Source: Lachnospiraceae bacterium
GTDB taxonomy: Bacteria; Bacillota; Clostridia; Lachnospirales; Lachnospiraceae
Direction of reading: 5' to 3'
Assembly: GCA_029054245.1 (NCBI GenBank)
Contig: JAIDFQ010000028.1
Coordinates: forward strand, 1 to 58,705
Length of the DNA stretch: 58,705 bases
Shown here: positions 1-58,705 of the stretch, one piece after another
Layout: each line of letters opens with the position of its first letter
Position numbering within the stretch: position 1 is the first letter of the stretch
The notes under the pieces: model-generated
Told to the model about the DNA's origin: nothing
Databases searched by the model: none
What the model saw: the letters and a program-made list of their open reading frames with translations, nothing else
Made by a program: the position numbers and the translations under genes

Positions 1-563
1 GGTCTCGAATACTGCGGATATTCAAGCAGATAATTACTAAAGCTTTCTGTTTCGCCGGAATCTTCATTGCTAAGCACACCAGGAACCATCCGGGATATGG
101 CATCGATCATCACCATCGCCGGCAGCTCCCCGCCTGTTAGCACGTAATCTCCTATGGATACATAATCTGTGACAATTTCCTCTAACACTCTTTCATCGAT
201 TCCCTCATAATGACCGCAGAGAAAAATCAAATCTTCTTCCTTCGCTAAATCTTTTGCCATAGACTGATGAAAGGTTCTGCCTTGAGGCGTTAAATAAATA
301 ACCCTTCCTCCCTGCCTGCCTTCCCTATGGATTTTCTCACGAACTGCCAGATAGGCATCAAAAACCGGCTGTGCCTGCATCAGCATACCTGCCCCGCCTC
401 CGTAAGGGTAATCATCCACTTTCTTATGTTTGTTCGTCGTATAATCCCTGATGTTGACTGCCTCAAGGGAAATCATCCCTTTTTCCATAGCCCTGCCGAT
501 AATACTGGTGCAAAGCCCGCTCATAATCATTTCAGGAAATAAAGTGAGCACATAATAATTCAC
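1..563 (-). CDS. trmD: tRNA (guanine-37-N1)-methyltransferase TrmD, 3' end cut by window
   Basis: TrmD uses S-adenosylmethionine to methylate G37 next to the anticodon and so prevents frameshifting. The visible 187 codons begin [12 protein letters not shown] and carry the SPOUT trefoil-knot motifs [11 protein letters not shown] (about residues 116-126) and [16 protein letters not shown] (140-155). The family's catalytic Asp probably corresponds to D168 in NEDSG, and the frame ends in LEYPQYSRP, typical of the family. The start is GTG at 563-561, which overlaps the rimM stop by 3 nt, so translation is probably coupled. The C-terminal domain (roughly the last 50-60 residues) lies beyond the left edge. 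It is the last visible gene of the ylxM-ffh-rpsP-khpA-rimM-trmD operon. Confidence 0.95.
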
Positions 564-1102
564 GATTTCTTTTCTACCTCATTCTCAGATGTATCGTCTA
601 ACAGTCCGTCAAGCACATGAATCAACATTCTGTTTTCTTCCAGATTGACTAGAAGGATGCATTCCTTGATTGCCGGAATAAGAAGCATTCTTCCATCCTC
701 TAAGCGAATCGCATATACATCATTGGCGCCGGTTTCAATGACCTCCACAAGAACACCCTTATATTTGCCATCATCTGATACCACATTCACGCCTTCTAAA
801 TCTGCTATGAAATATTCGTCCTCCTTTAGCTCCACTGCATTTTCCCTTGTAACCAAAAGACGCTTTCCTTTATACTTTTCAATATCATTGATGCTGTCAA
901 AGCCTTTAAATTTTAATATTACAAACTGCTTGAAGAACTTCACGGACTCGATCTTGAGACTAAGTGTTTCTTTCCCCGTATCAAGCAGTACCTCTTTCAG
1001 TTTTTTGAAACGATTTGCATCATCTGTGGTAGGAAACACTTTCACTTCTCCCTTGATTCCATGAGTGGAAGAAATAATTCCCACCTGTAATAAACTTTCC
1101 AT
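560..1102 (-). CDS. rimM: 16S rRNA processing / 30S maturation factor RimM
   Basis: RimM is an assembly factor for the 30S head that binds ribosomal protein S19. The 180 residues show the N-terminal RimM barrel ([21 protein letters not shown] at the start) and a PRC-barrel from about residue 95 ([13 protein letters not shown]). The start is well supported by the upstream GGGAGG. It is followed without a gap by trmD and preceded by khpA with a 107-nt spacer that contains a decayed copy of the 37-bp hairpin repeat seen at 46.6 kb. Length is normal for the family. Confidence 0.95.
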
Positions 1103-1132
1103 TCAAACCTCCCTGATTCACAAGATCTTGAA

Positions 1133-1169
1133 TCAAACACTGCCATCCTTCGCGAGACAGCTTATTGAA
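1133..1169. repeat. Decayed copy of 37-bp hairpin repeat
   Basis: In the khpA-rimM spacer, this stretch matches the tandem unit at 46625-46735 at about 27 of 37 positions by hand count. It keeps the flanks TCAAAC and TTATTG and the core CTTCGNGAGA. The stem complementarity is mostly lost here. It suggests a dispersed small repeat family in this genome. Confidence 0.5.
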
Positions 1170-1209
1170 TAACAGGCAGCCCGCCATGCGAACTGCCCTT
1201 CGTTCTGGT

Positions 1210-1437
1210 TTAGACGATTTCCACGTCTACTCTTTGATTTTCTTTGGATGATGCTGCTTTTACCACGGAACGGATTGCTTTTGCAATTCTTCCCTGTTTT
1301 CCGATTACCTTGCCCATATCAGATGCAGCGACATGAAGTTCAATGGTAATATGCTTACCCTCTTCCTTCTGGGTCACAACAACCTCATCCGGATGTTCAA
1401 CAAGTGCTTTCGCTATTACTTCAACTAATTCCTTCAT
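1210..1437 (-). CDS. khpA: KH-domain RNA-binding protein KhpA (YlqC family)
   Basis: A 75-residue single KH domain protein. The RNA-binding loop GKQG sits at about residues 46-49 (MGKVIGKQGRIAK), after a strand carrying ITIELHVAASD. In other Gram-positive bacteria KhpA pairs with KhpB/Jag and influences cell elongation and small-RNA binding; that role is family knowledge, not visible here. It lies between rpsP and rimM, the conserved position of this gene in Bacillota. A strong GGAGGTG precedes the ATG. Confidence 0.93.
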   Translation of the reverse strand: MKELVEVIAKALVEHPDEVVVTQKEEGKHITIELHVAASDMGKVIGKQGRIAKAIRSVVKAASSKENQRVDVEIV

Positions 1438-1469
1438 AGTCCACCTCCAAACAAGTTGCCGGTTCCATG

Positions 1470-1715
1470 TTATTTTTCAATACCTGCCTGCTTGAAAATC
1501 TTACTGACAACTTCTGTCGGCTGCGCACCGTTTGCAAGCCACTTTTTAGCCAGCTCTTCATTTACATGAAAAGTACTGGGATCTGTGTTAGGATCGTAAG
1601 TTCCGATTTCCTCGATACATCTTCCGTCTCTAGGGGATCTGGAATCTGCAACAACGATTCTATAGAAAGGAGCTTTCTTCTGACCCATTCTTCTTAATCT
1701 GATTTTTACTGCCAT
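1470..1715 (-). CDS. rpsP: 30S ribosomal protein S16
   Basis: An 81-residue protein beginning [20 protein letters not shown], the canonical S16 N-terminus, with [11 protein letters not shown] following. It binds 16S rRNA during early 30S assembly. The start at 1715 is chosen over one three codons upstream because GAGGTG lies 6 nt before it. The gene lies between ffh and khpA in the SRP/ribosome operon. Confidence 0.97.
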
Positions 1716-1801
1716 GTTTTTCACCTCACATTTTTAAATTAATGATTTATTTTGAAAAGAAACAACACCTTTCTATCAGGCTGTCTCTAATTTCAACTTT
1801 T

Positions 1802-3157
1802 TCAGAAAGGGAAGCGCATCTTTCCAAAACCACCTCTGCCCTTTCCTCCCATAAGCCCAGGCATCTGCTTCATCATCTTCTGAGACTGCTCAAACTGCTT
1901 AACAAAGCGGTTCACTACCGCCATATCCACCCCTGCGCCTCTTGCAATCCTGCTTTTTCTGCTTAAGTTAAGAAGCTTTGGATTCTTCCGCTCCTGCGGT
2001 GTCATGCTTAAGATGATCGCCTCTGTCCTTGCCAGCTGCTTTTCATCTACCATTGACTCTATACTTCCGAGCTGTTTTCCCATGCCAGGCATCATACTTA
2101 AAATGCTTGTAAGTCCGCCCATTTTACGCATCTGTTTCATGCTCTCTAGGTAATCATCAAAGTCAAACTTGCCCTTTTTCATCCGGGCAGCCATCTCTTT
2201 TTCTTTCTCTTCATCTATAGAGATATTTTCCTGCGCCTTTTCAATCAGGGAGAGTACATCCCCCATACCAAGGATTCGGCTTGCCATCCGGTCAGGATAA
2301 AACTGCTCTAAATCAGAAAGCTTTTCCCCCATACCCACATACAAAATTGGCTTACCCGTAACTGCCTTGACAGAAAGCGCCGCACCGCCTCTGGTGTCGC
2401 CGTCCATCTTAGAAAGGACCACGCCACTTATTTCTATTTGATCGTCAAACTCTTTTGCCACCGTAACGGCATCCTGTCCGGTCATTGCATCCACCACCAG
2501 AAGGGTCTGATGCACCTCCACCTGTTCCTTGATTTTCTTAAGCTCCGTCATCATATCCTCATCAATGTGAAGACGTCCGGCGGTATCTAAAATCACCACA
2601 TTGTGACCGTTTTTCCTGGCATGCTCAATTGCCGCCTTTGCAATATCCACAGGGCTTTGATTTTCCCCCATGGAAAAAACATCCACCTGCTGCTTCTCTC
2701 CGTTCACCTGCAGCTGTTTGATTGCCGCTGGTCTGTAGACGTCGCAGGCAACGAGAAGCGGCTTTTTCCCTTTCAATTTCAGCTTGCCGGCAATCTTCGC
2801 CGTTGTAGTCGTCTTACCAGCGCCCTGCAGACCACACATCATAATCGTAGTGATCGATTTTCCGGGCTGCATCTGAATCTCTGTGGTCTCTGAACCCATC
2901 AGAGAAATCATTTCCTCATTCACAATCTTAATGACCATCTGCCCCGGATTTAAACCGTTCATCACATCCGATCCAATGGCTCTTGCTTCCACAGCCTTTA
3001 TGAACTGCTTTACTACCTTAAAGTTGACATCTGCTTCCAAGAGCGCCAATTTTACTTCCTTAAGGGCAGTCTTTACATCCTCCTCAGTAAGTCTTCCTTT
3101 ACTGCGGAGATTTTTAAATACATTTTGAAGTTTATCTGTTAAACTTTCAAATGCCAT
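1802..3157 (-). CDS. ffh: Signal recognition particle protein Ffh
   Basis: Ffh (SRP54) binds 4.5S/SRP RNA and signal sequences and hands nascent membrane proteins to FtsY. The order is an N-domain helical bundle, then the GTPase with P-loop GLQGAGKTTTTAK near residue 110, DTAGRLH and TKMDGDTRGGAALS, then the methionine-rich M-domain from about residue 330 (MKQMRKMGG, SMMPGMGK). The C-terminal tail is glycine-rich (GGKGRGGFGKM). At 451 residues it has the usual length. It follows ylxM with a 3-nt gap, and its receptor FtsY is encoded 4.7 kb away at 7889. Confidence 0.97.
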   Translation of the reverse strand: MAFESLTDKLQNVFKNLRSKGRLTEEDVKTALKEVKLALLEADVNFKVVKQFIKAVEARAIGSDVMNGLNPGQMVIKIVNEEMISLMGSETTEIQMQPGKSITTIMMCGLQGAGKTTTTAKIAGKLKLKGKKPLLVACDVYRPAAIKQLQVNGEKQQVDVFSMGENQSPVDIAKAAIEHARKNGHNVVILDTAGRLHIDEDMMTELKKIKEQVEVHQTLLVVDAMTGQDAVTVAKEFDDQIEISGVVLSKMDGDTRGGAALSVKAVTGKPILYVGMGEKLSDLEQFYPDRMASRILGMGDVLSLIEKAQENISIDEEKEKEMAARMKKGKFDFDDYLESMKQMRKMGGLTSILSMMPGMGKQLGSIESMVDEKQLARTEAIILSMTPQERKNPKLLNLSRKSRIARGAGVDMAVVNRFVKQFEQSQKMMKQMPGLMGGKGRGGFGKMRFPF

Positions 3158-3160
3158 AAA

Positions 3161-3502
3161 TCAAAGCTCCTCTAATATCTGACGGGACAGCAAACCGATT
3201 CTTTGTACCAGTTCTTCCCTCGTCAACTCTTCGTCAGCGGTTAATTTTTGCAACTGATCAATGTTATCCTTTATCTTCATAAAGCGCTGCACAAGATGCA
3301 GTTTGTCCTCATAGTCCTGCAAAATACGATTGCACCGCCTTACCAGATCATGCACGCCCTGGCGGGAAATTCCGCTCTCCTTTGCGATTTCAGCCAGCGA
3401 CAAATCATTATATACCACATCTTCATATATCTTTTTCTGATGTTCTGTAAGCAGTTCCCCATAAAAATCATACAAGAGCCCCTGCTCCACAATTCTTTCC
3501 AT
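3161..3502 (-). CDS. ylxM: YlxM/p13-like sigma-70-type HTH protein
   Basis: A 113-residue acidic protein with a sigma-region-4-like helix-turn-helix ([18 protein letters not shown], then [13 protein letters not shown]). Members stimulate or modulate SRP function and are always encoded next to ffh. The ATG at 3502 is preferred to the TTG two codons upstream because AGGTG is spaced correctly. It is the first gene of the operon, with a promoter 18-46 nt upstream. Confidence 0.9.
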
Positions 3503-3519
3503 ATGCAATCACCTAAAGT

Positions 3520-3548
3520 AGAATACTACAAAGAGTTGGGTATGTCAA
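3520..3548 (-). promoter_or_regulatory. Promoter of ylxM-ffh-rpsP operon
   Basis: On the minus strand there is TTGACA (3543-3548), a 17-nt spacer and TATTCT (3520-3525), a near-consensus sigma-A promoter. The -35 element lies inside a perfect inverted repeat (3542-3565). Confidence 0.75.
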
Positions 3549-3565
3549 GCATTTTTGCTTGACAT
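3542..3565. repeat. Perfect inverted repeat over the ylxM -35 box
   Basis: Arms ATGTCAAGCA and TGCTTGACAT are separated by TTTT (10-bp arms). There is no T-run on the minus strand after the stem, so a terminator for the upstream AraC gene is doubtful. Its position on the -35 box suits an operator. Confidence 0.6.
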
Positions 3566-3670
3566 TTTTGTCATATGATCAAAAGACGCTCAAAGAGGAC
3601 ATTTATGTTTTGTATTCCAACAGTCCGCAGCCATACGCTCCTGCCTTTCGACCAGCAATTCCCCACTATA

Positions 3671-4516
3671 TCATTTATAATCCGCCGAGGGCATCTGCCC
3701 CAGCAACTTTTTATATGCTCTACTAAACGTAGAATAATCTTTAAAGCCGCATTCTATACTGGCAGCTGTTGCGCTCATCCCCGACAGGATCAGATTCCGT
3801 GCTGACAAAATGCGTTTCTCCAGAATATACTGATGCATAGAATATCCTGTTTCCTCTTTGAATTTACGCATCATGTGATATTTGCTCAAATAGAATCTTG
3901 CGGAAAGCGCTTCTATCGTCAAGTTCTTTCCAAGATTTTCATTGATATAGTGTATCAGTTCTACTATTTTCTTATCATATCTTGCCATCTTGTGAAAAAC
4001 TTCCGGATTGCAGATGCAGTATCTGTCTAATTCTATCATGAGTTTGAGGAATAATATCCGACTATACATATCCTGCGCGTAACCGCCATCCTTGTCCACT
4101 CTTTCAATCAGTCTTACGGTTTCAAACAGGTTTCTGCTGATGGCAGGTGATAAACGGATCACATTGCCCTTTTCTGTGCCCGCCATCTGAAAACAGAGAT
4201 CAAGTCTGCCTTCTGGGCAGGAATGCTCATCCAGAAAATCACTGGAAATATAAAATACATATCTTTCATAAGGTACACTGGCATCTACAAATGGTCTATG
4301 GATTTCGCCTTTATTGACCAGAAGAATATCATGAGGTTCTAATTGATAGGTCTTGCCCTCAATACGGTATTTTACTTTTCCCGATACGAACCAAATCAGC
4401 TTGTGAAAGTCATGGTAGTGATAGACATATTCGCCCGGCACAGAGTCCTTAAGATAAAACATCTTAAATTTTTCCAGCAGATATCCGCTTTTTACTGATT
4501 CCCGGATTTCTTCCAT
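3671..4516 (-). CDS. AraC-family transcriptional regulator with cupin sensor domain
   Basis: 281 residues. The N-terminal half is a cupin-type AraC ligand domain (YHYHDFHKLIWFVSGKVKY, then LEPHDILLVNKGEIHRPF). The C-terminal ~95 residues contain two helix-turn-helix motifs (LTIEALSARFYLSKYHMMRKFKEE reduced to its key part LSKYHMMRKFK; and SATAASIECGFKDYSTFSRAYKK as CGFKDYSTFSRAYKK). Such proteins usually activate carbohydrate or stress genes; the ligand is not predictable. It starts 9 nt after the GH25 lysozyme gene, so the two are probably co-transcribed from 5669-5697. Confidence 0.88.
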   Translation of the reverse strand: MEEIRESVKSGYLLEKFKMFYLKDSVPGEYVYHYHDFHKLIWFVSGKVKYRIEGKTYQLEPHDILLVNKGEIHRPFVDASVPYERYVFYISSDFLDEHSCPEGRLDLCFQMAGTEKGNVIRLSPAISRNLFETVRLIERVDKDGGYAQDMYSRILFLKLMIELDRYCICNPEVFHKMARYDKKIVELIHYINENLGKNLTIEALSARFYLSKYHMMRKFKEETGYSMHQYILEKRILSARNLILSGMSATAASIECGFKDYSTFSRAYKKLLGQMPSADYK

Positions 4517-4525
4517 GTGCGCTCC

Positions 4526-5626
4526 TTACTCACTGTCCTTTGCATAATCCTTCATACCCACATTCAGATCCACATCTCCCTTGATTCCCGCCACTCTTCC
4601 TTTTGAAGAGTATTGCCAGATTGCAAAATCATAAGGGAAATAGACCGTGGAATCATAATAGGCAAACCATTTATCATATTCTTCAATCTGTTCCATATCC
4701 AACATAATCATAAAGGTCTTCAGATTTCCGTATATCATAGGCGTATACCCTGCTTCCTTGATGGTCTCACAAAAAGCAATGGCGGTCTCGGTATACTCTT
4801 CCTTGGTCATCTCTGCTGTTCTGGCCGAATCACTTCCGGTTTCTTCTAAATCAAGCACGATAGGGTATGTAACATCATAAGGCTCTATTAAATCCAACAC
4901 AAATTCAGCTTCTTCCTTTGCTTCCTCTGGGGTTATCGCCTGGGTATAAAAATAAACGCCGGTATGAATATCGTTGCGGGAGGCGCCTTCCATATTGTCC
5001 GCAAAGTATTCATCCTCCACCAGCTTTCCTTCCGAATTTCCTCTAAATCCAGCACGGATAAATGCATACGTGACACCGTCCTCTGAAACCTTTTCCCAGT
5101 CGATTTCTCCCTGATGTTTTGATACATCAATCCCCTTTGTCGACAGAACGGTATCCGCACCATTTAAATAAACAATCTCTTTATTATCCTGCGTAACAAA
5201 ATTGTCATATACATATTCATGCTTTTTTAAATTTTCCTGTATGGGAAAAAAGGAGTAACCGCCGTCCGCAAAGACCACCACATCCTCCGGGAAAAGGGTA
5301 CGAAGCACAGAAACGGTACTATCCCCGGCGCTCATCATTTGTTTGAGCTCATCTAAGGTATTTCGCCTCTCTTCTTCCTCTGCAATAAGAACCGCTTCCC
5401 TTGTATAAGAATCCAGATCTGACTGGGTATAAATATATTCTTCCTGCAGTTCCTCCATTTCCTTAAGTCTGCTCATGGCTTCCAGCCCTTCATTTCTTAA
5501 GCTGTAATTCTGCAGAACCAGAATGATACACCCCGTCAGTGCCATCAGGGTGATCAGGCTGAAAATAATATTGGTGATCAGATTCATCTGCTGCTTTCTT
5601 CTGTTTCTTTTTGCTGTCTTATTCAT
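4526..5626 (-). CDS. Membrane-anchored GH25 lysozyme (muramidase)
   Basis: 366 residues. A basic N-terminus is followed by one membrane segment (about residues 15-38, ITNIIFSLITLMALTGCII), a helical, probably coiled-coil stretch (45-95) and a GH25 domain from about 165 to 360. The GH25 catalytic signature is clear: KGIDVSKHQGEIDW at its start and the acidic pair in PIVLDLEETG, then FAIWQYSSKG and DVDLN near the end. The enzyme would cut the MurNAc-GlcNAc bond outside the membrane. A N-terminal anchor rather than a secretion signal suggests a role in own-wall remodelling. No choline or SH3 wall-binding repeats were seen. Confidence 0.92.
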   Translation of the reverse strand: MNKTAKRNRRKQQMNLITNIIFSLITLMALTGCIILVLQNYSLRNEGLEAMSRLKEMEELQEEYIYTQSDLDSYTREAVLIAEEEERRNTLDELKQMMSAGDSTVSVLRTLFPEDVVVFADGGYSFFPIQENLKKHEYVYDNFVTQDNKEIVYLNGADTVLSTKGIDVSKHQGEIDWEKVSEDGVTYAFIRAGFRGNSEGKLVEDEYFADNMEGASRNDIHTGVYFYTQAITPEEAKEEAEFVLDLIEPYDVTYPIVLDLEETGSDSARTAEMTKEEYTETAIAFCETIKEAGYTPMIYGNLKTFMIMLDMEQIEEYDKWFAYYDSTVYFPYDFAIWQYSSKGRVAGIKGDVDLNVGMKDYAKDSE

Positions 5627-5668
5627 CTTCTCTTCTGAACCTTTCCTTGAAAAACCTTTTACCAGATA

Positions 5669-5697
5669 AGTATATTATGAAATCTGATGTTTTTCAA
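5669..5697 (-). promoter_or_regulatory. Promoter of GH25-AraC operon
   Basis: Minus strand TTGAAA (5692-5697), 17-nt spacer, TATACT (5669-5674), about 45 nt upstream of the lysozyme start. Confidence 0.65.
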
Positions 5698-5724
5698 TTG
5701 TTTATCCCTTCCATTTTCATGCCG

Positions 5725-6582
5725 CTATAGTTTTTCGCCAAAGTAGCTTTTGTAGCCCTCCCCATAAATCTCCGCAGCGCTTGAGATAATCATAAAGGCG
5801 CTGGAATCCTCCTGCTTTACGATTTCCTCCACCTTATAGGCATTCTGTTTTTTGACCACACAGAAAATAACTTGCTTATCTTCCTTTTTATAGGCTCCAG
5901 TCCCGGAAAGATAGGTCACCCCCACCTCTAGTTCTTTTAAAATCCGCTCTGTAATGGCTGTGGGGACACTACTGATGATATAAATCATTTTTGCCCCATC
6001 CCTCCCATACAAGACCAGATCCAGCATCTGGGAAGTGGCAACAGCCGACACCGCACTGTAGAGAACCGTATCCATGTTCCCAAACACAATGCCGCCGATT
6101 CCAATGATAATGGAATCTATCACAAGAAAGATCGTACCCGTTTTCAGATGCGGCTTCTTTTGCTTCAAACACTTTACGATAATATCGGTTCCTCCCGTGG
6201 TCGCCCCAGACTTAAGCACATATCCCAGCCCAATTGCCACAAGCACTCCGCCGAACAGCGCCCCCAAAAGCGGTTCTTTCGTCAAAGGCTCCATCTTCTG
6301 AAAAATGTTGGTCGCAGCAGAGGATACAAAAATTGCATACAAGGTGGAAAGAATGAATTTCCATCCAAATTTCCACACCCCTAAAGCTATAATGGGAATA
6401 TTCAGAAGCATAAATAATGTTCCTGTCTCAATCGGCACAAGACGGCTTAATATAATGGACAGACCAGATACGCCGCCCGGCGCCAGATTATTCGGATCGA
6501 TAAACAGACTGATGCCTGCCCCAAACAAAACAGCTGCAACGGTAATCACAACATACTTTTTAACTGTTTTCATCAACCGCAT
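5725..6582 (-). CDS. YitT family membrane protein (DUF161/DUF2179)
   Basis: 285 residues. The first ~200 contain five to six hydrophobic segments, including the family motifs NNLAPGGVSGLSII and KSGATTGGTDIIVKCL. The C-terminal ~80 residues form a soluble DUF2179 domain (YIISSVPTAITERILKELEVGVTYLSGTGAY as key GVTYLSGTGAY). The function of the family is not established. RBS AAAGGAG precedes the start. It lies just after the terminator hairpin behind ilvA. Confidence 0.88.
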   Translation of the reverse strand: MRLMKTVKKYVVITVAAVLFGAGISLFIDPNNLAPGGVSGLSIILSRLVPIETGTLFMLLNIPIIALGVWKFGWKFILSTLYAIFVSSAATNIFQKMEPLTKEPLLGALFGGVLVAIGLGYVLKSGATTGGTDIIVKCLKQKKPHLKTGTIFLVIDSIIIGIGGIVFGNMDTVLYSAVSAVATSQMLDLVLYGRDGAKMIYIISSVPTAITERILKELEVGVTYLSGTGAYKKEDKQVIFCVVKKQNAYKVEEIVKQEDSSAFMIISSAAEIYGEGYKSYFGEKL

Positions 6583-6606
6583 GTGCCGTCTCCTTTCTAT
6601 TGCCGG

Positions 6607-6638
6607 AAAAACCGTATACTATAGAGTATACGGTTTTT
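6607..6638 (-). terminator. Intrinsic terminator behind ilvA
   Basis: A perfect 14-bp stem: AAAAACCGTATACT, loop ATAG, AGTATACGGTTTTT. It has A/T tracts on both sides, so it can work in either direction. On the minus strand it follows the ilvA stop by about 20 nt. Confidence 0.85.
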
Positions 6639-6652
6639 GAATAAAAATACAA
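6625..6652 (-). promoter_or_regulatory. Possible yitT promoter overlapping the terminator stem
   Basis: Minus strand TTGTAT (6647-6652), 16-nt spacer, TATACT (6625-6630). The -10 lies inside the terminator stem. It is the only sigma-A-like pair seen in the short ilvA-yitT gap, but the -35 is weak. Confidence 0.35.
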
Positions 6653-6659
6653 CTAATGT

Positions 6660-7883
6660 TTAAATGTTCGTTCTGACCACTTTGGGCTGGTATCCATTCT
6701 GCTCCAGCGCACGCATAATCTGGTGCTTATGCTCCGTACCGAACGCTTCAAGGGTTATGCGAAGCTCCACAGCGGCATTCCGGTTGATGGATACGAACTG
6801 GTTATGCTCCAGTTTGATGACATTGCCGCTCTGCTTTGCGATCACATCTGCTACATGGCTTAATTCTCCCGGCTTGTCAGGAAGCAGCACGGACACTGTG
6901 AATATCCGGTCTCTCATAATCAGCCCCTGCTGTACCACCGAGGACATGGTAATCACATCCATATTCCCGCCACTTAAGATGGATACCACCTTTTTCTTCT
7001 TCACATTAAGATGCTTGAGCGCTGCTACCGTCAAAAGACCTGAGTTTTCAACCACCATCTTATGATTCTCCACCATATCTAGAAACGCTACCACCAGTTC
7101 CTCGTCCGGTATGGCAATAATATCATCCAGATTCTTGCATAAATAAGGGAAAATTTTTTCTCCCGGCGTCTTCACCGCCGTACCGTCAGCAATGGTGCTT
7201 ACATGGTCTAAAGTAACCACCTTTCCTGCCTTAATAGATGCCTTTAAACAGCTTGCGCCTTCCGGCTCCACACCGATTACCTTTATCTTCGGATTCAAAA
7301 GCTTAGCCAGGGTAGACACGCCTGTAGCAAGACCGCCGCCGCCCACCGGCACCAGAATATAGTCCACCAGAGGAAGTTCCTTGAAGATTTCCATTGCGAT
7401 GGTCCCCTGTCCTGTTGCAACTGCCGGATCGTCAAATGGATGAATGAAGGTATACCCGTTTTCCTTGGCAAGCGTATAAGCATGCTCACACGCCTCGTCG
7501 TAGACATCTCCGAACAGTACCACCTCTGCCCCGTAACCTTTTGTCCTGTTCACTTTGATTAGCGGTGTCGTCGTGGGCATAACAATAACTGCCTTAACGC
7601 CATAACATTTTGCAGCATAGGCAACGCCCTGTGCATGGTTGCCTGCGGAAGCAGTGATCAATCCTTTTTCCCGCTCTTCCTTTGAAAGCGTGCTCAGCTT
7701 ATAGTAAGCCCCCCGCAGCTTATATGCACCCGTAAACTGCATATTTTCGGGCTTCAAATATACCTTGTTTCCCGTCTGTGCACTGTAAAAATCACTGTAT
7801 ACCAGTTTGGTTTCCTGAGTCACTTTTCTGACTGTTTCAGATGCCTCTTCAAACTTCTCTAATGTCAGCATTTTCTCTTCCAT
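6660..7883 (-). CDS. ilvA: Threonine ammonia-lyase with ACT domain
   Basis: Converts threonine to 2-oxobutanoate and ammonia, feeding isoleucine or propionyl metabolism. About 407 residues. The PLP lysine is in MQFTGAYKLRGAYYKL, the phosphate-binding glycine loop in VPVGGGGLATGVS, and a C-terminal ACT domain starts near residue 330 (RIFTVSVLLPDKPGELSHVA), as in the short catabolic/biosynthetic type with a single regulatory domain. The ATG at 7883 is preferred to the TTG at 7892, since AGGAGG lies 10 nt before the ATG. It starts 5 nt after ftsY and is probably co-transcribed with it. Confidence 0.93.
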   Translation of the reverse strand: MEEKMLTLEKFEEASETVRKVTQETKLVYSDFYSAQTGNKVYLKPENMQFTGAYKLRGAYYKLSTLSKEEREKGLITASAGNHAQGVAYAAKCYGVKAVIVMPTTTPLIKVNRTKGYGAEVVLFGDVYDEACEHAYTLAKENGYTFIHPFDDPAVATGQGTIAMEIFKELPLVDYILVPVGGGGLATGVSTLAKLLNPKIKVIGVEPEGASCLKASIKAGKVVTLDHVSTIADGTAVKTPGEKIFPYLCKNLDDIIAIPDEELVVAFLDMVENHKMVVENSGLLTVAALKHLNVKKKKVVSILSGGNMDVITMSSVVQQGLIMRDRIFTVSVLLPDKPGELSHVADVIAKQSGNVIKLEHNQFVSINRNAAVELRITLEAFGTEHKHQIMRALEQNGYQPKVVRTNI

Positions 7884-7888
7884 GGTAA

Positions 7889-8827
7889 TCAATCCTCCTG
7901 TAGCGTCTGTTCACTTACATCAAACAGTGCGTTTACAAACTGTTCCGAATCAAACTTCTGCAGATCATCCAGTTTCTCACCTACACCAATATATTTCACC
8001 GGTATATTCAGTTCTGATTGAATCGCAACCGCAATACCGCCTTTTGAGGTTCCATCCATCTTTGTCAGGATGATTCCTGTTAAATCTGCAGTTTCTCCGA
8101 ACTCTCTTGCCTGATTTAAAGCATTCTGACCAGTAGTCCCGTCTAATACAATCAGATTCTCCCGGTGTGCGCCCGGAAACTCTCTGTCTATGATGCGGTT
8201 CATCTTTTTTAATTCTTCCATCAGATTTTTTTTGTTATGAAGTCTTCCTGCCGTATCGCAGATCAGTACATCTGTGCGTCTTGCCTTTGCAGCATTCACC
8301 GCGTCATAGACCACGCTGGATGGATCTGCTCCCTGGGCGCCTGTGATGATATCTACCCCTGCACGGTTTGCCCATTCGGTAAGCTGTTCACAGGCGGCTG
8401 CCCTGTAAGTATCCGCCGCTGCAATCAGTACTTTTCTTCCCTGATTTTTCAGGATGCCCGCCAGCTTCCCCACGGATGTGGTCTTTCCCACTCCGTTTAC
8501 GCCAATAATCAGTACTACCGATTGTTGGTTTTCAAACTCATAGGCGGTCTCCTCCACCTTCATTTGTTCCTTAATGCTTTCAATCAAAAATGATTTACAT
8601 TCGGCAGGCTCCTTGATACGGTTTTCTTTTACCTGTCTGCGCAGCCTGTCCAGTATGTCGCTTGTGGCATTTACACCAATATCCCCCATAATCAGGATTT
8701 CTTCCAGCTCTTCATAGAAATCTTCGTCAATCGAAGAAAACCCGCTGAATACAGAGTCAATCCCATGGACAATATTGTTCCTCGTTTTGCTTAATCCTTC
8801 TTTTAATTTACTGAAAAATCCTGCCAT
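7889..8827 (-). CDS. ftsY: SRP receptor GTPase FtsY
   Basis: Docks Ffh-bound ribosomes to the membrane translocon. 312 residues without a long acidic A-domain. The N-domain helices come first, then G-motifs IGVNGVGKTTSVGKLA near residue 108, DTYRAAACEQL, CDTAGRLHNKK and LTKMDGTSKGG. It overlaps the smc stop by one base (TAATG), a translational-coupling arrangement, and the smc-ftsY order is standard in Bacillota. Confidence 0.97.
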   Translation of the reverse strand: MAGFFSKLKEGLSKTRNNIVHGIDSVFSGFSSIDEDFYEELEEILIMGDIGVNATSDILDRLRRQVKENRIKEPAECKSFLIESIKEQMKVEETAYEFENQQSVVLIIGVNGVGKTTSVGKLAGILKNQGRKVLIAAADTYRAAACEQLTEWANRAGVDIITGAQGADPSSVVYDAVNAAKARRTDVLICDTAGRLHNKKNLMEELKKMNRIIDREFPGAHRENLIVLDGTTGQNALNQAREFGETADLTGIILTKMDGTSKGGIAVAIQSELNIPVKYIGVGEKLDDLQKFDSEQFVNALFDVSEQTLQED

Positions 8828-11800
8828 TAGTCATCCAGCTCCTTGTCAATCAGATTTACACTTACCAGTGTAGAGACACCCTTTTCCTGCATGGTAATAC
8901 CATACAGCCTGTCCGCCTTTTCCATCGTGCCGCGCCTGTGTGTGATCACGATAAACTGTGTACTTTTGGTAAGTTTATGTAAGTATTTTGCGAACCGTGT
9001 CACATTGTTTTCATCCAGTGCCGCTTCAATCTCATCTAATAAACAAAAAGGGGAAGGCTTCAGGTTTTGAATGGCAAACAAAAGTGCAATCGCCGTGAGC
9101 GCCTTTTCCCCACCGGAAAGCTGCATCATATTCTGCAGTTTCTTTCCAGGAGGCTGTGCGATAATGCGGATGCCTGCTTCCAGAATATCCTCATCCTCCA
9201 TAAGTTCCAGCGTTCCCTTGCCACCGCCAAATAATTCCTTGAACACCTTGTCAAATTCTCTTCCGATTTCGGCAAATTTTTCATTGAACTGCTTACGCAT
9301 AGCAGTATCAAGTTCTACGATGATCCCTTCCAGCGTCTTTTCTGCCTCCACCAGATCATCATGCTGTGTTTTAAGGAACACATACCGCTCCATCAAGTTT
9401 TTATAGTCTTCAATTGCATTGACATTGACATCACCCAGCTTTTTGATCTGCTCCTTCAAAGAAGCGATTTCCTTCTTCATTGCCACACGGTCAGTCATTT
9501 CTTCGTTTCTTAGGGATGCGGCATCCGAAAGTGTGATCTCATATTCATCCCACATATAATTGATTTGACTTTCCAGGGCTTCCTGGAATTTCTCTTTCTG
9601 AGAATTCAAACGGTACACTTCCTTATCCAGTCCCGTCATCTTCTCCGCCAGAGCTTCCCTGTCCGTAAAGAAATTTTTCTGCTTTAAAGCCAGCTGTTCC
9701 TTTTTCTCCACATCTTCCTTCAGTTTCTTTTCAGTATCTCCCTGGGTAGTGTGGGAAGCGGCGATTGTCTCCTCAATAGATGCGATATCGCTTTGCTTCT
9801 TCTGCGTATCTTCTCCGCTTTGCATAAGCCCCTCGTTGATTTCCTCCAGTTCTTTTGCAAAGCGGTTTATCTCGCCGTCGATACGGTCTACATTCTGCTG
9901 ATGGAAATCCTGCTGTTGCAGCATTTTTTCTACTTCAACATCCCATTCCGATACATGGGCGGACTGCCCGGATTCTTCCTTGCGCGCCTCATCCAACTCC
10001 ATCTGAAACTTTCTGATCTGCTGCTCTACCTTCTTTTCCAGAAGCTCTGAATCTTCCAATTCTTTCTGAATTTCCTGCTTATTCGCCCGAATTTCCTTGA
10101 TCTGGTTTTCTATTTCCCTCTCTTCTGCCTTAAGCTCCATAGAACCTTCCGCAGCCTCATCCTTGCGCTCCTGCGCCTTGATTACATTAAGCCTTGCCGT
10201 ATTCTGTTCGATAAATTTCTTCTGCAGCAATGCTTTGTCTTCTTCCAGGCTTATTCGGAGTTTATTTCTCTCATCTTTTGTCTGCTCGATTTCATTTAAG
10301 AGGGCATCAATCTCCATCAGATATTTTTTAACTTTGCCCTCCAACTCTTCCATCTCTCTTCTTCTACCAAGAAGATTGCTGTTGTTCTTAAAAGCGCCGC
10401 CGCTGATTGCGCCGCCAGGTACCAGAAGTTCTCCCTCCAGCGTCACCATACGGATTCCATAATCAAACTTTCTGGCAATTTTTACAGCACGATCTATATG
10501 ATCGACGACCACGATCCTGCCCAGCATGGCTTTTGCCACATTTTTGTACCGTTCATCTATGGAAACCAGTTCATCTGCCATACCGATGACGCCTTGTTCT
10601 TTTAGGGCATCCTGATTCTTGAACTCCTGAGGCTTTGTGATGCTGGTAAGCGGCAGAAAGGTGGCACGTCCTGCTTTTGTCTTCTTCAAAAATGCAATCA
10701 TTCTCTTTGCCGTCTCTTCATCATCTGTGACAATATTCTGAATGTTGCCCCCTAACGCCGTCTCTATGGCAGTTTCATACTTCTTATCTACTTTTATGAT
10801 ATCCGCAACGACACCGATGATCCCTTTTTCACGTTCCTTGCATTCCATCACCCTTTTGACACTGCCGCCATACCCTTCATAACGTTCTGTCAGATTGGTT
10901 AAGGCTTCCAGCTTTGATTTTTCCTGATGGTAACTCACCTGGGTATCCCGCAGTTTCTGGTCTTTTCCCGCAAGTTCTTCCCTGATTAACGCAAGCTTTT
11001 CTTCTTTCTGCTCCTGAGAATCATTTAGTCCATGAATGTCATTATTGATACGCTCAAATTCTTCCTGCAGGTTCTTAATAACCTCTTCCTGTGCCGCCTC
11101 GTCCGATTTGATCCGAAGAAGCCTGGACGTAAGCTCTGCCTTACGAATATTGATCTGCTCTGTCATCGTGTCATAGCGTCCCAGCTTTGACTTAATCGTG
11201 GCTCTTGAATTCAGCGCCTCGATGATCGTATTCTTGCCAGATTCAATGTCACTGTTTAACCCCTCTATTTTGCTTTGAACAGCAAGCAGCTTTTCCCTTG
11301 CCTCATTTCTTGCATTTTCGATTTCAGCAACCTGCTCATCGATTACCTTTTTGTCTGCAAGAATCGTTTCCTTGTCTCTTAGCTTTTCATCCATCTCTTT
11401 TGAGACGGTTTCTCTTCTGGACCTAAAATGTTCCTCATTGCTCTTCGCAGATTTAATCTGTTCCCGCAGGACATTGATTTCCCCCTCCAGCCTGCCGCGA
11501 AGCATACTGGTATCGGACAAAGAAGTTCGTTCCGCTAAAATTGTTTCCTCCAGCATTTCAATCTGCCCTTGGATCTGTTCATACTCTTCTTTGATTTTTT
11601 CGTATTGCTGCGTAGTCTGCTCAAGATCACCGCTGGCAATTTCAAATTTTTCATGGGCATCCTTAAGCTGAACTTGTAAATGATCGTTCTCGATAAGAAA
11701 CATGTTTACATCCAGGGTCTTAAGTTCCTCTTTCTTTTTTAGATAAATCTTCGCCGTTTCCGACTGCTTTTCAAGTGGACCTGTCTGCTTTTCCAGCTCT

Positions 11801-12387
11801 GATAGAATATCGTTCACACGGATTAGGTTCTGCTTTTCATCCTCCAGCTTTTTCTGTGCCGCCACTTTGCGCTTCTTAAACTTCACGATTCCTGCCGCCT
11901 CGTCAAAAAGCTCTCTTCTCTCTTCCGGCTTTCCACTTAGGATCTTGTCAATCTGCCCCTGGCCAATGATGGAATAGCCTTCTTTTCCGATACCAGTATC
12001 ATAGAACAGTTCATTTACATCCTTTAACCTGCACGGCGCGCCATTTAAGAGATATTCACTTTCACCGGAGCGATAGATCCTCCGTGCCACAGTCACCTCA
12101 TCAAAATCAATGGCAAGCTGATGATCCGAGTTGTCCAATGTAATCGCTACATATGCATACCCCAGTGGTTTACGCATTTCTGTTCCCGAAAAAATGACGT
12201 CCTGCATGGACGCCCCGCGAAGCTGTTTGATTCTCTGTTCTCCCAGTACCCAGCGGACCGCATCAGCAACGTTACTTTTGCCGCTGCCGTTTGGTCCCAC
12301 GATACCAGTTATTCCATTATGAAACTTAAACACTAGTTTATTTGCAAAGGATTTAAATCCGTGAATCTCAATACTTTTTAAATACAT
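8827..12387 (-). CDS. smc: Chromosome segregation protein SMC
   Basis: The condensin ATPase that compacts and separates sister chromosomes. About 1186 residues: Walker A VGPNGSGKSNVADAVRW near the N-terminus, a coiled-coil arm, a hinge at about residues 500-680 (GYGGSVKRVME, then VPGGAISGGAFK), a second arm, and signature LSGGEKALTAIALLFA with Walker B FCLLDEIEAALDENN. The open frame extends 52 codons further upstream, but those residues lie inside rnc in another frame. The start MYLKSIEIHGFKSFA at 12387 fits the family and has AGGTG upstream. ScpA and ScpB are not in the window. Confidence 0.97.
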   Translation of the reverse strand: MYLKSIEIHGFKSFANKLVFKFHNGITGIVGPNGSGKSNVADAVRWVLGEQRIKQLRGASMQDVIFSGTEMRKPLGYAYVAITLDNSDHQLAIDFDEVTVARRIYRSGESEYLLNGAPCRLKDVNELFYDTGIGKEGYSIIGQGQIDKILSGKPEERRELFDEAAGIVKFKKRKVAAQKKLEDEKQNLIRVNDILSELEKQTGPLEKQSETAKIYLKKKEELKTLDVNMFLIENDHLQVQLKDAHEKFEIASGDLEQTTQQYEKIKEEYEQIQGQIEMLEETILAERTSLSDTSMLRGRLEGEINVLREQIKSAKSNEEHFRSRRETVSKEMDEKLRDKETILADKKVIDEQVAEIENARNEAREKLLAVQSKIEGLNSDIESGKNTIIEALNSRATIKSKLGRYDTMTEQINIRKAELTSRLLRIKSDEAAQEEVIKNLQEEFERINNDIHGLNDSQEQKEEKLALIREELAGKDQKLRDTQVSYHQEKSKLEALTNLTERYEGYGGSVKRVMECKEREKGIIGVVADIIKVDKKYETAIETALGGNIQNIVTDDEETAKRMIAFLKKTKAGRATFLPLTSITKPQEFKNQDALKEQGVIGMADELVSIDERYKNVAKAMLGRIVVVDHIDRAVKIARKFDYGIRMVTLEGELLVPGGAISGGAFKNNSNLLGRRREMEELEGKVKKYLMEIDALLNEIEQTKDERNKLRISLEEDKALLQKKFIEQNTARLNVIKAQERKDEAAEGSMELKAEEREIENQIKEIRANKQEIQKELEDSELLEKKVEQQIRKFQMELDEARKEESGQSAHVSEWDVEVEKMLQQQDFHQQNVDRIDGEINRFAKELEEINEGLMQSGEDTQKKQSDIASIEETIAASHTTQGDTEKKLKEDVEKKEQLALKQKNFFTDREALAEKMTGLDKEVYRLNSQKEKFQEALESQINYMWDEYEITLSDAASLRNEEMTDRVAMKKEIASLKEQIKKLGDVNVNAIEDYKNLMERYVFLKTQHDDLVEAEKTLEGIIVELDTAMRKQFNEKFAEIGREFDKVFKELFGGGKGTLELMEDEDILEAGIRIIAQPPGKKLQNMMQLSGGEKALTAIALLFAIQNLKPSPFCLLDEIEAALDENNVTRFAKYLHKLTKSTQFIVITHRRGTMEKADRLYGITMQEKGVSTLVSVNLIDKELDD

Positions 12388-12394
12388 ACAACAC

Positions 12395-13087
12395 CTACTT
12401 TTCCGACATTTCGGCAAGCAGCACCTGATAAGCTGCCTGCTGCTGTGCAGATTTTTTGTTCCGGCCCTCGCCCCTGGCAGTTGCCTTACCGTCAATTCTG
12501 ATTTCCACAGTAAAGACCTTATCATGATCCGGTCCTGTCTCACTCACCAGTTCATAAGTTATCGTTCTGCCCTGTTTCTGCATTTTCTCTTGAAGCAATG
12601 TTTTGCTGTCATAGAAAAGCTGCTTATTCTCTAAATCGGAAAGTATATATTTTTTGATAAACTGATCTGCCTCTTTGATTCCGCCGTCTAGATAGATTGC
12701 CCCTATCACAGCCTCCATCACATCCGAAATAATGGAATCTCTCTTTCTGCCGCCAGTAGCCTCTTCCCCTTTACCAAGCAAAATATACGCTCCAAGAGAA
12801 AGTTCCCTTGCACAGAAAGCAAGCGCCGGCTCACAGACCATGGAAGAACGAAGCCGTGTCATTTCTCCCTCCGACATCTCCGGATAAGTATCAAAAAAGA
12901 ACCGGCTGGAGAGCAATTCTAAAACTGCATCCCCTAAAAACTCCAGTCTCTCATAATCTTTAAATTTGTTGATTTTCTGTTCATTAGAAAAAGAGCTATG
13001 GGTCAAGGCCTGCAGGAGCAGTTCTTTCTTCTTAAACTCATAACCTATTTTTCCTTCCAGTTTCTTCAATTCTTCCTGTTTATACAT
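12395..13087 (-). CDS. rnc: Ribonuclease III
   Basis: Cuts double-stranded RNA in rRNA precursors and regulatory duplexes. 230 residues. The catalytic signature ERLEFLGDAVLELLSSRFFF near residue 45 and the second acidic cluster DVMEAVIGAIYLDGG near 120 build the active site. A C-terminal dsRBD follows (KTLLQEKMQKQG, GKATARGEGRNKKSAQQQAA). It precedes smc by 7 nt. A terminator lies between acpP and rnc, so rnc depends on read-through or its own promoter, which was not seen. Confidence 0.96.
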   Translation of the reverse strand: MYKQEELKKLEGKIGYEFKKKELLLQALTHSSFSNEQKINKFKDYERLEFLGDAVLELLSSRFFFDTYPEMSEGEMTRLRSSMVCEPALAFCARELSLGAYILLGKGEEATGGRKRDSIISDVMEAVIGAIYLDGGIKEADQFIKKYILSDLENKQLFYDSKTLLQEKMQKQGRTITYELVSETGPDHDKVFTVEIRIDGKATARGEGRNKKSAQQQAAYQVLLAEMSEK

Positions 13088-13104
13088 ATTTCATCCTTTC
13101 GGAA

Positions 13105-13129
13105 AAAAAAGCCCATAAGTGGGCTTTTT
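13105..13129 (-). terminator. Terminator at the acpP stop codon
   Basis: Stem AAAAAGCCCA / TGGGCTTTTT with a 4-nt loop and an eight-T run on the minus strand. The upstream arm begins in the acpP stop codon (TAA, 13130-13128). Confidence 0.85.
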
Positions 13130-13358
13130 AGTTCAATGCATTTTTGATCATATTTACTGCTTCTTCCACAGTTGTTATTTTTTCTGCACCTTCAGCCGGA
13201 ATTTCAATATCAAATTCTTCCTCTATTCCCATAATAATCTGAAAAACATCTAAGGAATCGGCTCCCAGATCATCCACAAAAGTGGTCTCCATCGTGATTT
13301 CTTCAGGGTCAACGTTGAGTACGTCAGCAATTACTTTTTTCAATTTTTCAAATTCCAT
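13128..13358 (-). CDS. acpP: Acyl carrier protein
   Basis: A 76-residue acidic carrier for fatty-acid intermediates. The 4'-phosphopantetheine attachment serine is in [12 protein letters not shown]. The residues after DSLD ([12 protein letters not shown]) differ from the common LVELVMALEDEF type but keep the helix pattern. It lies 15 nt behind plsX, as expected for a fatty-acid/phospholipid operon, and its coding region runs straight into a terminator. Confidence 0.93.
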
Positions 13359-13373
13359 TTTCCAGTTTCCTTT

Positions 13374-14387
13374 CTAATTTTCTTCCATTGTTATTTTTTC
13401 TTTTATTTTTTGATTCATATCCTGCTCTGTAAAGGTAATACATTGCAGAATAGAATTTTTGATTTCAATAGACGAAGAGCTCCCGTGGGTCTTAACCACA
13501 AGACCATTCAGCCCCAGCAACGGCGCTCCACCGTACTGCTCTAAATCAAATGCCTTCAAAGTATTTTTCAGTGCAGGCTTCACTAACAGCGCACCAATCT
13601 TACTCCTTAAGGAAGTCATCATACCTTCCTTCACCTTCTTGATCAGAGTGCCTCCTACGCCTTCATACATTTTCAAGATAACATTTCCAACAAACGCCTC
13701 ACACACAATGACATCCGCATCCCCAGCCGGAATATCCCTTGCTTCAATACTTCCAATAAAATGAATATCAGGGCAGTTCTTTAAAAGCGGATACGTCTCT
13801 TTAACAAGCGCATTTCCCTTTTCTTCCTCTGCTCCAATATTCACGATGCCCACCTTCGGGTTCTTCACACCCATAACGCTTTCCATGTACACCGATCCCA
13901 TTTTGGCAAACTGCACCAAATGGGAGGGTCTTGCATCCACATTGGCGCCGCAGTCGATCAGTAAGGAACAACCTTTTTCAGTAGGTATCAAAGGGGCAAG
14001 AGGCGGTCTCTCCACGCCTTTTATCCTTCCTACAATCACCTGACCTCCAACCAAGGTAGCGCCTGTGCTCCCCGCAGATACATAAGCATCACAAGTCCCG
14101 TCCTTGACAAGGTAAAGTGCTTTTACAATGGAGGAATCCTTTTTCCTGCGGATCGCCATAACCGGCGGTTCTGCAGTTTCAATCACTTCAGATGCATGAA
14201 CAACTTCTATCTGATCTTTATTATAGGTATACTTCGCAAGTTCCCTGTTTATCAGTTCTTCCTGTCCAGTCAAATAAACCTTCACATGATGATTCTCATT
14301 TACTGCATCAATTGCACCCTTTACAATCTCTACAGGTGCATTATCTCCACCCATGGCGTCAACTGCTACGTTTACAAATTCTGCCAT
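13374..14387 (-). CDS. plsX: Phosphate acyltransferase PlsX
   Basis: Makes acyl-phosphate from acyl-ACP for phospholipid synthesis. 337 residues starting VNVAVDAMGGDNAP, the family signature, with SAGSTGATL, IDCGANVDARP and EAFVGNVILKMYEG further on. Its neighbour acpP supplies the substrate carrier. rpmF, normally directly upstream, is separated here by about 4 kb of sigma factor and lipoprotein genes. Its own promoter is at 14417-14445. Confidence 0.96.
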   Translation of the reverse strand: MAEFVNVAVDAMGGDNAPVEIVKGAIDAVNENHHVKVYLTGQEELINRELAKYTYNKDQIEVVHASEVIETAEPPVMAIRRKKDSSIVKALYLVKDGTCDAYVSAGSTGATLVGGQVIVGRIKGVERPPLAPLIPTEKGCSLLIDCGANVDARPSHLVQFAKMGSVYMESVMGVKNPKVGIVNIGAEEEKGNALVKETYPLLKNCPDIHFIGSIEARDIPAGDADVIVCEAFVGNVILKMYEGVGGTLIKKVKEGMMTSLRSKIGALLVKPALKNTLKAFDLEQYGGAPLLGLNGLVVKTHGSSSSIEIKNSILQCITFTEQDMNQKIKEKITMEEN

Positions 14388-14416
14388 ATTTCATTCCTCC
14401 GTTCAAGTACTTCTTA

Positions 14417-14445
14417 ACTATACTAGACCATATTATAAAAATCAA
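14417..14445 (-). promoter_or_regulatory. Promoter of plsX-acpP
   Basis: Minus strand TTGATT (14440-14445), 17-nt spacer, TATAGT (14417-14422). No convincing FapR-type operator was seen around it. Confidence 0.6.
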
Positions 14446-14578
14446 GCAAAAAATTGAATGCAGAGAATATTTCACAATAGTTCATCGTTGTAAACCGTTC
14501 AACCGCCCGAAAGGGACCCAGCTCCACACAAAATGACATGGCAAAATCCCGCATGCAAGAAACATCCATTACTTCCGA

Positions 14579-16996
14579 TTACTCCTCCAAGCGAATGACT
14601 CCCATCCAGTAGTATCCGTTTATGTTCTTCTCTGCTTTGACCGCCGCCTGCTGAGCAATTTTATAAAAGATTTCGTCATCAATATCATAATCTGTCCTTA
14701 AAAGAGCCTCTCCCTCGGAAATAAGCTGCTCTGCAAGCTGGTCTGCAATTTCTTCCTGTGGGAAATAGCGGTCTGTGGCATGGTAGTATTCCAGTGTATC
14801 TTCATTTGCCATATAGTCATATCTGTTTCCGGCTATCACAAAGCTGTCACCTTCAACCAACGTTCCGTATGCCGCACTGTCTGAAAGATTAAAGAGGGCG
14901 TTGTCGATCAAGTCATTATCATTGTTGGTGGCATCTACTATATACCATTCATCTTCTATTTTTACCTTGTTCCATGCATGAGGCACACTTCCCTCAAGGT
15001 AGCCGGTCACTACAATGCTATCCAGTCCTGCCGCATCAGCCAGCAGCTTAAAGGCGGCTGAATAGCTGGCGCATACGCCCACACCGTCTACCAGAATACC
15101 ATAGGCGGTAAAGGAATCATAAAATTCTTCATCCACCTGGGTAAAACTGTATTTCTCTGCGTTTTCAAGCGCATCATCGTCATACCGTGCATTTTCGCAC
15201 AGATAAGTATTGATTGCCATTTCTATTTCAAAATCGCTCATATTATCGGTGATAATCTCATCCTTGATTTCATTGATGCGCGCTTTGATTTCCCGCTGTT
15301 TTTGTGCTGTCTTTTCACGGTCAAAATCATATTCTACAAAAAGGGTTCTTTCCTCGGTGTCTATGCTGCCGCCCTGTACGCCTAAAATAAGCGGATTCTG
15401 ATATTGTGCTTCAAAGAAGGCATCAATGATCATCTGCGTATCGGCAGCTTCCGGGAAATCCGACAAATCGATTACGCTCCTGGTTTGCAGCATATGAATC
15501 GCTATGTACTCGCTAAGCGCTGAATTGGCAGTGATATGAGCCATCGCTTCGCCCTCTTCCTCCTGCTTCCCTTCATTAGAAGATACGCCCTCATTCACCG
15601 GGGACTGCGGCGCTTCCTCCTCCACGGTAAGAGAAGGCGCCACATTTCCGCCTTTGTTCTTCAGTTTTTCCTGACGCTCCATGATTGCGGAAAGATCTTC
15701 ATCCAACGTATCCCATTTTACGTCGCTTACCAGAAATTCTTCCGTGAACGGTGTTTTGAGTGCTTTTGCTGATATATAATAAAAATTATTTTCCTCTTCT
15801 TTTCGTATGCTTTCCACGTCATATTCAAGGACCTTCTGGGCGGTACTGCCGTCACACATGGTCACGCACATAACAGCCGGCAGATCCGCTGTCCCCTCAA
15901 TATCATAAAAGCTCTCTTCATTGCCAAACGATGCCTTCTCCGTTGGAAGCATATGTGCCAGATCTTTTGCGCTGAGCAGATTGCTTATGGGCGAGCACCC
16001 TTTACTGTTATAAGCAATCACGCCAAAATATTCACTCCAGTATGCATCATACGCCTCCTCAATTTTATACGCCTGCAAAAAGCTGTCTGTCTCCTCCATC
16101 CATGCTTCCATATCTTCAGATGTATAGTACTGACTGAATCTGCTATTTAAGGATAGCACTTCTCCCTCAGCTTCAAACGCTTCCTCACTGCTTACCCATT
16201 GTGTTCCCTTTACGTCTGCAAACACTTTCGTGCTGTCCCAAAGCCCTTCTTCATCTTTGTTTACCATAAATAAGAGGTATCCTTCCGCCCCTTTCACTTC
16301 CTGCCAGAAAAAGCGCGCGTATCCCTCTTCCGTCTGGTCAAAGGAAAGAGCAGGCGCCTGCGTAATCTCTGCATTGACCTTAATCACAGTAATGACAGGC
16401 GTGGTGATTGGTTCTCCCGTCTTCGTGTCCACATTGACTGCCAGATAATACTGCGAAATCGTACCCCAGCCGTTTTCTTCATATTCTGTCAAATAATTTC
16501 CCTTTAAATGATCCAGTTCAATCTCATCTGAATCCATTTCTGCAATTCCATAAAAAGGCGGTTCTATGATTAGCATCCCAGCCCCTTCATCATAATCATA
16601 GCTGCCTGCTTCCACCGGATATTTCAGTTCTGCATCCTGATAAATCACATAACTCTCCGAAATCTCTTTGTCTGCTGACCATGGATTATAACCAATTTCA
16701 ATTTTAAGCGCTTCATCCCTATTCACCTTAATGACATTGCCATCATACTCTGCTGCTTCCGCCGCATACTTTTCCCTTAATTCCTGGACAAGCAAATCTG
16801 ACTGTGTATCCTCTTTTTCTGCTATTTCCTTCGTTTCTTCTGCCTTCTCCGATTCGCCTCCCTCTTCAACTGCCTGCCTATTCGTTTCTGTATCTGTCTT
16901 TCCATCATTTGTACCGCTTTGCGCGCACCCCGTAAGGAGCAAAGCAGCGGCAATCCCAGCAGCAATACCGGTTTTCATCAGCTTTTTCATTTTCAT
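14579..16996 (-). CDS. Large lipoprotein with C-terminal transglutaminase-like domain
   Basis: 805 residues. The N-terminus is a lipoprotein signal with lipobox LLTGC (Cys near residue 24), then an acidic, low-complexity linker. A large middle region (about 90-440) is not recognised, though the segment TQAPALSFDQTEEGYARFFW followed by EVKGAEGYLLFMV resembles a fibronectin-III-like fold. A second acidic/glutamate linker lies near 460-490. The C-terminal part (about 560-720) is a transglutaminase-like cysteine protease fold with a plausible triad: C642 in GVGVCASYSAAF, H673 in VPHAWNKV, D688 in WYIVDATNND. It would act at the cell surface, with an unknown substrate. It is the last gene after an ECF sigma/anti-sigma pair and is probably controlled by it. 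Confidence 0.85.
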   Translation of the reverse strand: MKMKKLMKTGIAAGIAAALLLTGCAQSGTNDGKTDTETNRQAVEEGGESEKAEETKEIAEKEDTQSDLLVQELREKYAAEAAEYDGNVIKVNRDEALKIEIGYNPWSADKEISESYVIYQDAELKYPVEAGSYDYDEGAGMLIIEPPFYGIAEMDSDEIELDHLKGNYLTEYEENGWGTISQYYLAVNVDTKTGEPITTPVITVIKVNAEITQAPALSFDQTEEGYARFFWQEVKGAEGYLLFMVNKDEEGLWDSTKVFADVKGTQWVSSEEAFEAEGEVLSLNSRFSQYYTSEDMEAWMEETDSFLQAYKIEEAYDAYWSEYFGVIAYNSKGCSPISNLLSAKDLAHMLPTEKASFGNEESFYDIEGTADLPAVMCVTMCDGSTAQKVLEYDVESIRKEEENNFYYISAKALKTPFTEEFLVSDVKWDTLDEDLSAIMERQEKLKNKGGNVAPSLTVEEEAPQSPVNEGVSSNEGKQEEEGEAMAHITANSALSEYIAIHMLQTRSVIDLSDFPEAADTQMIIDAFFEAQYQNPLILGVQGGSIDTEERTLFVEYDFDREKTAQKQREIKARINEIKDEIITDNMSDFEIEMAINTYLCENARYDDDALENAEKYSFTQVDEEFYDSFTAYGILVDGVGVCASYSAAFKLLADAAGLDSIVVTGYLEGSVPHAWNKVKIEDEWYIVDATNNDNDLIDNALFNLSDSAAYGTLVEGDSFVIAGNRYDYMANEDTLEYYHATDRYFPQEEIADQLAEQLISEGEALLRTDYDIDDEIFYKIAQQAAVKAEKNINGYYWMGVIRLEE

Positions 16997-17094
16997 TTTC
17001 GTTCCTCCTCATATATCTTTACTGTTTAAAGAGAAGTAAAATCATTCCCTCTACAGTAAATACTGCGGAACGGGCAAAAAGGTTTCATTTGCTC

Positions 17095-17754
17095 CTATTT
17101 TATTTTCTTATACAGATAATCAATAAACTCCTTCTGGGTCACATTTTCCCCAATCACTTCATACGCGGAACCCCCTCTCTCATAAATCGCATGAAATCTC
17201 ACTCCGTCTGTTTTCAACACAGAGACATATATTTTCTGTTCTCCAATATAAGACCAGTCTTCTTCTGCAAGCTCCGGTGTCAAAAGCCCATCTGTCTTAA
17301 AAAACTTCAATTGTCCGCCGCTCTTTGTCTGGATCAGTTCCTCTGGTTCTGTCTCCTTTTCAACAGGCAGTCCATTTTTATCCTCCCCTTGAAAACCCGC
17401 CTGACCTGCATTGGGAGAGATTGAAATGATGACCCTGTTTGGCAGAAACCGAATCCATCCATCCTTTAATTCTACTTCCTCATAAAAAACGCCCTCTTCT
17501 ATCATAGTCACATAGGTAATTCCGTCAGATCGTAATGCACTGACCCAAAAGACCACCACGCATACGGCAGCCGCCATAGCGCCATAATACCAGACCGGAA
17601 GCTTTCTTTTTTGCACTTTTTCCGGTTGCCGCTTCAACCCTTCTTCTTTTGCGAGCATCTGATTCAAAGTGCCCTTTTTCAGTGCTTCTGGCGCTTTTAC
17701 ATTCCGGTATGCGTCACTAAATGCTTTGTTCAGCCTCCTATCTTCCTGTTGCAT
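17095..17754 (-). CDS. Probable anti-sigma factor, single-pass membrane protein
   Basis: 219 residues from the ATG at 17754, chosen because GGAGGGGAG precedes it and the frame upstream lies inside the sigma-factor gene. A cytoplasmic part of about 60 residues (LNKAFSDAYRNVKAPEALK) is followed by one membrane segment (VWYYGAMAAAVCVVVFWVSA) and an extracellular domain of about 130 residues. No zinc-finger HxxxCxxC motif is present, so it is not of the ZAS type. It overlaps the sigma gene by 17 nt, the usual arrangement for a sigma/anti-sigma pair. The role is inferred from position and topology only. The extracellular part may be the sensor. Confidence 0.7.
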   Translation of the reverse strand: MQQEDRRLNKAFSDAYRNVKAPEALKKGTLNQMLAKEEGLKRQPEKVQKRKLPVWYYGAMAAAVCVVVFWVSALRSDGITYVTMIEEGVFYEEVELKDGWIRFLPNRVIISISPNAGQAGFQGEDKNGLPVEKETEPEELIQTKSGGQLKFFKTDGLLTPELAEEDWSYIGEQKIYVSVLKTDGVRFHAIYERGGSAYEVIGENVTQKEFIDYLYKKIK

Positions 17755-18253
17755 CCATCTCCCCTCCTTCCTCAAGACTTTTCCGCAGAAGCTTCCGACC
17801 TCTGGCAAGCAGGGTCTTGATGCTGTTTTCCTTTTTCTGAAGCAGCACAGCAATTTCCCTGACAGAATATTCCTCATAGTAATATAAATACAACGTTACC
17901 GAATATTTTTTCGGAAGCCTCTGTAGTTCCGAGAGCAGACCGTTTTCCTCCTGCTTATATAGAGCCTCCCCGCCAGCGGCTTCCTCATCCAGCCCCTGCG
18001 TGGTCCTGTTCCACGTACTGGCAGCCGCAGACTTCGCACAATTAGAAGCGACCCTGATCAGCCATGCTTTCAAATGTTCCTCGCATGTAATCTTATCCTT
18101 GTTTTTCACCAGCCGCAAAAAGGTTTCCTGAAAGGCATCCTTGGCGTCTTCTGCATTGCCTGCAATAGTCAGGCAGATTCTATATATCATATCTCCATAC
18201 TGCTCTATCGCATCATCAAACACGACATCGTAGTTATTATCGGGTGACTTCAT
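17738..18253 (-). CDS. ECF-type RNA polymerase sigma factor
   Basis: 171 residues with sigma region 2 (YGDMIYRICLTIAGNAEDAKD, key part AEDAFQETF-like AKDAFQETFLRLVKN and HLKAWLIRVASNCAKS) and region 4 (LPKKYSVTLYLYYYEEYSV, then AVLLQKKENSIKTLLARGR). This is the minimal two-domain ECF form. It heads a three-gene unit with the downstream anti-sigma factor and transglutaminase-like lipoprotein. GGAG precedes the ATG. No sigma-A promoter was obvious upstream, which would fit autoregulation but does not prove it. Confidence 0.92.
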   Translation of the reverse strand: MKSPDNNYDVVFDDAIEQYGDMIYRICLTIAGNAEDAKDAFQETFLRLVKNKDKITCEEHLKAWLIRVASNCAKSAAASTWNRTTQGLDEEAAGGEALYKQEENGLLSELQRLPKKYSVTLYLYYYEEYSVREIAVLLQKKENSIKTLLARGRKLLRKSLEEGGEMDATGR

Positions 18254-18345
18254 CTTTTACTCCATGTGTTCTTTTCACGCTCCATTACTTGCCGCAGGAT
18301 ATTTGCCTCTCGCAGCAACAAGCGTTTAAATCCAATCCTTCAGGA

Positions 18346-18378
18346 CAAAAAAAGCAACCCATTTATTGGATTGCTTTG
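18346..18378 (-). terminator. Terminator behind rpmF
   Basis: Minus strand stem AAAGCAATCC / GGGTTGCTTT (10 bp with one G-U) and a 7-nt loop, followed by a seven-T run. It separates rpmF from the ECF sigma gene. Confidence 0.85.
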
Positions 18379-18391
18379 TTACCAGTTTCGC

Positions 18392-18571
18392 TTAATCAAC
18401 ACTGATGATTTCTTTCTTGTTGTAAGAGCCGCATGCTTTGCATACTCTGTGAGGCATCATCAGCGCGCCGCACTTGCTGCACTTCACCAATGTAGGAGCA
18501 CTCATTTTCCAGTTTGCTCTTCTTTTATCTCTTCTTGACTTTGAAGATTTATTCTTAGGACAAATAGACAT
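18392..18571 (-). CDS. rpmF: 50S ribosomal protein L32
   Basis: A 59-residue protein beginning MSICPKNKSSKSRRDKRRAN, with the zinc-binding cysteines CSKCG and CKACG. Both CxxC pairs are intact, so this is the zinc-bound (C+) form. The start has GGAGG 7 nt upstream and the gene lies 2 nt behind yceD. This is the standard yceD-rpmF pair. The usual next gene, plsX, is displaced by the sigma factor module. Confidence 0.97.
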   Translation of the reverse strand: MSICPKNKSSKSRRDKRRANWKMSAPTLVKCSKCGALMMPHRVCKACGSYNKKEIISVD

Positions 18572-18573
18572 CG

Positions 18574-19098
18574 TTACACCTCCTTATCCGCGTTAAAGAT
18601 ATCTTTAATAGCCGCCATTCTGGGATCCGGGACAAAGGTATCGCACCCGCATTCTCCCTCATTTAAATTGTGCCCACACTGCTTGCAGATTCCCTTGCAG
18701 TCCGGTCTGCACAAAACCTTAACAGGCATATTAACTAAGATTTCACCATAAAGGAGCGCTTCTGTATCCAGCTCATATAAAAGCATAAATCCTTGCTCGT
18801 CCTGATCCTCCATCTGCTCACCTGCATCGGGCGAAAACACTTCCTGTTCAAACTCCAAATGTATAGGCTGTTTCACCATCTTTAGGCATCTGTCGCAGGG
18901 AATTTCAAGTGCCAGATCCATCCTGCCCTTCATTAGGATCTTTCCATTCTCCAGATTGGAAAATGTCATCTCTACAGGCGATTTGTCACATATCCTGTAA
19001 TCGTTTCCCATGTAAGAAAAGCAATCCGGCTCATATATGAAACTTTCTTTTCTGTCTTTTCCCTCAGATGTAAATACATCTGTCAGATTAATCAACAT
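18574..19098 (-). CDS. yceD: YceD/DUF177 family protein
   Basis: 174 residues; members are linked to 23S rRNA or L32 metabolism and sit next to rpmF in most bacteria. The conserved core IPCDRCLKMVKQPI is near residue 85, and a C-terminal cysteine cluster (CRPDCKGICKQCGHN, GECGC) looks like a metal site. The ATG at 19098 is chosen over one 11 codons upstream because AGGGAG lies before it. Confidence 0.9.
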   Translation of the reverse strand: MLINLTDVFTSEGKDRKESFIYEPDCFSYMGNDYRICDKSPVEMTFSNLENGKILMKGRMDLALEIPCDRCLKMVKQPIHLEFEQEVFSPDAGEQMEDQDEQGFMLLYELDTEALLYGEILVNMPVKVLCRPDCKGICKQCGHNLNEGECGCDTFVPDPRMAAIKDIFNADKEV

Positions 19099-19197
19099 AT
19101 TAAGCTCCCTATGAATCACACACTTCAACAATTATAACGGCGGTTACAATATTTGTCAATACCTGCATAGATTTTTTTCACGTCCTCTTCTCCCTGC

Positions 19198-20400
19198 TTA
19201 AATCAATGCAACGGTTTCCCTGGCAATCGCAAGCTCCTCGTTCGTTGGAATGACAAATACTTTTGTTCTGCTTGAGGGAATGGAAATCAGGACATCTTCG
19301 CCACGCTTCGCATTTGCTTCCTCATCAAGTTCTATCCCCAAATAGCCAAGATAGGATGCCACCATGGTTCTTGTAAGAGGGTTATTCTCCCCGATTCCCG
19401 CGGTAAAGCAAATCACGTCCACACCGTTCATTGCCGCCGTGTAGGCTCCTATATATTTTGCCACTCTATAAGCAAACGCCTTCATGGTCCTTACAGCGGC
19501 AGCATCACCTGCATGATATGCTTTTTCCAAGTCTCTAAAGTCGGATGAAAAACCGCCCGATAAGCCCAGTACACCAGATTCTTTATTTAATACGCTTAAA
19601 ATCTCATTTACGGACTTGCCTTCCTTGTTACACAAAAATTCTATGATTGCAGGATCCAGATCCCCTGAGCGCGTTCCCATAATAAGTCCCTCTAAAGGCG
19701 TAAGCCCCATGGAAGTATCCACACACTTTCCATTCTTTACTGCCGAAATGCTGGCTCCATTCCCCAAGTGACAGACAATAATCTTCAGATCTTCGTATTT
19801 TTGATCTAACAATTTCGCTGCCCTTTTAGATACATAAGAATGACTGGTTCCATGGAAGCCGTATCTTCTAACCTTATAGTCTTCATAATAATGATAGGGA
19901 ATACCATAAAGATAAGCCTCCTCCGGCATTGTCTGATGAAACGCCGTGTCAAAAACAGCCACCATCGGCGTTTCCGGCATCAGTTCCATACAGGCTCTGA
20001 TCCCAATTAAATTTGCAGGATTGTGAAGAGGCGCTAAGTCATTACATTTTTCAATCGCTTTCATGACCTCATCTGTAATGAGAGTTGAAGACGCGAAATC
20101 TTCTCCCCCATGCACGATCCTGTGTCCTACTGCCCCAATCTCGTCAAGGCTCTTTACTACCCCCGTCTTCGCATCTGTCAGTGCATGAAGCACTAGTTCC
20201 ACTGCCTGCGTATGATCTTTCATCGGTGTTTCTGTCTCCTGCTTTGCCCCGCCAGCAGGTGCATACGTCATTTTACTTCCTTCAATACCGATTCTTTCGC
20301 AGAGTCCTTTCGCAATCACTTCCTCTGATTTCGAATTGATCAGCTGGAACTTAAGAGAAGAACTTCCACAATTGATTACAAGAACATTTATGTCTTTCAT
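19198..20400 (-). CDS. ackA: Acetate kinase
   Basis: Makes ATP and acetate from acetyl phosphate, the last step of acetate fermentation. 400 residues with NCGSSSLKFQL near the N-terminus, GHRIVHGGEDF, GFHGTSHSYV, CHLGNGASI, MGTRSGDLDP and FTAGIGENN, all family signatures in the right order. It follows pta with a 116-nt gap, a classic pair. The substrate acetyl phosphate comes from Pta. Confidence 0.97.
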   Translation of the reverse strand: MKDINVLVINCGSSSLKFQLINSKSEEVIAKGLCERIGIEGSKMTYAPAGGAKQETETPMKDHTQAVELVLHALTDAKTGVVKSLDEIGAVGHRIVHGGEDFASSTLITDEVMKAIEKCNDLAPLHNPANLIGIRACMELMPETPMVAVFDTAFHQTMPEEAYLYGIPYHYYEDYKVRRYGFHGTSHSYVSKRAAKLLDQKYEDLKIIVCHLGNGASISAVKNGKCVDTSMGLTPLEGLIMGTRSGDLDPAIIEFLCNKEGKSVNEILSVLNKESGVLGLSGGFSSDFRDLEKAYHAGDAAAVRTMKAFAYRVAKYIGAYTAAMNGVDVICFTAGIGENNPLTRTMVASYLGYLGIELDEEANAKRGEDVLISIPSSRTKVFVIPTNEELAIARETVALI

Positions 20401-20516
20401 GATTTTTCCTTTCCGTTTTTTATTTTAAAGCTATACGCCAAAAGCTCTCCAAGGGGAACACAATCCGTTCCGCCACAGGCATTTCCTGCGCCAGAAAGCT
20501 GCCTATCTGAATATTC

Positions 20517-21518
20517 TTATGCCAACTGTGCCTGAACCGCTGTAAGCGCAACCACACCTACAATATCCTGCCAGGAGCATCCTCTAGACAAATCATTGAC
20601 CGGTTTCGCAATTCCCTGAAGCATCGGTCCGTAAGCTTCTGCGTTCGCCAGTCTCTGCACCAACTTATATCCAATATTCCCACAGTCCAAATTGGGGAAG
20701 ATCAGCACATTCGCCTTACCAGCCACTTCGCTTCCCGGTGCTTTTGACTTTGCCACCTGGGGTACCAGCGCGGCATCTGTCTGTAGTTCTCCGTCCAGCA
20801 TAAGATTCGGATATTGTTCATGTGCGATTCTGGTCGCCTCCACCATTTTATCTACCAGCTCATGCTTGGCGCTTCCCTTGGTAGAATGTGACAGCATAGC
20901 AATAATCGGCTTCGCTCCCACCAGGCTCTTGAAGCTCTTGGCAGAAGTATCTGCAATCGCCGCCAATTCCTCTGGTGTGGGATCCTGGTTTAATCCACAG
21001 TCGGCAAACAGGAAGGTTCCATTTTCACCGAACTCACAATTCGGCACACACATCAGGAAAAAGCCTGAAACCAGCTTTACACCAGGCGCCGTCTTTAAGA
21101 TCTGCAAGGCGGGGCGCAGGGTATCCGCCGTTGCGTGGCAAGCGCCTGCCACCATGCCATCGGCATCGTTTGCTTTTACCATAATGACCCCGAAAGTAAG
21201 GTAATCACTAAGAAGGATGTCCCTTGCTTTCTCAAGCGTCATTCCCTTATTCTTTCTTGTCTCGTACAAAAGATTCACATAATCATCCAGCTTATCGCAC
21301 AACTCCGGATTAATGATCTCAACCCCGTCAAGCTCTATCTCCAGCCACGTAGCGCCATCCATGATTTTTTCTTCATTTCCAATCATTATGATATCTGCAA
21401 TCCCCTCTTTTACAATGTGTGAAGCTGCAATCAACGTCCGCTTGTCCGTTGTTTCCGGCAAAACGATGGTCTTTCGATCCATCCTTGCCTTGTCCTTTAT
21501 CACATCAATGTATGACAT
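20517..21518 (-). CDS. pta: Phosphate acetyltransferase
   Basis: Converts acetyl-CoA and phosphate to acetyl phosphate. 333 residues of the short (catalytic-domain-only) type: RKTIVLPETTDKRTL at the start, DGMVAGACHATADTLRPA, FADCGLNQDP, LSHSTKGSAKHE and GELQTDAALVP. The ATG at 21518 is chosen because AGGAG precedes it; a longer frame begins 14 codons upstream. It is transcribed from 21612-21640 and forms an operon with ackA. Confidence 0.96.
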   Translation of the reverse strand: MSYIDVIKDKARMDRKTIVLPETTDKRTLIAASHIVKEGIADIIMIGNEEKIMDGATWLEIELDGVEIINPELCDKLDDYVNLLYETRKNKGMTLEKARDILLSDYLTFGVIMVKANDADGMVAGACHATADTLRPALQILKTAPGVKLVSGFFLMCVPNCEFGENGTFLFADCGLNQDPTPEELAAIADTSAKSFKSLVGAKPIIAMLSHSTKGSAKHELVDKMVEATRIAHEQYPNLMLDGELQTDAALVPQVAKSKAPGSEVAGKANVLIFPNLDCGNIGYKLVQRLANAEAYGPMLQGIAKPVNDLSRGCSWQDIVGVVALTAVQAQLA

Positions 21519-21611
21519 ACCCCGTTCTCCTTTCACGCCCGCCTTTTCATTTTCCTGCAAGATATAAGCCAGCTTCTTTCTGACCTTGGCTTCCTGCTAT
21601 TTCTACTAAAA

Positions 21612-21640
21612 ATTATATTTCAAACCGCTTTTTACGGCAA
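21612..21640 (-). promoter_or_regulatory. Promoter of pta-ackA
   Basis: Minus strand TTGCCG (21635-21640), 17-nt spacer, consensus TATAAT (21612-21617), about 90 nt upstream of the pta start. Confidence 0.7.
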
Positions 21641-21681
21641 GCATAACCTGATAAAAAATTGTGTAAATTTTAATACAAAAT

Positions 21682-21710
21682 TTGCCTACCGACAAGTTTT
21701 ATGATACATT
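21682..21710 (+). promoter_or_regulatory. Promoter of tmcAL
   Basis: Plus strand TTGCCT (21682-21687), 17-nt spacer, TACATT (21705-21710). It is divergent from the pta promoter, with about 40 bp between the two -35 boxes. Confidence 0.5.
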
Positions 21711-21775
21711 TTAATTAACAAAATTATTATCAAAAAAATACAGCATCTTTATGCTGAAAATTGCGAGGATGATCC

Positions 21776-23044
21776 GTGAAAACAGCAGCAATAGTAGCCG
21801 AATACAATCCATTTCATAATGGACACCAATATCAGATTGAAGAGACAAAACGCCAGACAGGAGCAGACTTTATCCTTGTTCTTATGAGCGGCGATTTCGT
21901 TCAGCGCGGGGCGCCTGCACTGTGCAACAAATATATCCGGACGAAAATGGCGCTTATAGGCGGCGCTGATCTTGTAATTGAACTGCCAAGCCTTTATGCT
22001 CTTTCAAGCGCAGAGTTTTTTGCTGACGGTGCTGTCACTTTGCTGAACCAATTAAATGTCGTTGACATTTTATCATTCGGAAGTGAATCCGGTAACCTCT
22101 CTCTCTTTGAAAAGTGTACCGGCACCATGATCCGGCAGGCTGACCAGCTGACATCTATCATCCGGGAAGGCTTAAAGTGCGGTCTGCCTTTCCCGGCTGC
22201 AAGAGCAGATGCCATGTCAGAAATCTTTTTTACCTACCCAGACGCCGAGGAACTGAACGCCCTTTTTTCCTATCCCAACAACATCCTTGGCATGGAGTAC
22301 TGCAAGGCATTGCTTGCCACGAAAAGTCCTATCCGCCCGTTTACCATAAAGCGTGAGGATGCCGGCTACCATAATACCTCTGTTTCAGAGCATTCTTCCA
22401 AATATATCTCTGCATCAGCCATACGAAATGCCTTAACCCAGACCCCTGAGTTGGTTGCCAGATATGTCCCCTCTGAGGTATACCAGCTCATCACAGAATA
22501 CGGACTTCCCGCATCCCATCTTCAGGAAGATGCTTTTTCTATGCTGCTTTATTATAAGCTGCTTACTGAAAAAGACCATGGATTTTCAGCCTATTTAGAC
22601 TGCACCCCCGATTTGTCCGATAAAATCTGCAAAAATCTTGCCAACTACACCAGTTTTACTGATTTCTGCCATCTTTTAAAGACAAAAGAAATTACTTACA
22701 CGCGTCTAAGCCGGGTGATGATGCATATTTTACTCAATATCAAAACCCCTGAATATTTCCGTCCTCCCCTGCTTTCAAGGAAGCTTTATGCCCCTTATGC
22801 CAGGCTATTAGGTTTTAAAAAAGAAGCTTCCCCACTCCTTTCTGCCATCAAAAAAAGCAGCTCTATTCCGCTGCTTTCAAAACCTGCCGATGCTGCTTCC
22901 CTTTTGAACAGGGAAGCCTTTGCCATGCTGCAGCAGGATATTTTCTGCGCATCTGTCTACGAGTCCGCCGTATTTCATTATACCGGTAAGCAACCCTTAA
23001 ACGAACTAAAACAATCGCCAATCATCCTTCCGCAGCTGACATAA
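21776..23044 (+). CDS. tmcAL: tRNA(Met) cytidine acetate ligase TmcAL (YlbM family)
   Basis: The only plus-strand gene. 422 residues, starting GTG behind GAGG. The N-terminal nucleotidyltransferase HxGH-type motif is in EYNPFHNGHQYQIE, then MSGDFVQRGAPAL and the KISGSSIR-like element SKYISASAIRNAL. The family uses ATP and acetate to acetylate C34 of elongator tRNA-Met. Its divergent neighbours pta-ackA make acetate, which may be coincidence but is suggestive. It converges on the diguanylate cyclase gene with a 26-nt gap and no visible terminator. Confidence 0.9.
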   Translation: MKTAAIVAEYNPFHNGHQYQIEETKRQTGADFILVLMSGDFVQRGAPALCNKYIRTKMALIGGADLVIELPSLYALSSAEFFADGAVTLLNQLNVVDILSFGSESGNLSLFEKCTGTMIRQADQLTSIIREGLKCGLPFPAARADAMSEIFFTYPDAEELNALFSYPNNILGMEYCKALLATKSPIRPFTIKREDAGYHNTSVSEHSSKYISASAIRNALTQTPELVARYVPSEVYQLITEYGLPASHLQEDAFSMLLYYKLLTEKDHGFSAYLDCTPDLSDKICKNLANYTSFTDFCHLLKTKEITYTRLSRVMMHILLNIKTPEYFRPPLLSRKLYAPYARLLGFKKEASPLLSAIKKSSSIPLLSKPADAASLLNREAFAMLQQDIFCASVYESAVFHYTGKQPLNELKQSPIILPQLT

Positions 23045-23070
23045 ATCCTTTACAAACTATTTACCGACAT

Positions 23071-24354
23071 TTAATAAACGACGCGGTCGCGCCCTTGTTT
23101 TTTTCCAAGGTAGAGTTTTTCATCTGCCTCTCTTATTATGTAATCGATTTTTTCTTTGCTGCCTTCCACAATGCCAAATGTCATGGTAATACGGATTCCC
23201 TTTTCTTTCTGATAGTCTATGCCTGTATTGCGGATCTGTTCCATCAGTTCCTCCACAGATTTTACCGTGTCCTCCAGACCATAGTTTTCAAATATCAAAA
23301 GGAACTCCTCTCCTCCCCACCTTACAGCAAATCCCTTTCTGTGCATATGCGCCTTTAATTTATCTGCAAGATGGATTAATACAATATCACCGCACTCATG
23401 CCCATAAGTGTCGTTTACCTTTTTAAAATAATCCACATCTCCCAGCGCTATACTAAAGGGGACACCGGTTTTCCTAAAGTCGCTTTGTACCTGCGCAAGC
23501 ATCTTTTCTCCGCTCCGCCTGTTATAAAGCTTCGTCAGAATATCCTGTTCAATTAATTCCCTTAAGGATTTCTGCATCATTACCGCATGTTTTCCCATTC
23601 CACCCAATTCATCGTTCCGCCTGAGCACGTTTAGATCCAGCTGCGCACGCAGATTACCGCTAGTGACCTTTTCCAGAAATTCTTCCATCTTTCGTATTGC
23701 GTCAACCAGCTTCCCCGAAAATCGAATCGTAAAAAATCCTGCAAGCAAAATTGCCGTAATCGCCAAAAGCAAAATCGGCAATATCGCCCGCCGCACAAGT
23801 CCGTCTACATACTCTGACGGTTTGCCCACAAAAATCATTCCGACACAACTGCCGTCAGAATTAGAAAGCGGCGCATAATAAGCAAAGTATTTCTTATTGT
23901 CGATAAGCACACTCGGATAAAACGCTTCTTCTCCGCTCTCCAATACATCCTTTGTCACCACCGGATTGGACTTTGTTCCCGTCATACGCCCACCCTGATC
24001 ATCCATAATGGTCGTAAGAATCCGTATATCCTGGTAAAAAAAAGTGACATCAGCATCCGTATGTTCTTTCACTTTATCAACAATAGAAAAATCACCGCTG
24101 ATCTGATATTCCCCTTTGAACAGAGTAACACTCCCATCCTCATTTATCACATGATAATCTCCCGGATACAATTCATCATACATCATGAGGATGGTATTGC
24201 TTAAATTCTTCAGTCCTTTTTGTGCCTCCTGCCCAATAGAATCCGCCAGACTCTTGGTACTTAAAGCCGTTATAACCAATACCAACAGCACAATAGGTAT
24301 AATCGAGATCCTAAGCAGTGCCCAGTATAAGCTGTTTTGTTCTATCTTTTTCAT
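23071..24354 (-). CDS. Membrane diguanylate cyclase: Cache-HAMP-GGDEF
   Basis: About 427 residues. Membrane segment 1 (IIPIVLLVLVITAL), an extracellular single-Cache-like sensor (about 40-190; DVTFFYQDIRILTTI, YFAYYAPLSNSDGSCVGMIFVG), membrane segment 2 (AILPILLLAITAILLAGFF), HAMP (about 215-265) and GGDEF from about 265. The signature is RWGGEEFLLIF, so active. The product inhibition site (RxxD five residues before GGDEF) reads RKGF, so it is probably not inhibited by c-di-GMP. It is the last gene of the mixed transporter operon, 26 nt behind a binding lipoprotein. The ATG at 24354 follows GGAGGGGCGG. Confidence 0.88.
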   Translation of the reverse strand: MKKIEQNSLYWALLRISIIPIVLLVLVITALSTKSLADSIGQEAQKGLKNLSNTILMMYDELYPGDYHVINEDGSVTLFKGEYQISGDFSIVDKVKEHTDADVTFFYQDIRILTTIMDDQGGRMTGTKSNPVVTKDVLESGEEAFYPSVLIDNKKYFAYYAPLSNSDGSCVGMIFVGKPSEYVDGLVRRAILPILLLAITAILLAGFFTIRFSGKLVDAIRKMEEFLEKVTSGNLRAQLDLNVLRRNDELGGMGKHAVMMQKSLRELIEQDILTKLYNRRSGEKMLAQVQSDFRKTGVPFSIALGDVDYFKKVNDTYGHECGDIVLIHLADKLKAHMHRKGFAVRWGGEEFLLIFENYGLEDTVKSVEELMEQIRNTGIDYQKEKGIRITMTFGIVEGSKEKIDYIIREADEKLYLGKKQGRDRVVY

Positions 24355-24380
24355 CCGCCCCTCCAATAGTGCAATGGATT

Positions 24381-26768
24381 CTAACGGTTCTCATTTACAT
24401 AAATCTGCACTCTGCTCTGGATGATGGAAGCAACATCCTTTGCACTCTTTTGTCCCGCAAAATACGGCGCCGACTCTTCCGTAATAATGTTCAACAGCAT
24501 ATCATCCTGTTTGTAAACCTGCGTAAAACTGTAAAGCTGTTCCATAAAGTCTTCCGTCTCCTGCTTTGTCATCGGTGGGATGATGATTTCCTGACCATTG
24601 ATATAATACGTGCTGTCATACTCCTGTTTATTCCCGTTTTCATCCATATAGTAGGGTTTTTTCATCGCCTCCGCAGCAAGCTCATTCAAACGCTTTATGC
24701 TGAGAGGGAAGCTGTAATTAATATTTTCTTTCTGATATTCATCGGTGAGGAAGGTACGCAAAAACGCCCATGCCCCCTCTTTATTGTTTGACTTTGCAGA
24801 CAATGCAAACTGCATATCCGCAGAAATGACGGAGCCGTCTTCATTGGAAGAAGGAAAACCGATCATAGTGACCTTTTCTCCAAAGCTCCCCTTTTCAATG
24901 TTATTATAATCTCTGAAATTGCTAAGATAGTATACGGATGCAAGTACTTTCCCGTCCCGCCACATAGACTCATAATTGTTCCAATATTCATCTGTATAAA
25001 TATCATCATCTATCACATCCGGGAAGGTTCCAATAAACTCAAGCATTTGAATAAATTCATCTGAATTAAAATTACAGGTGCCATTCTCCCAGTCAATAAA
25101 TTGGTTTCCAGACATGGACATACAATACATAAGCATCGTGCTTTTCGTCGTACTTTCAAGCAGCTGTGTCCCCTCCGGCTTTGAGGCAAGCAGATCCATC
25201 GCCTCCTGTACCGTCCATCCTCTCTCTTCTCCCACATCGGAAGCCTTGGCAAGGATCGTATGAATGGAATAAGACGGAACCAGGGAATACATTTTTCCGT
25301 TTACAGAAAATGCTTCCAAGATATTTGGCATAAAATTATTGATATCTAGTTCTTCATCCTTTTCAATATATGGCTTGAAATCTTCAAAAAGTCCCTTTGA
25401 AATATAACTTTCCATCGGCATTGCATAATTGACCAAAAGAATATCCGGCACCTTCCCTGAGGCAATATCTGTATTGAGCCTGTTAATCCCTGCCATATAA
25501 TCGCCGTCCGTAGCATATATGGAACCATAATCCAGAATGGAGATCCTATAATCTTCATTTTCTTTGTTAAACTTAATTGCACTGCGCCTCACATTCCAGT
25601 TAGAATCAGCCATAGCTAGCACAATGACCTGTTTCTCCTTAACCTCCTCTGGAGGCACCTTTGTAAATAAGGCAAGCACATTATTCCCCGTCTCCATATC
25701 ATCATATGTTGCAAAAAAATCTTCGCCATTCATTCCTATTACCTGATATAGACCATAAATGTCCAAATCAGAATCTATGAAACTCATGATCTGCTTTTTG
25801 TCCGAATCTCCTATGTTATATCCATACACACCGTAACTGTCCGTAAGGTACAGATCGTACCCCTTCCCCGCATAAAAGAAATAGTTATAGGAGGATCCCG
25901 GAAATTGATTCTTCTCTCCGATTGTTCCGGTTTCCAAATCAACAGTTGCCATAGACATGCCGTTTTCTTCATAAAAAACAGCAATCAATCCTCCATCCTC
26001 AAGCGTAATGAAGTTTGCACTTTCAAACACACTTTGGTTTCCATTCTGAGACATGACCCCTAAGTAATTACCCTCAAAGTCAAATTTCATAAATATGCCA
26101 TATGAATTGACGTAAATTCCTCTCTCCTTGTCAAGAATCAGATCCCTTACGTACAAATACCCATTATCCGCCCCCAACTGTGCAAAATCCGGTATGTCAT
26201 TGAGCTTGACAGAAAACAACTCCTCTCCGGAAAGGGTCATCTTTACAAGATAATAATCATCTATATACTCTACTTCTCCTGCATCCTCGAATGCCATATC
26301 ATCTTCAATCCCATCGTCTGCCGTATCCTCTCCGTCCTCTTCTGAAGGTTCCTCCTGCGGCATATCTGCTGGATGATAATCATTCTTGATGCAATAGATG
26401 TTTGCATCATCGTCCATGCTGATGGAATTGATACTCGCATACTCCATCAGGGGAACGCGGTGGCTTTCCCCTATCGTTCCATCTTCTTTCAGTTCAAAGA
26501 AGACGATTGCCGAGTCCGATCCATCATCCGACCATGAATATCCATACGCATAAATCTTATCCCCTGCGCGGACAATCTGATTGATATTCTGGTCTTTCAC
26601 CCCCAAGTCCACGTCCTGCATCCTGTATACATAATCTTTGGAAACAGCTGCCGCCTGTGGATCATTTACTTCCTTTTTTCCGCATGCAGCAAAACAAATG
26701 ACCGCTAAAGATACCATCGCAAGTAAAATGATACTCTTTTTCAATCCTCTTTTTAAAAGTCCTGCCAT
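24381..26768 (-). CDS. Extracellular solute-binding lipoprotein with N-terminal propeller-like region (paralogue 1)
   Basis: 795 residues. Lipoprotein signal with Cys29 (VICFAAC). Residues about 30-385 look like a beta-propeller: repeated short blocks on a GDKIYAYGYS, DANIYCIKND, NGYLYVRDLILD and KGYDLYLTDSYGVYGY pattern, with a very acidic loop (EEPSEEDGEDTADDGIEDD). Residues about 385-795 resemble a family-1 sugar-binding protein (VIVLAMADSNWNVRRSAIKFN, PDILLVNYAMPMESYI, ALSAKSNNKEGAWAFLRTFL). It ends IQSRVQIYVNENR, nearly the same as the second lipoprotein (31992-34244). The ligand is unknown. The gene overlaps its upstream neighbour by 16 nt. Confidence 0.8.
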   Translation of the reverse strand: MAGLLKRGLKKSIILLAMVSLAVICFAACGKKEVNDPQAAAVSKDYVYRMQDVDLGVKDQNINQIVRAGDKIYAYGYSWSDDGSDSAIVFFELKEDGTIGESHRVPLMEYASINSISMDDDANIYCIKNDYHPADMPQEEPSEEDGEDTADDGIEDDMAFEDAGEVEYIDDYYLVKMTLSGEELFSVKLNDIPDFAQLGADNGYLYVRDLILDKERGIYVNSYGIFMKFDFEGNYLGVMSQNGNQSVFESANFITLEDGGLIAVFYEENGMSMATVDLETGTIGEKNQFPGSSYNYFFYAGKGYDLYLTDSYGVYGYNIGDSDKKQIMSFIDSDLDIYGLYQVIGMNGEDFFATYDDMETGNNVLALFTKVPPEEVKEKQVIVLAMADSNWNVRRSAIKFNKENEDYRISILDYGSIYATDGDYMAGINRLNTDIASGKVPDILLVNYAMPMESYISKGLFEDFKPYIEKDEELDINNFMPNILEAFSVNGKMYSLVPSYSIHTILAKASDVGEERGWTVQEAMDLLASKPEGTQLLESTTKSTMLMYCMSMSGNQFIDWENGTCNFNSDEFIQMLEFIGTFPDVIDDDIYTDEYWNNYESMWRDGKVLASVYYLSNFRDYNNIEKGSFGEKVTMIGFPSSNEDGSVISADMQFALSAKSNNKEGAWAFLRTFLTDEYQKENINYSFPLSIKRLNELAAEAMKKPYYMDENGNKQEYDSTYYINGQEIIIPPMTKQETEDFMEQLYSFTQVYKQDDMLLNIITEESAPYFAGQKSAKDVASIIQSRVQIYVNENR

Positions 26769-27853
26769 CTATCCTTTTCCCCTTTCATTTTCAAAACCAT
26801 CTGATCCTTCACATCGATCAGAAAATGCCCGGCATCCTTTAAGGTCCATTTTCTATGCCGCCATTTGCCAATTACATACACCGCAATAATGATGATGGGA
26901 ATCATCAGGAAAATAAACTGAAATAATAAAATCAGTGCCTTTACATCCTCCCACCCTCTTGCGATATTCTCCCAGTAGGGGAACCTGACCGCACTGATCT
27001 GCATGGATCTGGTTCCATAGTCAAGAATAACAGGTATCAGCGCCTCTTTCAAGTAACGGGAGGAATTTTCTACCATGACCATATCTGTTTCTTCTACTCC
27101 CAATTTTTCTTTGATACAATTATAAACAAAGCCCTTCACCGGGTTAGGCGCTGTCACCTCATAGACACTGATTCCACTGCTGGTTCCATATTCCGCAAGA
27201 GTCTCATTTGAGACATAAACAATCGTCTTATCAAGTCCTGCCCGCTCGGCAAACCTGCCTTCCTGCCGTTTGATCACCCCCGCCACATGGTGAGGTACAT
27301 TTCCAATCCATACCGTCATTCCAGCAATATCACTGGATCCAAATAACTGCCAGGCAGCATCTTCATCCAGCACAACGGCATCCTTCATCAAATCGCTGCC
27401 CGAAAAATAGCCGCCGGATACAAGTTGTATCGGATGAAATAAGAAGAAATCTCCTCCCACTCCTATGGCTGACGCTTTTAACTGTCCTTTTTCACTTATG
27501 ACCTCAATCGTCCCCATAGAACTGTATGCATCGATAAACAGCCTTTCCCCTTTTTCTCCTTTTTTGTCTTCCTCGGAAAGCACCTCATTAAGGCTCTGTT
27601 CCAACTGTTTTTCAAAGCTCATAATCATATATTCATCCACTTCCACGCGCTCTGCAAAAAAGCAGCTGACCTGGGCGCTGCCGCCCTCCTCATCCCAGCG
27701 CGCTGCCGCCTGCTGGTCGATCAAATGCGCCACCTTAAAATCAGACCAGAGGGTGAGGATCAGATACAGAATAAAAGACATCAAGGCAATCAACGAAAAC
27801 ACAATCTGTTTTATGGATAAGGATTTAAAAAAATCTTTTATCTTTAAAGCCAT
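26753..27853 (-). CDS. Membrane protein with MacB/FtsX-like periplasmic-core domain
   Basis: 366 residues. One N-terminal membrane segment (IVFSLIALMSFILYLILTLW), an extracellular domain of about 230 residues with MacB core features (VSGGYFSGSDLMKDAVVLDE, key SGGYFSGSDL; WQLFGSSDIAGMTVWIGN; HHVAGVIK), then one further hydrophobic segment near the C-terminus (ALILLFQFIFLMIPIIIIAVYV) and a basic tail. FtsX/MacB permeases usually have four membrane segments; only two are seen, so this may be a reduced permease or a substrate-handling subunit. No ATPase partner is encoded nearby. It sits between the HlyD-like adaptor and a binding lipoprotein. Confidence 0.6.
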   Translation of the reverse strand: MALKIKDFFKSLSIKQIVFSLIALMSFILYLILTLWSDFKVAHLIDQQAAARWDEEGGSAQVSCFFAERVEVDEYMIMSFEKQLEQSLNEVLSEEDKKGEKGERLFIDAYSSMGTIEVISEKGQLKASAIGVGGDFFLFHPIQLVSGGYFSGSDLMKDAVVLDEDAAWQLFGSSDIAGMTVWIGNVPHHVAGVIKRQEGRFAERAGLDKTIVYVSNETLAEYGTSSGISVYEVTAPNPVKGFVYNCIKEKLGVEETDMVMVENSSRYLKEALIPVILDYGTRSMQISAVRFPYWENIARGWEDVKALILLFQFIFLMIPIIIIAVYVIGKWRHRKWTLKDAGHFLIDVKDQMVLKMKGEKDRWQDF

Positions 27854-27889
27854 CTGTCTTCTCCTTTCCGCCCTAGCCGTCTCATAAGT

Positions 27890-30001
27890 TTATGATTCGT
27901 TCAGCCTTACCTGCTTTCCAGCCTCCACCGGCTTAGTGGAAGTGGTAATGACATATTCATATCCGTAAAGTCCGGCTGAAATAGCCGTATTGTTATCATC
28001 AGAAGCTAAAACCTCTACATCCACTCTTGTGGCAATATAACGGTTGCCCAGCGGGCTGCTCTTGGATTCCACGATCAAAATGAACTTGCCGTTATTGTCC
28101 TCCCTGACGGCACTGTTTGGCACCACAAGCTCATAATCCGTACTTCTCTGTCCCACCGAAACATTAAGTGCCTGCCCTGCCTGGATGCTGGATCCTGTCA
28201 CATTAAATTCAAGCAGTTTATTCTGTCCCGGCTTGTCAGGATCCGGCTTAATTGCCGCTAAAATCACCTGCACATCGTCATAATACCATGCATTTTGAAG
28301 CTCTGCCGTATCTCCCACCTGAACCTTTCTTGCCTGTTCGTTGGTCACAGAAATCGTCAGTGTATATCCTTTTCCTTCCACCTGAATCACCGCAGCAGTC
28401 TCTTCCGGCTTGGTCGTCTCGCCTGCCTTGTAGGCAAGAGAAGTAACGGTTCCCGCCACAGGCGCTGTGATGGCAGCTCCCATGGACTCTTCTTTCAGCT
28501 TGGCAATTTCTGCCCTCTTGTCTGCAATATCTTTGCTCGTCTTTGAAAGGTCAAGCTCTGCATTGATATCCGCATTCATCTCCGCCTGCTCTTCCTTCAG
28601 CAGATCATACACTGCCTGCGCATTCTTAAGGGCAGCTTCCGCATTGGCAAGCTGGTTCTGATAGGAAGCGGAAGTATACTTATTTGCATTGGTCTGGTCT
28701 GCCAGATTCTTTCTTGCCTGGTTAAGCTTATCCTGAGCAGACTTTACCGTGTCCCCTGGCTGATAAGTAATCGCCGATATATTATTAAGCTCTGCTTCTT
28801 TTGCTGCCAGCTGCTGTCTTAGCTTTGCCAGCATTTCTACATTGCTGTCATATCCTGAAAGATTCTCTTCCGCCTCAGAAAGCTTCTGAACGGCATAATT
28901 ATATTGCGCTTCTGCGGTATCATAATCCTGCAGCAAAGTCCTGTAGCTCTCATAATTATCGCTTGTGTCAATCCATGCTTTCAATTCATTGATATTTTTG
29001 CCTTCGCCGTAACCTCCAGATTTTGCTGCATCATAAATTTCCTCCAGCTTTTTATCGCGTAGTGCTTGTGCTTCATCACGCATACTCCTATATTCTGCAA
29101 GCTGAGTTGTTTTATCGACAGGCAACGTTATTCCCTCTAGCGAAACATTTCCACTATTATTACCACTGTTTTCACCGCCAGTATTACCACTTTGATTATA
29201 GCTAAAATTGAAATCACCATTATTTATTATCGTATCTGTTACACTTCCCGCACCATTGATTAACGTTTGCACATCTTCTATCTGCCTTTTCAGCTCATTG
29301 ATCTCATTTGTGACCTGCGCCTTTTCAGCAGCAATCTTATCATTAAATGCCCTCTCCGCATTCGCCGCTGAGTTCTGTGCATTTGTAAGATCAAGGTCAG
29401 CCTGTGTCACCGCACTTTCCGCCTCTATGGTATTGACATCCGCATTATTGCTGTTGACAGTGCTTTGCAGGGATAAATTATTCAACGCATCCGTACACTC
29501 CTTCACCCGCTTTTCCGCTGCATCCAGCCTGCTTTGCATATCTGCCACTTTTGCCTGCAGGGAAGCAAAGCCATCAATATTTCCATTAGCCACCTTGCTG
29601 ATGACCTCAGAAGACACATTATTGCCGAACAGACCCTTCATATAGGCAAGCTGCAGATCGTCAAGCTCTTTCTCTGCCTGCTTTAATTCCTCACTCTCCG
29701 CATCCTCCAGATAATAGAGAACCTGATCCTTTTCCACCAGATCGCCCTGCTTAACTGCGACACTGGAAATTACCCTTGAACCCTTTACCACAACATTATA
29801 AGGGTCTGTTGCCTCCACATTTCCTGTTCCCCGTACCTTGGCTGTAATGGAACCCCTCTGCACATACTGGGTCGCCACCTCCGGCAGGGAATAATTCATT
29901 ATCGTATTTGAAAAAAAAGTAAGCAGCAGCATGATCGTCAAAAAGATGATTGCCGCATTTTTGACCCACTCTCTTCTCTTTCTTCCATCCGTTTCATTCA
30001 T
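27890..30001 (-). CDS. HlyD/RND-type membrane-fusion adaptor, unusually long
   Basis: 703 residues. One N-terminal membrane segment (AAIIFLTIMLLLTFFSNTI), then a split biotinyl-lipoyl domain (SVAVKQGDLVEKDQVLYYLED at about 85-105 and GAAITAPVAGTVTSLAYKAG near 505-525), between which lies a long coiled-coil hairpin of about 390 residues, rich in K/E/A/Q/N. The hairpin carries a Gly/Asn-rich break (GDFNFSYNQSGNTGGENSGN). Beta-barrel and membrane-proximal parts follow (LVVPNSAVREDNNGKFILIV). Typical adaptors have 350-450 residues; here the hairpin is extended. In a single-membrane cell it may span the wall. It normally serves MacB-type exporters. Confidence 0.8.
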   Translation of the reverse strand: MNETDGRKRREWVKNAAIIFLTIMLLLTFFSNTIMNYSLPEVATQYVQRGSITAKVRGTGNVEATDPYNVVVKGSRVISSVAVKQGDLVEKDQVLYYLEDAESEELKQAEKELDDLQLAYMKGLFGNNVSSEVISKVANGNIDGFASLQAKVADMQSRLDAAEKRVKECTDALNNLSLQSTVNSNNADVNTIEAESAVTQADLDLTNAQNSAANAERAFNDKIAAEKAQVTNEINELKRQIEDVQTLINGAGSVTDTIINNGDFNFSYNQSGNTGGENSGNNSGNVSLEGITLPVDKTTQLAEYRSMRDEAQALRDKKLEEIYDAAKSGGYGEGKNINELKAWIDTSDNYESYRTLLQDYDTAEAQYNYAVQKLSEAEENLSGYDSNVEMLAKLRQQLAAKEAELNNISAITYQPGDTVKSAQDKLNQARKNLADQTNANKYTSASYQNQLANAEAALKNAQAVYDLLKEEQAEMNADINAELDLSKTSKDIADKRAEIAKLKEESMGAAITAPVAGTVTSLAYKAGETTKPEETAAVIQVEGKGYTLTISVTNEQARKVQVGDTAELQNAWYYDDVQVILAAIKPDPDKPGQNKLLEFNVTGSSIQAGQALNVSVGQRSTDYELVVPNSAVREDNNGKFILIVESKSSPLGNRYIATRVDVEVLASDDNNTAISAGLYGYEYVITTSTKPVEAGKQVRLNES

Positions 30002-30043
30002 AATCTCAATCCCTTGCCTTTCCTGCGTCCTTAAAATCCGCTG

Positions 30044-31015
30044 TTATCCTTTGATTCCGCCCTGATAGGTGATTCCCTCTACCAAATAGTCCTCCCCATA
30101 CAAAAACACCAAGATCGGCGGTACCATATAAATCGTTGCCACTGCAAACGCCAGCCCGATCTCACCCGAATTGATCTTTGATAAAAAGACGGAAAGCGGG
30201 TGCTTCTCCTGATCCGATAATAAAATCAAAGGCTGCTCCACCATGTTCCAATAATCAATAAAAATCAAGATTGCGATAGAACACATTGCCCCCTTACAAA
30301 GGGGCATACAAATCCGCCTAAAAATCTGCCATTCCCCTGCCCCGTCAATCTGTGCCGCCTCCATCACCGAAGTCGGAATCCTCCTCATATATTTGGTCAA
30401 AAGATAAACCGAAAAAGGAGAAAAGATACCCGGGAGCCAGATTGCCCAATTGGTATCCAGCACATGCAGCCAGTCTGCTACCAGATAGTTGGGCACCAGT
30501 GTGACCTGATAGGGCATCAACATCAAAATAATATAAACAAAAAAGATAATTTCCTTTATACGCCCCCTGTATCTGGTAAAACCATAAGACGCGCCTGCCG
30601 CCACAAGAAGCTGAAAGACTACAATCGGTCCCACCAAAATCACAGAATTCCAGAACTTCAAAAGATATTCAGGACTTTTCAAAAGCACCGTAATATACTG
30701 GCTGAAGGAAACCATATCCGGTATAAATTTCAAATTCACTTTATCTGAAATATAAACCTTTCCTCCCGTATCTGTAGTGGCAAAAACCTGACCGTAATTT
30801 GCTGAAATCTCCGATGCAGACATAAAAGAATTGGTAATCGTCAGCACGATAGGCATTAGAAAAAGCACCGCAAAACAGCCTGCTATCATCGTTGCCAACA
30901 AAATTCTGACAAAATGTCTGGTATCCCGCAGCTTCTTTTTTCTTTTAACTTCCTTATCCCAGCGCTGCAATGCAAGTTCTTCTGCACTGTGCTTTGTACC
31001 CTTTCGCTCGCTCAT
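30044..31015 (-). CDS. Carbohydrate ABC transporter permease, CUT1 (MalG-like)
   Basis: 323 residues with about six membrane segments and the EAA loop AAQIDGAGEWQIFRRICMPL near residue 225, where the shared ATPase would dock. A soluble N-terminal extension of about 35 charged residues precedes the first membrane segment. It overlaps the upstream permease by 4 nt (ATGA), so the two make one heterodimer. No ATP-binding subunit is encoded here; CUT1 systems in Bacillota commonly use a shared MsmX-type ATPase encoded elsewhere. Confidence 0.9.
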   Translation of the reverse strand: MSERKGTKHSAEELALQRWDKEVKRKKKLRDTRHFVRILLATMIAGCFAVLFLMPIVLTITNSFMSASEISANYGQVFATTDTGGKVYISDKVNLKFIPDMVSFSQYITVLLKSPEYLLKFWNSVILVGPIVVFQLLVAAGASYGFTRYRGRIKEIIFFVYIILMLMPYQVTLVPNYLVADWLHVLDTNWAIWLPGIFSPFSVYLLTKYMRRIPTSVMEAAQIDGAGEWQIFRRICMPLCKGAMCSIAILIFIDYWNMVEQPLILLSDQEKHPLSVFLSKINSGEIGLAFAVATIYMVPPILVFLYGEDYLVEGITYQGGIKG

Positions 31016-31974
31016 CCTTCCACATCCTTTCCGAAATGATTCTCGGTAAGGAATAAAATTCCTATGATAACCACCATCACGATCGCCATCATGATTGCCG
31101 CAGCCGACATCTTCTGATAATCTAATCTACTGAATGTGTTGTTCATAAAGTGCTGCAGCATATACATCGTATCGTATGGATATTCTCCCTTTAGCAGATA
31201 GATTTCCCTGAAAACCTTAAAAGAATTAATCAGGGACATGATCGTCACGAACAGAATCGTTGAAGACATATATCTTAGCTTGATACGCCAGAATATCTGA
31301 AAGGAAGATGCGCTTTCCAATACTGCAACTTCAATGATATCCTTTGGAATACTGCTTAAGGCAGACATAAATAAAATCATATTATAGCCCAGATTTTTCC
31401 ATAAAAAAAGAATAATGATGACCACCTGTGCGTAGGGCGAATTAAGCCAGTCAACCTTATCTGCGTGGAAAAATGCCAATATCTCATTCATCATACCATT
31501 ATAGTGAAACAAAACCTGCCAAATCAAAACCACGGATGCGATAGGAACCATCATAGGGCTTAAAAAGAAGGTTCTGAACTGACTCTTAAACGGAATCTTA
31601 CTTTCCAGCATCATCGCAAGAAGCAGGGATAAAACAACTGCCAGCGGAACCGCCGATGCTGAAAAGGTCAGCGTATTCTTTGCCGCCTGCTGAAAAGCCG
31701 CATTCTGAAAAACCATGACAAAATTGTCCAGAAACACAAACTGATGACTGATTGGGTTGTCTACCACTGAATAGTAAATAACAATTAAAAAAGGCAGTAC
31801 GAAAAACAGCAGCACGCCGGCGGCGCTGGGAAACAGATATCCTGCGGATATCCATTTTCCCCTGCGCGTTCTCGGATTACTGCCGGTTTTTTCTATTTTT
31901 TTGACAGACTTTTTTGCCCCGTCATTTTCTTGCTGCAGGGCTTTTCTTTTTTCCCTGCTCTTAGAAACATGCAT
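31012..31974 (-). CDS. Carbohydrate ABC transporter permease, CUT1 (MalF/UgpA-like)
   Basis: 320 residues. A basic cytoplasmic N-terminus of about 45 residues, then six membrane segments, beginning ISAGYLFPSAAGVLLFFVLP. The EAA loop reads EVAVLESASSFQIFWRIKLR near residue 210, with the usual Gly replaced by Ser/Ala. It partners with the MalG-like permease overlapping its stop codon and is preceded by a binding lipoprotein with a 17-nt gap. Confidence 0.9.
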   Translation of the reverse strand: MHVSKSREKRKALQQENDGAKKSVKKIEKTGSNPRTRRGKWISAGYLFPSAAGVLLFFVLPFLIVIYYSVVDNPISHQFVFLDNFVMVFQNAAFQQAAKNTLTFSASAVPLAVVLSLLLAMMLESKIPFKSQFRTFFLSPMMVPIASVVLIWQVLFHYNGMMNEILAFFHADKVDWLNSPYAQVVIIILFLWKNLGYNMILFMSALSSIPKDIIEVAVLESASSFQIFWRIKLRYMSSTILFVTIMSLINSFKVFREIYLLKGEYPYDTMYMLQHFMNNTFSRLDYQKMSAAAIMMAIVMVVIIGILFLTENHFGKDVEG

Positions 31975-31991
31975 TCCTATCCTCTCTCGAC

Positions 31992-34244
31992 TTACCTGTT
32001 CTCATTTACATAAATCTGCACTCTGTTCTGTATGATATTTGCCACATCAGCTGCTGACTTCTGCCCTTTGAAGAATGGCTCTGTCTCTTCCGTAATGATA
32101 TTTATAATCTGCTGGTCTGTATTTCCAGAAACCTTCTCGGCAGATGCAATTAGTGCCTTTACCGCATCCACCTCCTCCTGTGTGGCTGCCATAATCTCAA
32201 TGGTAAAATCATTATATCCCCATGTCGTCTTAGGATTTTCTATCTGATTTCCATCCTCATCCTCATAATAATTCGGCGTCATATCCAGTTCAAACTGCTT
32301 TTCAAGGGACTCTTTTCTGATTGGGAATCCCCAATTTCCATGCTCATTAACCAGACTATCCTGATACTCCTTTTCAATGAGCGTCTTCATAAATTCCCAG
32401 ACCCCGTCTTTATACTTCGATTTGGAGGACATGCCGAGGCTTCCGCTTGCAGATACGACCAGATTTCCCTTCTGCTCTTTATTCGGGAATCCCACATAAG
32501 TGATTTCCTCTCCGAACATTCCTCTCATCATCTGATATTCCTGAACGGAACTAAGGGTGGTCTGCATGAGCAGAACCTTATCTTCATGCAGCAGAGTCTC
32601 AATTGACTCCCGCTCGCTGTAATCCACATCCGCATCATCCGGAAATCTGGCGGCAAATTCAAGCGCTCTTATAAATTCTTCACCGTTAAAGAAGCATTCG
32701 CCGCTCTCCCAGTCAATAAACTCATCAATATCCTGGTATACACAATACCAGAGCATGGTATTTCTGGAATCATACATCATCACATAAGGCGGATTGACCT
32801 CATCCACCAGATCAAGCATTTCCGTGAGCGTCCACCCATTTTCCTCCCCCACTAGAGAAGTTTTGGCTGCAATGGAGTTGATGTAGAACAACGGCATGAT
32901 TCCATATAAGCTGCCGTCTACTTCATATGCTTTCAATATATTTTCCAGATATTCTTCTTTTTTGATGCCACTTTTCTCCATATAAGGGTATAAATCTTCT
33001 AAGACACCCTTACTTGCATACTGGGCAAAATCCACCTGAGACAAATTGATCAAATCCGGGCAGTTTGCCGTGGTCAAATCTGCCCCAAGCTGTATCAGTC
33101 CTGACTCATAATCATCCGCGCCGTATTCTCTTACTACGATACGGTACTGACTATTGGTCTTATTAAAATCTATAATCTGTTTTCTGATATCTGAATCCAT
33201 CCACATGGTACCAAAAACAATTTCATCCTTGGCTGCCACCTCTGATCTGTCCTTCTTGGTAAAACAAACCAGCTCATAAGCTGCTCCGCCCTCTTCTTTG
33301 TATTCCCTCGTGATTGCCCAGATACGTCCGTCAGAAAGTTCTCCCACATACTGTATATTCTCTGCATTGATGTCCACATCTATCCAGTTAAATAATGTCT
33401 CCTTCGTTGCTGCGGACAAATCCAAAACAGATACTTGACTATTGCTGCTAACCAAAAAGCTCGTGTTCATTCCCGTATATAACGTATCGCCCCAGCCAAT
33501 TTCAAGATTTCCAACAGTTTCTCCGATTTTTTTCCCTGCCAGATCGATTTTCTTTAGCTTTCCGTCAACAGATGCATATACATCTCCTTCTTTTGAAGCA
33601 GCCATACTGTTGATCCACTGATCTCCAATGTCGATATCGCATAGCTTTTGATAATTTTTGTCTAATACACAAATCATGCTGTTGCCATCGCTCAGATAAA
33701 TATTTCCCTGCGCATCGCCGCACATACGCTGTATATATATGTACTCTGACTCTGGAAAGCGTTCTGTGATGTCGCTTTCCTCGATTACCGTCCCATCTTC
33801 CGCAGATATCCTGAATGCAGACATCTTAAAGCTGTTCTCAACCACTTCCCCTTCTTCGTCAAAAACATAGTTATCACTGCCGCTGACCATGGTAAGCGTG
33901 CCGTCCTCGTTTACAATCATACCGTAAATATTTTCATTTTCGCCCAGCTCAAACAGCTGCTGTGCCTTATTTTCCATCAAATCATATTTGTATACAACAC
34001 CGCTATATCCTGCTTCTTCATCCCAGGTAGAGGCACTGATATATGCAACATCCCCTGCCGCCACAAAGGAATCCATATAATCACATGTAAGATCCAACTG
34101 CATAAACTCGGGGACATACACGCTTCCTTCTTTCGCGCCGTCTTCTCCTGCCTGATTTCCTCCGCTCTTTCCGCACCCGGCAAGCGCTGTAAAAAGAATC
34201 CCTGCAAGTACTGCTGCCAAAGTGAACTTTCTATTCTTTTTCAT
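31992..34244 (-). CDS. Extracellular solute-binding lipoprotein with N-terminal propeller-like region (paralogue 2)
   Basis: About 750 residues. Lipobox LAGC with Cys24. As in its paralogue at 24381-26768, the N-terminal ~340 residues have propeller-like repeats (GDVAYISASTWDEEAGYSG, GNIYLSDGNSMICVLD, GDVYASVDGKLKKIDL) and the C-terminal ~400 resemble a sugar-binding protein (FNKTNSQYRIVVREYG, CPDLINLSQVDFAQYAS, GMSSKSKYKDGVWEFMKTL), ending IQNRVQIYVNENR. The ATG at 34244 is chosen because GAGGT precedes it. It is the first gene of the seven-gene operon. Ligand unknown. Confidence 0.82.
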   Translation of the reverse strand: MKKNRKFTLAAVLAGILFTALAGCGKSGGNQAGEDGAKEGSVYVPEFMQLDLTCDYMDSFVAAGDVAYISASTWDEEAGYSGVVYKYDLMENKAQQLFELGENENIYGMIVNEDGTLTMVSGSDNYVFDEEGEVVENSFKMSAFRISAEDGTVIEESDITERFPESEYIYIQRMCGDAQGNIYLSDGNSMICVLDKNYQKLCDIDIGDQWINSMAASKEGDVYASVDGKLKKIDLAGKKIGETVGNLEIGWGDTLYTGMNTSFLVSSNSQVSVLDLSAATKETLFNWIDVDINAENIQYVGELSDGRIWAITREYKEEGGAAYELVCFTKKDRSEVAAKDEIVFGTMWMDSDIRKQIIDFNKTNSQYRIVVREYGADDYESGLIQLGADLTTANCPDLINLSQVDFAQYASKGVLEDLYPYMEKSGIKKEEYLENILKAYEVDGSLYGIMPLFYINSIAAKTSLVGEENGWTLTEMLDLVDEVNPPYVMMYDSRNTMLWYCVYQDIDEFIDWESGECFFNGEEFIRALEFAARFPDDADVDYSERESIETLLHEDKVLLMQTTLSSVQEYQMMRGMFGEEITYVGFPNKEQKGNLVVSASGSLGMSSKSKYKDGVWEFMKTLIEKEYQDSLVNEHGNWGFPIRKESLEKQFELDMTPNYYEDEDGNQIENPKTTWGYNDFTIEIMAATQEEVDAVKALIASAEKVSGNTDQQIINIITEETEPFFKGQKSAADVANIIQNRVQIYVNENR

Positions 34245-34271
34245 GTCATACCTCATAATCTTGTGTCTTTG

Positions 34272-34300
34272 TCAACATTTCCATACAAACTATAGCATAT
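34272..34300 (-). promoter_or_regulatory. Promoter of the mixed transporter operon
   Basis: Minus strand TTGTCT, 17-nt spacer, TATAGT, about 30-60 nt upstream of the lipoprotein start. No clear hairpin separates it from the GH13 gene upstream, so read-through is possible. Coordinates are accurate to a few bases. Confidence 0.6.
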
Positions 34301-34344
34301 AATGCCTAGTCAGACAACGCGGATAATCTTAATTTTTTCCTAAC

Positions 34345-36105
34345 TTATTTCTTAATTCTCCGAATCAAAATTCCATTTTTCAGAAGCGTACTATCAATAT
34401 AATGACGTTTATAAAGCACTTCCCCTTCCCTTGGGATCTCTATGTCGTCTTCCTCGCAGTTAATGATGACCTCCACATAATTGTCCATCCATCCCACTTT
34501 GGTAAATTCAATGACCCTGCGCCTATTGATCTTATTGGGAAAATGGAAATTACGGTCTCTAAGAAGCGGTTCTTCCTTGCGGAGCTTGATCAGACTGCGC
34601 ACCATCTCAATCCGCTCGTCATACTCTCCTGCCTCAATCTTGCTCCACGGCATACATCTTCGGCAGTCAGGATCGTGGCCTCCCTCCATAGCGATTTCTG
34701 TTCCATAATAAATGCAAGGGCTTCCCGGCATGGTAAACAGTACCGCCAGCTGCTGGAAAAACTCGTCCATATTTTTCACATCCGAGCGCAGGCGCTTGGT
34801 ATCATGGGAGTCTAACAGGTTGAACATAACGTCATTGGTCTGCTGCATATAACCTGTATAACATCTGTTGATGGTATATTCAAAATCTTCATTTGACAGT
34901 GATTTGTCAATCCAGAAGTCCTTGATACTCTCTGCCAGAGGATAATTCATAACCGCATCAAACTCATCTCCTCTAAGCCACGGCATTGCGTCATGCCAGA
35001 TTTCCCCCAGAATATAGATATCCGGTTTAATTGCCTTCATGCGCCGGCGCAGCTCCTTACAAAAAAGATGGGAAATCTCATTTGCCACATCCAACCGGAT
35101 GCCATCGACATCATATTTTCTCACCCATTCCTCGCACACATTCAAAAAATATTCCCGCACCTTGGGATTATTGGTGTTCAGTTTGGGCATATCATCATAA
35201 AATGCAAAGCTATAATATTGCCTTGTCCGTGCCGCACCTTGATCAAAATGGAAAGGCCAATCTTGTATCATGAACCAATCATAGTACTCCGATTCCGGCC
35301 CTCTCTCTACCACATCCCGCCAAGGCGCAAAATTGGCGCCGCAGTGATTGAACACCCCGTCCAACATAATGCGGATGCCTCTCTTATGTGCCTCCTGTAC
35401 CAGCGTGCACATGGTATTCTCATCCCCGAAATGAGAATCAATCTTTGTATAATCCGAGGTATCGTATTTATGAGCGGAGGGCGACTCATTGACAGGTGTC
35501 AAATAAAGCCCCGTAATGCCAAGTCCCTCCAAATAATCCAGCTTATTGATGATTCCCTGCAGATCTCCACCGAAAAACTCTTCATTCCGAACGCTGCCCG
35601 ATTCCCTCCATGGAAGCACACCTTCAGGATCATTAGAAGAATCCCCATTGCAGAACCGTTCCGGAAAAATCTGATACCAGACCGTCTTATTGACCCATTC
35701 AGGCGTTTCATTGATATCGCCCGGATTCATCCATGGATAGACAAAACACTGCCGGCTTCTTCCCTCCAGATTCATCTGTGCCTCACTGACGATGCCGTCC
35801 TCGAAATAAAACCACTTTTCATTCTCAGTCTTAATCTCAAAAAAATACTTAAGCCGTTTATAATAAGGCTCAATGGTTGTCGTCCACCATAGCTGGTTTT
35901 TCAGTCTCTTTTTGAAGGGGATATTCATAGCATCCCCCGTCCACATCTCACCGCCGCCTAAAATCCCCGCACTAAATGGATCTCCCTGGATGATGTTGAC
36001 ATACTGCACATCACATCCTGTCCTGATATTGATAACCAGTCGCTCCGCATCCAAGGGATAACAATAATTATCATTTGCCCTGTGATAAACCGCATTAAAA
36101 TCCAT
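34345..36105 (-). CDS. GH13 alpha-glucan hydrolase, neopullulanase/cyclomaltodextrinase-like
   Basis: 586 residues, no signal peptide, so cytoplasmic. An N-terminal CBM34-like beta domain (about 1-125) precedes the (beta/alpha)8 barrel. GH13 residues are intact: D339 nucleophile in VDGIRLDVANE, E368 acid/base in YILGEIWHD, D435 in LLDSHDTKR, plus the region-I motif LDGVFNHCG. WYQIFPERFCNGD is typical of subfamily GH13_20, which opens cyclodextrins and cuts pullulan or short maltodextrins. It precedes the transporter operon, suggesting maltodextrin-like cargo, though this is not shown. Confidence 0.92.
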   Translation of the reverse strand: MDFNAVYHRANDNYCYPLDAERLVINIRTGCDVQYVNIIQGDPFSAGILGGGEMWTGDAMNIPFKKRLKNQLWWTTTIEPYYKRLKYFFEIKTENEKWFYFEDGIVSEAQMNLEGRSRQCFVYPWMNPGDINETPEWVNKTVWYQIFPERFCNGDSSNDPEGVLPWRESGSVRNEEFFGGDLQGIINKLDYLEGLGITGLYLTPVNESPSAHKYDTSDYTKIDSHFGDENTMCTLVQEAHKRGIRIMLDGVFNHCGANFAPWRDVVERGPESEYYDWFMIQDWPFHFDQGAARTRQYYSFAFYDDMPKLNTNNPKVREYFLNVCEEWVRKYDVDGIRLDVANEISHLFCKELRRRMKAIKPDIYILGEIWHDAMPWLRGDEFDAVMNYPLAESIKDFWIDKSLSNEDFEYTINRCYTGYMQQTNDVMFNLLDSHDTKRLRSDVKNMDEFFQQLAVLFTMPGSPCIYYGTEIAMEGGHDPDCRRCMPWSKIEAGEYDERIEMVRSLIKLRKEEPLLRDRNFHFPNKINRRRVIEFTKVGWMDNYVEVIINCEEDDIEIPREGEVLYKRHYIDSTLLKNGILIRRIKK

Positions 36106-36141
36106 ACCGAAACCTCCCTACACAATTGTTTTTGCTACCCC

Positions 36142-37506
36142 TTAATTCTTAAAGCTGTGTATAGGCGCTGGAATCCGCCCGCCCCTTTCCACAAACGCAT
36201 CACATGAGAACGGATTTACCGGCATAATGGGCGCATACCCCAAAAGTCCACCAAATTCCACTGTCTCACCGACTCCTTTTCCGATAACCGGAATGATACG
36301 TACTGCCGTGGTCTTTTGATTCACCATACCGATTGCCATTTCATCTGCAATAATGCCTGAAATTGTGGTCGCTTTTGTGTCTCCCGGTATAGCAATCATA
36401 TCCAGCCCTACTGAACACACACAGGTCATCGCCTCCAGCTTTTCAAGGGTAAGCGCGCCCGCTTCCACCGCATCGATCATCCCCTGGTCCTCACTGACCG
36501 GAATAAAAGCGCCGCTTAACCCTCCCACATAGGAGGATGCCATGACGCCCCCCTTTTTCACCTGATCGTTCAAAAGTGCAAGCGCTGCCGTGGTCCCTGG
36601 CGCTCCGGCATATTCAAGTCCAATTTCACAAAGAATATCTGCCACGCTGTCACCAATTGCCGGGGTAGGTGCAAGCGATAAATCTACAATACCAAAAGGC
36701 ACTCCCAGCCGCGCAGAAGCTTCCTGCGCCACCAATTGCCCTACACGTGTCACCTTAAAAGCAGTTTTCTTGATGGTTTCACAAAGAACCTCAAAGTTTT
36801 CTCCTCTCACCTTTGAAAGTGCATTTTTCACAACACCCGGTCCGCTGACGCCCACATTGATGATTTTGTCCGCCTCTGTCACACCGTGAAAAGCGCCTGC
36901 CATAAAGGGATTGTCGTCCGGTGCATTGCAAAAGACCACCAGCTTTGCACATCCCAAAGAATCCTGCGCCTTGGTGTGTTCCGCTGTCTGTATCATAATC
37001 TCTCCCATAAGCCGCACCGCGTCCATATTGATTCCTGTTTTGGTGGATCCCAGATTTACGGAACTGCACACCCGCTCGGTGGATGCCAATGCTTTCGGGA
37101 TGGAACGGATCAAAAGTTCATCTGCGGTTGTCATTCCTTTAGATACCAGTGCAGAATAGCCGCCAATAAAATTGACGCCGACCTCGTGTGCCACTTTGTC
37201 AAGGGTCACTGCAATAGATGTAAAATCCTCAATCGAACTACATGCTGCACCGCCAACCAGTGCGATCGGCGTCACCGAAATCCGTTTATTTACAATGGGG
37301 ATTCCAAATTCCCTGGCAATCTCATCCCCTGTCTTTACCAGATCCTTGGCGGCATCATATATTTTATGGTAAATCTTTTCATTCAACCTGTTTAAATCCG
37401 AATCGATACAGTCAAGCAGACTGATGCCAAGGGTAATCGTGCGGACATCCAGATTTTCCTTGGTAATCATTTCATTTGTTTCCACTACTTCAAATAAGTT
37501 AATCAT
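36142..37506 (-). CDS. UPF0210 / PFL family protein (DUF711)
   Basis: 454 residues of a conserved family without established function. Recognisable blocks: [15 protein letters not shown] near residue 30, [58 protein letters not shown] and [14 protein letters not shown]. The family is almost always next to the small ACT-domain protein, as here (32-nt gap), and the pair probably forms a complex. The start at 37506 has AAAGGA upstream; the longer frame is not supported. Confidence 0.9.
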
Positions 37507-37538
37507 ATTTATCCTTTCCAATATCACATAGATTCCAT

Positions 37539-37811
37539 CTAAATTCTGTGCATTTTATCAAAAATCTCTTCCTTCTGACATTTGATATCCACCCCTATTT
37601 TTTCTCCCAAAGCCTTAAGTTCGTCTGCCATTTCTCCAAAATGCTTCTCCATTTGGTTGGTGTCTACAATCATCATCATATTAAAGTACCCTTGTACAAT
37701 GGTCTGGGATATATCCAGGATATTGATCTTATTTTCTGCAAGGTAGGTACACACATTTGCTATAATTCCCACCGTATCTTTTCCTACTACCGTAATAATC
37801 GTTTTATTCAT
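37539..37811 (-). CDS. Small ACT domain protein (UPF0237)
   Basis: A 90-residue stand-alone ACT domain ([20 protein letters not shown], key [31 protein letters not shown]). Stand-alone ACT proteins bind amino acids or other small ligands and adjust a partner. It is paired with the UPF0210 gene; the ligand is unknown. Confidence 0.9.
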
Positions 37812-37848
37812 TTGATACCATGCCTTTCTTATTTTTATATCTTCTTAA

Positions 37849-38679
37849 TCATGCAATATGTATTACTTTAGATACTTCGTTTCTTGCCGCAACATACATA
37901 GGGAAATCAGAAGTCTTCATTCCAGATGGACTTTTTTCCTCCTCTTCCCTATGCCTGCACGCCATCGTCACTTCTACCCGCACTGCCTCATAGGCAAGTT
38001 CTGGCAGATTATTTTCTTTGCTTAAATGTCCCAGCATTACTGCCTGTAACTTATCGTGCAAAAGACTGCACAAGAGCTGCCCTGCCCTCTCATTGGACAA
38101 ATGCCCTCTATCGCCCAAAATACGCTGTTTCAAATAATAAGGATACGGTCCCACCTGAAGCATATTTACATCATGATTGGCTTCTAGAAGCAGTGCATCC
38201 ATTCCCCTCAAGGATTCTACCGTATAATCATTATAAGTGCCCAGATCCGTTATGATTCCCACTTTTTTCTTTCCATGAGAGATCCGATACGCCACTGGTT
38301 CCGCCGCATCATGGGAAATTTTCATAGGATTACACACCAAATCCTTTATGATGATTTTTTCATCTGCACGAACCGGCAAAAATAAGTCCTCTGGTATCAC
38401 CCCCACTGAAGCGGTATTCTTAATTGCCTCAATGGTTCCTTTTGTTGCATAAATAGGCACACCGTATTTCCTCCCAAGCACACCCAGCCCAGCAATATGG
38501 TCTGCGTGCTCATGGGTGATGAAGATCCCATCAATATCCCGCATGGATAAATCAAGTTCCTTAAGCCCCGCTTCCGTTCTCTTTCCGCTGATCCCTACAT
38601 CCACCAGAAGATGGGTGGTATCAGATCCTACATAAATACAATTTCCGCTGCTTCCGCTCGCGATACTGCAAATTCTCAT
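37849..38679 (-). CDS. MBL-fold metallohydrolase, WalJ/YycJ-like
   Basis: 276 residues. Starts MRICSIASGSSGNCIYVG, the YycJ/WalJ N-terminus. The metal-binding motif THEHADHIAGL has H56, H58, D60 and H61, followed by SHDAAEPVAYR and LEANHDVNML, and GHLSNERAGQLL and LGHLSKENN supply the remaining metal ligands. Family members are 5'-exonuclease-like and often linked to the WalRK cell-wall system, but no walRK is in the window. It lies 16 nt after the FtsA-like gene. Confidence 0.9.
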   Translation of the reverse strand: MRICSIASGSSGNCIYVGSDTTHLLVDVGISGKRTEAGLKELDLSMRDIDGIFITHEHADHIAGLGVLGRKYGVPIYATKGTIEAIKNTASVGVIPEDLFLPVRADEKIIIKDLVCNPMKISHDAAEPVAYRISHGKKKVGIITDLGTYNDYTVESLRGMDALLLEANHDVNMLQVGPYPYYLKQRILGDRGHLSNERAGQLLCSLLHDKLQAVMLGHLSKENNLPELAYEAVRVEVTMACRHREEEEKSPSGMKTSDFPMYVAARNEVSKVIHIA

Positions 38680-38695
38680 TTTTACCTGTGCCTCC

Positions 38696-40888
38696 TTATG
38701 ACCGCCAATACACTTCTATCACATCTCCCGACGCAATAGGCTCCATATACTGCGCCTTACGCCCGTTTAAAGTCGTAACGATTCCTTTTCCCCGAGGTCT
38801 TGACAGATCAATATCGATTGCATCAAACACATCCACATAAATATATCTGTCTTTACCACTTAACGTAATCGGACTGTGATTGACAATCACCTGAATCGAT
38901 GTTCCATTCGTTAAAGGCTCTCCCTCGCTTTCTGTTTTCGGCACATCCTCCTTATCCGCATCCTTCGCCTCTTGCTCCTTTATGCCTGCAACTTCTTTAC
39001 TCATATCTTTTGTGTCTGCATCTTTTGTATCTGTATCATTTACGTCTGCATCTTCGGCATCTACATTTTCTACATCTGACTCTTCTTCATCACGATTTTT
39101 GATTTCCCCGGCTGATGTATCCGCCCTAAATGGCTGCCCCAGCGTCCATGACACTGAAAAATTTTCATATACTGGTGTATTTTTATCTGCCAACATATGA
39201 TTCACATACAGATTCATGTGAGGATCAAGCACAACATCCATAAATTCTGCAATCTGTCCCACTGTATAATAATTCAGAATCTCAATCCTATCGCCTTCCT
39301 GAATCTCATAATACTTAGACTGTAAGCTTCCATTAACACTTGCAAACCTCGGCACCTCTATCTTTTTTTCATTGACAAACACGGTAAGGCTCTCCGTCGT
39401 TTCTGGCAGATCGCCTATCGCCATTTTCGCCTTTTCCCCGGCAGTCGATTCCATCACCCTAATGATATCATTCGCGTGGATTGGCGAATGAATGTCTGCC
39501 GCCTCTCCGTTAATCGTAATAATAGCAGCTTCTCCCAACTGTCCTCTTGCCATGCGCTGCTTCCCATTTACCGTGAAGTTAAGTTCCTTCCCTCTCTTAG
39601 GGAACAGACCATCATTCGGAAACTGCACCTGCATGGCAGCATCAGCCACATTCAGCTTGTTATTATCATATATTTTGATCCTGTTATCATTAAAGCTTAC
39701 AAAAATAAAATTATTGCTCTGTTCATAAAAGTTGAGGCAGATGCCAATCGGCGTAACCAAGAGACTGTCCTTTTTAATGTCTTCCTCAAACACAATCTGC
39801 TGCATGACCTCTTCTCCGCGAAGCGCCACACGCTGCCTTGCAATACCAAGTTTATCTGCGATTGCATCTGTATATCCGGGAATCTTTCCACCGCCGCCGA
39901 CTACAAATACTGCGCTGACCGGCTTGTCCCCATTTAACTCCTTAATTTTGTCTGCTGCCTGGACCGCCATATCATCAACCAGACCTGCCGTTATTCTTCT
40001 CACCTCTTCACCGGTAATCGTCTGTGGCAGAAGCATAATATCCATATAAGAAATCGTTTCCATTTCCCCAGCATCACGCTTAATCTGCTCCGCTGTGGCA
40101 AAATCAACCAGACAATGTCTGGCAATCTCTTCCGTCAGGGCATCTCCTGCCACAGGAATCATTCCATATGCCAAAATACATCCGTCATTTGTGATGGAAA
40201 TATCAGAAGTTCCTGCCCCCACATCAAGCAATGCGATATTCAACATGCGGAACCGCTCAGGTATGGCTAGCTGAATTGCTGCGATAGGCTCCAAGGTCAG
40301 ACTACTAACCGACAGCCCCGCCAGCTCCACCGCCTTGTACAGCCCATCCACAACATCATCCGGCAGAAACGTAGCGATCAGATCCACTCCTATGGTCCTT
40401 GCCTTATGCCCTTCCAGATTTCCCATAGGATATCCGTTTAAGTAATATCTGACGACAGAATGCCCCACGCAATAAAACTTTATTTCGTCCTCTTCCTTTT
40501 TTTCAAGAAATTCCTGATAAGCTTTCTCCACTCCGGCTGAGATAAGACCGTAAATATCCTCCTGATCCACTTCCTTATCCCCAATAAACGGATATTCCAC
40601 ATGTGTCGTCACCGTTTTAAGGACACGACCTGCGGCTGCAATACACACCTCGGAGAGCTTCCGTCCCACCGCCTCTTCCAGCTGTTCTTTTACAATGCGA
40701 ATGGTATCTCCCACCTTCTGGATATCATGTATCTGTCCATCCAGCATGGCCCTGGTCTCATGTTCTTTTACCCTTTGAGCCGCCACGACAAACTGATTTC
40801 CGCTTTTATACCCAACGGTTCCAACAATACTCCTGGTACCAATATCAAGCCCAAACACCAGCTGTCCCGTATATCTCTTTCCATCCAT
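38696..40888 (-). CDS. FtsA/PilM-like actin-fold ATPase with long C-terminal extension
   Basis: 730 residues. Residues about 1-350 form an actin-like fold: FGLDIGTRSIVGTVGY (phosphate 1), ALLDVGAGTSDISI (phosphate 2), VFVVGGGGKIPG (adenosine motif). FtsA is typically 420-440 residues; here about 300 extra residues follow, with possible ubiquitin-like or SLBB-like repeats, an acidic repeat region (about 590-660, rich in D/E/K, built on short DADTKD-like units) and a C-terminal module ending GDVIEVYWRS. The acidic repeat is visible in the DNA as imperfect 6- and 15-nt repeats. There is no obvious C-terminal amphipathic helix. Its ATG overlaps the coaE stop by one base. Confidence 0.75.
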   Translation of the reverse strand: MDGKRYTGQLVFGLDIGTRSIVGTVGYKSGNQFVVAAQRVKEHETRAMLDGQIHDIQKVGDTIRIVKEQLEEAVGRKLSEVCIAAAGRVLKTVTTHVEYPFIGDKEVDQEDIYGLISAGVEKAYQEFLEKKEEDEIKFYCVGHSVVRYYLNGYPMGNLEGHKARTIGVDLIATFLPDDVVDGLYKAVELAGLSVSSLTLEPIAAIQLAIPERFRMLNIALLDVGAGTSDISITNDGCILAYGMIPVAGDALTEEIARHCLVDFATAEQIKRDAGEMETISYMDIMLLPQTITGEEVRRITAGLVDDMAVQAADKIKELNGDKPVSAVFVVGGGGKIPGYTDAIADKLGIARQRVALRGEEVMQQIVFEEDIKKDSLLVTPIGICLNFYEQSNNFIFVSFNDNRIKIYDNNKLNVADAAMQVQFPNDGLFPKRGKELNFTVNGKQRMARGQLGEAAIITINGEAADIHSPIHANDIIRVMESTAGEKAKMAIGDLPETTESLTVFVNEKKIEVPRFASVNGSLQSKYYEIQEGDRIEILNYYTVGQIAEFMDVVLDPHMNLYVNHMLADKNTPVYENFSVSWTLGQPFRADTSAGEIKNRDEEESDVENVDAEDADVNDTDTKDADTKDMSKEVAGIKEQEAKDADKEDVPKTESEGEPLTNGTSIQVIVNHSPITLSGKDRYIYVDVFDAIDIDLSRPRGKGIVTTLNGRKAQYMEPIASGDVIEVYWRS

Positions 40889-41484
40889 CACAGATACTCT
40901 CCCAATTTTCTGTCAATTTGCCGAAAGGCGGCAGGCAGATCTCCACTATTATCAATAACGACACTGCAATACTTTCTGAATTCCTCTTCCTGAAGCTGCG
41001 ACTTCATAATCGCATGGATTTTCTCGTCAGTGTAATTTCTTGATTCCCGCAGCCGCCTGATCCTGACTTCCTCTCTTGCATAAATATACCACATTTCATC
41101 CACAATGTCCAAATAACCGTCTTCTATAAGAAGCGCCGCTTCGACAAATAAAAAATCAAGCTTTCCCTCTGCCCTCGCTGCTGCGATCTCATCAAGAATC
41201 CGCATTTTGACTGCCGGATGAATCAACTCATTTACCTTTTGAAGCAATTCCTCCGACTCAAAAATCCGTGCCGCCATCTTTCCTTTATGTATTGTGCCAT
41301 CTTCGTTCAAAATCTCCGGCGAAAAAAGCCTTACAAGCTCCTGGTAACAAACTTGCCCCGGCTCTTCTACCTTATGGGCAATTTCATCCGCCAAAAGAAT
41401 CATACAGCGGTATTTTTCCCCGATATATTGTAATAGGGCGGATTTTCCTGCGCCGACTCCGCCCGTAATGCCAATCACCTTCAT
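40888..41484 (-). CDS. coaE: Dephospho-CoA kinase
   Basis: Last step of coenzyme A synthesis. 198 residues with P-loop ITGGVGAGKSALLQYIG near the start, LADEIAHKVEEPG (substrate side) and the lid region REEVRIRRLRESRNYTDE. It lies 11 nt behind polA, a common arrangement (polA-coaE) in Bacillota. Confidence 0.96.
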   Translation of the reverse strand: MKVIGITGGVGAGKSALLQYIGEKYRCMILLADEIAHKVEEPGQVCYQELVRLFSPEILNEDGTIHKGKMAARIFESEELLQKVNELIHPAVKMRILDEIAAARAEGKLDFLFVEAALLIEDGYLDIVDEMWYIYAREEVRIRRLRESRNYTDEKIHAIMKSQLQEEEFRKYCSVVIDNSGDLPAAFRQIDRKLGEYL

Positions 41485-41495
41485 ATACTCACCTG

Positions 41496-44138
41496 CTACT
41501 TCGCCTCATACCAGTCGTCCCCTTCATGCAGATCGATTTCCAAATGCACCATAAGTTCTGCGGCATGGCTCATCTCCTCTTCCAAGATAGTCCTCACCTG
41601 CTGCGCTTCCTCTTTTAACGTCTCGATCAGCAGTTCATCATGCACTTGTAAAATCAATTTTGATTTTAGATTTTCCTTTTTCAGCCGTCGGTAGACCCTT
41701 ATCATGGCAATTTTGATTACATCGGCTGCCGTTCCCTGTATAGGTGAATTCATGGCAACCCGCTCCCCAAAGGAACGCTGCATAAAATTACTGGAGCTTA
41801 GCTCTGGCACTGGTCTGCGCCTGCCAAACATAGTCGTCACATAACCCTTTTCCTTGGCATCCGCCACCGCTTTATCTAGAAAATTTTTGACCCCCGGATA
41901 AGCCGCAAAATACTGTTCAATATATTCTGCCGCCTCTTTCCTTGTAATACTTAAATCCTGGCTTAAGCCAAAGGAGCTGATTCCATATACAATACCAAAA
42001 TTAACCGCTTTCGCGTTGCGCCGCTGTAAATCTGTCACCTCATCAAAAGGAATATGAAATACTTGGGATGCCGTTATTCTATGGATATCCGCATGCATGC
42101 GATAAGCCTCAATCAACTGCTTATCTCCCGACATATGTGCCAGAATCCGCAGCTCGATCTGGGAATAATCTGCATCTGTGAAGATACAGTCCTTCCCCGG
42201 CACGAATACTTTTCTAATTTTCCTGCCAAGCTCCATGCGCATAGGAATATTCTGCAGATTTGGATCCGTAGAACTGATACGCCCTGTGGCTGTAATCGTC
42301 TGATTAAACGTAGAGTGGATCCGGCTGTCCTCTCCTATAAACGCAGACAATCCATCCGCATAAGTGGATTTTAATTTGGCAAGACCGCGGTACTCTAACA
42401 CATCTGCCACGATTGGATGCTCCTCTGCCATTTTCTCAAGCACATCCGCCGCCGTAGAGTAACCGGTCTTTGTCTTTTTCCCTCCGGGAAGTTTCAGTTT
42501 ATCAAACAAGATTTCCCCAAGCTGTTTAGGGGAATTCAGGTTAAATTCTTCCCCCGCCTGCTCATAAACCTTCTTTTCTAGTTCATGTATCCGCCCTGTC
42601 AGCGCTTCCCCATATGCCTTCAGTTCTTCCGGTTTTACCAGAATGCCTTCCTTTTCCATATCATAGAGCACATACGTAAGGGGCATCTCAATTTCTTTCA
42701 TAAGAGCAAGCATCCCTGCTTCCTCAAGCTTGCCGCGCAGCACTGGCGCTGCCGCCATGCTGACATAAGCAAGAAAACAAGCGTACTGTATGAATGCCTC
42801 CGGCTTATCCTCCAGTGCCTCCAAAAGCGATACCTTTCCAAATTGCTGGACACGCTCTGGAATCATCAGCCCTAAATGTTCATTTGCCACATCTGCGACT
42901 GTATAATCATTTTTCAATGGATTGAGCAGATAAGAAGCAAGTATCACATCAAAAAAACGCTCCGTCTCATCACACCCAAGATAATCATAAGTATTTTTGA
43001 TGTTCCCGCAGGCAATCCTGCCATTCAAAGCCATCCCTGCCACCTTTTCTTTCAGGTAGCCTTCCGTTAAAAGTCCCTGGCAACGCACAAAAAAACTCCT
43101 GCCATCTGCAAATGCAAGCGCAATACCCACCAGTTCCTTTTGCCCTTTATCCTTAAGTACTGCAAATCCAATCTCCTGATCCTTATTTGCAAGCGCCTGT
43201 TCAAAAACACATTCACATGCGCTAAGATCCTCAACCATCTGGAATTTTGACGTGATATCCTCATTGGATATCCCTTTTTCAAAGCGGGATAAAAGATTTT
43301 TAAATTCCAATCTTTTTAAAATCACATATGCCTCTTCTGTATAAAAGTCCTGCACTTTTGCTTCCTCAAAGGAAAATTCCAATGGGCTGTCAACATTAAT
43401 CGTAGCCAGCGCCTTAGAAAGGCGTGCGAGTTCTTCGTTATTTTTCAATGATTCACGTATGGAATTCTTTTTCACTTCCTCCACACGGGCATATATATCA
43501 TCCAGCGAACCAAATTGAATCATAAGCTCCGTCGCTGTTTTTTCTCCTACCTTGGGAACACCTGGAATATTATCTGCAGTATCCCCCATAAGTGCCTTCA
43601 GATCAATGAACTGGACAGGATTTACCTGATATTTCGCCTCCACATCAGCAGCATAATAATCTTCTATCTCTGTCCTGCCGCCCTTGGTTTTAGGAATCCT
43701 GATTTTAATCTTATCCGTTGCAACCTGCAAAAGATCACGGTCGCCCGAAACCAATGAAACCGCCATTCCCTCCTTTTCTGCCCTTTTCGCCAATGTGCCC
43801 AGAATATCATCTGCCTCCAGACCTGCCTTTTCCATCATCCTAATTCCCATAGCCAAAAGAACTTCTTTGAGAACCGGCACCTGTTCTCTCAATTCCTCCG
43901 GCATAGGCTTTCTGGTTCCTTTGTATTCCTTATACATTTCATGGCGGAAGGTAGGCGCTTTTACGTCAAAAGCCACCGTCAGATAATCAGGAATCTCCTC
44001 CTCCAATATCTTAAACATAATATTCAAGAATCCATAAACGGCATTCGTATGCAGTCCTGCACTATTGGTCAGATCCGGCACACCATAAAAAGCTCTGTTC
44101 AAAATACTATGCCCATCTATCAAAACAATCTTTTTCAT
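41496..44138 (-). CDS. polA: DNA polymerase I, proofreading domain degenerate
   Basis: About 880 residues. A 5'-3' exonuclease/flap domain (1-290; DGHSILNRAFYG, SGDRDLLQVATD, GVPKVGEKTA), a vestigial 3'-5' exonuclease domain (about 310-470) lacking the usual D-x-E pair at its start (reads IGFAVLKDKG), and the polymerase (about 480-880) with TDADYSQIELRILAHMSGD (motif A), RRNAKAVNFGIVYG (motif B) and LQVHDELL (motif C). It should thus have repair and Okazaki-processing activity without proofreading, as in Bacillus and Geobacillus PolI. The ATG at 44138 is chosen since MKKIVLIDGHSILNRAF is the family start; the open frame runs 18 codons further. Confidence 0.96.
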   Translation of the reverse strand: MKKIVLIDGHSILNRAFYGVPDLTNSAGLHTNAVYGFLNIMFKILEEEIPDYLTVAFDVKAPTFRHEMYKEYKGTRKPMPEELREQVPVLKEVLLAMGIRMMEKAGLEADDILGTLAKRAEKEGMAVSLVSGDRDLLQVATDKIKIRIPKTKGGRTEIEDYYAADVEAKYQVNPVQFIDLKALMGDTADNIPGVPKVGEKTATELMIQFGSLDDIYARVEEVKKNSIRESLKNNEELARLSKALATINVDSPLEFSFEEAKVQDFYTEEAYVILKRLEFKNLLSRFEKGISNEDITSKFQMVEDLSACECVFEQALANKDQEIGFAVLKDKGQKELVGIALAFADGRSFFVRCQGLLTEGYLKEKVAGMALNGRIACGNIKNTYDYLGCDETERFFDVILASYLLNPLKNDYTVADVANEHLGLMIPERVQQFGKVSLLEALEDKPEAFIQYACFLAYVSMAAAPVLRGKLEEAGMLALMKEIEMPLTYVLYDMEKEGILVKPEELKAYGEALTGRIHELEKKVYEQAGEEFNLNSPKQLGEILFDKLKLPGGKKTKTGYSTAADVLEKMAEEHPIVADVLEYRGLAKLKSTYADGLSAFIGEDSRIHSTFNQTITATGRISSTDPNLQNIPMRMELGRKIRKVFVPGKDCIFTDADYSQIELRILAHMSGDKQLIEAYRMHADIHRITASQVFHIPFDEVTDLQRRNAKAVNFGIVYGISSFGLSQDLSITRKEAAEYIEQYFAAYPGVKNFLDKAVADAKEKGYVTTMFGRRRPVPELSSSNFMQRSFGERVAMNSPIQGTAADVIKIAMIRVYRRLKKENLKSKLILQVHDELLIETLKEEAQQVRTILEEEMSHAAELMVHLEIDLHEGDDWYEAK

Positions 44139-44201
44139 CCTTACCCCATATCCTTCCCGCCTAAGCCAGTATCCATAAAAACATTCCAACATAAAACAGG
44201 C

Positions 44202-44528
44202 TCAAAATAAAATCACCAATAATATAATCAATATAATCCCAGCAAACACAGTAAGCCCCTGAATTACATACAAAAGCCACCGCATACTTTCTCTTAATTT
44301 TAAAGTATGCCCCGCCTCTTCTATACAATACTTAAGTTCATTCTGAAGATCGAACACATTGCCGGATTCCAGCCTTGCCATTCCTTCTGAAACAAGAAAC
44401 TGAATCGTAAGCTCTTCCTTACATTCGCTACAATTATCTATATGTTCCAAAAATTTCCGCAGATCATCCATTTCAAGATCATCTTCAAGAAATAAAGAAA
44501 TCATTTTCTCTGCATCTTTACATGTCAT
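44202..44528 (-). CDS. Small zinc-finger (zf-HC2-like) membrane protein
   Basis: 108 residues. N-terminal zf-HC2/anti-sigma-type motif (MTCKDAEKMISLFLEDD, then HIDNCSECKEEL: H-x3-C-x2-C), a linker, and one C-terminal membrane segment (VIQGLTVFAGIILIILLVILF). Such proteins usually bind an ECF sigma factor, but no sigma gene is adjacent; the one at 17.7 kb has a different partner. It is probably co-transcribed with polA, 63 nt downstream. Confidence 0.75.
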   Translation of the reverse strand: MTCKDAEKMISLFLEDDLEMDDLRKFLEHIDNCSECKEELTIQFLVSEGMARLESGNVFDLQNELKYCIEEAGHTLKLRESMRWLLYVIQGLTVFAGIILIILLVILF

Positions 44529-44610
44529 GACAGTTCCTCACTGTAATGCCTACACTTAATCTCACTTTAATAAATATACACTAAAATGGCGCCAAAGTAA
44601 ATATAGGACG

Positions 44611-44651
44611 CATAAAGAGGAATACAGCGGAAAGGCTATATTCCTCTTATG
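44611..44651. terminator. Long hairpin behind nagA
   Basis: Arms CATAAAGAGGAATACAGC and GCTATATTCCTCTTATG pair over about 16 bp with one bulge and one mismatch or G-U. The loop is 6 nt. No T-run follows on the minus strand, so it is a non-canonical terminator or mRNA 3'-end stabiliser. Confidence 0.5.
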
Positions 44652-44688
44652 TGCGGTTTTCTTTGCAGATAGATTTCTAATTTAGCTT

Positions 44689-45825
44689 TTATATTAGCTG
44701 CCCTTCTAAGATAACTTGTCTTAGTGCCAGGTCTTCTTTTTTAAGCAAGACTACGTTCGCCTTTTTTTTCGGTGTAATGCTTCCGTATCGGTCATAAATG
44801 CCCACGCTTTTTGCCGAGTTTACTGCTGCGCATTTAACGGCGGATTCCAGCGGGATTCCCATTTTGAGCACTGCCGTTCTGAGACAATCCATCAAGTTCG
44901 TGGCAGATCCCGCTATGGTTCCATCCTTAAGTGTTGCCAGATTGCCTACTACTTTTACAGCCTGACCACCCAGACTGTAATCTCCGTCCTTAAGTCCGGT
45001 TGCCATCATGCTGTCGCTGATCAGTATAATGCGTTCGTCTCCAAACATTTTGAAGGTGGTCCTAACGGCGGCGGGATGGATATGCACGCCGTCACAAATA
45101 AGTTCAACCTCAACCTTTTTCGTGTCAACAGCTGCTCCGACCAGTCCTGGCGCCCTGTGGGTATACGGATTCATTGCATTGTAAAGATGGGTTACATGAT
45201 TTGCGCCTCTTTCAAATGCCTGAACCGCCGTATCATAGTCCGTCGCTGTGTGTGCAAGGGAAATGACTACTTCTTCATGTCTTCTTTCAATAAACTCCAT
45301 CGCCCCTTCTACTTCCGGCGCAATGGCAATCAACTTTACCATAAAACCCGAAGCTTCATTCAATTTATCAAACATATCCAGATCCGGCGTTCTGATATAG
45401 GCGCCATTTTGCGCCCCTTTCTTGGATGCCGCAACAAAAGGACCTTCCATATTGATTCCACAAAGTCTTGCCCGCTTCTCCTTCGCTCCTTCTTCCCTGT
45501 ATGCCTTAGCTGTTTTGCATATTTCCAGCAGCGTATCCTCTCCCAGCGTCATGGTCGCCGGCACAATATTGGTCACGCCCACAGAAGCTTCATAAGCTGC
45601 CATTGCATCGATTGCTTCTCTCGTTCCGTCACAGAAATCATGCCCTACACATCCGTGAAAATGAATATCTGTAAGCCCCGGTATTGCATAACATCCCGCC
45701 GCATCAATAACCGTCTTGTCGCTTACTTTCTCCTCATTGTCCACAAAATGATCTTTTTCTATCCATATATCCTTATTTAAAAATCTTCCATCCTCTGTAT
45801 ACACACTGGCATTTTTAATAATCAT
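44689..45825 (-). CDS. nagA: N-acetylglucosamine-6-phosphate deacetylase
   Basis: Removes acetate from GlcNAc-6-phosphate. About 378 residues: metal and active-site motifs IHFHGCVGHDFCDG, INMEGPFVAASKKGAQN, SLAHTATDYD, NHVTHLYNAMNP, LICDGVHIHPAAV and LISDSMMATGL, all in order. The ATG at 45825 is preferred to the TTG nine codons upstream. Product goes to NagB, encoded 38 nt upstream. It is the last gene of the GlcNAc operon. Confidence 0.95.
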   Translation of the reverse strand: MIIKNASVYTEDGRFLNKDIWIEKDHFVDNEEKVSDKTVIDAAGCYAIPGLTDIHFHGCVGHDFCDGTREAIDAMAAYEASVGVTNIVPATMTLGEDTLLEICKTAKAYREEGAKEKRARLCGINMEGPFVAASKKGAQNGAYIRTPDLDMFDKLNEASGFMVKLIAIAPEVEGAMEFIERRHEEVVISLAHTATDYDTAVQAFERGANHVTHLYNAMNPYTHRAPGLVGAAVDTKKVEVELICDGVHIHPAAVRTTFKMFGDERIILISDSMMATGLKDGDYSLGGQAVKVVGNLATLKDGTIAGSATNLMDCLRTAVLKMGIPLESAVKCAAVNSAKSVGIYDRYGSITPKKKANVVLLKKEDLALRQVILEGQLI

Positions 45826-45863
45826 AAAAAAAAGACGCTCCTTCCCTGTCAAAAATAATCCTT

Positions 45864-46592
45864 TTATTTCACCAGAGACAATGCTGCTTCATCTGCAACT
45901 ACTATAACATCATTGTGAAGCTGCAATACAGAAGCCTGTACCTTCGGTGTAATCGGTCCAAAAAAAGCTTCTTTTACAATTTCTGCTTTATCTTCACCGC
46001 TTATGACAATCAAGATTTTCTTTGCCTGCATAATCGTCTTAATTCCCATAGTATATGCCTGTTTCGGAACTTCATCCATAGATGCAAAAAAACGCTGGTT
46101 CGCTTTCATGGTGGATTCCGTCAAATTCACGCAGTGTGTCTCTGCCTCAAAAGCCATCCCCGGTTCATTGAATCCGATATGTCCATTATGTCCAAGCCCT
46201 AAAAGCTGTAGATCCACACCTCCTACAGATGAAATGATTTCATTGTAATCTCTGCACGCTTTATCAATGTCTGGCTCCATTCCGTCCGGCAGGAAGGTTC
46301 TGTCTTTATTAATATTAACTCTGGAAAACAGCTTATCATTCATAAAATAATAATAACTCTGCTCATTTTCTCTCGTAAGCCCTTTATATTCATCCAGGTT
46401 AACCGTCGTCACCTCGCTAAAATCCAAGTCACCTTTATTATACCACTCCACCAGCTGATCATAGGTTCCAATAGGAGTAGAGCCAGTGGCAAGTCCTAAT
46501 ACACAGTTTGGTTTCATAATAATCTGAGCAGAAATAATGTTTGCCGCCTTCCTGCTCATATCCCTGTAATCCTTCGCTCTGATGATTTTCAT
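45864..46592 (-). CDS. nagB: Glucosamine-6-phosphate deaminase
   Basis: Converts GlcN-6-P to fructose-6-P and ammonia. 242 residues with LGLATGSTPIGTYDQLVEW, VNLDEYKGL, GLGHNGHIGFNEPG and an active-site acid in LDEY; no C-terminal extension, as in the monomeric or Gram-positive form. RBS AAAGGAG precedes it. Upstream are three hairpin repeats, then the PTS permease. Confidence 0.97.
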   Translation of the reverse strand: MKIIRAKDYRDMSRKAANIISAQIIMKPNCVLGLATGSTPIGTYDQLVEWYNKGDLDFSEVTTVNLDEYKGLTRENEQSYYYFMNDKLFSRVNINKDRTFLPDGMEPDIDKACRDYNEIISSVGGVDLQLLGLGHNGHIGFNEPGMAFEAETHCVNLTESTMKANQRFFASMDEVPKQAYTMGIKTIMQAKKILIVISGEDKAEIVKEAFFGPITPKVQASVLQLHNDVIVVADEAALSLVK

Positions 46593-46624
46593 TCTGAAAT
46601 ACTCCTTTCCCTTGTTTTATATAA

Positions 46625-46735
46625 TCAAACGCTATCGCACTTCGTGAGATAGCTTATTGTGTCAAACGCTATCGCACTTCGTGAGATAGCTTATTGTATC
46701 AAACGCTATCGCACTTCGTGGGATAGCTTATTGAT
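46625..46735. repeat. Three tandem 37-bp hairpin repeats
   Basis: Three head-to-tail units (46625-46661, 46662-46698, 46699-46735) differ at only about four positions, mostly in the last two bases. Each unit contains GCTATC-G-CAC-TTC-GTG-A-GATAGC, a 9-bp-capable stem with a TTC loop, and ends TTATTG. It sits between the PTS gene and nagB, inside the operon, so the RNA would carry three adjacent stem-loops. A decayed copy lies at 1133-1169. Confidence 0.9.
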
Positions 46736-46739
46736 TGAA

Positions 46740-46787
46740 AATACCGGAGGTCCCGGGGGACCTCCGACATGCTAGGGTTTCGGTATT
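46740..46787 (-). terminator. GC-rich hairpin behind the PTS gene
   Basis: Stem CGGAGGTCC / GGACCTCCG (46745-46753 and 46758-46766) with a 4-nt loop. A competing outer pairing joins AATACCG and CGGTATT (46740-46746 and 46781-46787). On the minus strand it is followed by GTATTTTC, a weak T-run, so partial termination or mRNA protection between nagE and nagB is possible. Confidence 0.55.
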
Positions 46788-46806
46788 ATGATAGAATTAT
46801 AATACC

Positions 46807-48276
46807 TTATAACATCTTTTTCATTTCGTCAGCAACAAACTGTACCTTGGTTCCGACAATTACCTGCACCGCAGTCTTGCTCGGTCTCATCACACCTGCA
46901 ACTCCTGCTGATTTGATCTTCTTCTCGTCAACCAATGTGTAATCCTTGATCTCCAGGCGAAGTCTTGTAATACAGTTGTCAAGAGACTTCACATTTCCTC
47001 TACCCCCAAGTCCTTCCAAAATGACTTTGGCAACGTCTGTAAAGTTATCATTGGAAAGAATGACTTTCTTTTCTGCTTCTAAATCGTCATCTTCTCTGCC
47101 AGGCGTCTTCAAATCAAACTTCACGATGGCGAAGCGGAATACCAGATAGAATACTGCAAACGCTGCGATTCCTAACGGAATAATCATCCATGTATTCGCA
47201 GCTGCTGGCAGCGGCGCCGAGAAAACAAGGTCTGTTGCACCAGCTGAAAAGCTGAAACCAGCCCTGAACCCAACCAATGTTACGATCACTGTAAAGATAC
47301 CATATAACAATGCATAAATCAAATACAAAGCAGGTGCAAGGAACATGAAACCAAATTCAAAGGGTTCTGTAACACCGCAGACAAATGCACAAACAGCTGC
47401 GGAAGCTACCAGACCAATTGCAACTTTCTTCTTGCCTTCTTTTGCTGTCTGGATCATAGCCAGTGCTGCACCAGGAATACCAAACATCATACAAGGGAAG
47501 AAGCCTGACATATACATACCAAGACTCCAGGAAACATCTGCGCTTGTGTCGCCTGCCCAGAAGTGAGACAGATCGCCAAGACCAATGGTATTGAACCAGA
47601 ATACATTGTTAAGAGCATGATGCAAACCTGTAGGAATCAGCAATCTGTTCAGGAATGCATAGATACCTGCGCCAACCGGTCCAAGTCCTACAATTCCATT
47701 ACCCAATGCAAGCAGAGCACCATATACGATGGGCCATACAAACAGTAAAATTGCTGCAACAACAATAGAAATAACACCAGAAATAATGGATACACAGCGC
47801 TTGCCACTAAAGAAGGAAAGCCAATCCGGTAATTTTGTTGTTTTAAATTTGTTATAGCAAGTTGCTCCGATAATACCTGCAAGGATACCGATAAACGGAT
47901 TTGCAATCGCTGAAAAAGCAAGTGTCTTGCTCGCGCTGTCTGCAACAGAAGGCATCAGTGTAGTAACCGTACCTACAGAAAGCAGATTTGTAATCATCAG
48001 CCATGATGCAAATGCTGCAAGACCTGCTGTGCCATCATGATCATCTGCCATGCCGACGCCTACCCCAATAACGAACAGCAATGCCATATTATCAATCAAC
48101 GCACCACCTGCTTTAACCAAGAAGAAACCCAATAGATTTAAAAATCCGGTGATTTCACCGCCCTGCATAGTCGCAGGACATAGCGCATATCCAATTCCCA
48201 TCAAAATACCACAGATAGGCAGACACGCTACCGGAAGCATCAATGATTTACCTAGTTTCTGTAAATATTTCATCAT
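46807..48276 (-). CDS. nagE: PTS N-acetylglucosamine/glucose-type IIBC permease
   Basis: 489 residues. IIC membrane domain (about 1-380; SLMLPVACLPICGILMGIGYAL, FIGILAGIIGA, GLHHALNNVFWF, CGVTEPFEFGFMFLAPALY) and a C-terminal IIB domain whose phospho-cysteine is in SLDNCITRLRLEI. There is no IIA domain; that is a separate gene just upstream. Substrate GlcNAc is inferred from nagA and nagB downstream. RBS GGGGG is present. Family members transport and phosphorylate glucose, glucosamine or GlcNAc. Confidence 0.9.
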   Translation of the reverse strand: MMKYLQKLGKSLMLPVACLPICGILMGIGYALCPATMQGGEITGFLNLLGFFLVKAGGALIDNMALLFVIGVGVGMADDHDGTAGLAAFASWLMITNLLSVGTVTTLMPSVADSASKTLAFSAIANPFIGILAGIIGATCYNKFKTTKLPDWLSFFSGKRCVSIISGVISIVVAAILLFVWPIVYGALLALGNGIVGLGPVGAGIYAFLNRLLIPTGLHHALNNVFWFNTIGLGDLSHFWAGDTSADVSWSLGMYMSGFFPCMMFGIPGAALAMIQTAKEGKKKVAIGLVASAAVCAFVCGVTEPFEFGFMFLAPALYLIYALLYGIFTVIVTLVGFRAGFSFSAGATDLVFSAPLPAAANTWMIIPLGIAAFAVFYLVFRFAIVKFDLKTPGREDDDLEAEKKVILSNDNFTDVAKVILEGLGGRGNVKSLDNCITRLRLEIKDYTLVDEKKIKSAGVAGVMRPSKTAVQVIVGTKVQFVADEMKKML

Positions 48277-48450
48277 AAAATTTTACCCCCTTGTCTTTTC
48301 ATTTTGCCCTAGCTACAAAATGATGAATTGTTTTTTGCTTCTATAGATTGCCTTCCGAAATCCCTCTGCTGGTTCAAGCAGCGTTTCGTCCAGTCCCTCT
48401 ACCTTCCTAATTTGCCGCTGTTCCTTGGAACACTTATGCTGCAATTTCCC

Positions 48451-48936
48451 TTACATAAAGCAGGTCATCACTTCTTCTCCCACTTCCACCATTCCTTCCA
48501 TCTTGCATGTAATCTCAGAAAACTCAGAACTATTACAGATAATCATAGGCGTCACCGTGTCATATCCTGCATTGCTGATTTCTTCCATATCGGCTTCAAG
48601 AAGCAGGTCACCTCTTTTCACCTCTTGATCTGCCTCCACCATCGTCCGGAAGAACTGCCCTTTCAGTTCAACGGTATCCATCCCCACATGAATCAGTATT
48701 TCCACCCCGTCAGGTGTCGTCACCCCCACTGCATGACCGGTAGGAAACACCGTGCTCACCACTCCGTCCGCAGGCGCATACACCTTGCCTTCTGCAGGAA
48801 TAATTGCAATTCCTTTCCCCAGGATTTCCTCTGCAAAAGTAGGATCCTTTACATCCTTGATGGGGATACACTCCCCTTTAAGCGGAGAAGAAATCACTGT
48901 TCCCTTCTTACTTTTCATAAAATCAAAAAGTCCCAT
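48451..48936 (-). CDS. PTS glucose-family IIA component
   Basis: 161 residues of the Crr/IIA-Glc type. The phospho-histidine is in VEILIHVGMDTVELKG, with SSPLKGECIPIKDV near the start and PTGHAVGVTT before it. The start at 48936 has GGGAGGG upstream; a longer frame is unsupported. It provides the IIA step missing from the neighbouring IIBC protein, from which it is separated by 174 nt with no clear hairpin or promoter. Confidence 0.93.
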   Translation of the reverse strand: MGLFDFMKSKKGTVISSPLKGECIPIKDVKDPTFAEEILGKGIAIIPAEGKVYAPADGVVSTVFPTGHAVGVTTPDGVEILIHVGMDTVELKGQFFRTMVEADQEVKRGDLLLEADMEEISNAGYDTVTPMIICNSSEFSEITCKMEGMVEVGEEVMTCFM

Positions 48937-48972
48937 TTTGAAGCCCTCCCTATCCGTCTGCACTCAGCTTAT

Positions 48973-49812
48973 TCATATTTTATAAGTGTCCCTGGTTCTT
49001 TTAATGCTTATCGCAAGATAAAGTTTTTCTTCTGTAGTCATAGAACACTGATATTTTTCCACCAGAAATGCATTGATATCATCAGCCACGCTGCATTCTT
49101 CTATACAGTTTTTCCTAATTGCACTTTGATATTCTTCATCTTCCAATCCCTCAACCGGTTCAATCTTTAATAAACGGTGCGCCATATATTTTAAATTGCT
49201 TGCCAGCCAGTCTTTATGCATGGAATTTTCGATGAATTGTGGAAATTTGTTTTCAATACGTTCAAACATTTCCCTAATCATTTCTGTCATCCTGAACGTG
49301 TCGCTTATTCTGGAATCATACTCTGCATTTACCAAGTGAAGAGCTATGGATGCTGCCTCGTCATCAGGCATCTGCAGCCCCGTCTTTTCTTCAATCAAGC
49401 GCAACGCATACTTCCCAACCAGATATTCCTTGGGATAAAACAATTTAATTTCCCCAAACAACGCATTCGCAAAATGCATATTTTTCTTGAATCTTTCAAT
49501 TGCAAAGTGTATATGGTCTATCAGCGTAAGATATACATTCTGGTTCAGTTCAATACCAATGGAAGACTTCGCAAATGCTATAATCTCGTTTGAAAGCTGA
49601 ACATACTCCAATGGTATATTGGAAAGCAACTCCTTGAACCGCTCTAAACTGTCTTTGTTATCCATCCTGAAAATCTTTTCCACAAGATTTTCTTCTATGC
49701 TATGCCCCGGCTTTTTGCCAAAGCCAATCCCTTTTCCCATAACGACAAGTTCTCTGCCGTCCTTATCAACACATGATACTACATTATTATTGATTATTTT
49801 TATAACTTCCAT
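48973..49812 (-). CDS. BglG/LicT-family transcriptional antiterminator
   Basis: 279 residues. N-terminal CAT RNA-binding domain (MEVIKIINNNVVSCVD, GKGIGFGKKPG), then two PTS-regulation domains (about 65-170 and 175-279). PRD1 histidines appear in LIDHIHFAIERF and ASIALHLVNAE, and PRD2 has one in YMAHRLL; the position usually held by the second PRD2 histidine reads LYLAISIKR, a Ser. It is the first gene of the operon and its own leader contains the RAT/terminator, so it regulates itself, IIA, IIBC, nagB and nagA. A GlcT-like role is inferred. Confidence 0.92.
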   Translation of the reverse strand: MEVIKIINNNVVSCVDKDGRELVVMGKGIGFGKKPGHSIEENLVEKIFRMDNKDSLERFKELLSNIPLEYVQLSNEIIAFAKSSIGIELNQNVYLTLIDHIHFAIERFKKNMHFANALFGEIKLFYPKEYLVGKYALRLIEEKTGLQMPDDEAASIALHLVNAEYDSRISDTFRMTEMIREMFERIENKFPQFIENSMHKDWLASNLKYMAHRLLKIEPVEGLEDEEYQSAIRKNCIEECSVADDINAFLVEKYQCSMTTEEKLYLAISIKRTRDTYKI

Positions 49813-49893
49813 AATTTTTCCTGTGTATTGCCCTTAAAATCTGTTTCATCCTATAGAGGTTATCTGAAAGATAAGCATTATATGTTAAATCCT

Positions 49894-49955
49894 AAAAAAA
49901 TGACCAAATTTTATAATGTAATCTACATAATGTGATTCATTTACAAAATTTGGTC
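49894..49955 (-). terminator. Leader terminator upstream of antiterminator gene
   Basis: Minus strand stem GACCAAATTTT / AAAATTTGGTC (49945-49955 and 49902-49912) with the loop region between, followed by a seven-T run (49894-49900). It forms when the RAT is not bound. Confidence 0.88.
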
Positions 49956-49979
49956 TTGCCTGCCGAACAGTAACACCCC
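49951..49979 (-). promoter_or_regulatory. RAT antiterminator site
   Basis: Minus strand reads GGTGTTACTG, then TTCGG, then CAGGCAAGACC, which matches the RAT architecture of BglG/LicT/GlcT systems (GGT/ACC and CTG/CAG stems with asymmetric internal loops). Its last bases (GACC) are the first bases of the terminator stem, so the two structures exclude each other. Confidence 0.85.
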
Positions 49980-50000
49980 ATATATTTCCTTTATGGCTAT

Positions 50001-50029
50001 ATGTTAGCATTATATCCAATAAATGTCAA
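50001..50029 (-). promoter_or_regulatory. Promoter of antiterminator-PTS-nag operon
   Basis: Minus strand TTGACA (50024-50029), 17-nt spacer, TAACAT (50001-50006). A perfect TATAAT lies 3 bases upstream of that -10 (50009-50014), but with only a 9-nt gap to TTGACA it would need another -35. The start site is near 49994, 15 nt before the RAT. Confidence 0.6.
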
Positions 50030-50155
50030 GTACAATACAATATCTTTTCGTCAAATTGTCTGTTTTTGTGACTATATTGTTATTATTTTTATATATTTAT
50101 ACAATTGACGTGGTTTTTTTTGTTTTTTTCGTTATTTCATTTGTATATCTTTATG

Positions 50156-50210
50156 TTAAAAAGAAAAGGTTTGAAATATCCAATTTATTGGATTTCCAAA
50201 CCTTTTCTTA
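50156..50210 (-). terminator. Terminator behind tRNA-Leu
   Basis: Outer stem AAGAAAAGGTTTG / CAAACCTTTTCTT (13 bp; 50161-50173 and 50197-50209) with an inner ATCCAAT/ATTGGAT stem, followed on the minus strand by TTTTT. Confidence 0.85.
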
Positions 50211-50211
50211 C

Positions 50212-50294
50212 TGCCGGCGATGGGACTTGAACCCATACGTGGTTGCCCACAACAGATTTTGAGTCTGCCTCGTCTGCCATTCCGACACGCCGGC
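50212..50294 (-). tRNA. tRNA-Leu, anticodon CAA
   Basis: An 83-nt class II tRNA. Acceptor arm GCCGGCG pairs with CGCCGGC. The anticodon loop is CTCAAAA, giving CAA (reads UUG). The long variable arm has TGTGGGCAACCACG, and the T-loop is GGTTCAAGTCC. The 3' CCA is not encoded (CAGT follows the discriminator). Its own promoter and terminator flank it, so it is a stand-alone transcription unit. Confidence 0.97.
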
Positions 50295-50317
50295 TTTTAT
50301 TATTGCAGCCGAATATT

Positions 50318-50346
50318 ATAATACCACACCCGGCTGCCATTGACAA
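50318..50346 (-). promoter_or_regulatory. Promoter of tRNA-Leu
   Basis: Minus strand TTGTCA (50341-50346), 17-nt spacer, TATTAT (50318-50323), about 24 nt from the tRNA 5' end. Inverted 7-bp arms GCAGCCG / CGGCTGC (50305-50311 and 50331-50337) flank the -10 region. Confidence 0.6.
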
Positions 50347-50353
50347 GTTCTTT

Positions 50354-51631
50354 TTAAAATTCCTTTTCAAGATTCTGGTAAACGTCAAGACAATCAAGGG
50401 TAGCAAAGTAGTCCTTGGGTGTTTCTGCTCTCCTTATCATTTCTACGCTTCCATCTTCTTTTAAAAGCAGCTCAGCGGATTTCAGTTTTCCATTATAGTT
50501 ATATCCCATGGCATATCCATGCGCACCTGTGTCATGAATGACCAGATAATCCCCTTTTTCAATCTGTGGAAGCATTCTATCCACTGCAAACTTATCGTTA
50601 TTCTCACACAGGGAACCAGCTATGTCATACTTATGATTGCAGGGCGCATCTTCCTTCCCCAAAACGGTGATATGGTGATATGCACCGTACATTGCAGGGC
50701 GCATCAGATTCACCGCACAGGCATCCACACCGATATATTCTTTATGGATATGTTTTTCATGGATTGCTTTGGTTACAAGCTGTCCATATGGTCCCATCAT
50801 GAAACGTCCCATCTCTGTATAAATGGCAATATCCCCCATACCTGCGGGGACTAAAACTTCTTCAAATACTTTACGCACCCCTTCCCCGATGACCTTTATA
50901 TCATTTGGCTCCTGATCCGGCTGATATGGAATCCCTACTCCTCCAGAAAGATTGATGAATTTAATGTCGGCTCCCGTCTCTTTTTCCAACTGAACCGCCA
51001 GCTTAAACAGCTGCTTTGCCAAAATCGGATAATATTCATTGGTCACAGTATTGCTTGCCAGAAATGCATGTATACCAAAATTCTTTACTCCTTTTTCCTT
51101 TAAGATGCGGAAACCTTCAAACATCTGCTCAGTGGTAAAACCGTATTTAGAATCTCCAGGGTTATCCATAATTCCATTACTCATTTTGAATACACCGCCA
51201 GGATTATAACGGCAGCTCATTGTTTCTGGCAATTTCCCAAGAATGTTCTCCACAAAATCGATATGTGTTATATCATCCAGATTAATGATTGCCCCTATTT
51301 TAGCAGCATATGCATACTCTTCTGCCGGCGTCTCGTTGGAAGAAAACATAATGTCTCCCCCTTCGACCCCCATCGCCTTACTGAGCATCAGTTCCGTCAT
51401 GGAAGAACAGTCGCAGCCGCAGCCATATTCCCTCAAAATCTGGATCAGGCAGGGATTAGGCGTTGCCTTTACTGCGAAATATTCCTTAAACCCAGAATTC
51501 CATGAAAATGCCTCCTTTACGGCTTTCGCATTTTCCCGGATTCCCTTCTCGTCATATAAATGGAATGGTGTGGGGTATGTCTTTGCAATCTCCTGCGCCT
51601 TTTCTTTTGTAATAAATGGTACTTTATTCAT
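50354..51631 (-). CDS. lysA: Diaminopimelate decarboxylase-family PLP enzyme
   Basis: 425 residues of alanine racemase-fold type III. The PLP lysine is K55 in FAVKATPNP. Other matches are CDCSSMTELMLSKAMG, the HIS/glycine-loop segment FINLSGGVGIPYQP (PLP phosphate) and TEMGRFMMGPYGQL, and the dimer-interface cysteine is in AGSLCENNDKFAVDR. The product in the lysine pathway is L-lysine from meso-DAP. Length and motifs fit the long DAPDC type. A strong AGGAGG precedes the start. A TrmB-type regulator is encoded 56 nt upstream. Confidence 0.85.
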   Translation of the reverse strand: MNKVPFITKEKAQEIAKTYPTPFHLYDEKGIRENAKAVKEAFSWNSGFKEYFAVKATPNPCLIQILREYGCGCDCSSMTELMLSKAMGVEGGDIMFSSNETPAEEYAYAAKIGAIINLDDITHIDFVENILGKLPETMSCRYNPGGVFKMSNGIMDNPGDSKYGFTTEQMFEGFRILKEKGVKNFGIHAFLASNTVTNEYYPILAKQLFKLAVQLEKETGADIKFINLSGGVGIPYQPDQEPNDIKVIGEGVRKVFEEVLVPAGMGDIAIYTEMGRFMMGPYGQLVTKAIHEKHIHKEYIGVDACAVNLMRPAMYGAYHHITVLGKEDAPCNHKYDIAGSLCENNDKFAVDRMLPQIEKGDYLVIHDTGAHGYAMGYNYNGKLKSAELLLKEDGSVEMIRRAETPKDYFATLDCLDVYQNLEKEF

Positions 51632-51648
51632 TTGTTCCTCCTCCTTGT

Positions 51649-51728
51649 AACTATATCAACTTGAAGCTATATCATTTTATAACTGTATCAGTTTGCAACT
51701 GTATCAGTTTGCAACTGTATTAACTTAA
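51649..51728. repeat. Tandem 16-bp palindromic repeats upstream of lysA
   Basis: About five units with a 16-nt period. The two best (51681-51696, 51697-51712) read AACTGTATCAGTTTGC and each contains the palindrome AACTG-TAT-CAGTT. The outer units are degenerate. The array covers the last codons of the TrmB-type gene and the lysA leader. Confidence 0.75.
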
Positions 51729-52413
51729 TCTCATTTCTAAGGTTTTCCTTAAAAACTGTGATAAAATTTTTCTGTCCTGTATACAGGCAGGTGTTTTCCT
51801 TTTCCCCCGTCAACTCGCCTGCCAGTGCATACTCTGAATCGATGATTAGTCTGATGTTATCCTCCTTTGCACTGCCGGCATACCATATGCTCCCATTTAG
51901 CTTCTCCAAATCTTTCATCTCATCATCCGTTATTACGACCAGCTTAATGCCCTTGGAAATGACTTCATAAAACTCATTTTGCAGTTTTTCAATTACCTTT
52001 TTGGATGCCGATATATAAATCCGCTTTTCTGCTTTCTTAATCATGCAGATCATTTTATCCCAGATATTCTGGCTTCCAGATATGGTAATATACCCAATTT
52101 CCTTTTTATGAATAGAAGGAATATGCTCCATCAGATATTCTTTTTCCTGATTCAAATTACGAATTTTATTTTCACAAAACTCCACTATTGGCACTGCCAT
52201 ATATTTATTAGAATTTCCCTCAATCAGGTAAGCAGCTCCTTTATCCGTCAGCGCTGAAAGACCACTATAAACATTAGAACGTGATATTCCAGTATACTTA
52301 GCAACCTCATACCCATTTAGCTCCCCCTGCCTGAATAAACACAGATAAATATTTGCTTCCTGCCTGGTAAGCCCAAAAGCGCCAAGCTTTTCCAATACTA
52401 CATTTTCTTCCAT
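51688..52413 (-). CDS. TrmB-family transcriptional regulator
   Basis: 241 residues. N-terminal winged helix (LGAFGLTRQEANIYLCLF, GYEVAKYTGISRSNVYSGLSAL), a coiled-coil linker (about 80-100), and a PLD-like effector domain (about 105-235; MIKKAEKRIYISASKKVIEKL, KGIKLVVITDDEM) without HKD residues, as usual for regulators. Its C-terminus is encoded in the 16-bp repeats. Its own promoter carries a palindrome, so autoregulation is likely; lysA is the probable target. Confidence 0.88.
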   Translation of the reverse strand: MEENVVLEKLGAFGLTRQEANIYLCLFRQGELNGYEVAKYTGISRSNVYSGLSALTDKGAAYLIEGNSNKYMAVPIVEFCENKIRNLNQEKEYLMEHIPSIHKKEIGYITISGSQNIWDKMICMIKKAEKRIYISASKKVIEKLQNEFYEVISKGIKLVVITDDEMKDLEKLNGSIWYAGSAKEDNIRLIIDSEYALAGELTGEKENTCLYTGQKNFITVFKENLRNEIKLIQLQTDTVAN

Positions 52414-52467
52414 CCCATCGCCGCGCCCTTCTTTTTTCTTAAAATCACTTCACTGCTCTTTTAAAAA

Positions 52468-52493
52468 ATAGTAGTTCTTACTAGAACTACTAT
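52468..52493. promoter_or_regulatory. Palindromic operator on TrmB-type promoter
   Basis: Perfect inverted repeat with 11-bp arms, ATAGTAGTTCT and AGAACTACTAT, and a TACT spacer. It covers the -10 box and the start point. Confidence 0.75.
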
Positions 52494-52517
52494 AATAGCA
52501 TTCTCATATTTTGTCAA
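52489..52517 (-). promoter_or_regulatory. Promoter of TrmB-type regulator
   Basis: Minus strand TTGACA (52512-52517), 17-nt spacer, TATAGT (52489-52494), near consensus. Confidence 0.8.
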
Positions 52518-52553
52518 CATCCAATTATTATAAAAGTAAAACTTTGCACCTAT

Positions 52554-52658
52554 CCCGAAAGTGCGGTGCGGCAGGTAAATCGGGACTGCCACAGAAAAAG
52601 TCTGATACAGACTTTTTCTGCGGATGCTCCGCCTTACCTGCCGCGCCGCACTTTCGGG
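52554..52658. repeat. 105-bp nested palindrome behind ung
   Basis: Outer arms of 25 bp (52554-52578 and 52634-52658) differ at one position only. Inside is a second perfect 13-bp hairpin CAGAAAAAGTCTG / CAGACTTTTTCTG (52592-52604 and 52608-52620). It lies in the 272-nt ung-TrmB gap. It may terminate ung or represent a small mobile element; nothing else was seen in the gap except the TrmB promoter. Confidence 0.8.
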
Positions 52659-52685
52659 TCAATCTATTACAAAATTGCTATTCCA

Positions 52686-53363
52686 TCATATATTTTCAAT
52701 CTGCCAATCAATAGGCGCAATCCCATTCTTTTTCAAAAATTCATTCGTCTGGCTAAAATGCCTGCATCCAAAAAAACCTCTATAAGCAGACAGCGGGCTT
52801 GGATGCGGTGCTTTCAAAATCAAGTGTTTCGGATTGGTAAGCATAGGAATCTTGCTCTGGGCAGGCTTTCCCCACAGCAAATACACAATCGGACGGTCCT
52901 GGGCATTTACAGCCTGAATAATGGCATCTGTAAACTGCTCCCATCCCTTTCCCTGGTGGGACCCAGCCTGATGGGCACGCACGGTAAGCACCGTATTGAG
53001 CATTAAAACACCCTGCTGCGCCCATTTCTTTAAGTAACCATTATTGGGAATTTCACAGCCCAAATCATCCTGAAGCTCTTTATAAATATTCTGAAGTGAA
53101 GGTGGAAGCTCGGGTTGATCGGGCAGAACCGAAAAACAAAGCCCATGTGCCTGATGCTCCCCATGATAGGGATCCTGACCTAAAATCAAAACCTTTACCT
53201 CGCTAAGCGGCGTAAAATGAAATGCATTAAAAATATCATCCGCAGGCGGATAAATTACATGCGTATTATATTCCTGCCTTACAAATGTATACAATTCCTT
53301 GTAGTAGGGCTTTTTAAATTCATCCTGAATGTACGTAAGCCAGTCATTATCAATCATTGCCAT
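52686..53363 (-). CDS. ung: Uracil-DNA glycosylase
   Basis: Removes uracil from DNA. 225 residues, family 1: ILGQDPYHGEHQAHGLCFSV (catalytic D64), and the DNA-intercalation loop LKAPHPSPLSAYRGFFGC with its His. The start has AAGGA upstream. It lies 31 nt behind hisF and is probably co-transcribed, an operon of convenience. Confidence 0.97.
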   Translation of the reverse strand: MAMIDNDWLTYIQDEFKKPYYKELYTFVRQEYNTHVIYPPADDIFNAFHFTPLSEVKVLILGQDPYHGEHQAHGLCFSVLPDQPELPPSLQNIYKELQDDLGCEIPNNGYLKKWAQQGVLMLNTVLTVRAHQAGSHQGKGWEQFTDAIIQAVNAQDRPIVYLLWGKPAQSKIPMLTNPKHLILKAPHPSPLSAYRGFFGCRHFSQTNEFLKKNGIAPIDWQIENI

Positions 53364-53394
53364 GGCTTTTATCCTTCTTTCTTCTGCTTTGCAC

Positions 53395-54156
53395 TTAAAC
53401 TCTTACAGATATTCCCTTTTCCATAAGATAATGCTTTAAATCACCTATTTCCAGTTCTTTATAATGAAACAAAGATGCAGCAAGCACTGCTTCTGCCTTT
53501 CCGTATGCAAGCGCCTCATAAAAATGCGCTTTCTTCCCAGCTCCTCCTGAGGCTATGACTGGAATCGATATGTTCTCTGCTACCGCCTTCGTGAGTTCGA
53601 TATCATAGCCTTCCTTGGTGCCGTCACAGTCCATACTGGTCAGAAGAATTTCCCCCGCTCCCAGCTGATCCGCTTTCATTGCCCATTCCACAGCGTCCAT
53701 CCCCATATCAACACGACCGCCGTTTTTAAAGATATTCCATCCTGTTCCATCGGCCCTTCTCTTTGCATCGATTGCTACAACGACACATTGACTGCCAAAT
53801 TTATCAGCCGCCTCACTGATCAAATCAGGATTCATGATTGCTGCCGTATTCACTGCCACCTTATCCGCACCTTCCCGCAGGATCATCTTGAAATCATCCA
53901 CCGTTCTGATGCCGCCTCCTACGGTAAATGGAATGAACACCGTTTCCGCAACCTTTCTTACCATCTCTGCTTTAATTGCCCTCGCATCAGAAGAAGCTGT
54001 GATATCCAAAAAGACAAGTTCATCCGCACCCGCCCTGTCATACTCCCTTCCAACTTCAATCGGATCACCGGCATCTCTCAAATTTAAGAAATTTGTTCCT
54101 TTTACCACCCTGCCGTTATTTACATCAAGACAGGGAATGATTCTTTTTGTATGCAT
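53395..54156 (-). CDS. hisF: Imidazole glycerol phosphate synthase cyclase subunit HisF
   Basis: A 253-residue (beta/alpha)8 barrel. Starts [20 protein letters not shown] with the catalytic Asp in CLDV; the second is in VVAIDAKRR. It closes the imidazole ring using ammonia from HisH, encoded 40 nt upstream. No other his genes are in the window, so this is a detached hisH-hisF pair. Confidence 0.97.
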
Positions 54157-54196
54157 CTCCCATTCCTCCGCAATTTTTAAAAAGAGCTATACAGCC

Positions 54197-54817
54197 CTAT
54201 CCGTCAAGCCGCTCTATACCTATAAAATTTTTTAAAATAGCAAGACCGACCTGCGAACTTTTTTCCGGATGAAATTGGCAGGCAAAAACATTATCTTTCT
54301 CCACAGATGCGTGAATAAGCGTCCCATATTCTGTGGATGCTGTCACAATCCCCGCCTCCTCTGCCTTCAAGTAATAGGAATGCACAAAATATACGTAGGA
54401 ATCCTCCGATATCCCCTGAAACAGTCTTCCTTCATTTGGAAACTTAAGCGAATTCCATCCAATATGCGGTACTTTAATTCCACCTTCGTCTGGTATACGG
54501 AGAATTTCCCCCTTAAGCAGACCAAGACCTTTTACGCCGTCGCTTTCATCACTTCTCTCAAACATCAGCTGCAGACCAAGGCAAATTCCCAAAAAGGGAA
54601 TTCCTCTGCGAATCACTTCATGAATAACCTCTTCGAGTCCATAGGAACGCAGCTTATGCATTGCATCTCCAAAAGCTCCTACGCCAGGCAGGATGACCCT
54701 GTCTGCACCCAGAATCACCTCCCTGTCTCTGGTAATAACTGCCTGCTCGCCTAACTTCAGAAGTGCCTTTTCAACACTTTTAATATTTCCTGCGTCATAG
54801 TCAATAATTGCTGTCAT
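54197..54817 (-). CDS. hisH: Imidazole glycerol phosphate synthase amidotransferase HisH
   Basis: A 206-residue class I glutaminase. The nucleophile Cys is in IPFLGICLGLQLMFE, with His/Glu in FACQFHPEKSSQVG. It provides ammonia to HisF. RBS ACGGAG precedes it. It follows the charged membrane protein by 22 nt. Confidence 0.97.
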   Translation of the reverse strand: MTAIIDYDAGNIKSVEKALLKLGEQAVITRDREVILGADRVILPGVGAFGDAMHKLRSYGLEEVIHEVIRRGIPFLGICLGLQLMFERSDESDGVKGLGLLKGEILRIPDEGGIKVPHIGWNSLKFPNEGRLFQGISEDSYVYFVHSYYLKAEEAGIVTASTEYGTLIHASVEKDNVFACQFHPEKSSQVGLAILKNFIGIERLDG

Positions 54818-54839
54818 CTTTTTTCTCCGTCAAAATAGC

Positions 54840-56612
54840 TTATTCAGACTCCGTTGTCGCATCTTCAGGCATAGAAAATGCTGTTCCATTTAAGATAGAA
54901 TTTAATTTCATGGTATATGATACGTTGTCATAAGCATTTATTTCGATAGCCTCCTCAGGAGAAATACCATAATTGTTTTGAAGGATCAAACAGATTTGCT
55001 GATACAGACCGTCCAGTTCTTCACCAGCTCCATAAGTATCCGCACTGGTCAGCTCATAATAACACTTCACACCCTGCATAAGCGCATCAATAGCCTCCAA
55101 TTGTCTATTGAGCGCCATATTGTTCTCATAAGACTGCAACTTTCTTTCAAGTTTCAAGACAATTCTCGCTCTGTTAAAGATGATGGTATCGCTGTTATTT
55201 AACTGCTTATTATAAAGCAGTTTGTATACTGTCTCATAGTCTCCTTCATAAAAAGCCTCGTTCGCATTTTTCTTATCCGCATATTCTGGAAGGAATGTGC
55301 TGAAAACTACAATGCTCGTGATTATTGTTGCACAAAATGCAATCAGCACTAACAGCTTTTTCGTGCTTAAAATCTTTTCACCCTTTACTTTTTCCTTTGG
55401 CGGCTTTTCTTTCTTTTCCTTTTTTTCTTTTTTAGGCTTTTTCTTAGATTTTGACTTATCCTCTGCCTCTTCATCGGCTTCTTCGTCCGATGCTTCCTCC
55501 TGATCTTTCCCTTTTTTGCCCTTTTTATTTTTCTTTTTCTTATCCTTCTTCGATGCTTTCTTATCCCCTTCTTCGCCAGTTCCTTCTTCTGCTTCCTGAT
55601 TTCCATCAGAAGCCTCTTCCTCTTCTTCCTCTTCCGTCAGAAAATCCAATAATCTCGAAAAGAAGCCTGTCTTCTTCTCTACATGATCATCATCGTTCTC
55701 TCCGGCACTGCCCTCTGCATTATCCAAAAGACTATCTAGATTCAGACCATCCTGTGGGGTATCCTCTGTTTCCTCCACAAAATCCGCATCCATATCTTTT
55801 TTCTTTTTGCCAAATAATTTTGATTTTTTTTCTTTTTTCTTTCTTTCTTTTTTATTCTTTTTCTCTTTCTTCTTATCGGACAGATTCGGTGAATCACTTC
55901 CATAGCTGGCGCTCTTTTCCAGATCGCTTTCAGAAAAAATAGAAAATTCAGAATCCGCATCAGGATCCGAAAAAGCATCCATTTGAGCGACATCTACCCC
56001 TTCAAGTAATGCCAGCATATCATCATCAGCACTCTCTTTATTATCTGCTCTCTTTAACAGACCATTGATTTCTGCCAGATCCATGTCCGCATTGTCCATA
56101 CTGTCAATTAGATCTGTCACATCCATGTTATCTGTTTCCGCCGAATCCGCTTTCTGTGTATCTTCTGAAACCTCCGGGGCATCTGGGATATCTATAGATT
56201 GATCCTCATTTCCCCAATCAGACACACCAAAAAGACCATCTGACTCCGCTTCGCCGCTCTGCGCATCCGCCTGTGCCAGTATATCATCAAGGCTGAGTTT
56301 CCATTCATCTTGTTCGAGCGCTGCTTCTTCTCCATTGGCGTTATCGGTTTCTAAAACAGAATCCTCCACTATAGGAATGTTATCACTTATCTCTGGAATA
56401 TCATCATTCATCTCTGAAATAATATCATTAATCTCCAGAATATCATCATTCAGTTCTGAAGAATTTTCAAAGAAATCTTCTACGCCAAAAGATACATCGT
56501 CTTCCTTCGGAGTTTTTGAGACTTCCCTCATAACCTCTTCCATTGATCTGTTCGATTCATTATCAGTCATTGATTTTAACAAACTGTCAAGATATTCTTC
56601 ATCAGTAGCCAT
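54840..56612 (-). CDS. Highly charged single-pass membrane protein, unrecognised
   Basis: 590 residues; the start at 56612 follows AGAGGG. The first ~240 residues are strongly acidic, with short repeated blocks (EINDIISEMNDDIPEISDNI). Residues about 240-415 alternate lysine- and glutamate-rich runs (KKKEKKNKKERKKKEKKSK, then DKKASKKDKKKKNKKGKKGK). One membrane segment follows (LLVLIAFCATIITSIVVFSTFL, about 420-440), then a helical domain of 130 residues (AFYEGDYETVYKLLYNKQL) resembling a TPR-like fold. The charged part is cytoplasmic if the positive-inside rule holds. No family recognised. Neighbours are hisH and the sirtuin-like gene; nothing shows a shared function. Confidence 0.7.
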   Translation of the reverse strand: MATDEEYLDSLLKSMTDNESNRSMEEVMREVSKTPKEDDVSFGVEDFFENSSELNDDILEINDIISEMNDDIPEISDNIPIVEDSVLETDNANGEEAALEQDEWKLSLDDILAQADAQSGEAESDGLFGVSDWGNEDQSIDIPDAPEVSEDTQKADSAETDNMDVTDLIDSMDNADMDLAEINGLLKRADNKESADDDMLALLEGVDVAQMDAFSDPDADSEFSIFSESDLEKSASYGSDSPNLSDKKKEKKNKKERKKKEKKSKLFGKKKKDMDADFVEETEDTPQDGLNLDSLLDNAEGSAGENDDDHVEKKTGFFSRLLDFLTEEEEEEEASDGNQEAEEGTGEEGDKKASKKDKKKKNKKGKKGKDQEEASDEEADEEAEDKSKSKKKPKKEKKEKKEKPPKEKVKGEKILSTKKLLVLIAFCATIITSIVVFSTFLPEYADKKNANEAFYEGDYETVYKLLYNKQLNNSDTIIFNRARIVLKLERKLQSYENNMALNRQLEAIDALMQGVKCYYELTSADTYGAGEELDGLYQQICLILQNNYGISPEEAIEINAYDNVSYTMKLNSILNGTAFSMPEDATTESE

Positions 56613-56686
56613 TGATAAAACCCTCTGCTTTCTTTTTCTCCGCTCTATATGCTCCCCAAAAGGCAACACATATTTAGTTTAACATA

Positions 56687-57469
56687 CTAAAGCATTTTAG
56701 ACAATTCCTTAATAAAATCTTCTGGCTTTTCACAAATGCCATGTCCCCTTTCCTTTATTTCCTCCGAAATCTGATATAACCTGCTATGTACCCTGAACAG
56801 CTCTGCTTTCTTATTGTAGAAAGCTATTTTCTCAAACGGCCATCTGATTACGGTCGGATACTTCATCCCAACACCGATTTCAAGAACACAAACTTCTTTA
56901 TTCATCGTTCCCTGCAGCCACTTTTTATAGACAGACCACTGATCCAAATACCCTTCTTCCACATAATGCAAAGCATCCACATTATTAAATACAAGAGGCT
57001 TTCCACAGTTTGGACAAATAGGAACTGTCAATTCCCGTTCCTGTCTTTCACCATTTAGAAATAGCTTAACCTGCCTTATTGTTTCTTCTGGGATATCGTA
57101 TAATTCTGTACTGCATCTTTCGCTGCATTGTAGCTTGTCATATCCCCCACATGGCGCCACCATACGGTCATGACTAAGTCCAGAATGATGAATCAGCCCA
57201 TCCATACAGACAGATACAACAAAATAATTCTTTTTTCGAAGACATGCAGATAATAATTGGTAAAGCTCCTTTCTTTTGTTCAATCCCCCTTCCATTTCTA
57301 TTTTATTAACAAAAGAAAGTATCCATGATGTCTCCAATTTTTGCGCCAAATCCAAATATTGCGGATTTTTTTTAAGATCCGTAAGCGCATCTACTTCTTC
57401 ACCTAGACCAACCAAGACAAGATCTGCCTTTTTCAATTTTTCAGCTATATATTCTACCATTTCCTTCAT
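56687..57469 (-). CDS. Sirtuin-like protein, class M-like, catalytic residues altered
   Basis: 260 residues. The layout resembles SIR2/SirTM proteins: nucleotide region LVLVGLGEEVDAL, a TNxD-like position reading VSVCMDGLIHHSGL, the segment APCGGYDKLQCSERC corresponding to TQGDYGLFQCS in class M sirtuins, a second cysteine pair ICPNCGKPLVF (zinc ribbon), and LEIGVGMKYPTVIRWPFEKIA, very like the C-terminal signature of that class. By this alignment the catalytic Asn and Gln/His are replaced by Cys, so NAD-dependent activity is doubtful. No macrodomain or lipoylated carrier, the normal SirTM partners, is adjacent. Confidence 0.65.
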   Translation of the reverse strand: MKEMVEYIAEKLKKADLVLVGLGEEVDALTDLKKNPQYLDLAQKLETSWILSFVNKIEMEGGLNKRKELYQLLSACLRKKNYFVVSVCMDGLIHHSGLSHDRMVAPCGGYDKLQCSERCSTELYDIPEETIRQVKLFLNGERQERELTVPICPNCGKPLVFNNVDALHYVEEGYLDQWSVYKKWLQGTMNKEVCVLEIGVGMKYPTVIRWPFEKIAFYNKKAELFRVHSRLYQISEEIKERGHGICEKPEDFIKELSKML

Positions 57470-57540
57470 CCCATAAAAATATATGTGTTGCCTTAAGGCA
57501 ATTCATGCAGCAGAAAATTCTGTCGCATTTCCCACCGCAT

Positions 57541-57573
57541 TAAAAAAGCCGGAAAAATTCCGGCCCTTTTTTA
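57541..57573 (-). terminator. Terminator behind cheV
   Basis: Stem GCCGGAA / TTCCGGC with a 3-nt loop, flanked by A and T runs (six T on the minus strand). Confidence 0.88.
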
Positions 57574-57586
57574 GATGTAAAATTGC

Positions 57587-58489
57587 TTATTGTTCCTGAC
57601 CAACCAGCTGGTCGATAAGTCTAACGAGATTTGCAATTTCCGGCTTTGATAACTGCGCATCAGCGCCTAAAGATTCACCCTTTTTCTTCATTTCATCATT
57701 GACCAGAGATGAGAAAATAATTACCGGAATATCTTTTGTCTCCTCATCTTCTTTGACAAGTCTGGTAAGCCTATGACCATCCATAATCGGCATCTCAATA
57801 TCTGTGATGATACATTGTACCGTGCTCTTTAATGTTCCATTTTGCTTGCTCTTCATAATAATATCATATGCTTCCTGACCATTGCAGGTATGTGTCAGAT
57901 TTACATAACCAGCCTGCTTTAAAGAATCAACAATCAAGCGATTGAGAAGCAGTGAATCTTCCGCAATCAGAATCGGAATGTTGCTCCTTCCCCGGACACC
58001 CATCTCTTCAATCTCACTTATTCTAAGTCCTGTTTCAGGATTGATATCTGTTACAATCTTTTCAAAGTCAAGAATAATAACAAGCTTATTATTTAACTTA
58101 ACGATTCCTGTAGAAATACTTTCCTCTGCACTTGAAACAGTTGCACCAGGTTTAATTATGTTCTCCCAGGAAACCCTGTGAATTCCCATTACAGCATCTA
58201 CATGAAAAGCTATATCCAATTTATTAAAGTTTGTAATAATAAACAGACCACCTTCTGTAGACACACCGCGCTGGAGACAATTCTTTAAATCAATTGCCGT
58301 AATCATGGTGTCTCTCGGCATAAAAATCCCTTCAATACTGGGATGCGCATTCGGTACAGGTGTTATCTGCTGATAAGGAATGATTTCTTTAATCTTTGCA
58401 ACGTTAATTCCATATGCATTACCATCCAGCGTAAATTCCAATACCTCTAGTTCATTAGTTCCGTTTTCAAGAAGAATCTTTGTATCCAT
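57587..58489 (-). CDS. cheV: Chemotaxis coupling protein CheV (CheW-REC)
   Basis: 300 residues. A CheW domain (about 10-150; LEVLEFTLDGNAYGINVAKIKEII in part as FTLDGNAYGINVAKI) and a REC domain (about 170-295) with acidic pocket LIAEDSLL, phospho-Asp in CIITDIEMPIMDGH, Ser/Thr in VIIFSSLV and Lys in LSKPE. It links receptors to CheA and tunes adaptation. The ATG at 58489 follows GAGGTGG. No other chemotaxis genes are near; it forms its own unit between a promoter and terminator. Confidence 0.94.
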   Translation of the reverse strand: MDTKILLENGTNELEVLEFTLDGNAYGINVAKIKEIIPYQQITPVPNAHPSIEGIFMPRDTMITAIDLKNCLQRGVSTEGGLFIITNFNKLDIAFHVDAVMGIHRVSWENIIKPGATVSSAEESISTGIVKLNNKLVIILDFEKIVTDINPETGLRISEIEEMGVRGRSNIPILIAEDSLLLNRLIVDSLKQAGYVNLTHTCNGQEAYDIIMKSKQNGTLKSTVQCIITDIEMPIMDGHRLTRLVKEDEETKDIPVIIFSSLVNDEMKKKGESLGADAQLSKPEIANLVRLIDQLVGQEQ

Positions 58490-58540
58490 TTTTTCCACCT
58501 CATTCTTTTCAGGTTCACACCCGCATTTACCTTCTAGAAA

Positions 58541-58569
58541 ATTATAACATACATCTCTATTTCAAACAA
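58541..58569 (-). promoter_or_regulatory. Promoter of cheV
   Basis: Minus strand TTGTTT (58564-58569), 17-nt spacer, consensus TATAAT (58541-58546). The leader is about 45-50 nt. Confidence 0.7.
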
Positions 58570-58570
58570 T

Positions 58571-58597
58571 AAAAAAAAGCAGTTTATACTGCTTTTT
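58571..58597 (-). terminator. Terminator of the unit at the right edge
   Basis: Perfect 10-bp stem AAAAAGCAGT / ACTGCTTTTT with a 4-nt loop and an eight-T run on the minus strand. It ends the transcript that enters from the right edge, probably an rRNA operon. Confidence 0.85.
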
Positions 58598-58693
58598 ATC
58601 TACTTCAACTATAATACCTTACAAAAAAGTCATACCTTCAAAACCGAATACCAGGTTCCATATCTCCCTTACATCTTCCACTATCTCTCCTTC

Positions 58694-58705
58694 TGGTTAA
58701 GCTTC
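58694..58705 (-). rRNA. Possible 3' end of 23S rRNA at window edge
   Basis: On the minus strand the last bases read GAAGCTTAACCA, like the conserved 23S 3' terminus (GGCTTAACC), followed by a spacer with GGTATTCGGTTTTGAAGGTA, which resembles tails behind clostridial 23S genes, then a terminator. No 5S gene lies in the ~95-nt spacer. The call rests on a short match. Confidence 0.35.

Follow-up and report, generated by a model that had tools for sequence, protein, structure and literature searches.

A seven-gene operon from Lachnospiraceae is one unit rather than an accidental fusion of two systems. In the reading that we favour, it probably encodes an MsmX-powered, CUT1-like importer that carries a collar of HlyD- and MacB-like proteins together with propeller-bearing solute-binding lipoproteins. 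Within the analysed window, a stretch of DNA of 58,705 nt, all seven ORFs were confirmed on the minus strand as one run of genes. The intergenic gaps, from SBP1 to the cyclase in transcription order, are 17, −4, 42, 36, −16 and 14 nt. The first-pass annotation had described a seven-gene minus-strand unit that lacks an ATPase gene; gaps and overlaps of at most 42 nt, agreement of the Pfam families and a scan of the ORFs with Pfam, in which no ABC ATPase gene appeared in the operon, bear out both points.

34289..34317, minus strand: promoter-like site 5′ of SBP1 (TTGTCT-17-TATAGT, TG ahead of the second hexamer), a consensus match alone
31992..34256, minus strand: SBP1, lipoprotein of 754 aa with a β-propeller-like N-terminal half and a CUT1-type solute-binding domain (Pfam, profile comparison)
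31012..31974, minus strand: PermA, CUT1 permease (Pfam BPD_transp_1)
30044..31015, minus strand: PermB, CUT1 permease whose EAA motif is canonical and whose first extracytoplasmic loop is enlarged (Pfam BPD_transp_1)
27890..30001, minus strand: HlyD/MacA-like adaptor, 703 aa (Pfam HlyD_3 and biotin-lipoyl)
26753..27853, minus strand: MacB-like periplasmic-core protein, 366 aa, two TM segments, without FtsX match or NBD (Pfam MacB_PCD)
24381..26768, minus strand: SBP2, the other SBP lipoprotein, which shares its family with SBP1 (Pfam)
23071..24366, minus strand: sCache_3-GGDEF diguanylate cyclase, accessory (Pfam sCache_3_3 and GGDEF)

Composition of the operon

Both permeases match BPD_transp_1 and form a CUT1-type pair. 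The EAA coupling motif is canonical in PermB and changed in PermA in a way specific to the clade, reading K-x-R-Y in place of the I-T-L-P-like sequence of ordinary CUT1 counterparts; K232 and R234 are invariant in all 22 PermA sequences compared. This alteration could point to a weaker coupling to the ATPase.

The 703-aa adaptor matches HlyD_3 (25.1 bits, cut-off 22.2) and biotin-lipoyl in Pfam, scores 73.1 against the NCBIfam model RND_mfp (below its cut-off of 94.9) and resembles MacA/HlyD chains in sequence. An N-terminal TM segment is accompanied by lipoyl and barrel regions, a long variable hairpin and a membrane-proximal (MP) domain. Conservation is concentrated near the membrane, at 0.80 for the TM segment and linker and 0.70 for the MP domain, against 0.23 for the hairpin. 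Sister-class loci encode minimal adaptors that lack both the hairpin and the lipoyl parts, and for this reason we do not favour an adaptor tube as the common function.

The proposal that the 366-aa protein is a MacB core with two TM segments agrees with Pfam (MacB_PCD, 33.2 bits, cut-off 27) and with hydropathy: among 103 distinct homologues, the window protein included, 95 have two segments, seven have three and one has a single segment. The window protein has no FtsX match in Pfam. Its gene is overlapped by that of SBP2 by 16 nt, and the two genes are fused in two other genomes (loci L095 and L102).

Both lipoproteins match SBP_bac_8/SBP_bac_1. In the SBP1 family, about 50 residues of the N-terminal half match solved β-propellers, and this half can be aligned to itself with a shift of about 45–50 residues (HHalign probability 97%); the N-terminal half of SBP2, searched alone, matched no solved chain. 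Translation of SBP1 may start at 34244, the start chosen in the first-pass annotation, rather than at 34256, and GAGG lies 6 nt upstream of 34244. Promoter-like consensus sites were no commoner than chance, with 34 found against 33.4 expected from shuffled sequence.

Linkage of permease, adaptor and MacB-like genes

The gene-neighbourhood search that had been proposed for Lachnospiraceae was run, and the block PermA-PermB-HlyD-MacB was linked throughout. Among 90 distinct loci whose upstream DNA spans 4.5 kb or more, an automatic count found all partners in 88. The remaining two also carry every block gene on inspection: in L086 PermB is present, having been missed by automatic ORF picking, and in L068 HlyD and MacB are set apart by 500 nt and an ORF of 90 aa. 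Profile-based picking recovered the MacB-like gene in every locus, L095, L102, L106, L115 and L130 included. An SBP gene lies upstream of the block in 73 of 85 distinct loci and downstream in 81 of 93. Carriers of the block include the cultured species Kineothrix alysoides (L099) and Acetatifactor muris (L106).

The association extends to a second tier of PermB loci, the sister class, in which HlyD adjoins 55 of 56; the first 20 of these were chosen partly for a visible HlyD, and the other 36 were taken without selection. The exception is L277. Ordinary CUT1 controls, comprising 35 of 43 PermB matches at 140–162 bits (L241–L258, L312–L328), gave a single HlyD match, a weak fragment. Four borderline loci at 170–172 bits were kept out of the control count: L239 has HlyD, L240 stops at a contig edge, and no HlyD was recognised in L310 or L311.

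PermB itself carries a corresponding signature. In the tree, all HlyD-linked PermB sequences fall inside one CUT1 clade (SH-aLRT 99; 55 of 76 rows); L240 and L243, long-branch rows that have no normal HlyD, belong to it as well. The first extracytoplasmic loop, 60 residues in the window PermB, is 51 residues or longer in 85 of 88 HlyD-linked rows; in 42 of the 44 other rows it has 46 or fewer. The HlyD-linked exceptions are L286, L290 and L305 (23, 40 and 45 residues), and L277, without HlyD, has a loop of 61; the classes did not overlap in the first 76 rows, but they do overlap in the 56 rows added later. Mirror-tree correlations of 0.53–0.70 were computed without species control and are not counted as evidence, nor is a Fisher test that covered the first 18 controls and included related rows.

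Collectively, these results speak against free drifting apart of importer and adaptor genes, which had been raised as a possibility. On the evidence of synteny, clade and loop lengths, we reject a chance joining of two systems; the suggestion in the first-pass annotation that two systems had been joined in one operon is not supported.

ATPase supply and proposed architecture

The absence of an ATPase gene raised the question of whether an exporter ATPase, usual in such operons, had been lost only here. We reject this explanation, as a motif search of the loci found no exporter- or MacB-type ATPase within the block. By the same search, 9 of 74 loci have an ABC ORF no more than 7 kb away, always as a separate ORF and never as one of the four block genes. 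Where operon-borne ATPases of relatives were typed, they are of UgpC/MalK type and not MacB type: four carry OB_MalK/TOBE_2 (Pfam), and three score at or over the NF008653 cut-off. ATPases of this type also adjoin two-TM MacB genes at L198 and L199. The genome that contains the window holds an orphan UgpC/MsmX-type ATPase (506.6 bits) with no permease gene adjacent, which makes the earlier idea that the CUT1 pair borrows MsmX plausible. Of 25 carrier genomes, 20 hold a UgpC-type ATPase that scores above the cut-off; genome G029 gave no UgpC-type match at E ≤ 1e-90.

We propose that a type I (CUT1-like) ABC importer permanently incorporated components of exporter type, which became additional extracytoplasmic subunits. 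PermA and PermB would be driven by a UgpC/MalK-family ATPase, supplied here in trans, presumably from the orphan MsmX-like gene, and transport would run inwards. The conservation pattern of the adaptor suggests that its TM/juxtamembrane segment and MP domain attach it to the permeases from outside, and it probably touches the enlarged PermB loop. The MacB-like protein, without the TM bundle and NBD that couple MacB to ATP, could be a passive component of the collar in the resulting complex, acting as a scaffold or as a platform for docking. Synteny and the two MacB–SBP gene fusions are consistent with a role in keeping the propeller-SBP lipoproteins beside the entry. In long-hairpin forms the collar may extend towards the cell wall. 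Regulators would have been added to this assembly: a Cache-GGDEF protein in the window operon and, in sister-class loci, two-component systems.

Alternative readings and relation to known systems

The closest solved protein to the SBP1 family profile is Clostridium thermocellum CbpC (7x0o, E 1.1e-33). The part of the published description used here gives its operon, Cthe_2125-2128, in the order msdC1, msdC2, an unnamed gene and cbpC; acrA is listed among sugar-ABC clusters in a figure legend of PMC9601137 and, by elimination, is probably Cthe_2127. Transporter C (msdC1-msdC2-Cthe_2127-cbpC), so described, resembles the present block in having two permeases, one further gene and then an SBP. 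It differs in that crystallised CbpC, a 438-residue chain, matches the SBP half alone, and in that a MacB-like gene goes unmentioned in the parts of its description drawn on. The genomes that we searched held no near-identical match to the transporter C locus. In the cited parts of PMC9601137, CbpC bound no tested sugar by ITC or NMR, its pocket is described as blocked, and growth of a transporter C mutant was normal with each of three carbon sources; an insertion in the first gene of transporter C is among the mutations made there. Because CbpC bound none of the sugars tested in that later study, the ligand here may not be a simple dietary sugar but a complex glycan or peptide of the envelope or the extracellular space.

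The lack of binding to the sugars tested, the blocked pocket and the normally growing mutant also fit a non-transporting complex. In that case ATP-driven movement of PermA and PermB would be passed on to the collar, which would perform work or signal outside the membrane, as MacB/FtsX proteins do, and import would be slight or absent. The changed PermA coupling motif is in keeping with such a machine, as are the two-component genes, OmpR-type among them, that adjoin many sister-class loci (tallied over 32 of 73 sister-class flank ORFs, which were chosen by size and place, so that the tally is no unbiased rate). So are the cassette flanks, in which the families listed are mixed housekeeping ones: no GH, LacI or AraC family with two or more members stands among the commonest 25 of 122 families (78 of 107 ORFs from 33 loci scanned; small, some opposite-strand and ATPase ORFs omitted), and a single GH5 turned up. 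By comparison, AraC, LacI, GH2, GH31, GH43 and GH3 are among the 25 families listed, of 73, for the flanks of ordinary CUT1 loci (58 of 66 ORFs scanned). However, the permease pair is kept throughout the block set, SBP genes accompany most blocks, and an earlier ITC study (Nataf 2009) reported sugar binding by CbpC, as cited in the consulted parts of PMC11212667, PMC3492117 and PMC9601137. We therefore regard non-transporting work as unlikely. It is similarly doubtful that the operon represents a new class of ABC machine, in which a PermA/PermB/MsmX motor would drive the HlyD/MacB collar to act, mechanically or by signalling, on the cell wall or on surface ligands that have been captured, and mechanotransmission would have evolved twice, the second time from an importer.

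The flanks bear equally on a starch or glycan utilisation locus, suggested by a GH13 gene that adjoins the window cassette (34345-36105). We do not favour this reading: the gene preceding the cassette varies in relatives (454-aa ORFs, 584–592-aa ORFs and others; typed for the window alone), and the families listed for cassette flanks include no recurrent GH, LacI or AraC.

HlyD/MacA-family adaptors are treated as exporter parts, and MacB_PCD is likewise an exporter family, so the HlyD and MacB-like proteins might expel an envelope-active compound with the CUT1 genes as a co-opted motor. A Bce-type detoxification module comprises a BceA ATPase of about 250 aa, an FtsX permease and a two-component system, and the OmpR-type genes beside sister-class loci resemble those of such peptide-detoxification modules. 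By ORFs and Pfam, the window operon has neither a Bce-like ATPase of about 250 aa nor an FtsX match. Export is made improbable by the block's lack of a MacB-type ATPase, by a MacB-like protein with no recognisable FtsX bundle and by the import type of the typed operon ATPases. Moreover, the exporter pattern (HlyD, a 224–259-aa ATPase and a four-TM MacB-like gene) stands on its own at L204–L207, in genomes elsewhere in the phylum. Even less probable is the surface-sensing complex put forward in the first-pass annotation, which would bind a glycan or peptidoglycan piece and have c-di-GMP as its output. The operon's Cache-GGDEF cyclase retains an intact GGEEF motif and lacks an RxxD I-site at what we take to be the usual place. 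Of 86 loci with sufficient downstream DNA, however, 15 have a window-like cyclase gene and 71, which carry the same block, have none, and a Cache domain can sense alone; the cyclase is thus accessory, and the idea that the core function is c-di-GMP output is not supported.

The favoured importer shares its permease and SBP families and its UgpC/MsmX ATPase class with MalFGK2/UgpABCE-type (CUT1) importers that use MsmX. It differs in that ordinary CUT1 loci have a short PermB loop and no HlyD/MacB-like genes, apart from the 1-in-35 fragment. MacAB, Spr0693-0694-0695 and YknXYZ pumps are similar in the sequences of the adaptor and the MacB periplasmic core, whereas no MacB-type NBD was found in the block, the window protein has no four-TM FtsX domain, and the exporter-type parts are linked to importer permeases. 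A search of open-licence PMC papers turned up no importer described as having HlyD/MacB-like subunits. A CUT1-like clade with an adaptor as near-constant partner, mostly with a longer PermB loop, would constitute an importer-adaptor architecture. Such an architecture might account for the AcrA-like gene of a C. thermocellum sugar-ABC cluster in the cited parts of PMC9601137, and for the failure of its SBP to bind any sugar tested there. The gene set is suited to testing adaptor roles in bacteria without an outer membrane. The block's PermB clade occurs with HlyD in at least 65 of 250 sampled Lachnospiraceae genomes, a lower bound since nine candidates were scored per genome.

The cassette and its conservation

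The seven reading frames of the first-pass annotation lie where it placed them. They share the minus strand; neighbouring frames overlap by 4 and 16 nt at two junctions and are separated by 17, 42, 36 and 14 nt at the other four. Its domain calls were borne out: two solute-binding lipoproteins (SBP1, SBP2), two BPD_transp_1 permeases (PermA, PermB), an HlyD_3/lipoyl adaptor (HlyD), a MacB_PCD protein (MacB-like) and an sCache_3-GGDEF cyclase; the operon does lack an ATPase gene, as it had noted. Solved beta-propellers match the N-terminal half of the SBP1 family over about 50 residues, and this half aligns to its own sequence when shifted by about 45-50 residues; the N-terminal half of SBP2 alone retrieved no solved relative. 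A GH13 amylase-family gene (34345-36105) lies 88 nt upstream of the operon, a position held in many relatives by an ORF of different length.

Searching 250 family genomes with the MacB-like protein gave matches at E<=1e-3 in 45, of which 25 were strong (E<=3e-24, the window's own genome included) and 20 weak. We inspected the 24 foreign strong loci and the best 80 of 541 relatives in GTDB genomes, the latter including Parablautia intestinalis, Acetatifactor muris, Kineothrix alysoides and Lachnotalea glycerini. With the window, this set (GTDB part, best 80 of 541) holds 103 distinct MacB-like proteins and 90 loci with at least 4.5 kb upstream. An automatic count placed HlyD, PermB and PermA upstream of the MacB-like gene in 88 of these 90, and inspection found the full gene set in the remaining two: the 318-aa PermB of L086 is overlapped by another ORF, and in L068 HlyD and MacB are separated by 500 nt with a 90-aa ORF. 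An SBP gene directly follows the block in 81/93 loci and precedes it in 73/85. MacB-like and SBP2 form a single reading frame in two genomes (L095:9986-13267, 1093 aa; L102:9989-13225, 1078 aa), and because the lipobox persists at the junction, the fused product might still be cleaved. Beyond Lachnospiraceae the distribution is thin: in a phylum-wide set of 179 genomes belonging to other families, 2 match at E<=1e-54. The ligand, transport direction and physical association of the block proteins are matters that we infer.

Of the 86 loci that extend 5 kb or more downstream (window included; GTDB part, best 80 of 541), 15 have a GGDEF gene resembling the window's (phmmer E<=1e-20) on the same strand and at most 5.5 kb downstream. 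These carriers are mostly near relatives, together with L053, L095, L102 and L099, the last with two ORFs between block and GGDEF gene. The cyclase is thus an accessory gene of the block. Its GGEEF motif is intact, and HRKG stands in place of RxxD at the usual location of the I-site.

ATPases, the coupling motif and the MacB-like protein

Operon-borne ATPases occur in the relatives L198, L199, L200, L202, L203, L220, L221 and L285, the first three of which come from other families and have a two-TM MacB. The ATPases of L198, L199, L203 and L220 carry the Pfam domains ABC_tran, OB_MalK and TOBE_2, and three operon ATPases score 504.1, 466.3 and 432.3 bits with NCBIfam NF008653 (UgpC), all at or above its cut-off of 432. 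Because the typed ATPases are UgpC/MalK-like, the predicted motor of the block is of import type wherever it is visible; in most loci ATPases were sought by motif, which diverged ones could escape. The window genome encodes a UgpC/MsmX-type protein (C61:46298-47398, 506.6 bits) on a separate contig from the operon, with no adjoining permease gene and the closest CUT1 pair about 7 kb off. UgpC-type matches at E<=1e-90 occur in 24 of 25 carrier genomes, the exception at that threshold being G029, and exceed the cut-off in 20 of 25. The EAA motif is retained in PermB. In PermA, K-x-R-Y replaces the I-T-L-P-like end of the motif, K232 and R234 being invariant (22/22); the change is similar in L198-L200, whose operons include an ATPase gene.

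Similarity between the MacB-like protein and solved periplasmic domains of MacB extends over about 87-101 residues, and 95 of the 103 homologues (GTDB part, best 80 of 541) have two TM segments. According to passages of PMC5985334, transmembrane movements of MacB link ATP hydrolysis in the cytoplasm to the exterior; given the two TM segments here, the MacB-like protein is unlikely to work in this manner. In contrast to the cassette, L204, L205, L206 and L207 cluster genes for an HlyD-like protein, an ABC ATPase of 224-259 aa and a MacB-like protein with four TM segments, in the style of a classical exporter.

Linkage of the adaptor to PermB

Across the 250 family genomes, a PermB profile separated a first tier (470-588 bits, 25 matches) from a second tier, or sister class (190-278 bits, 56 matches). 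All 56 second-tier loci were taken, the first 20 partly selected since HlyD had already been seen there and the other 36 unselected. HlyD adjoins PermB in 55 of the 56, counting L279, whose HlyD has just 66 aa at a contig end; a MacB-like protein is found at 39. The exception, L277, combines a second-tier PermB bearing a 61-residue loop with no recognisable HlyD alongside. Among 35 control loci, drawn from 43 PermB matches at 140-162 bits, one has HlyD (L243, a weak 135-aa match). Four matches are borderline (170-172 bits): L239 has HlyD, L240 stops at the contig edge, and no HlyD was recognised beside the permeases of L310 and L311. In HlyD's place after the CUT1 pair, L310 has an ORF of 225 aa with three TM segments that matches MacB very weakly, and L311 a 370-aa four-TM ORF. 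The window genome carries two more SBP-PermA-PermB-HlyD operons on contig 37 (L232, L233), in neither of which a MacB-like gene was recognised.

In a PermB tree of 76 rows (without the last 36 second-tier rows and the second control set; quick method, midpoint root), one branch with SH-aLRT 99 has all 53 HlyD-linked rows on the same side, along with L240 and L243, which are long-branch rows. PermB's first extracytoplasmic loop spans 51-72 residues in the 53 HlyD-linked rows and 28-41 in the other 23. After extension by 56 more PermB rows, the loop has at least 51 residues in 85 of 88 HlyD-linked rows (exceptions L286, 23; L290, 40; L305, 45); it does not exceed 46 in 42 of 44 rows without the link (exceptions L277, 61, and L309, 60, a first-tier PermB with the contig ending right behind it). 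We infer that this loop is likely a docking site.

Compared by region within this adaptor set, the mean share of the commonest HlyD residue is 0.80 in the TM segment and linker, 0.70 in the membrane-proximal domain and 0.23 in the hairpin region. Sister-class adaptors reach 800 aa in length, and the minimal ones (206-253 aa), on a reading of four sequences, are reduced to the TM segment, linker, barrel and membrane-proximal domain. As these membrane-side parts are kept and the hairpin is variable or missing, the adaptor's common role is probably near the membrane, and the long hairpin is optional. Minimal HlyD-like proteins apparently missing lipoyl and hairpin adjoin CUT1 permeases at L231:10388-11107, L216:10360-11121, L286 and L303. 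An example of a possible Gram-positive adaptor ring comes from S. pneumoniae, for which passages of PMC5768738 describe a MacA-like hexamer seated on a dimer of a MacB-like protein, with a modelled outward reach of about 154 A.

CbpC and flanking genes

Among solved SBPs, the closest relative is CbpC of C. thermocellum transporter C. As passages of PMC9601137 have it, CbpC bound none of the tested carbohydrates, its pocket is apparently blocked by an extra loop, and growth of a transporter C mutant was normal with glucose, cellobiose or Avicel; an older study, as cited in passages of PMC11212667, PMC3492117 and PMC9601137, reported binding. The operon is Cthe_2125-2128, with msdC1, msdC2 and cbpC named (passages of PMC8303734 and PMC3492117). 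The Fig. 1 legend of PMC9601137 lists acrA among the C. thermocellum sugar ABC clusters, with no discussion of it found in section 5 or the passages of that paper; acrA is probably Cthe_2127. The operon is reported to be up-regulated on xylose (passages of PMC7471329), and glucose is reported to induce two of the genes (PMC8303734); a sugar-uptake role would fit this induction, which counts against a purely non-sugar function.

Among the Pfam matches listed, cassette flanks show a mixture of families, mostly housekeeping ones, and response regulators are matched three times; ordinary CUT1 flanks hold AraC, LacI and GH families. In the sister class (L202, L214-L233), 32 chosen flank ORFs include 13 OmpR-type response regulators and 11 histidine kinases. 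These OmpR-type two-component genes are often divergent, and one of the 32 ORFs encodes a BlaR1-like M56 peptidase.
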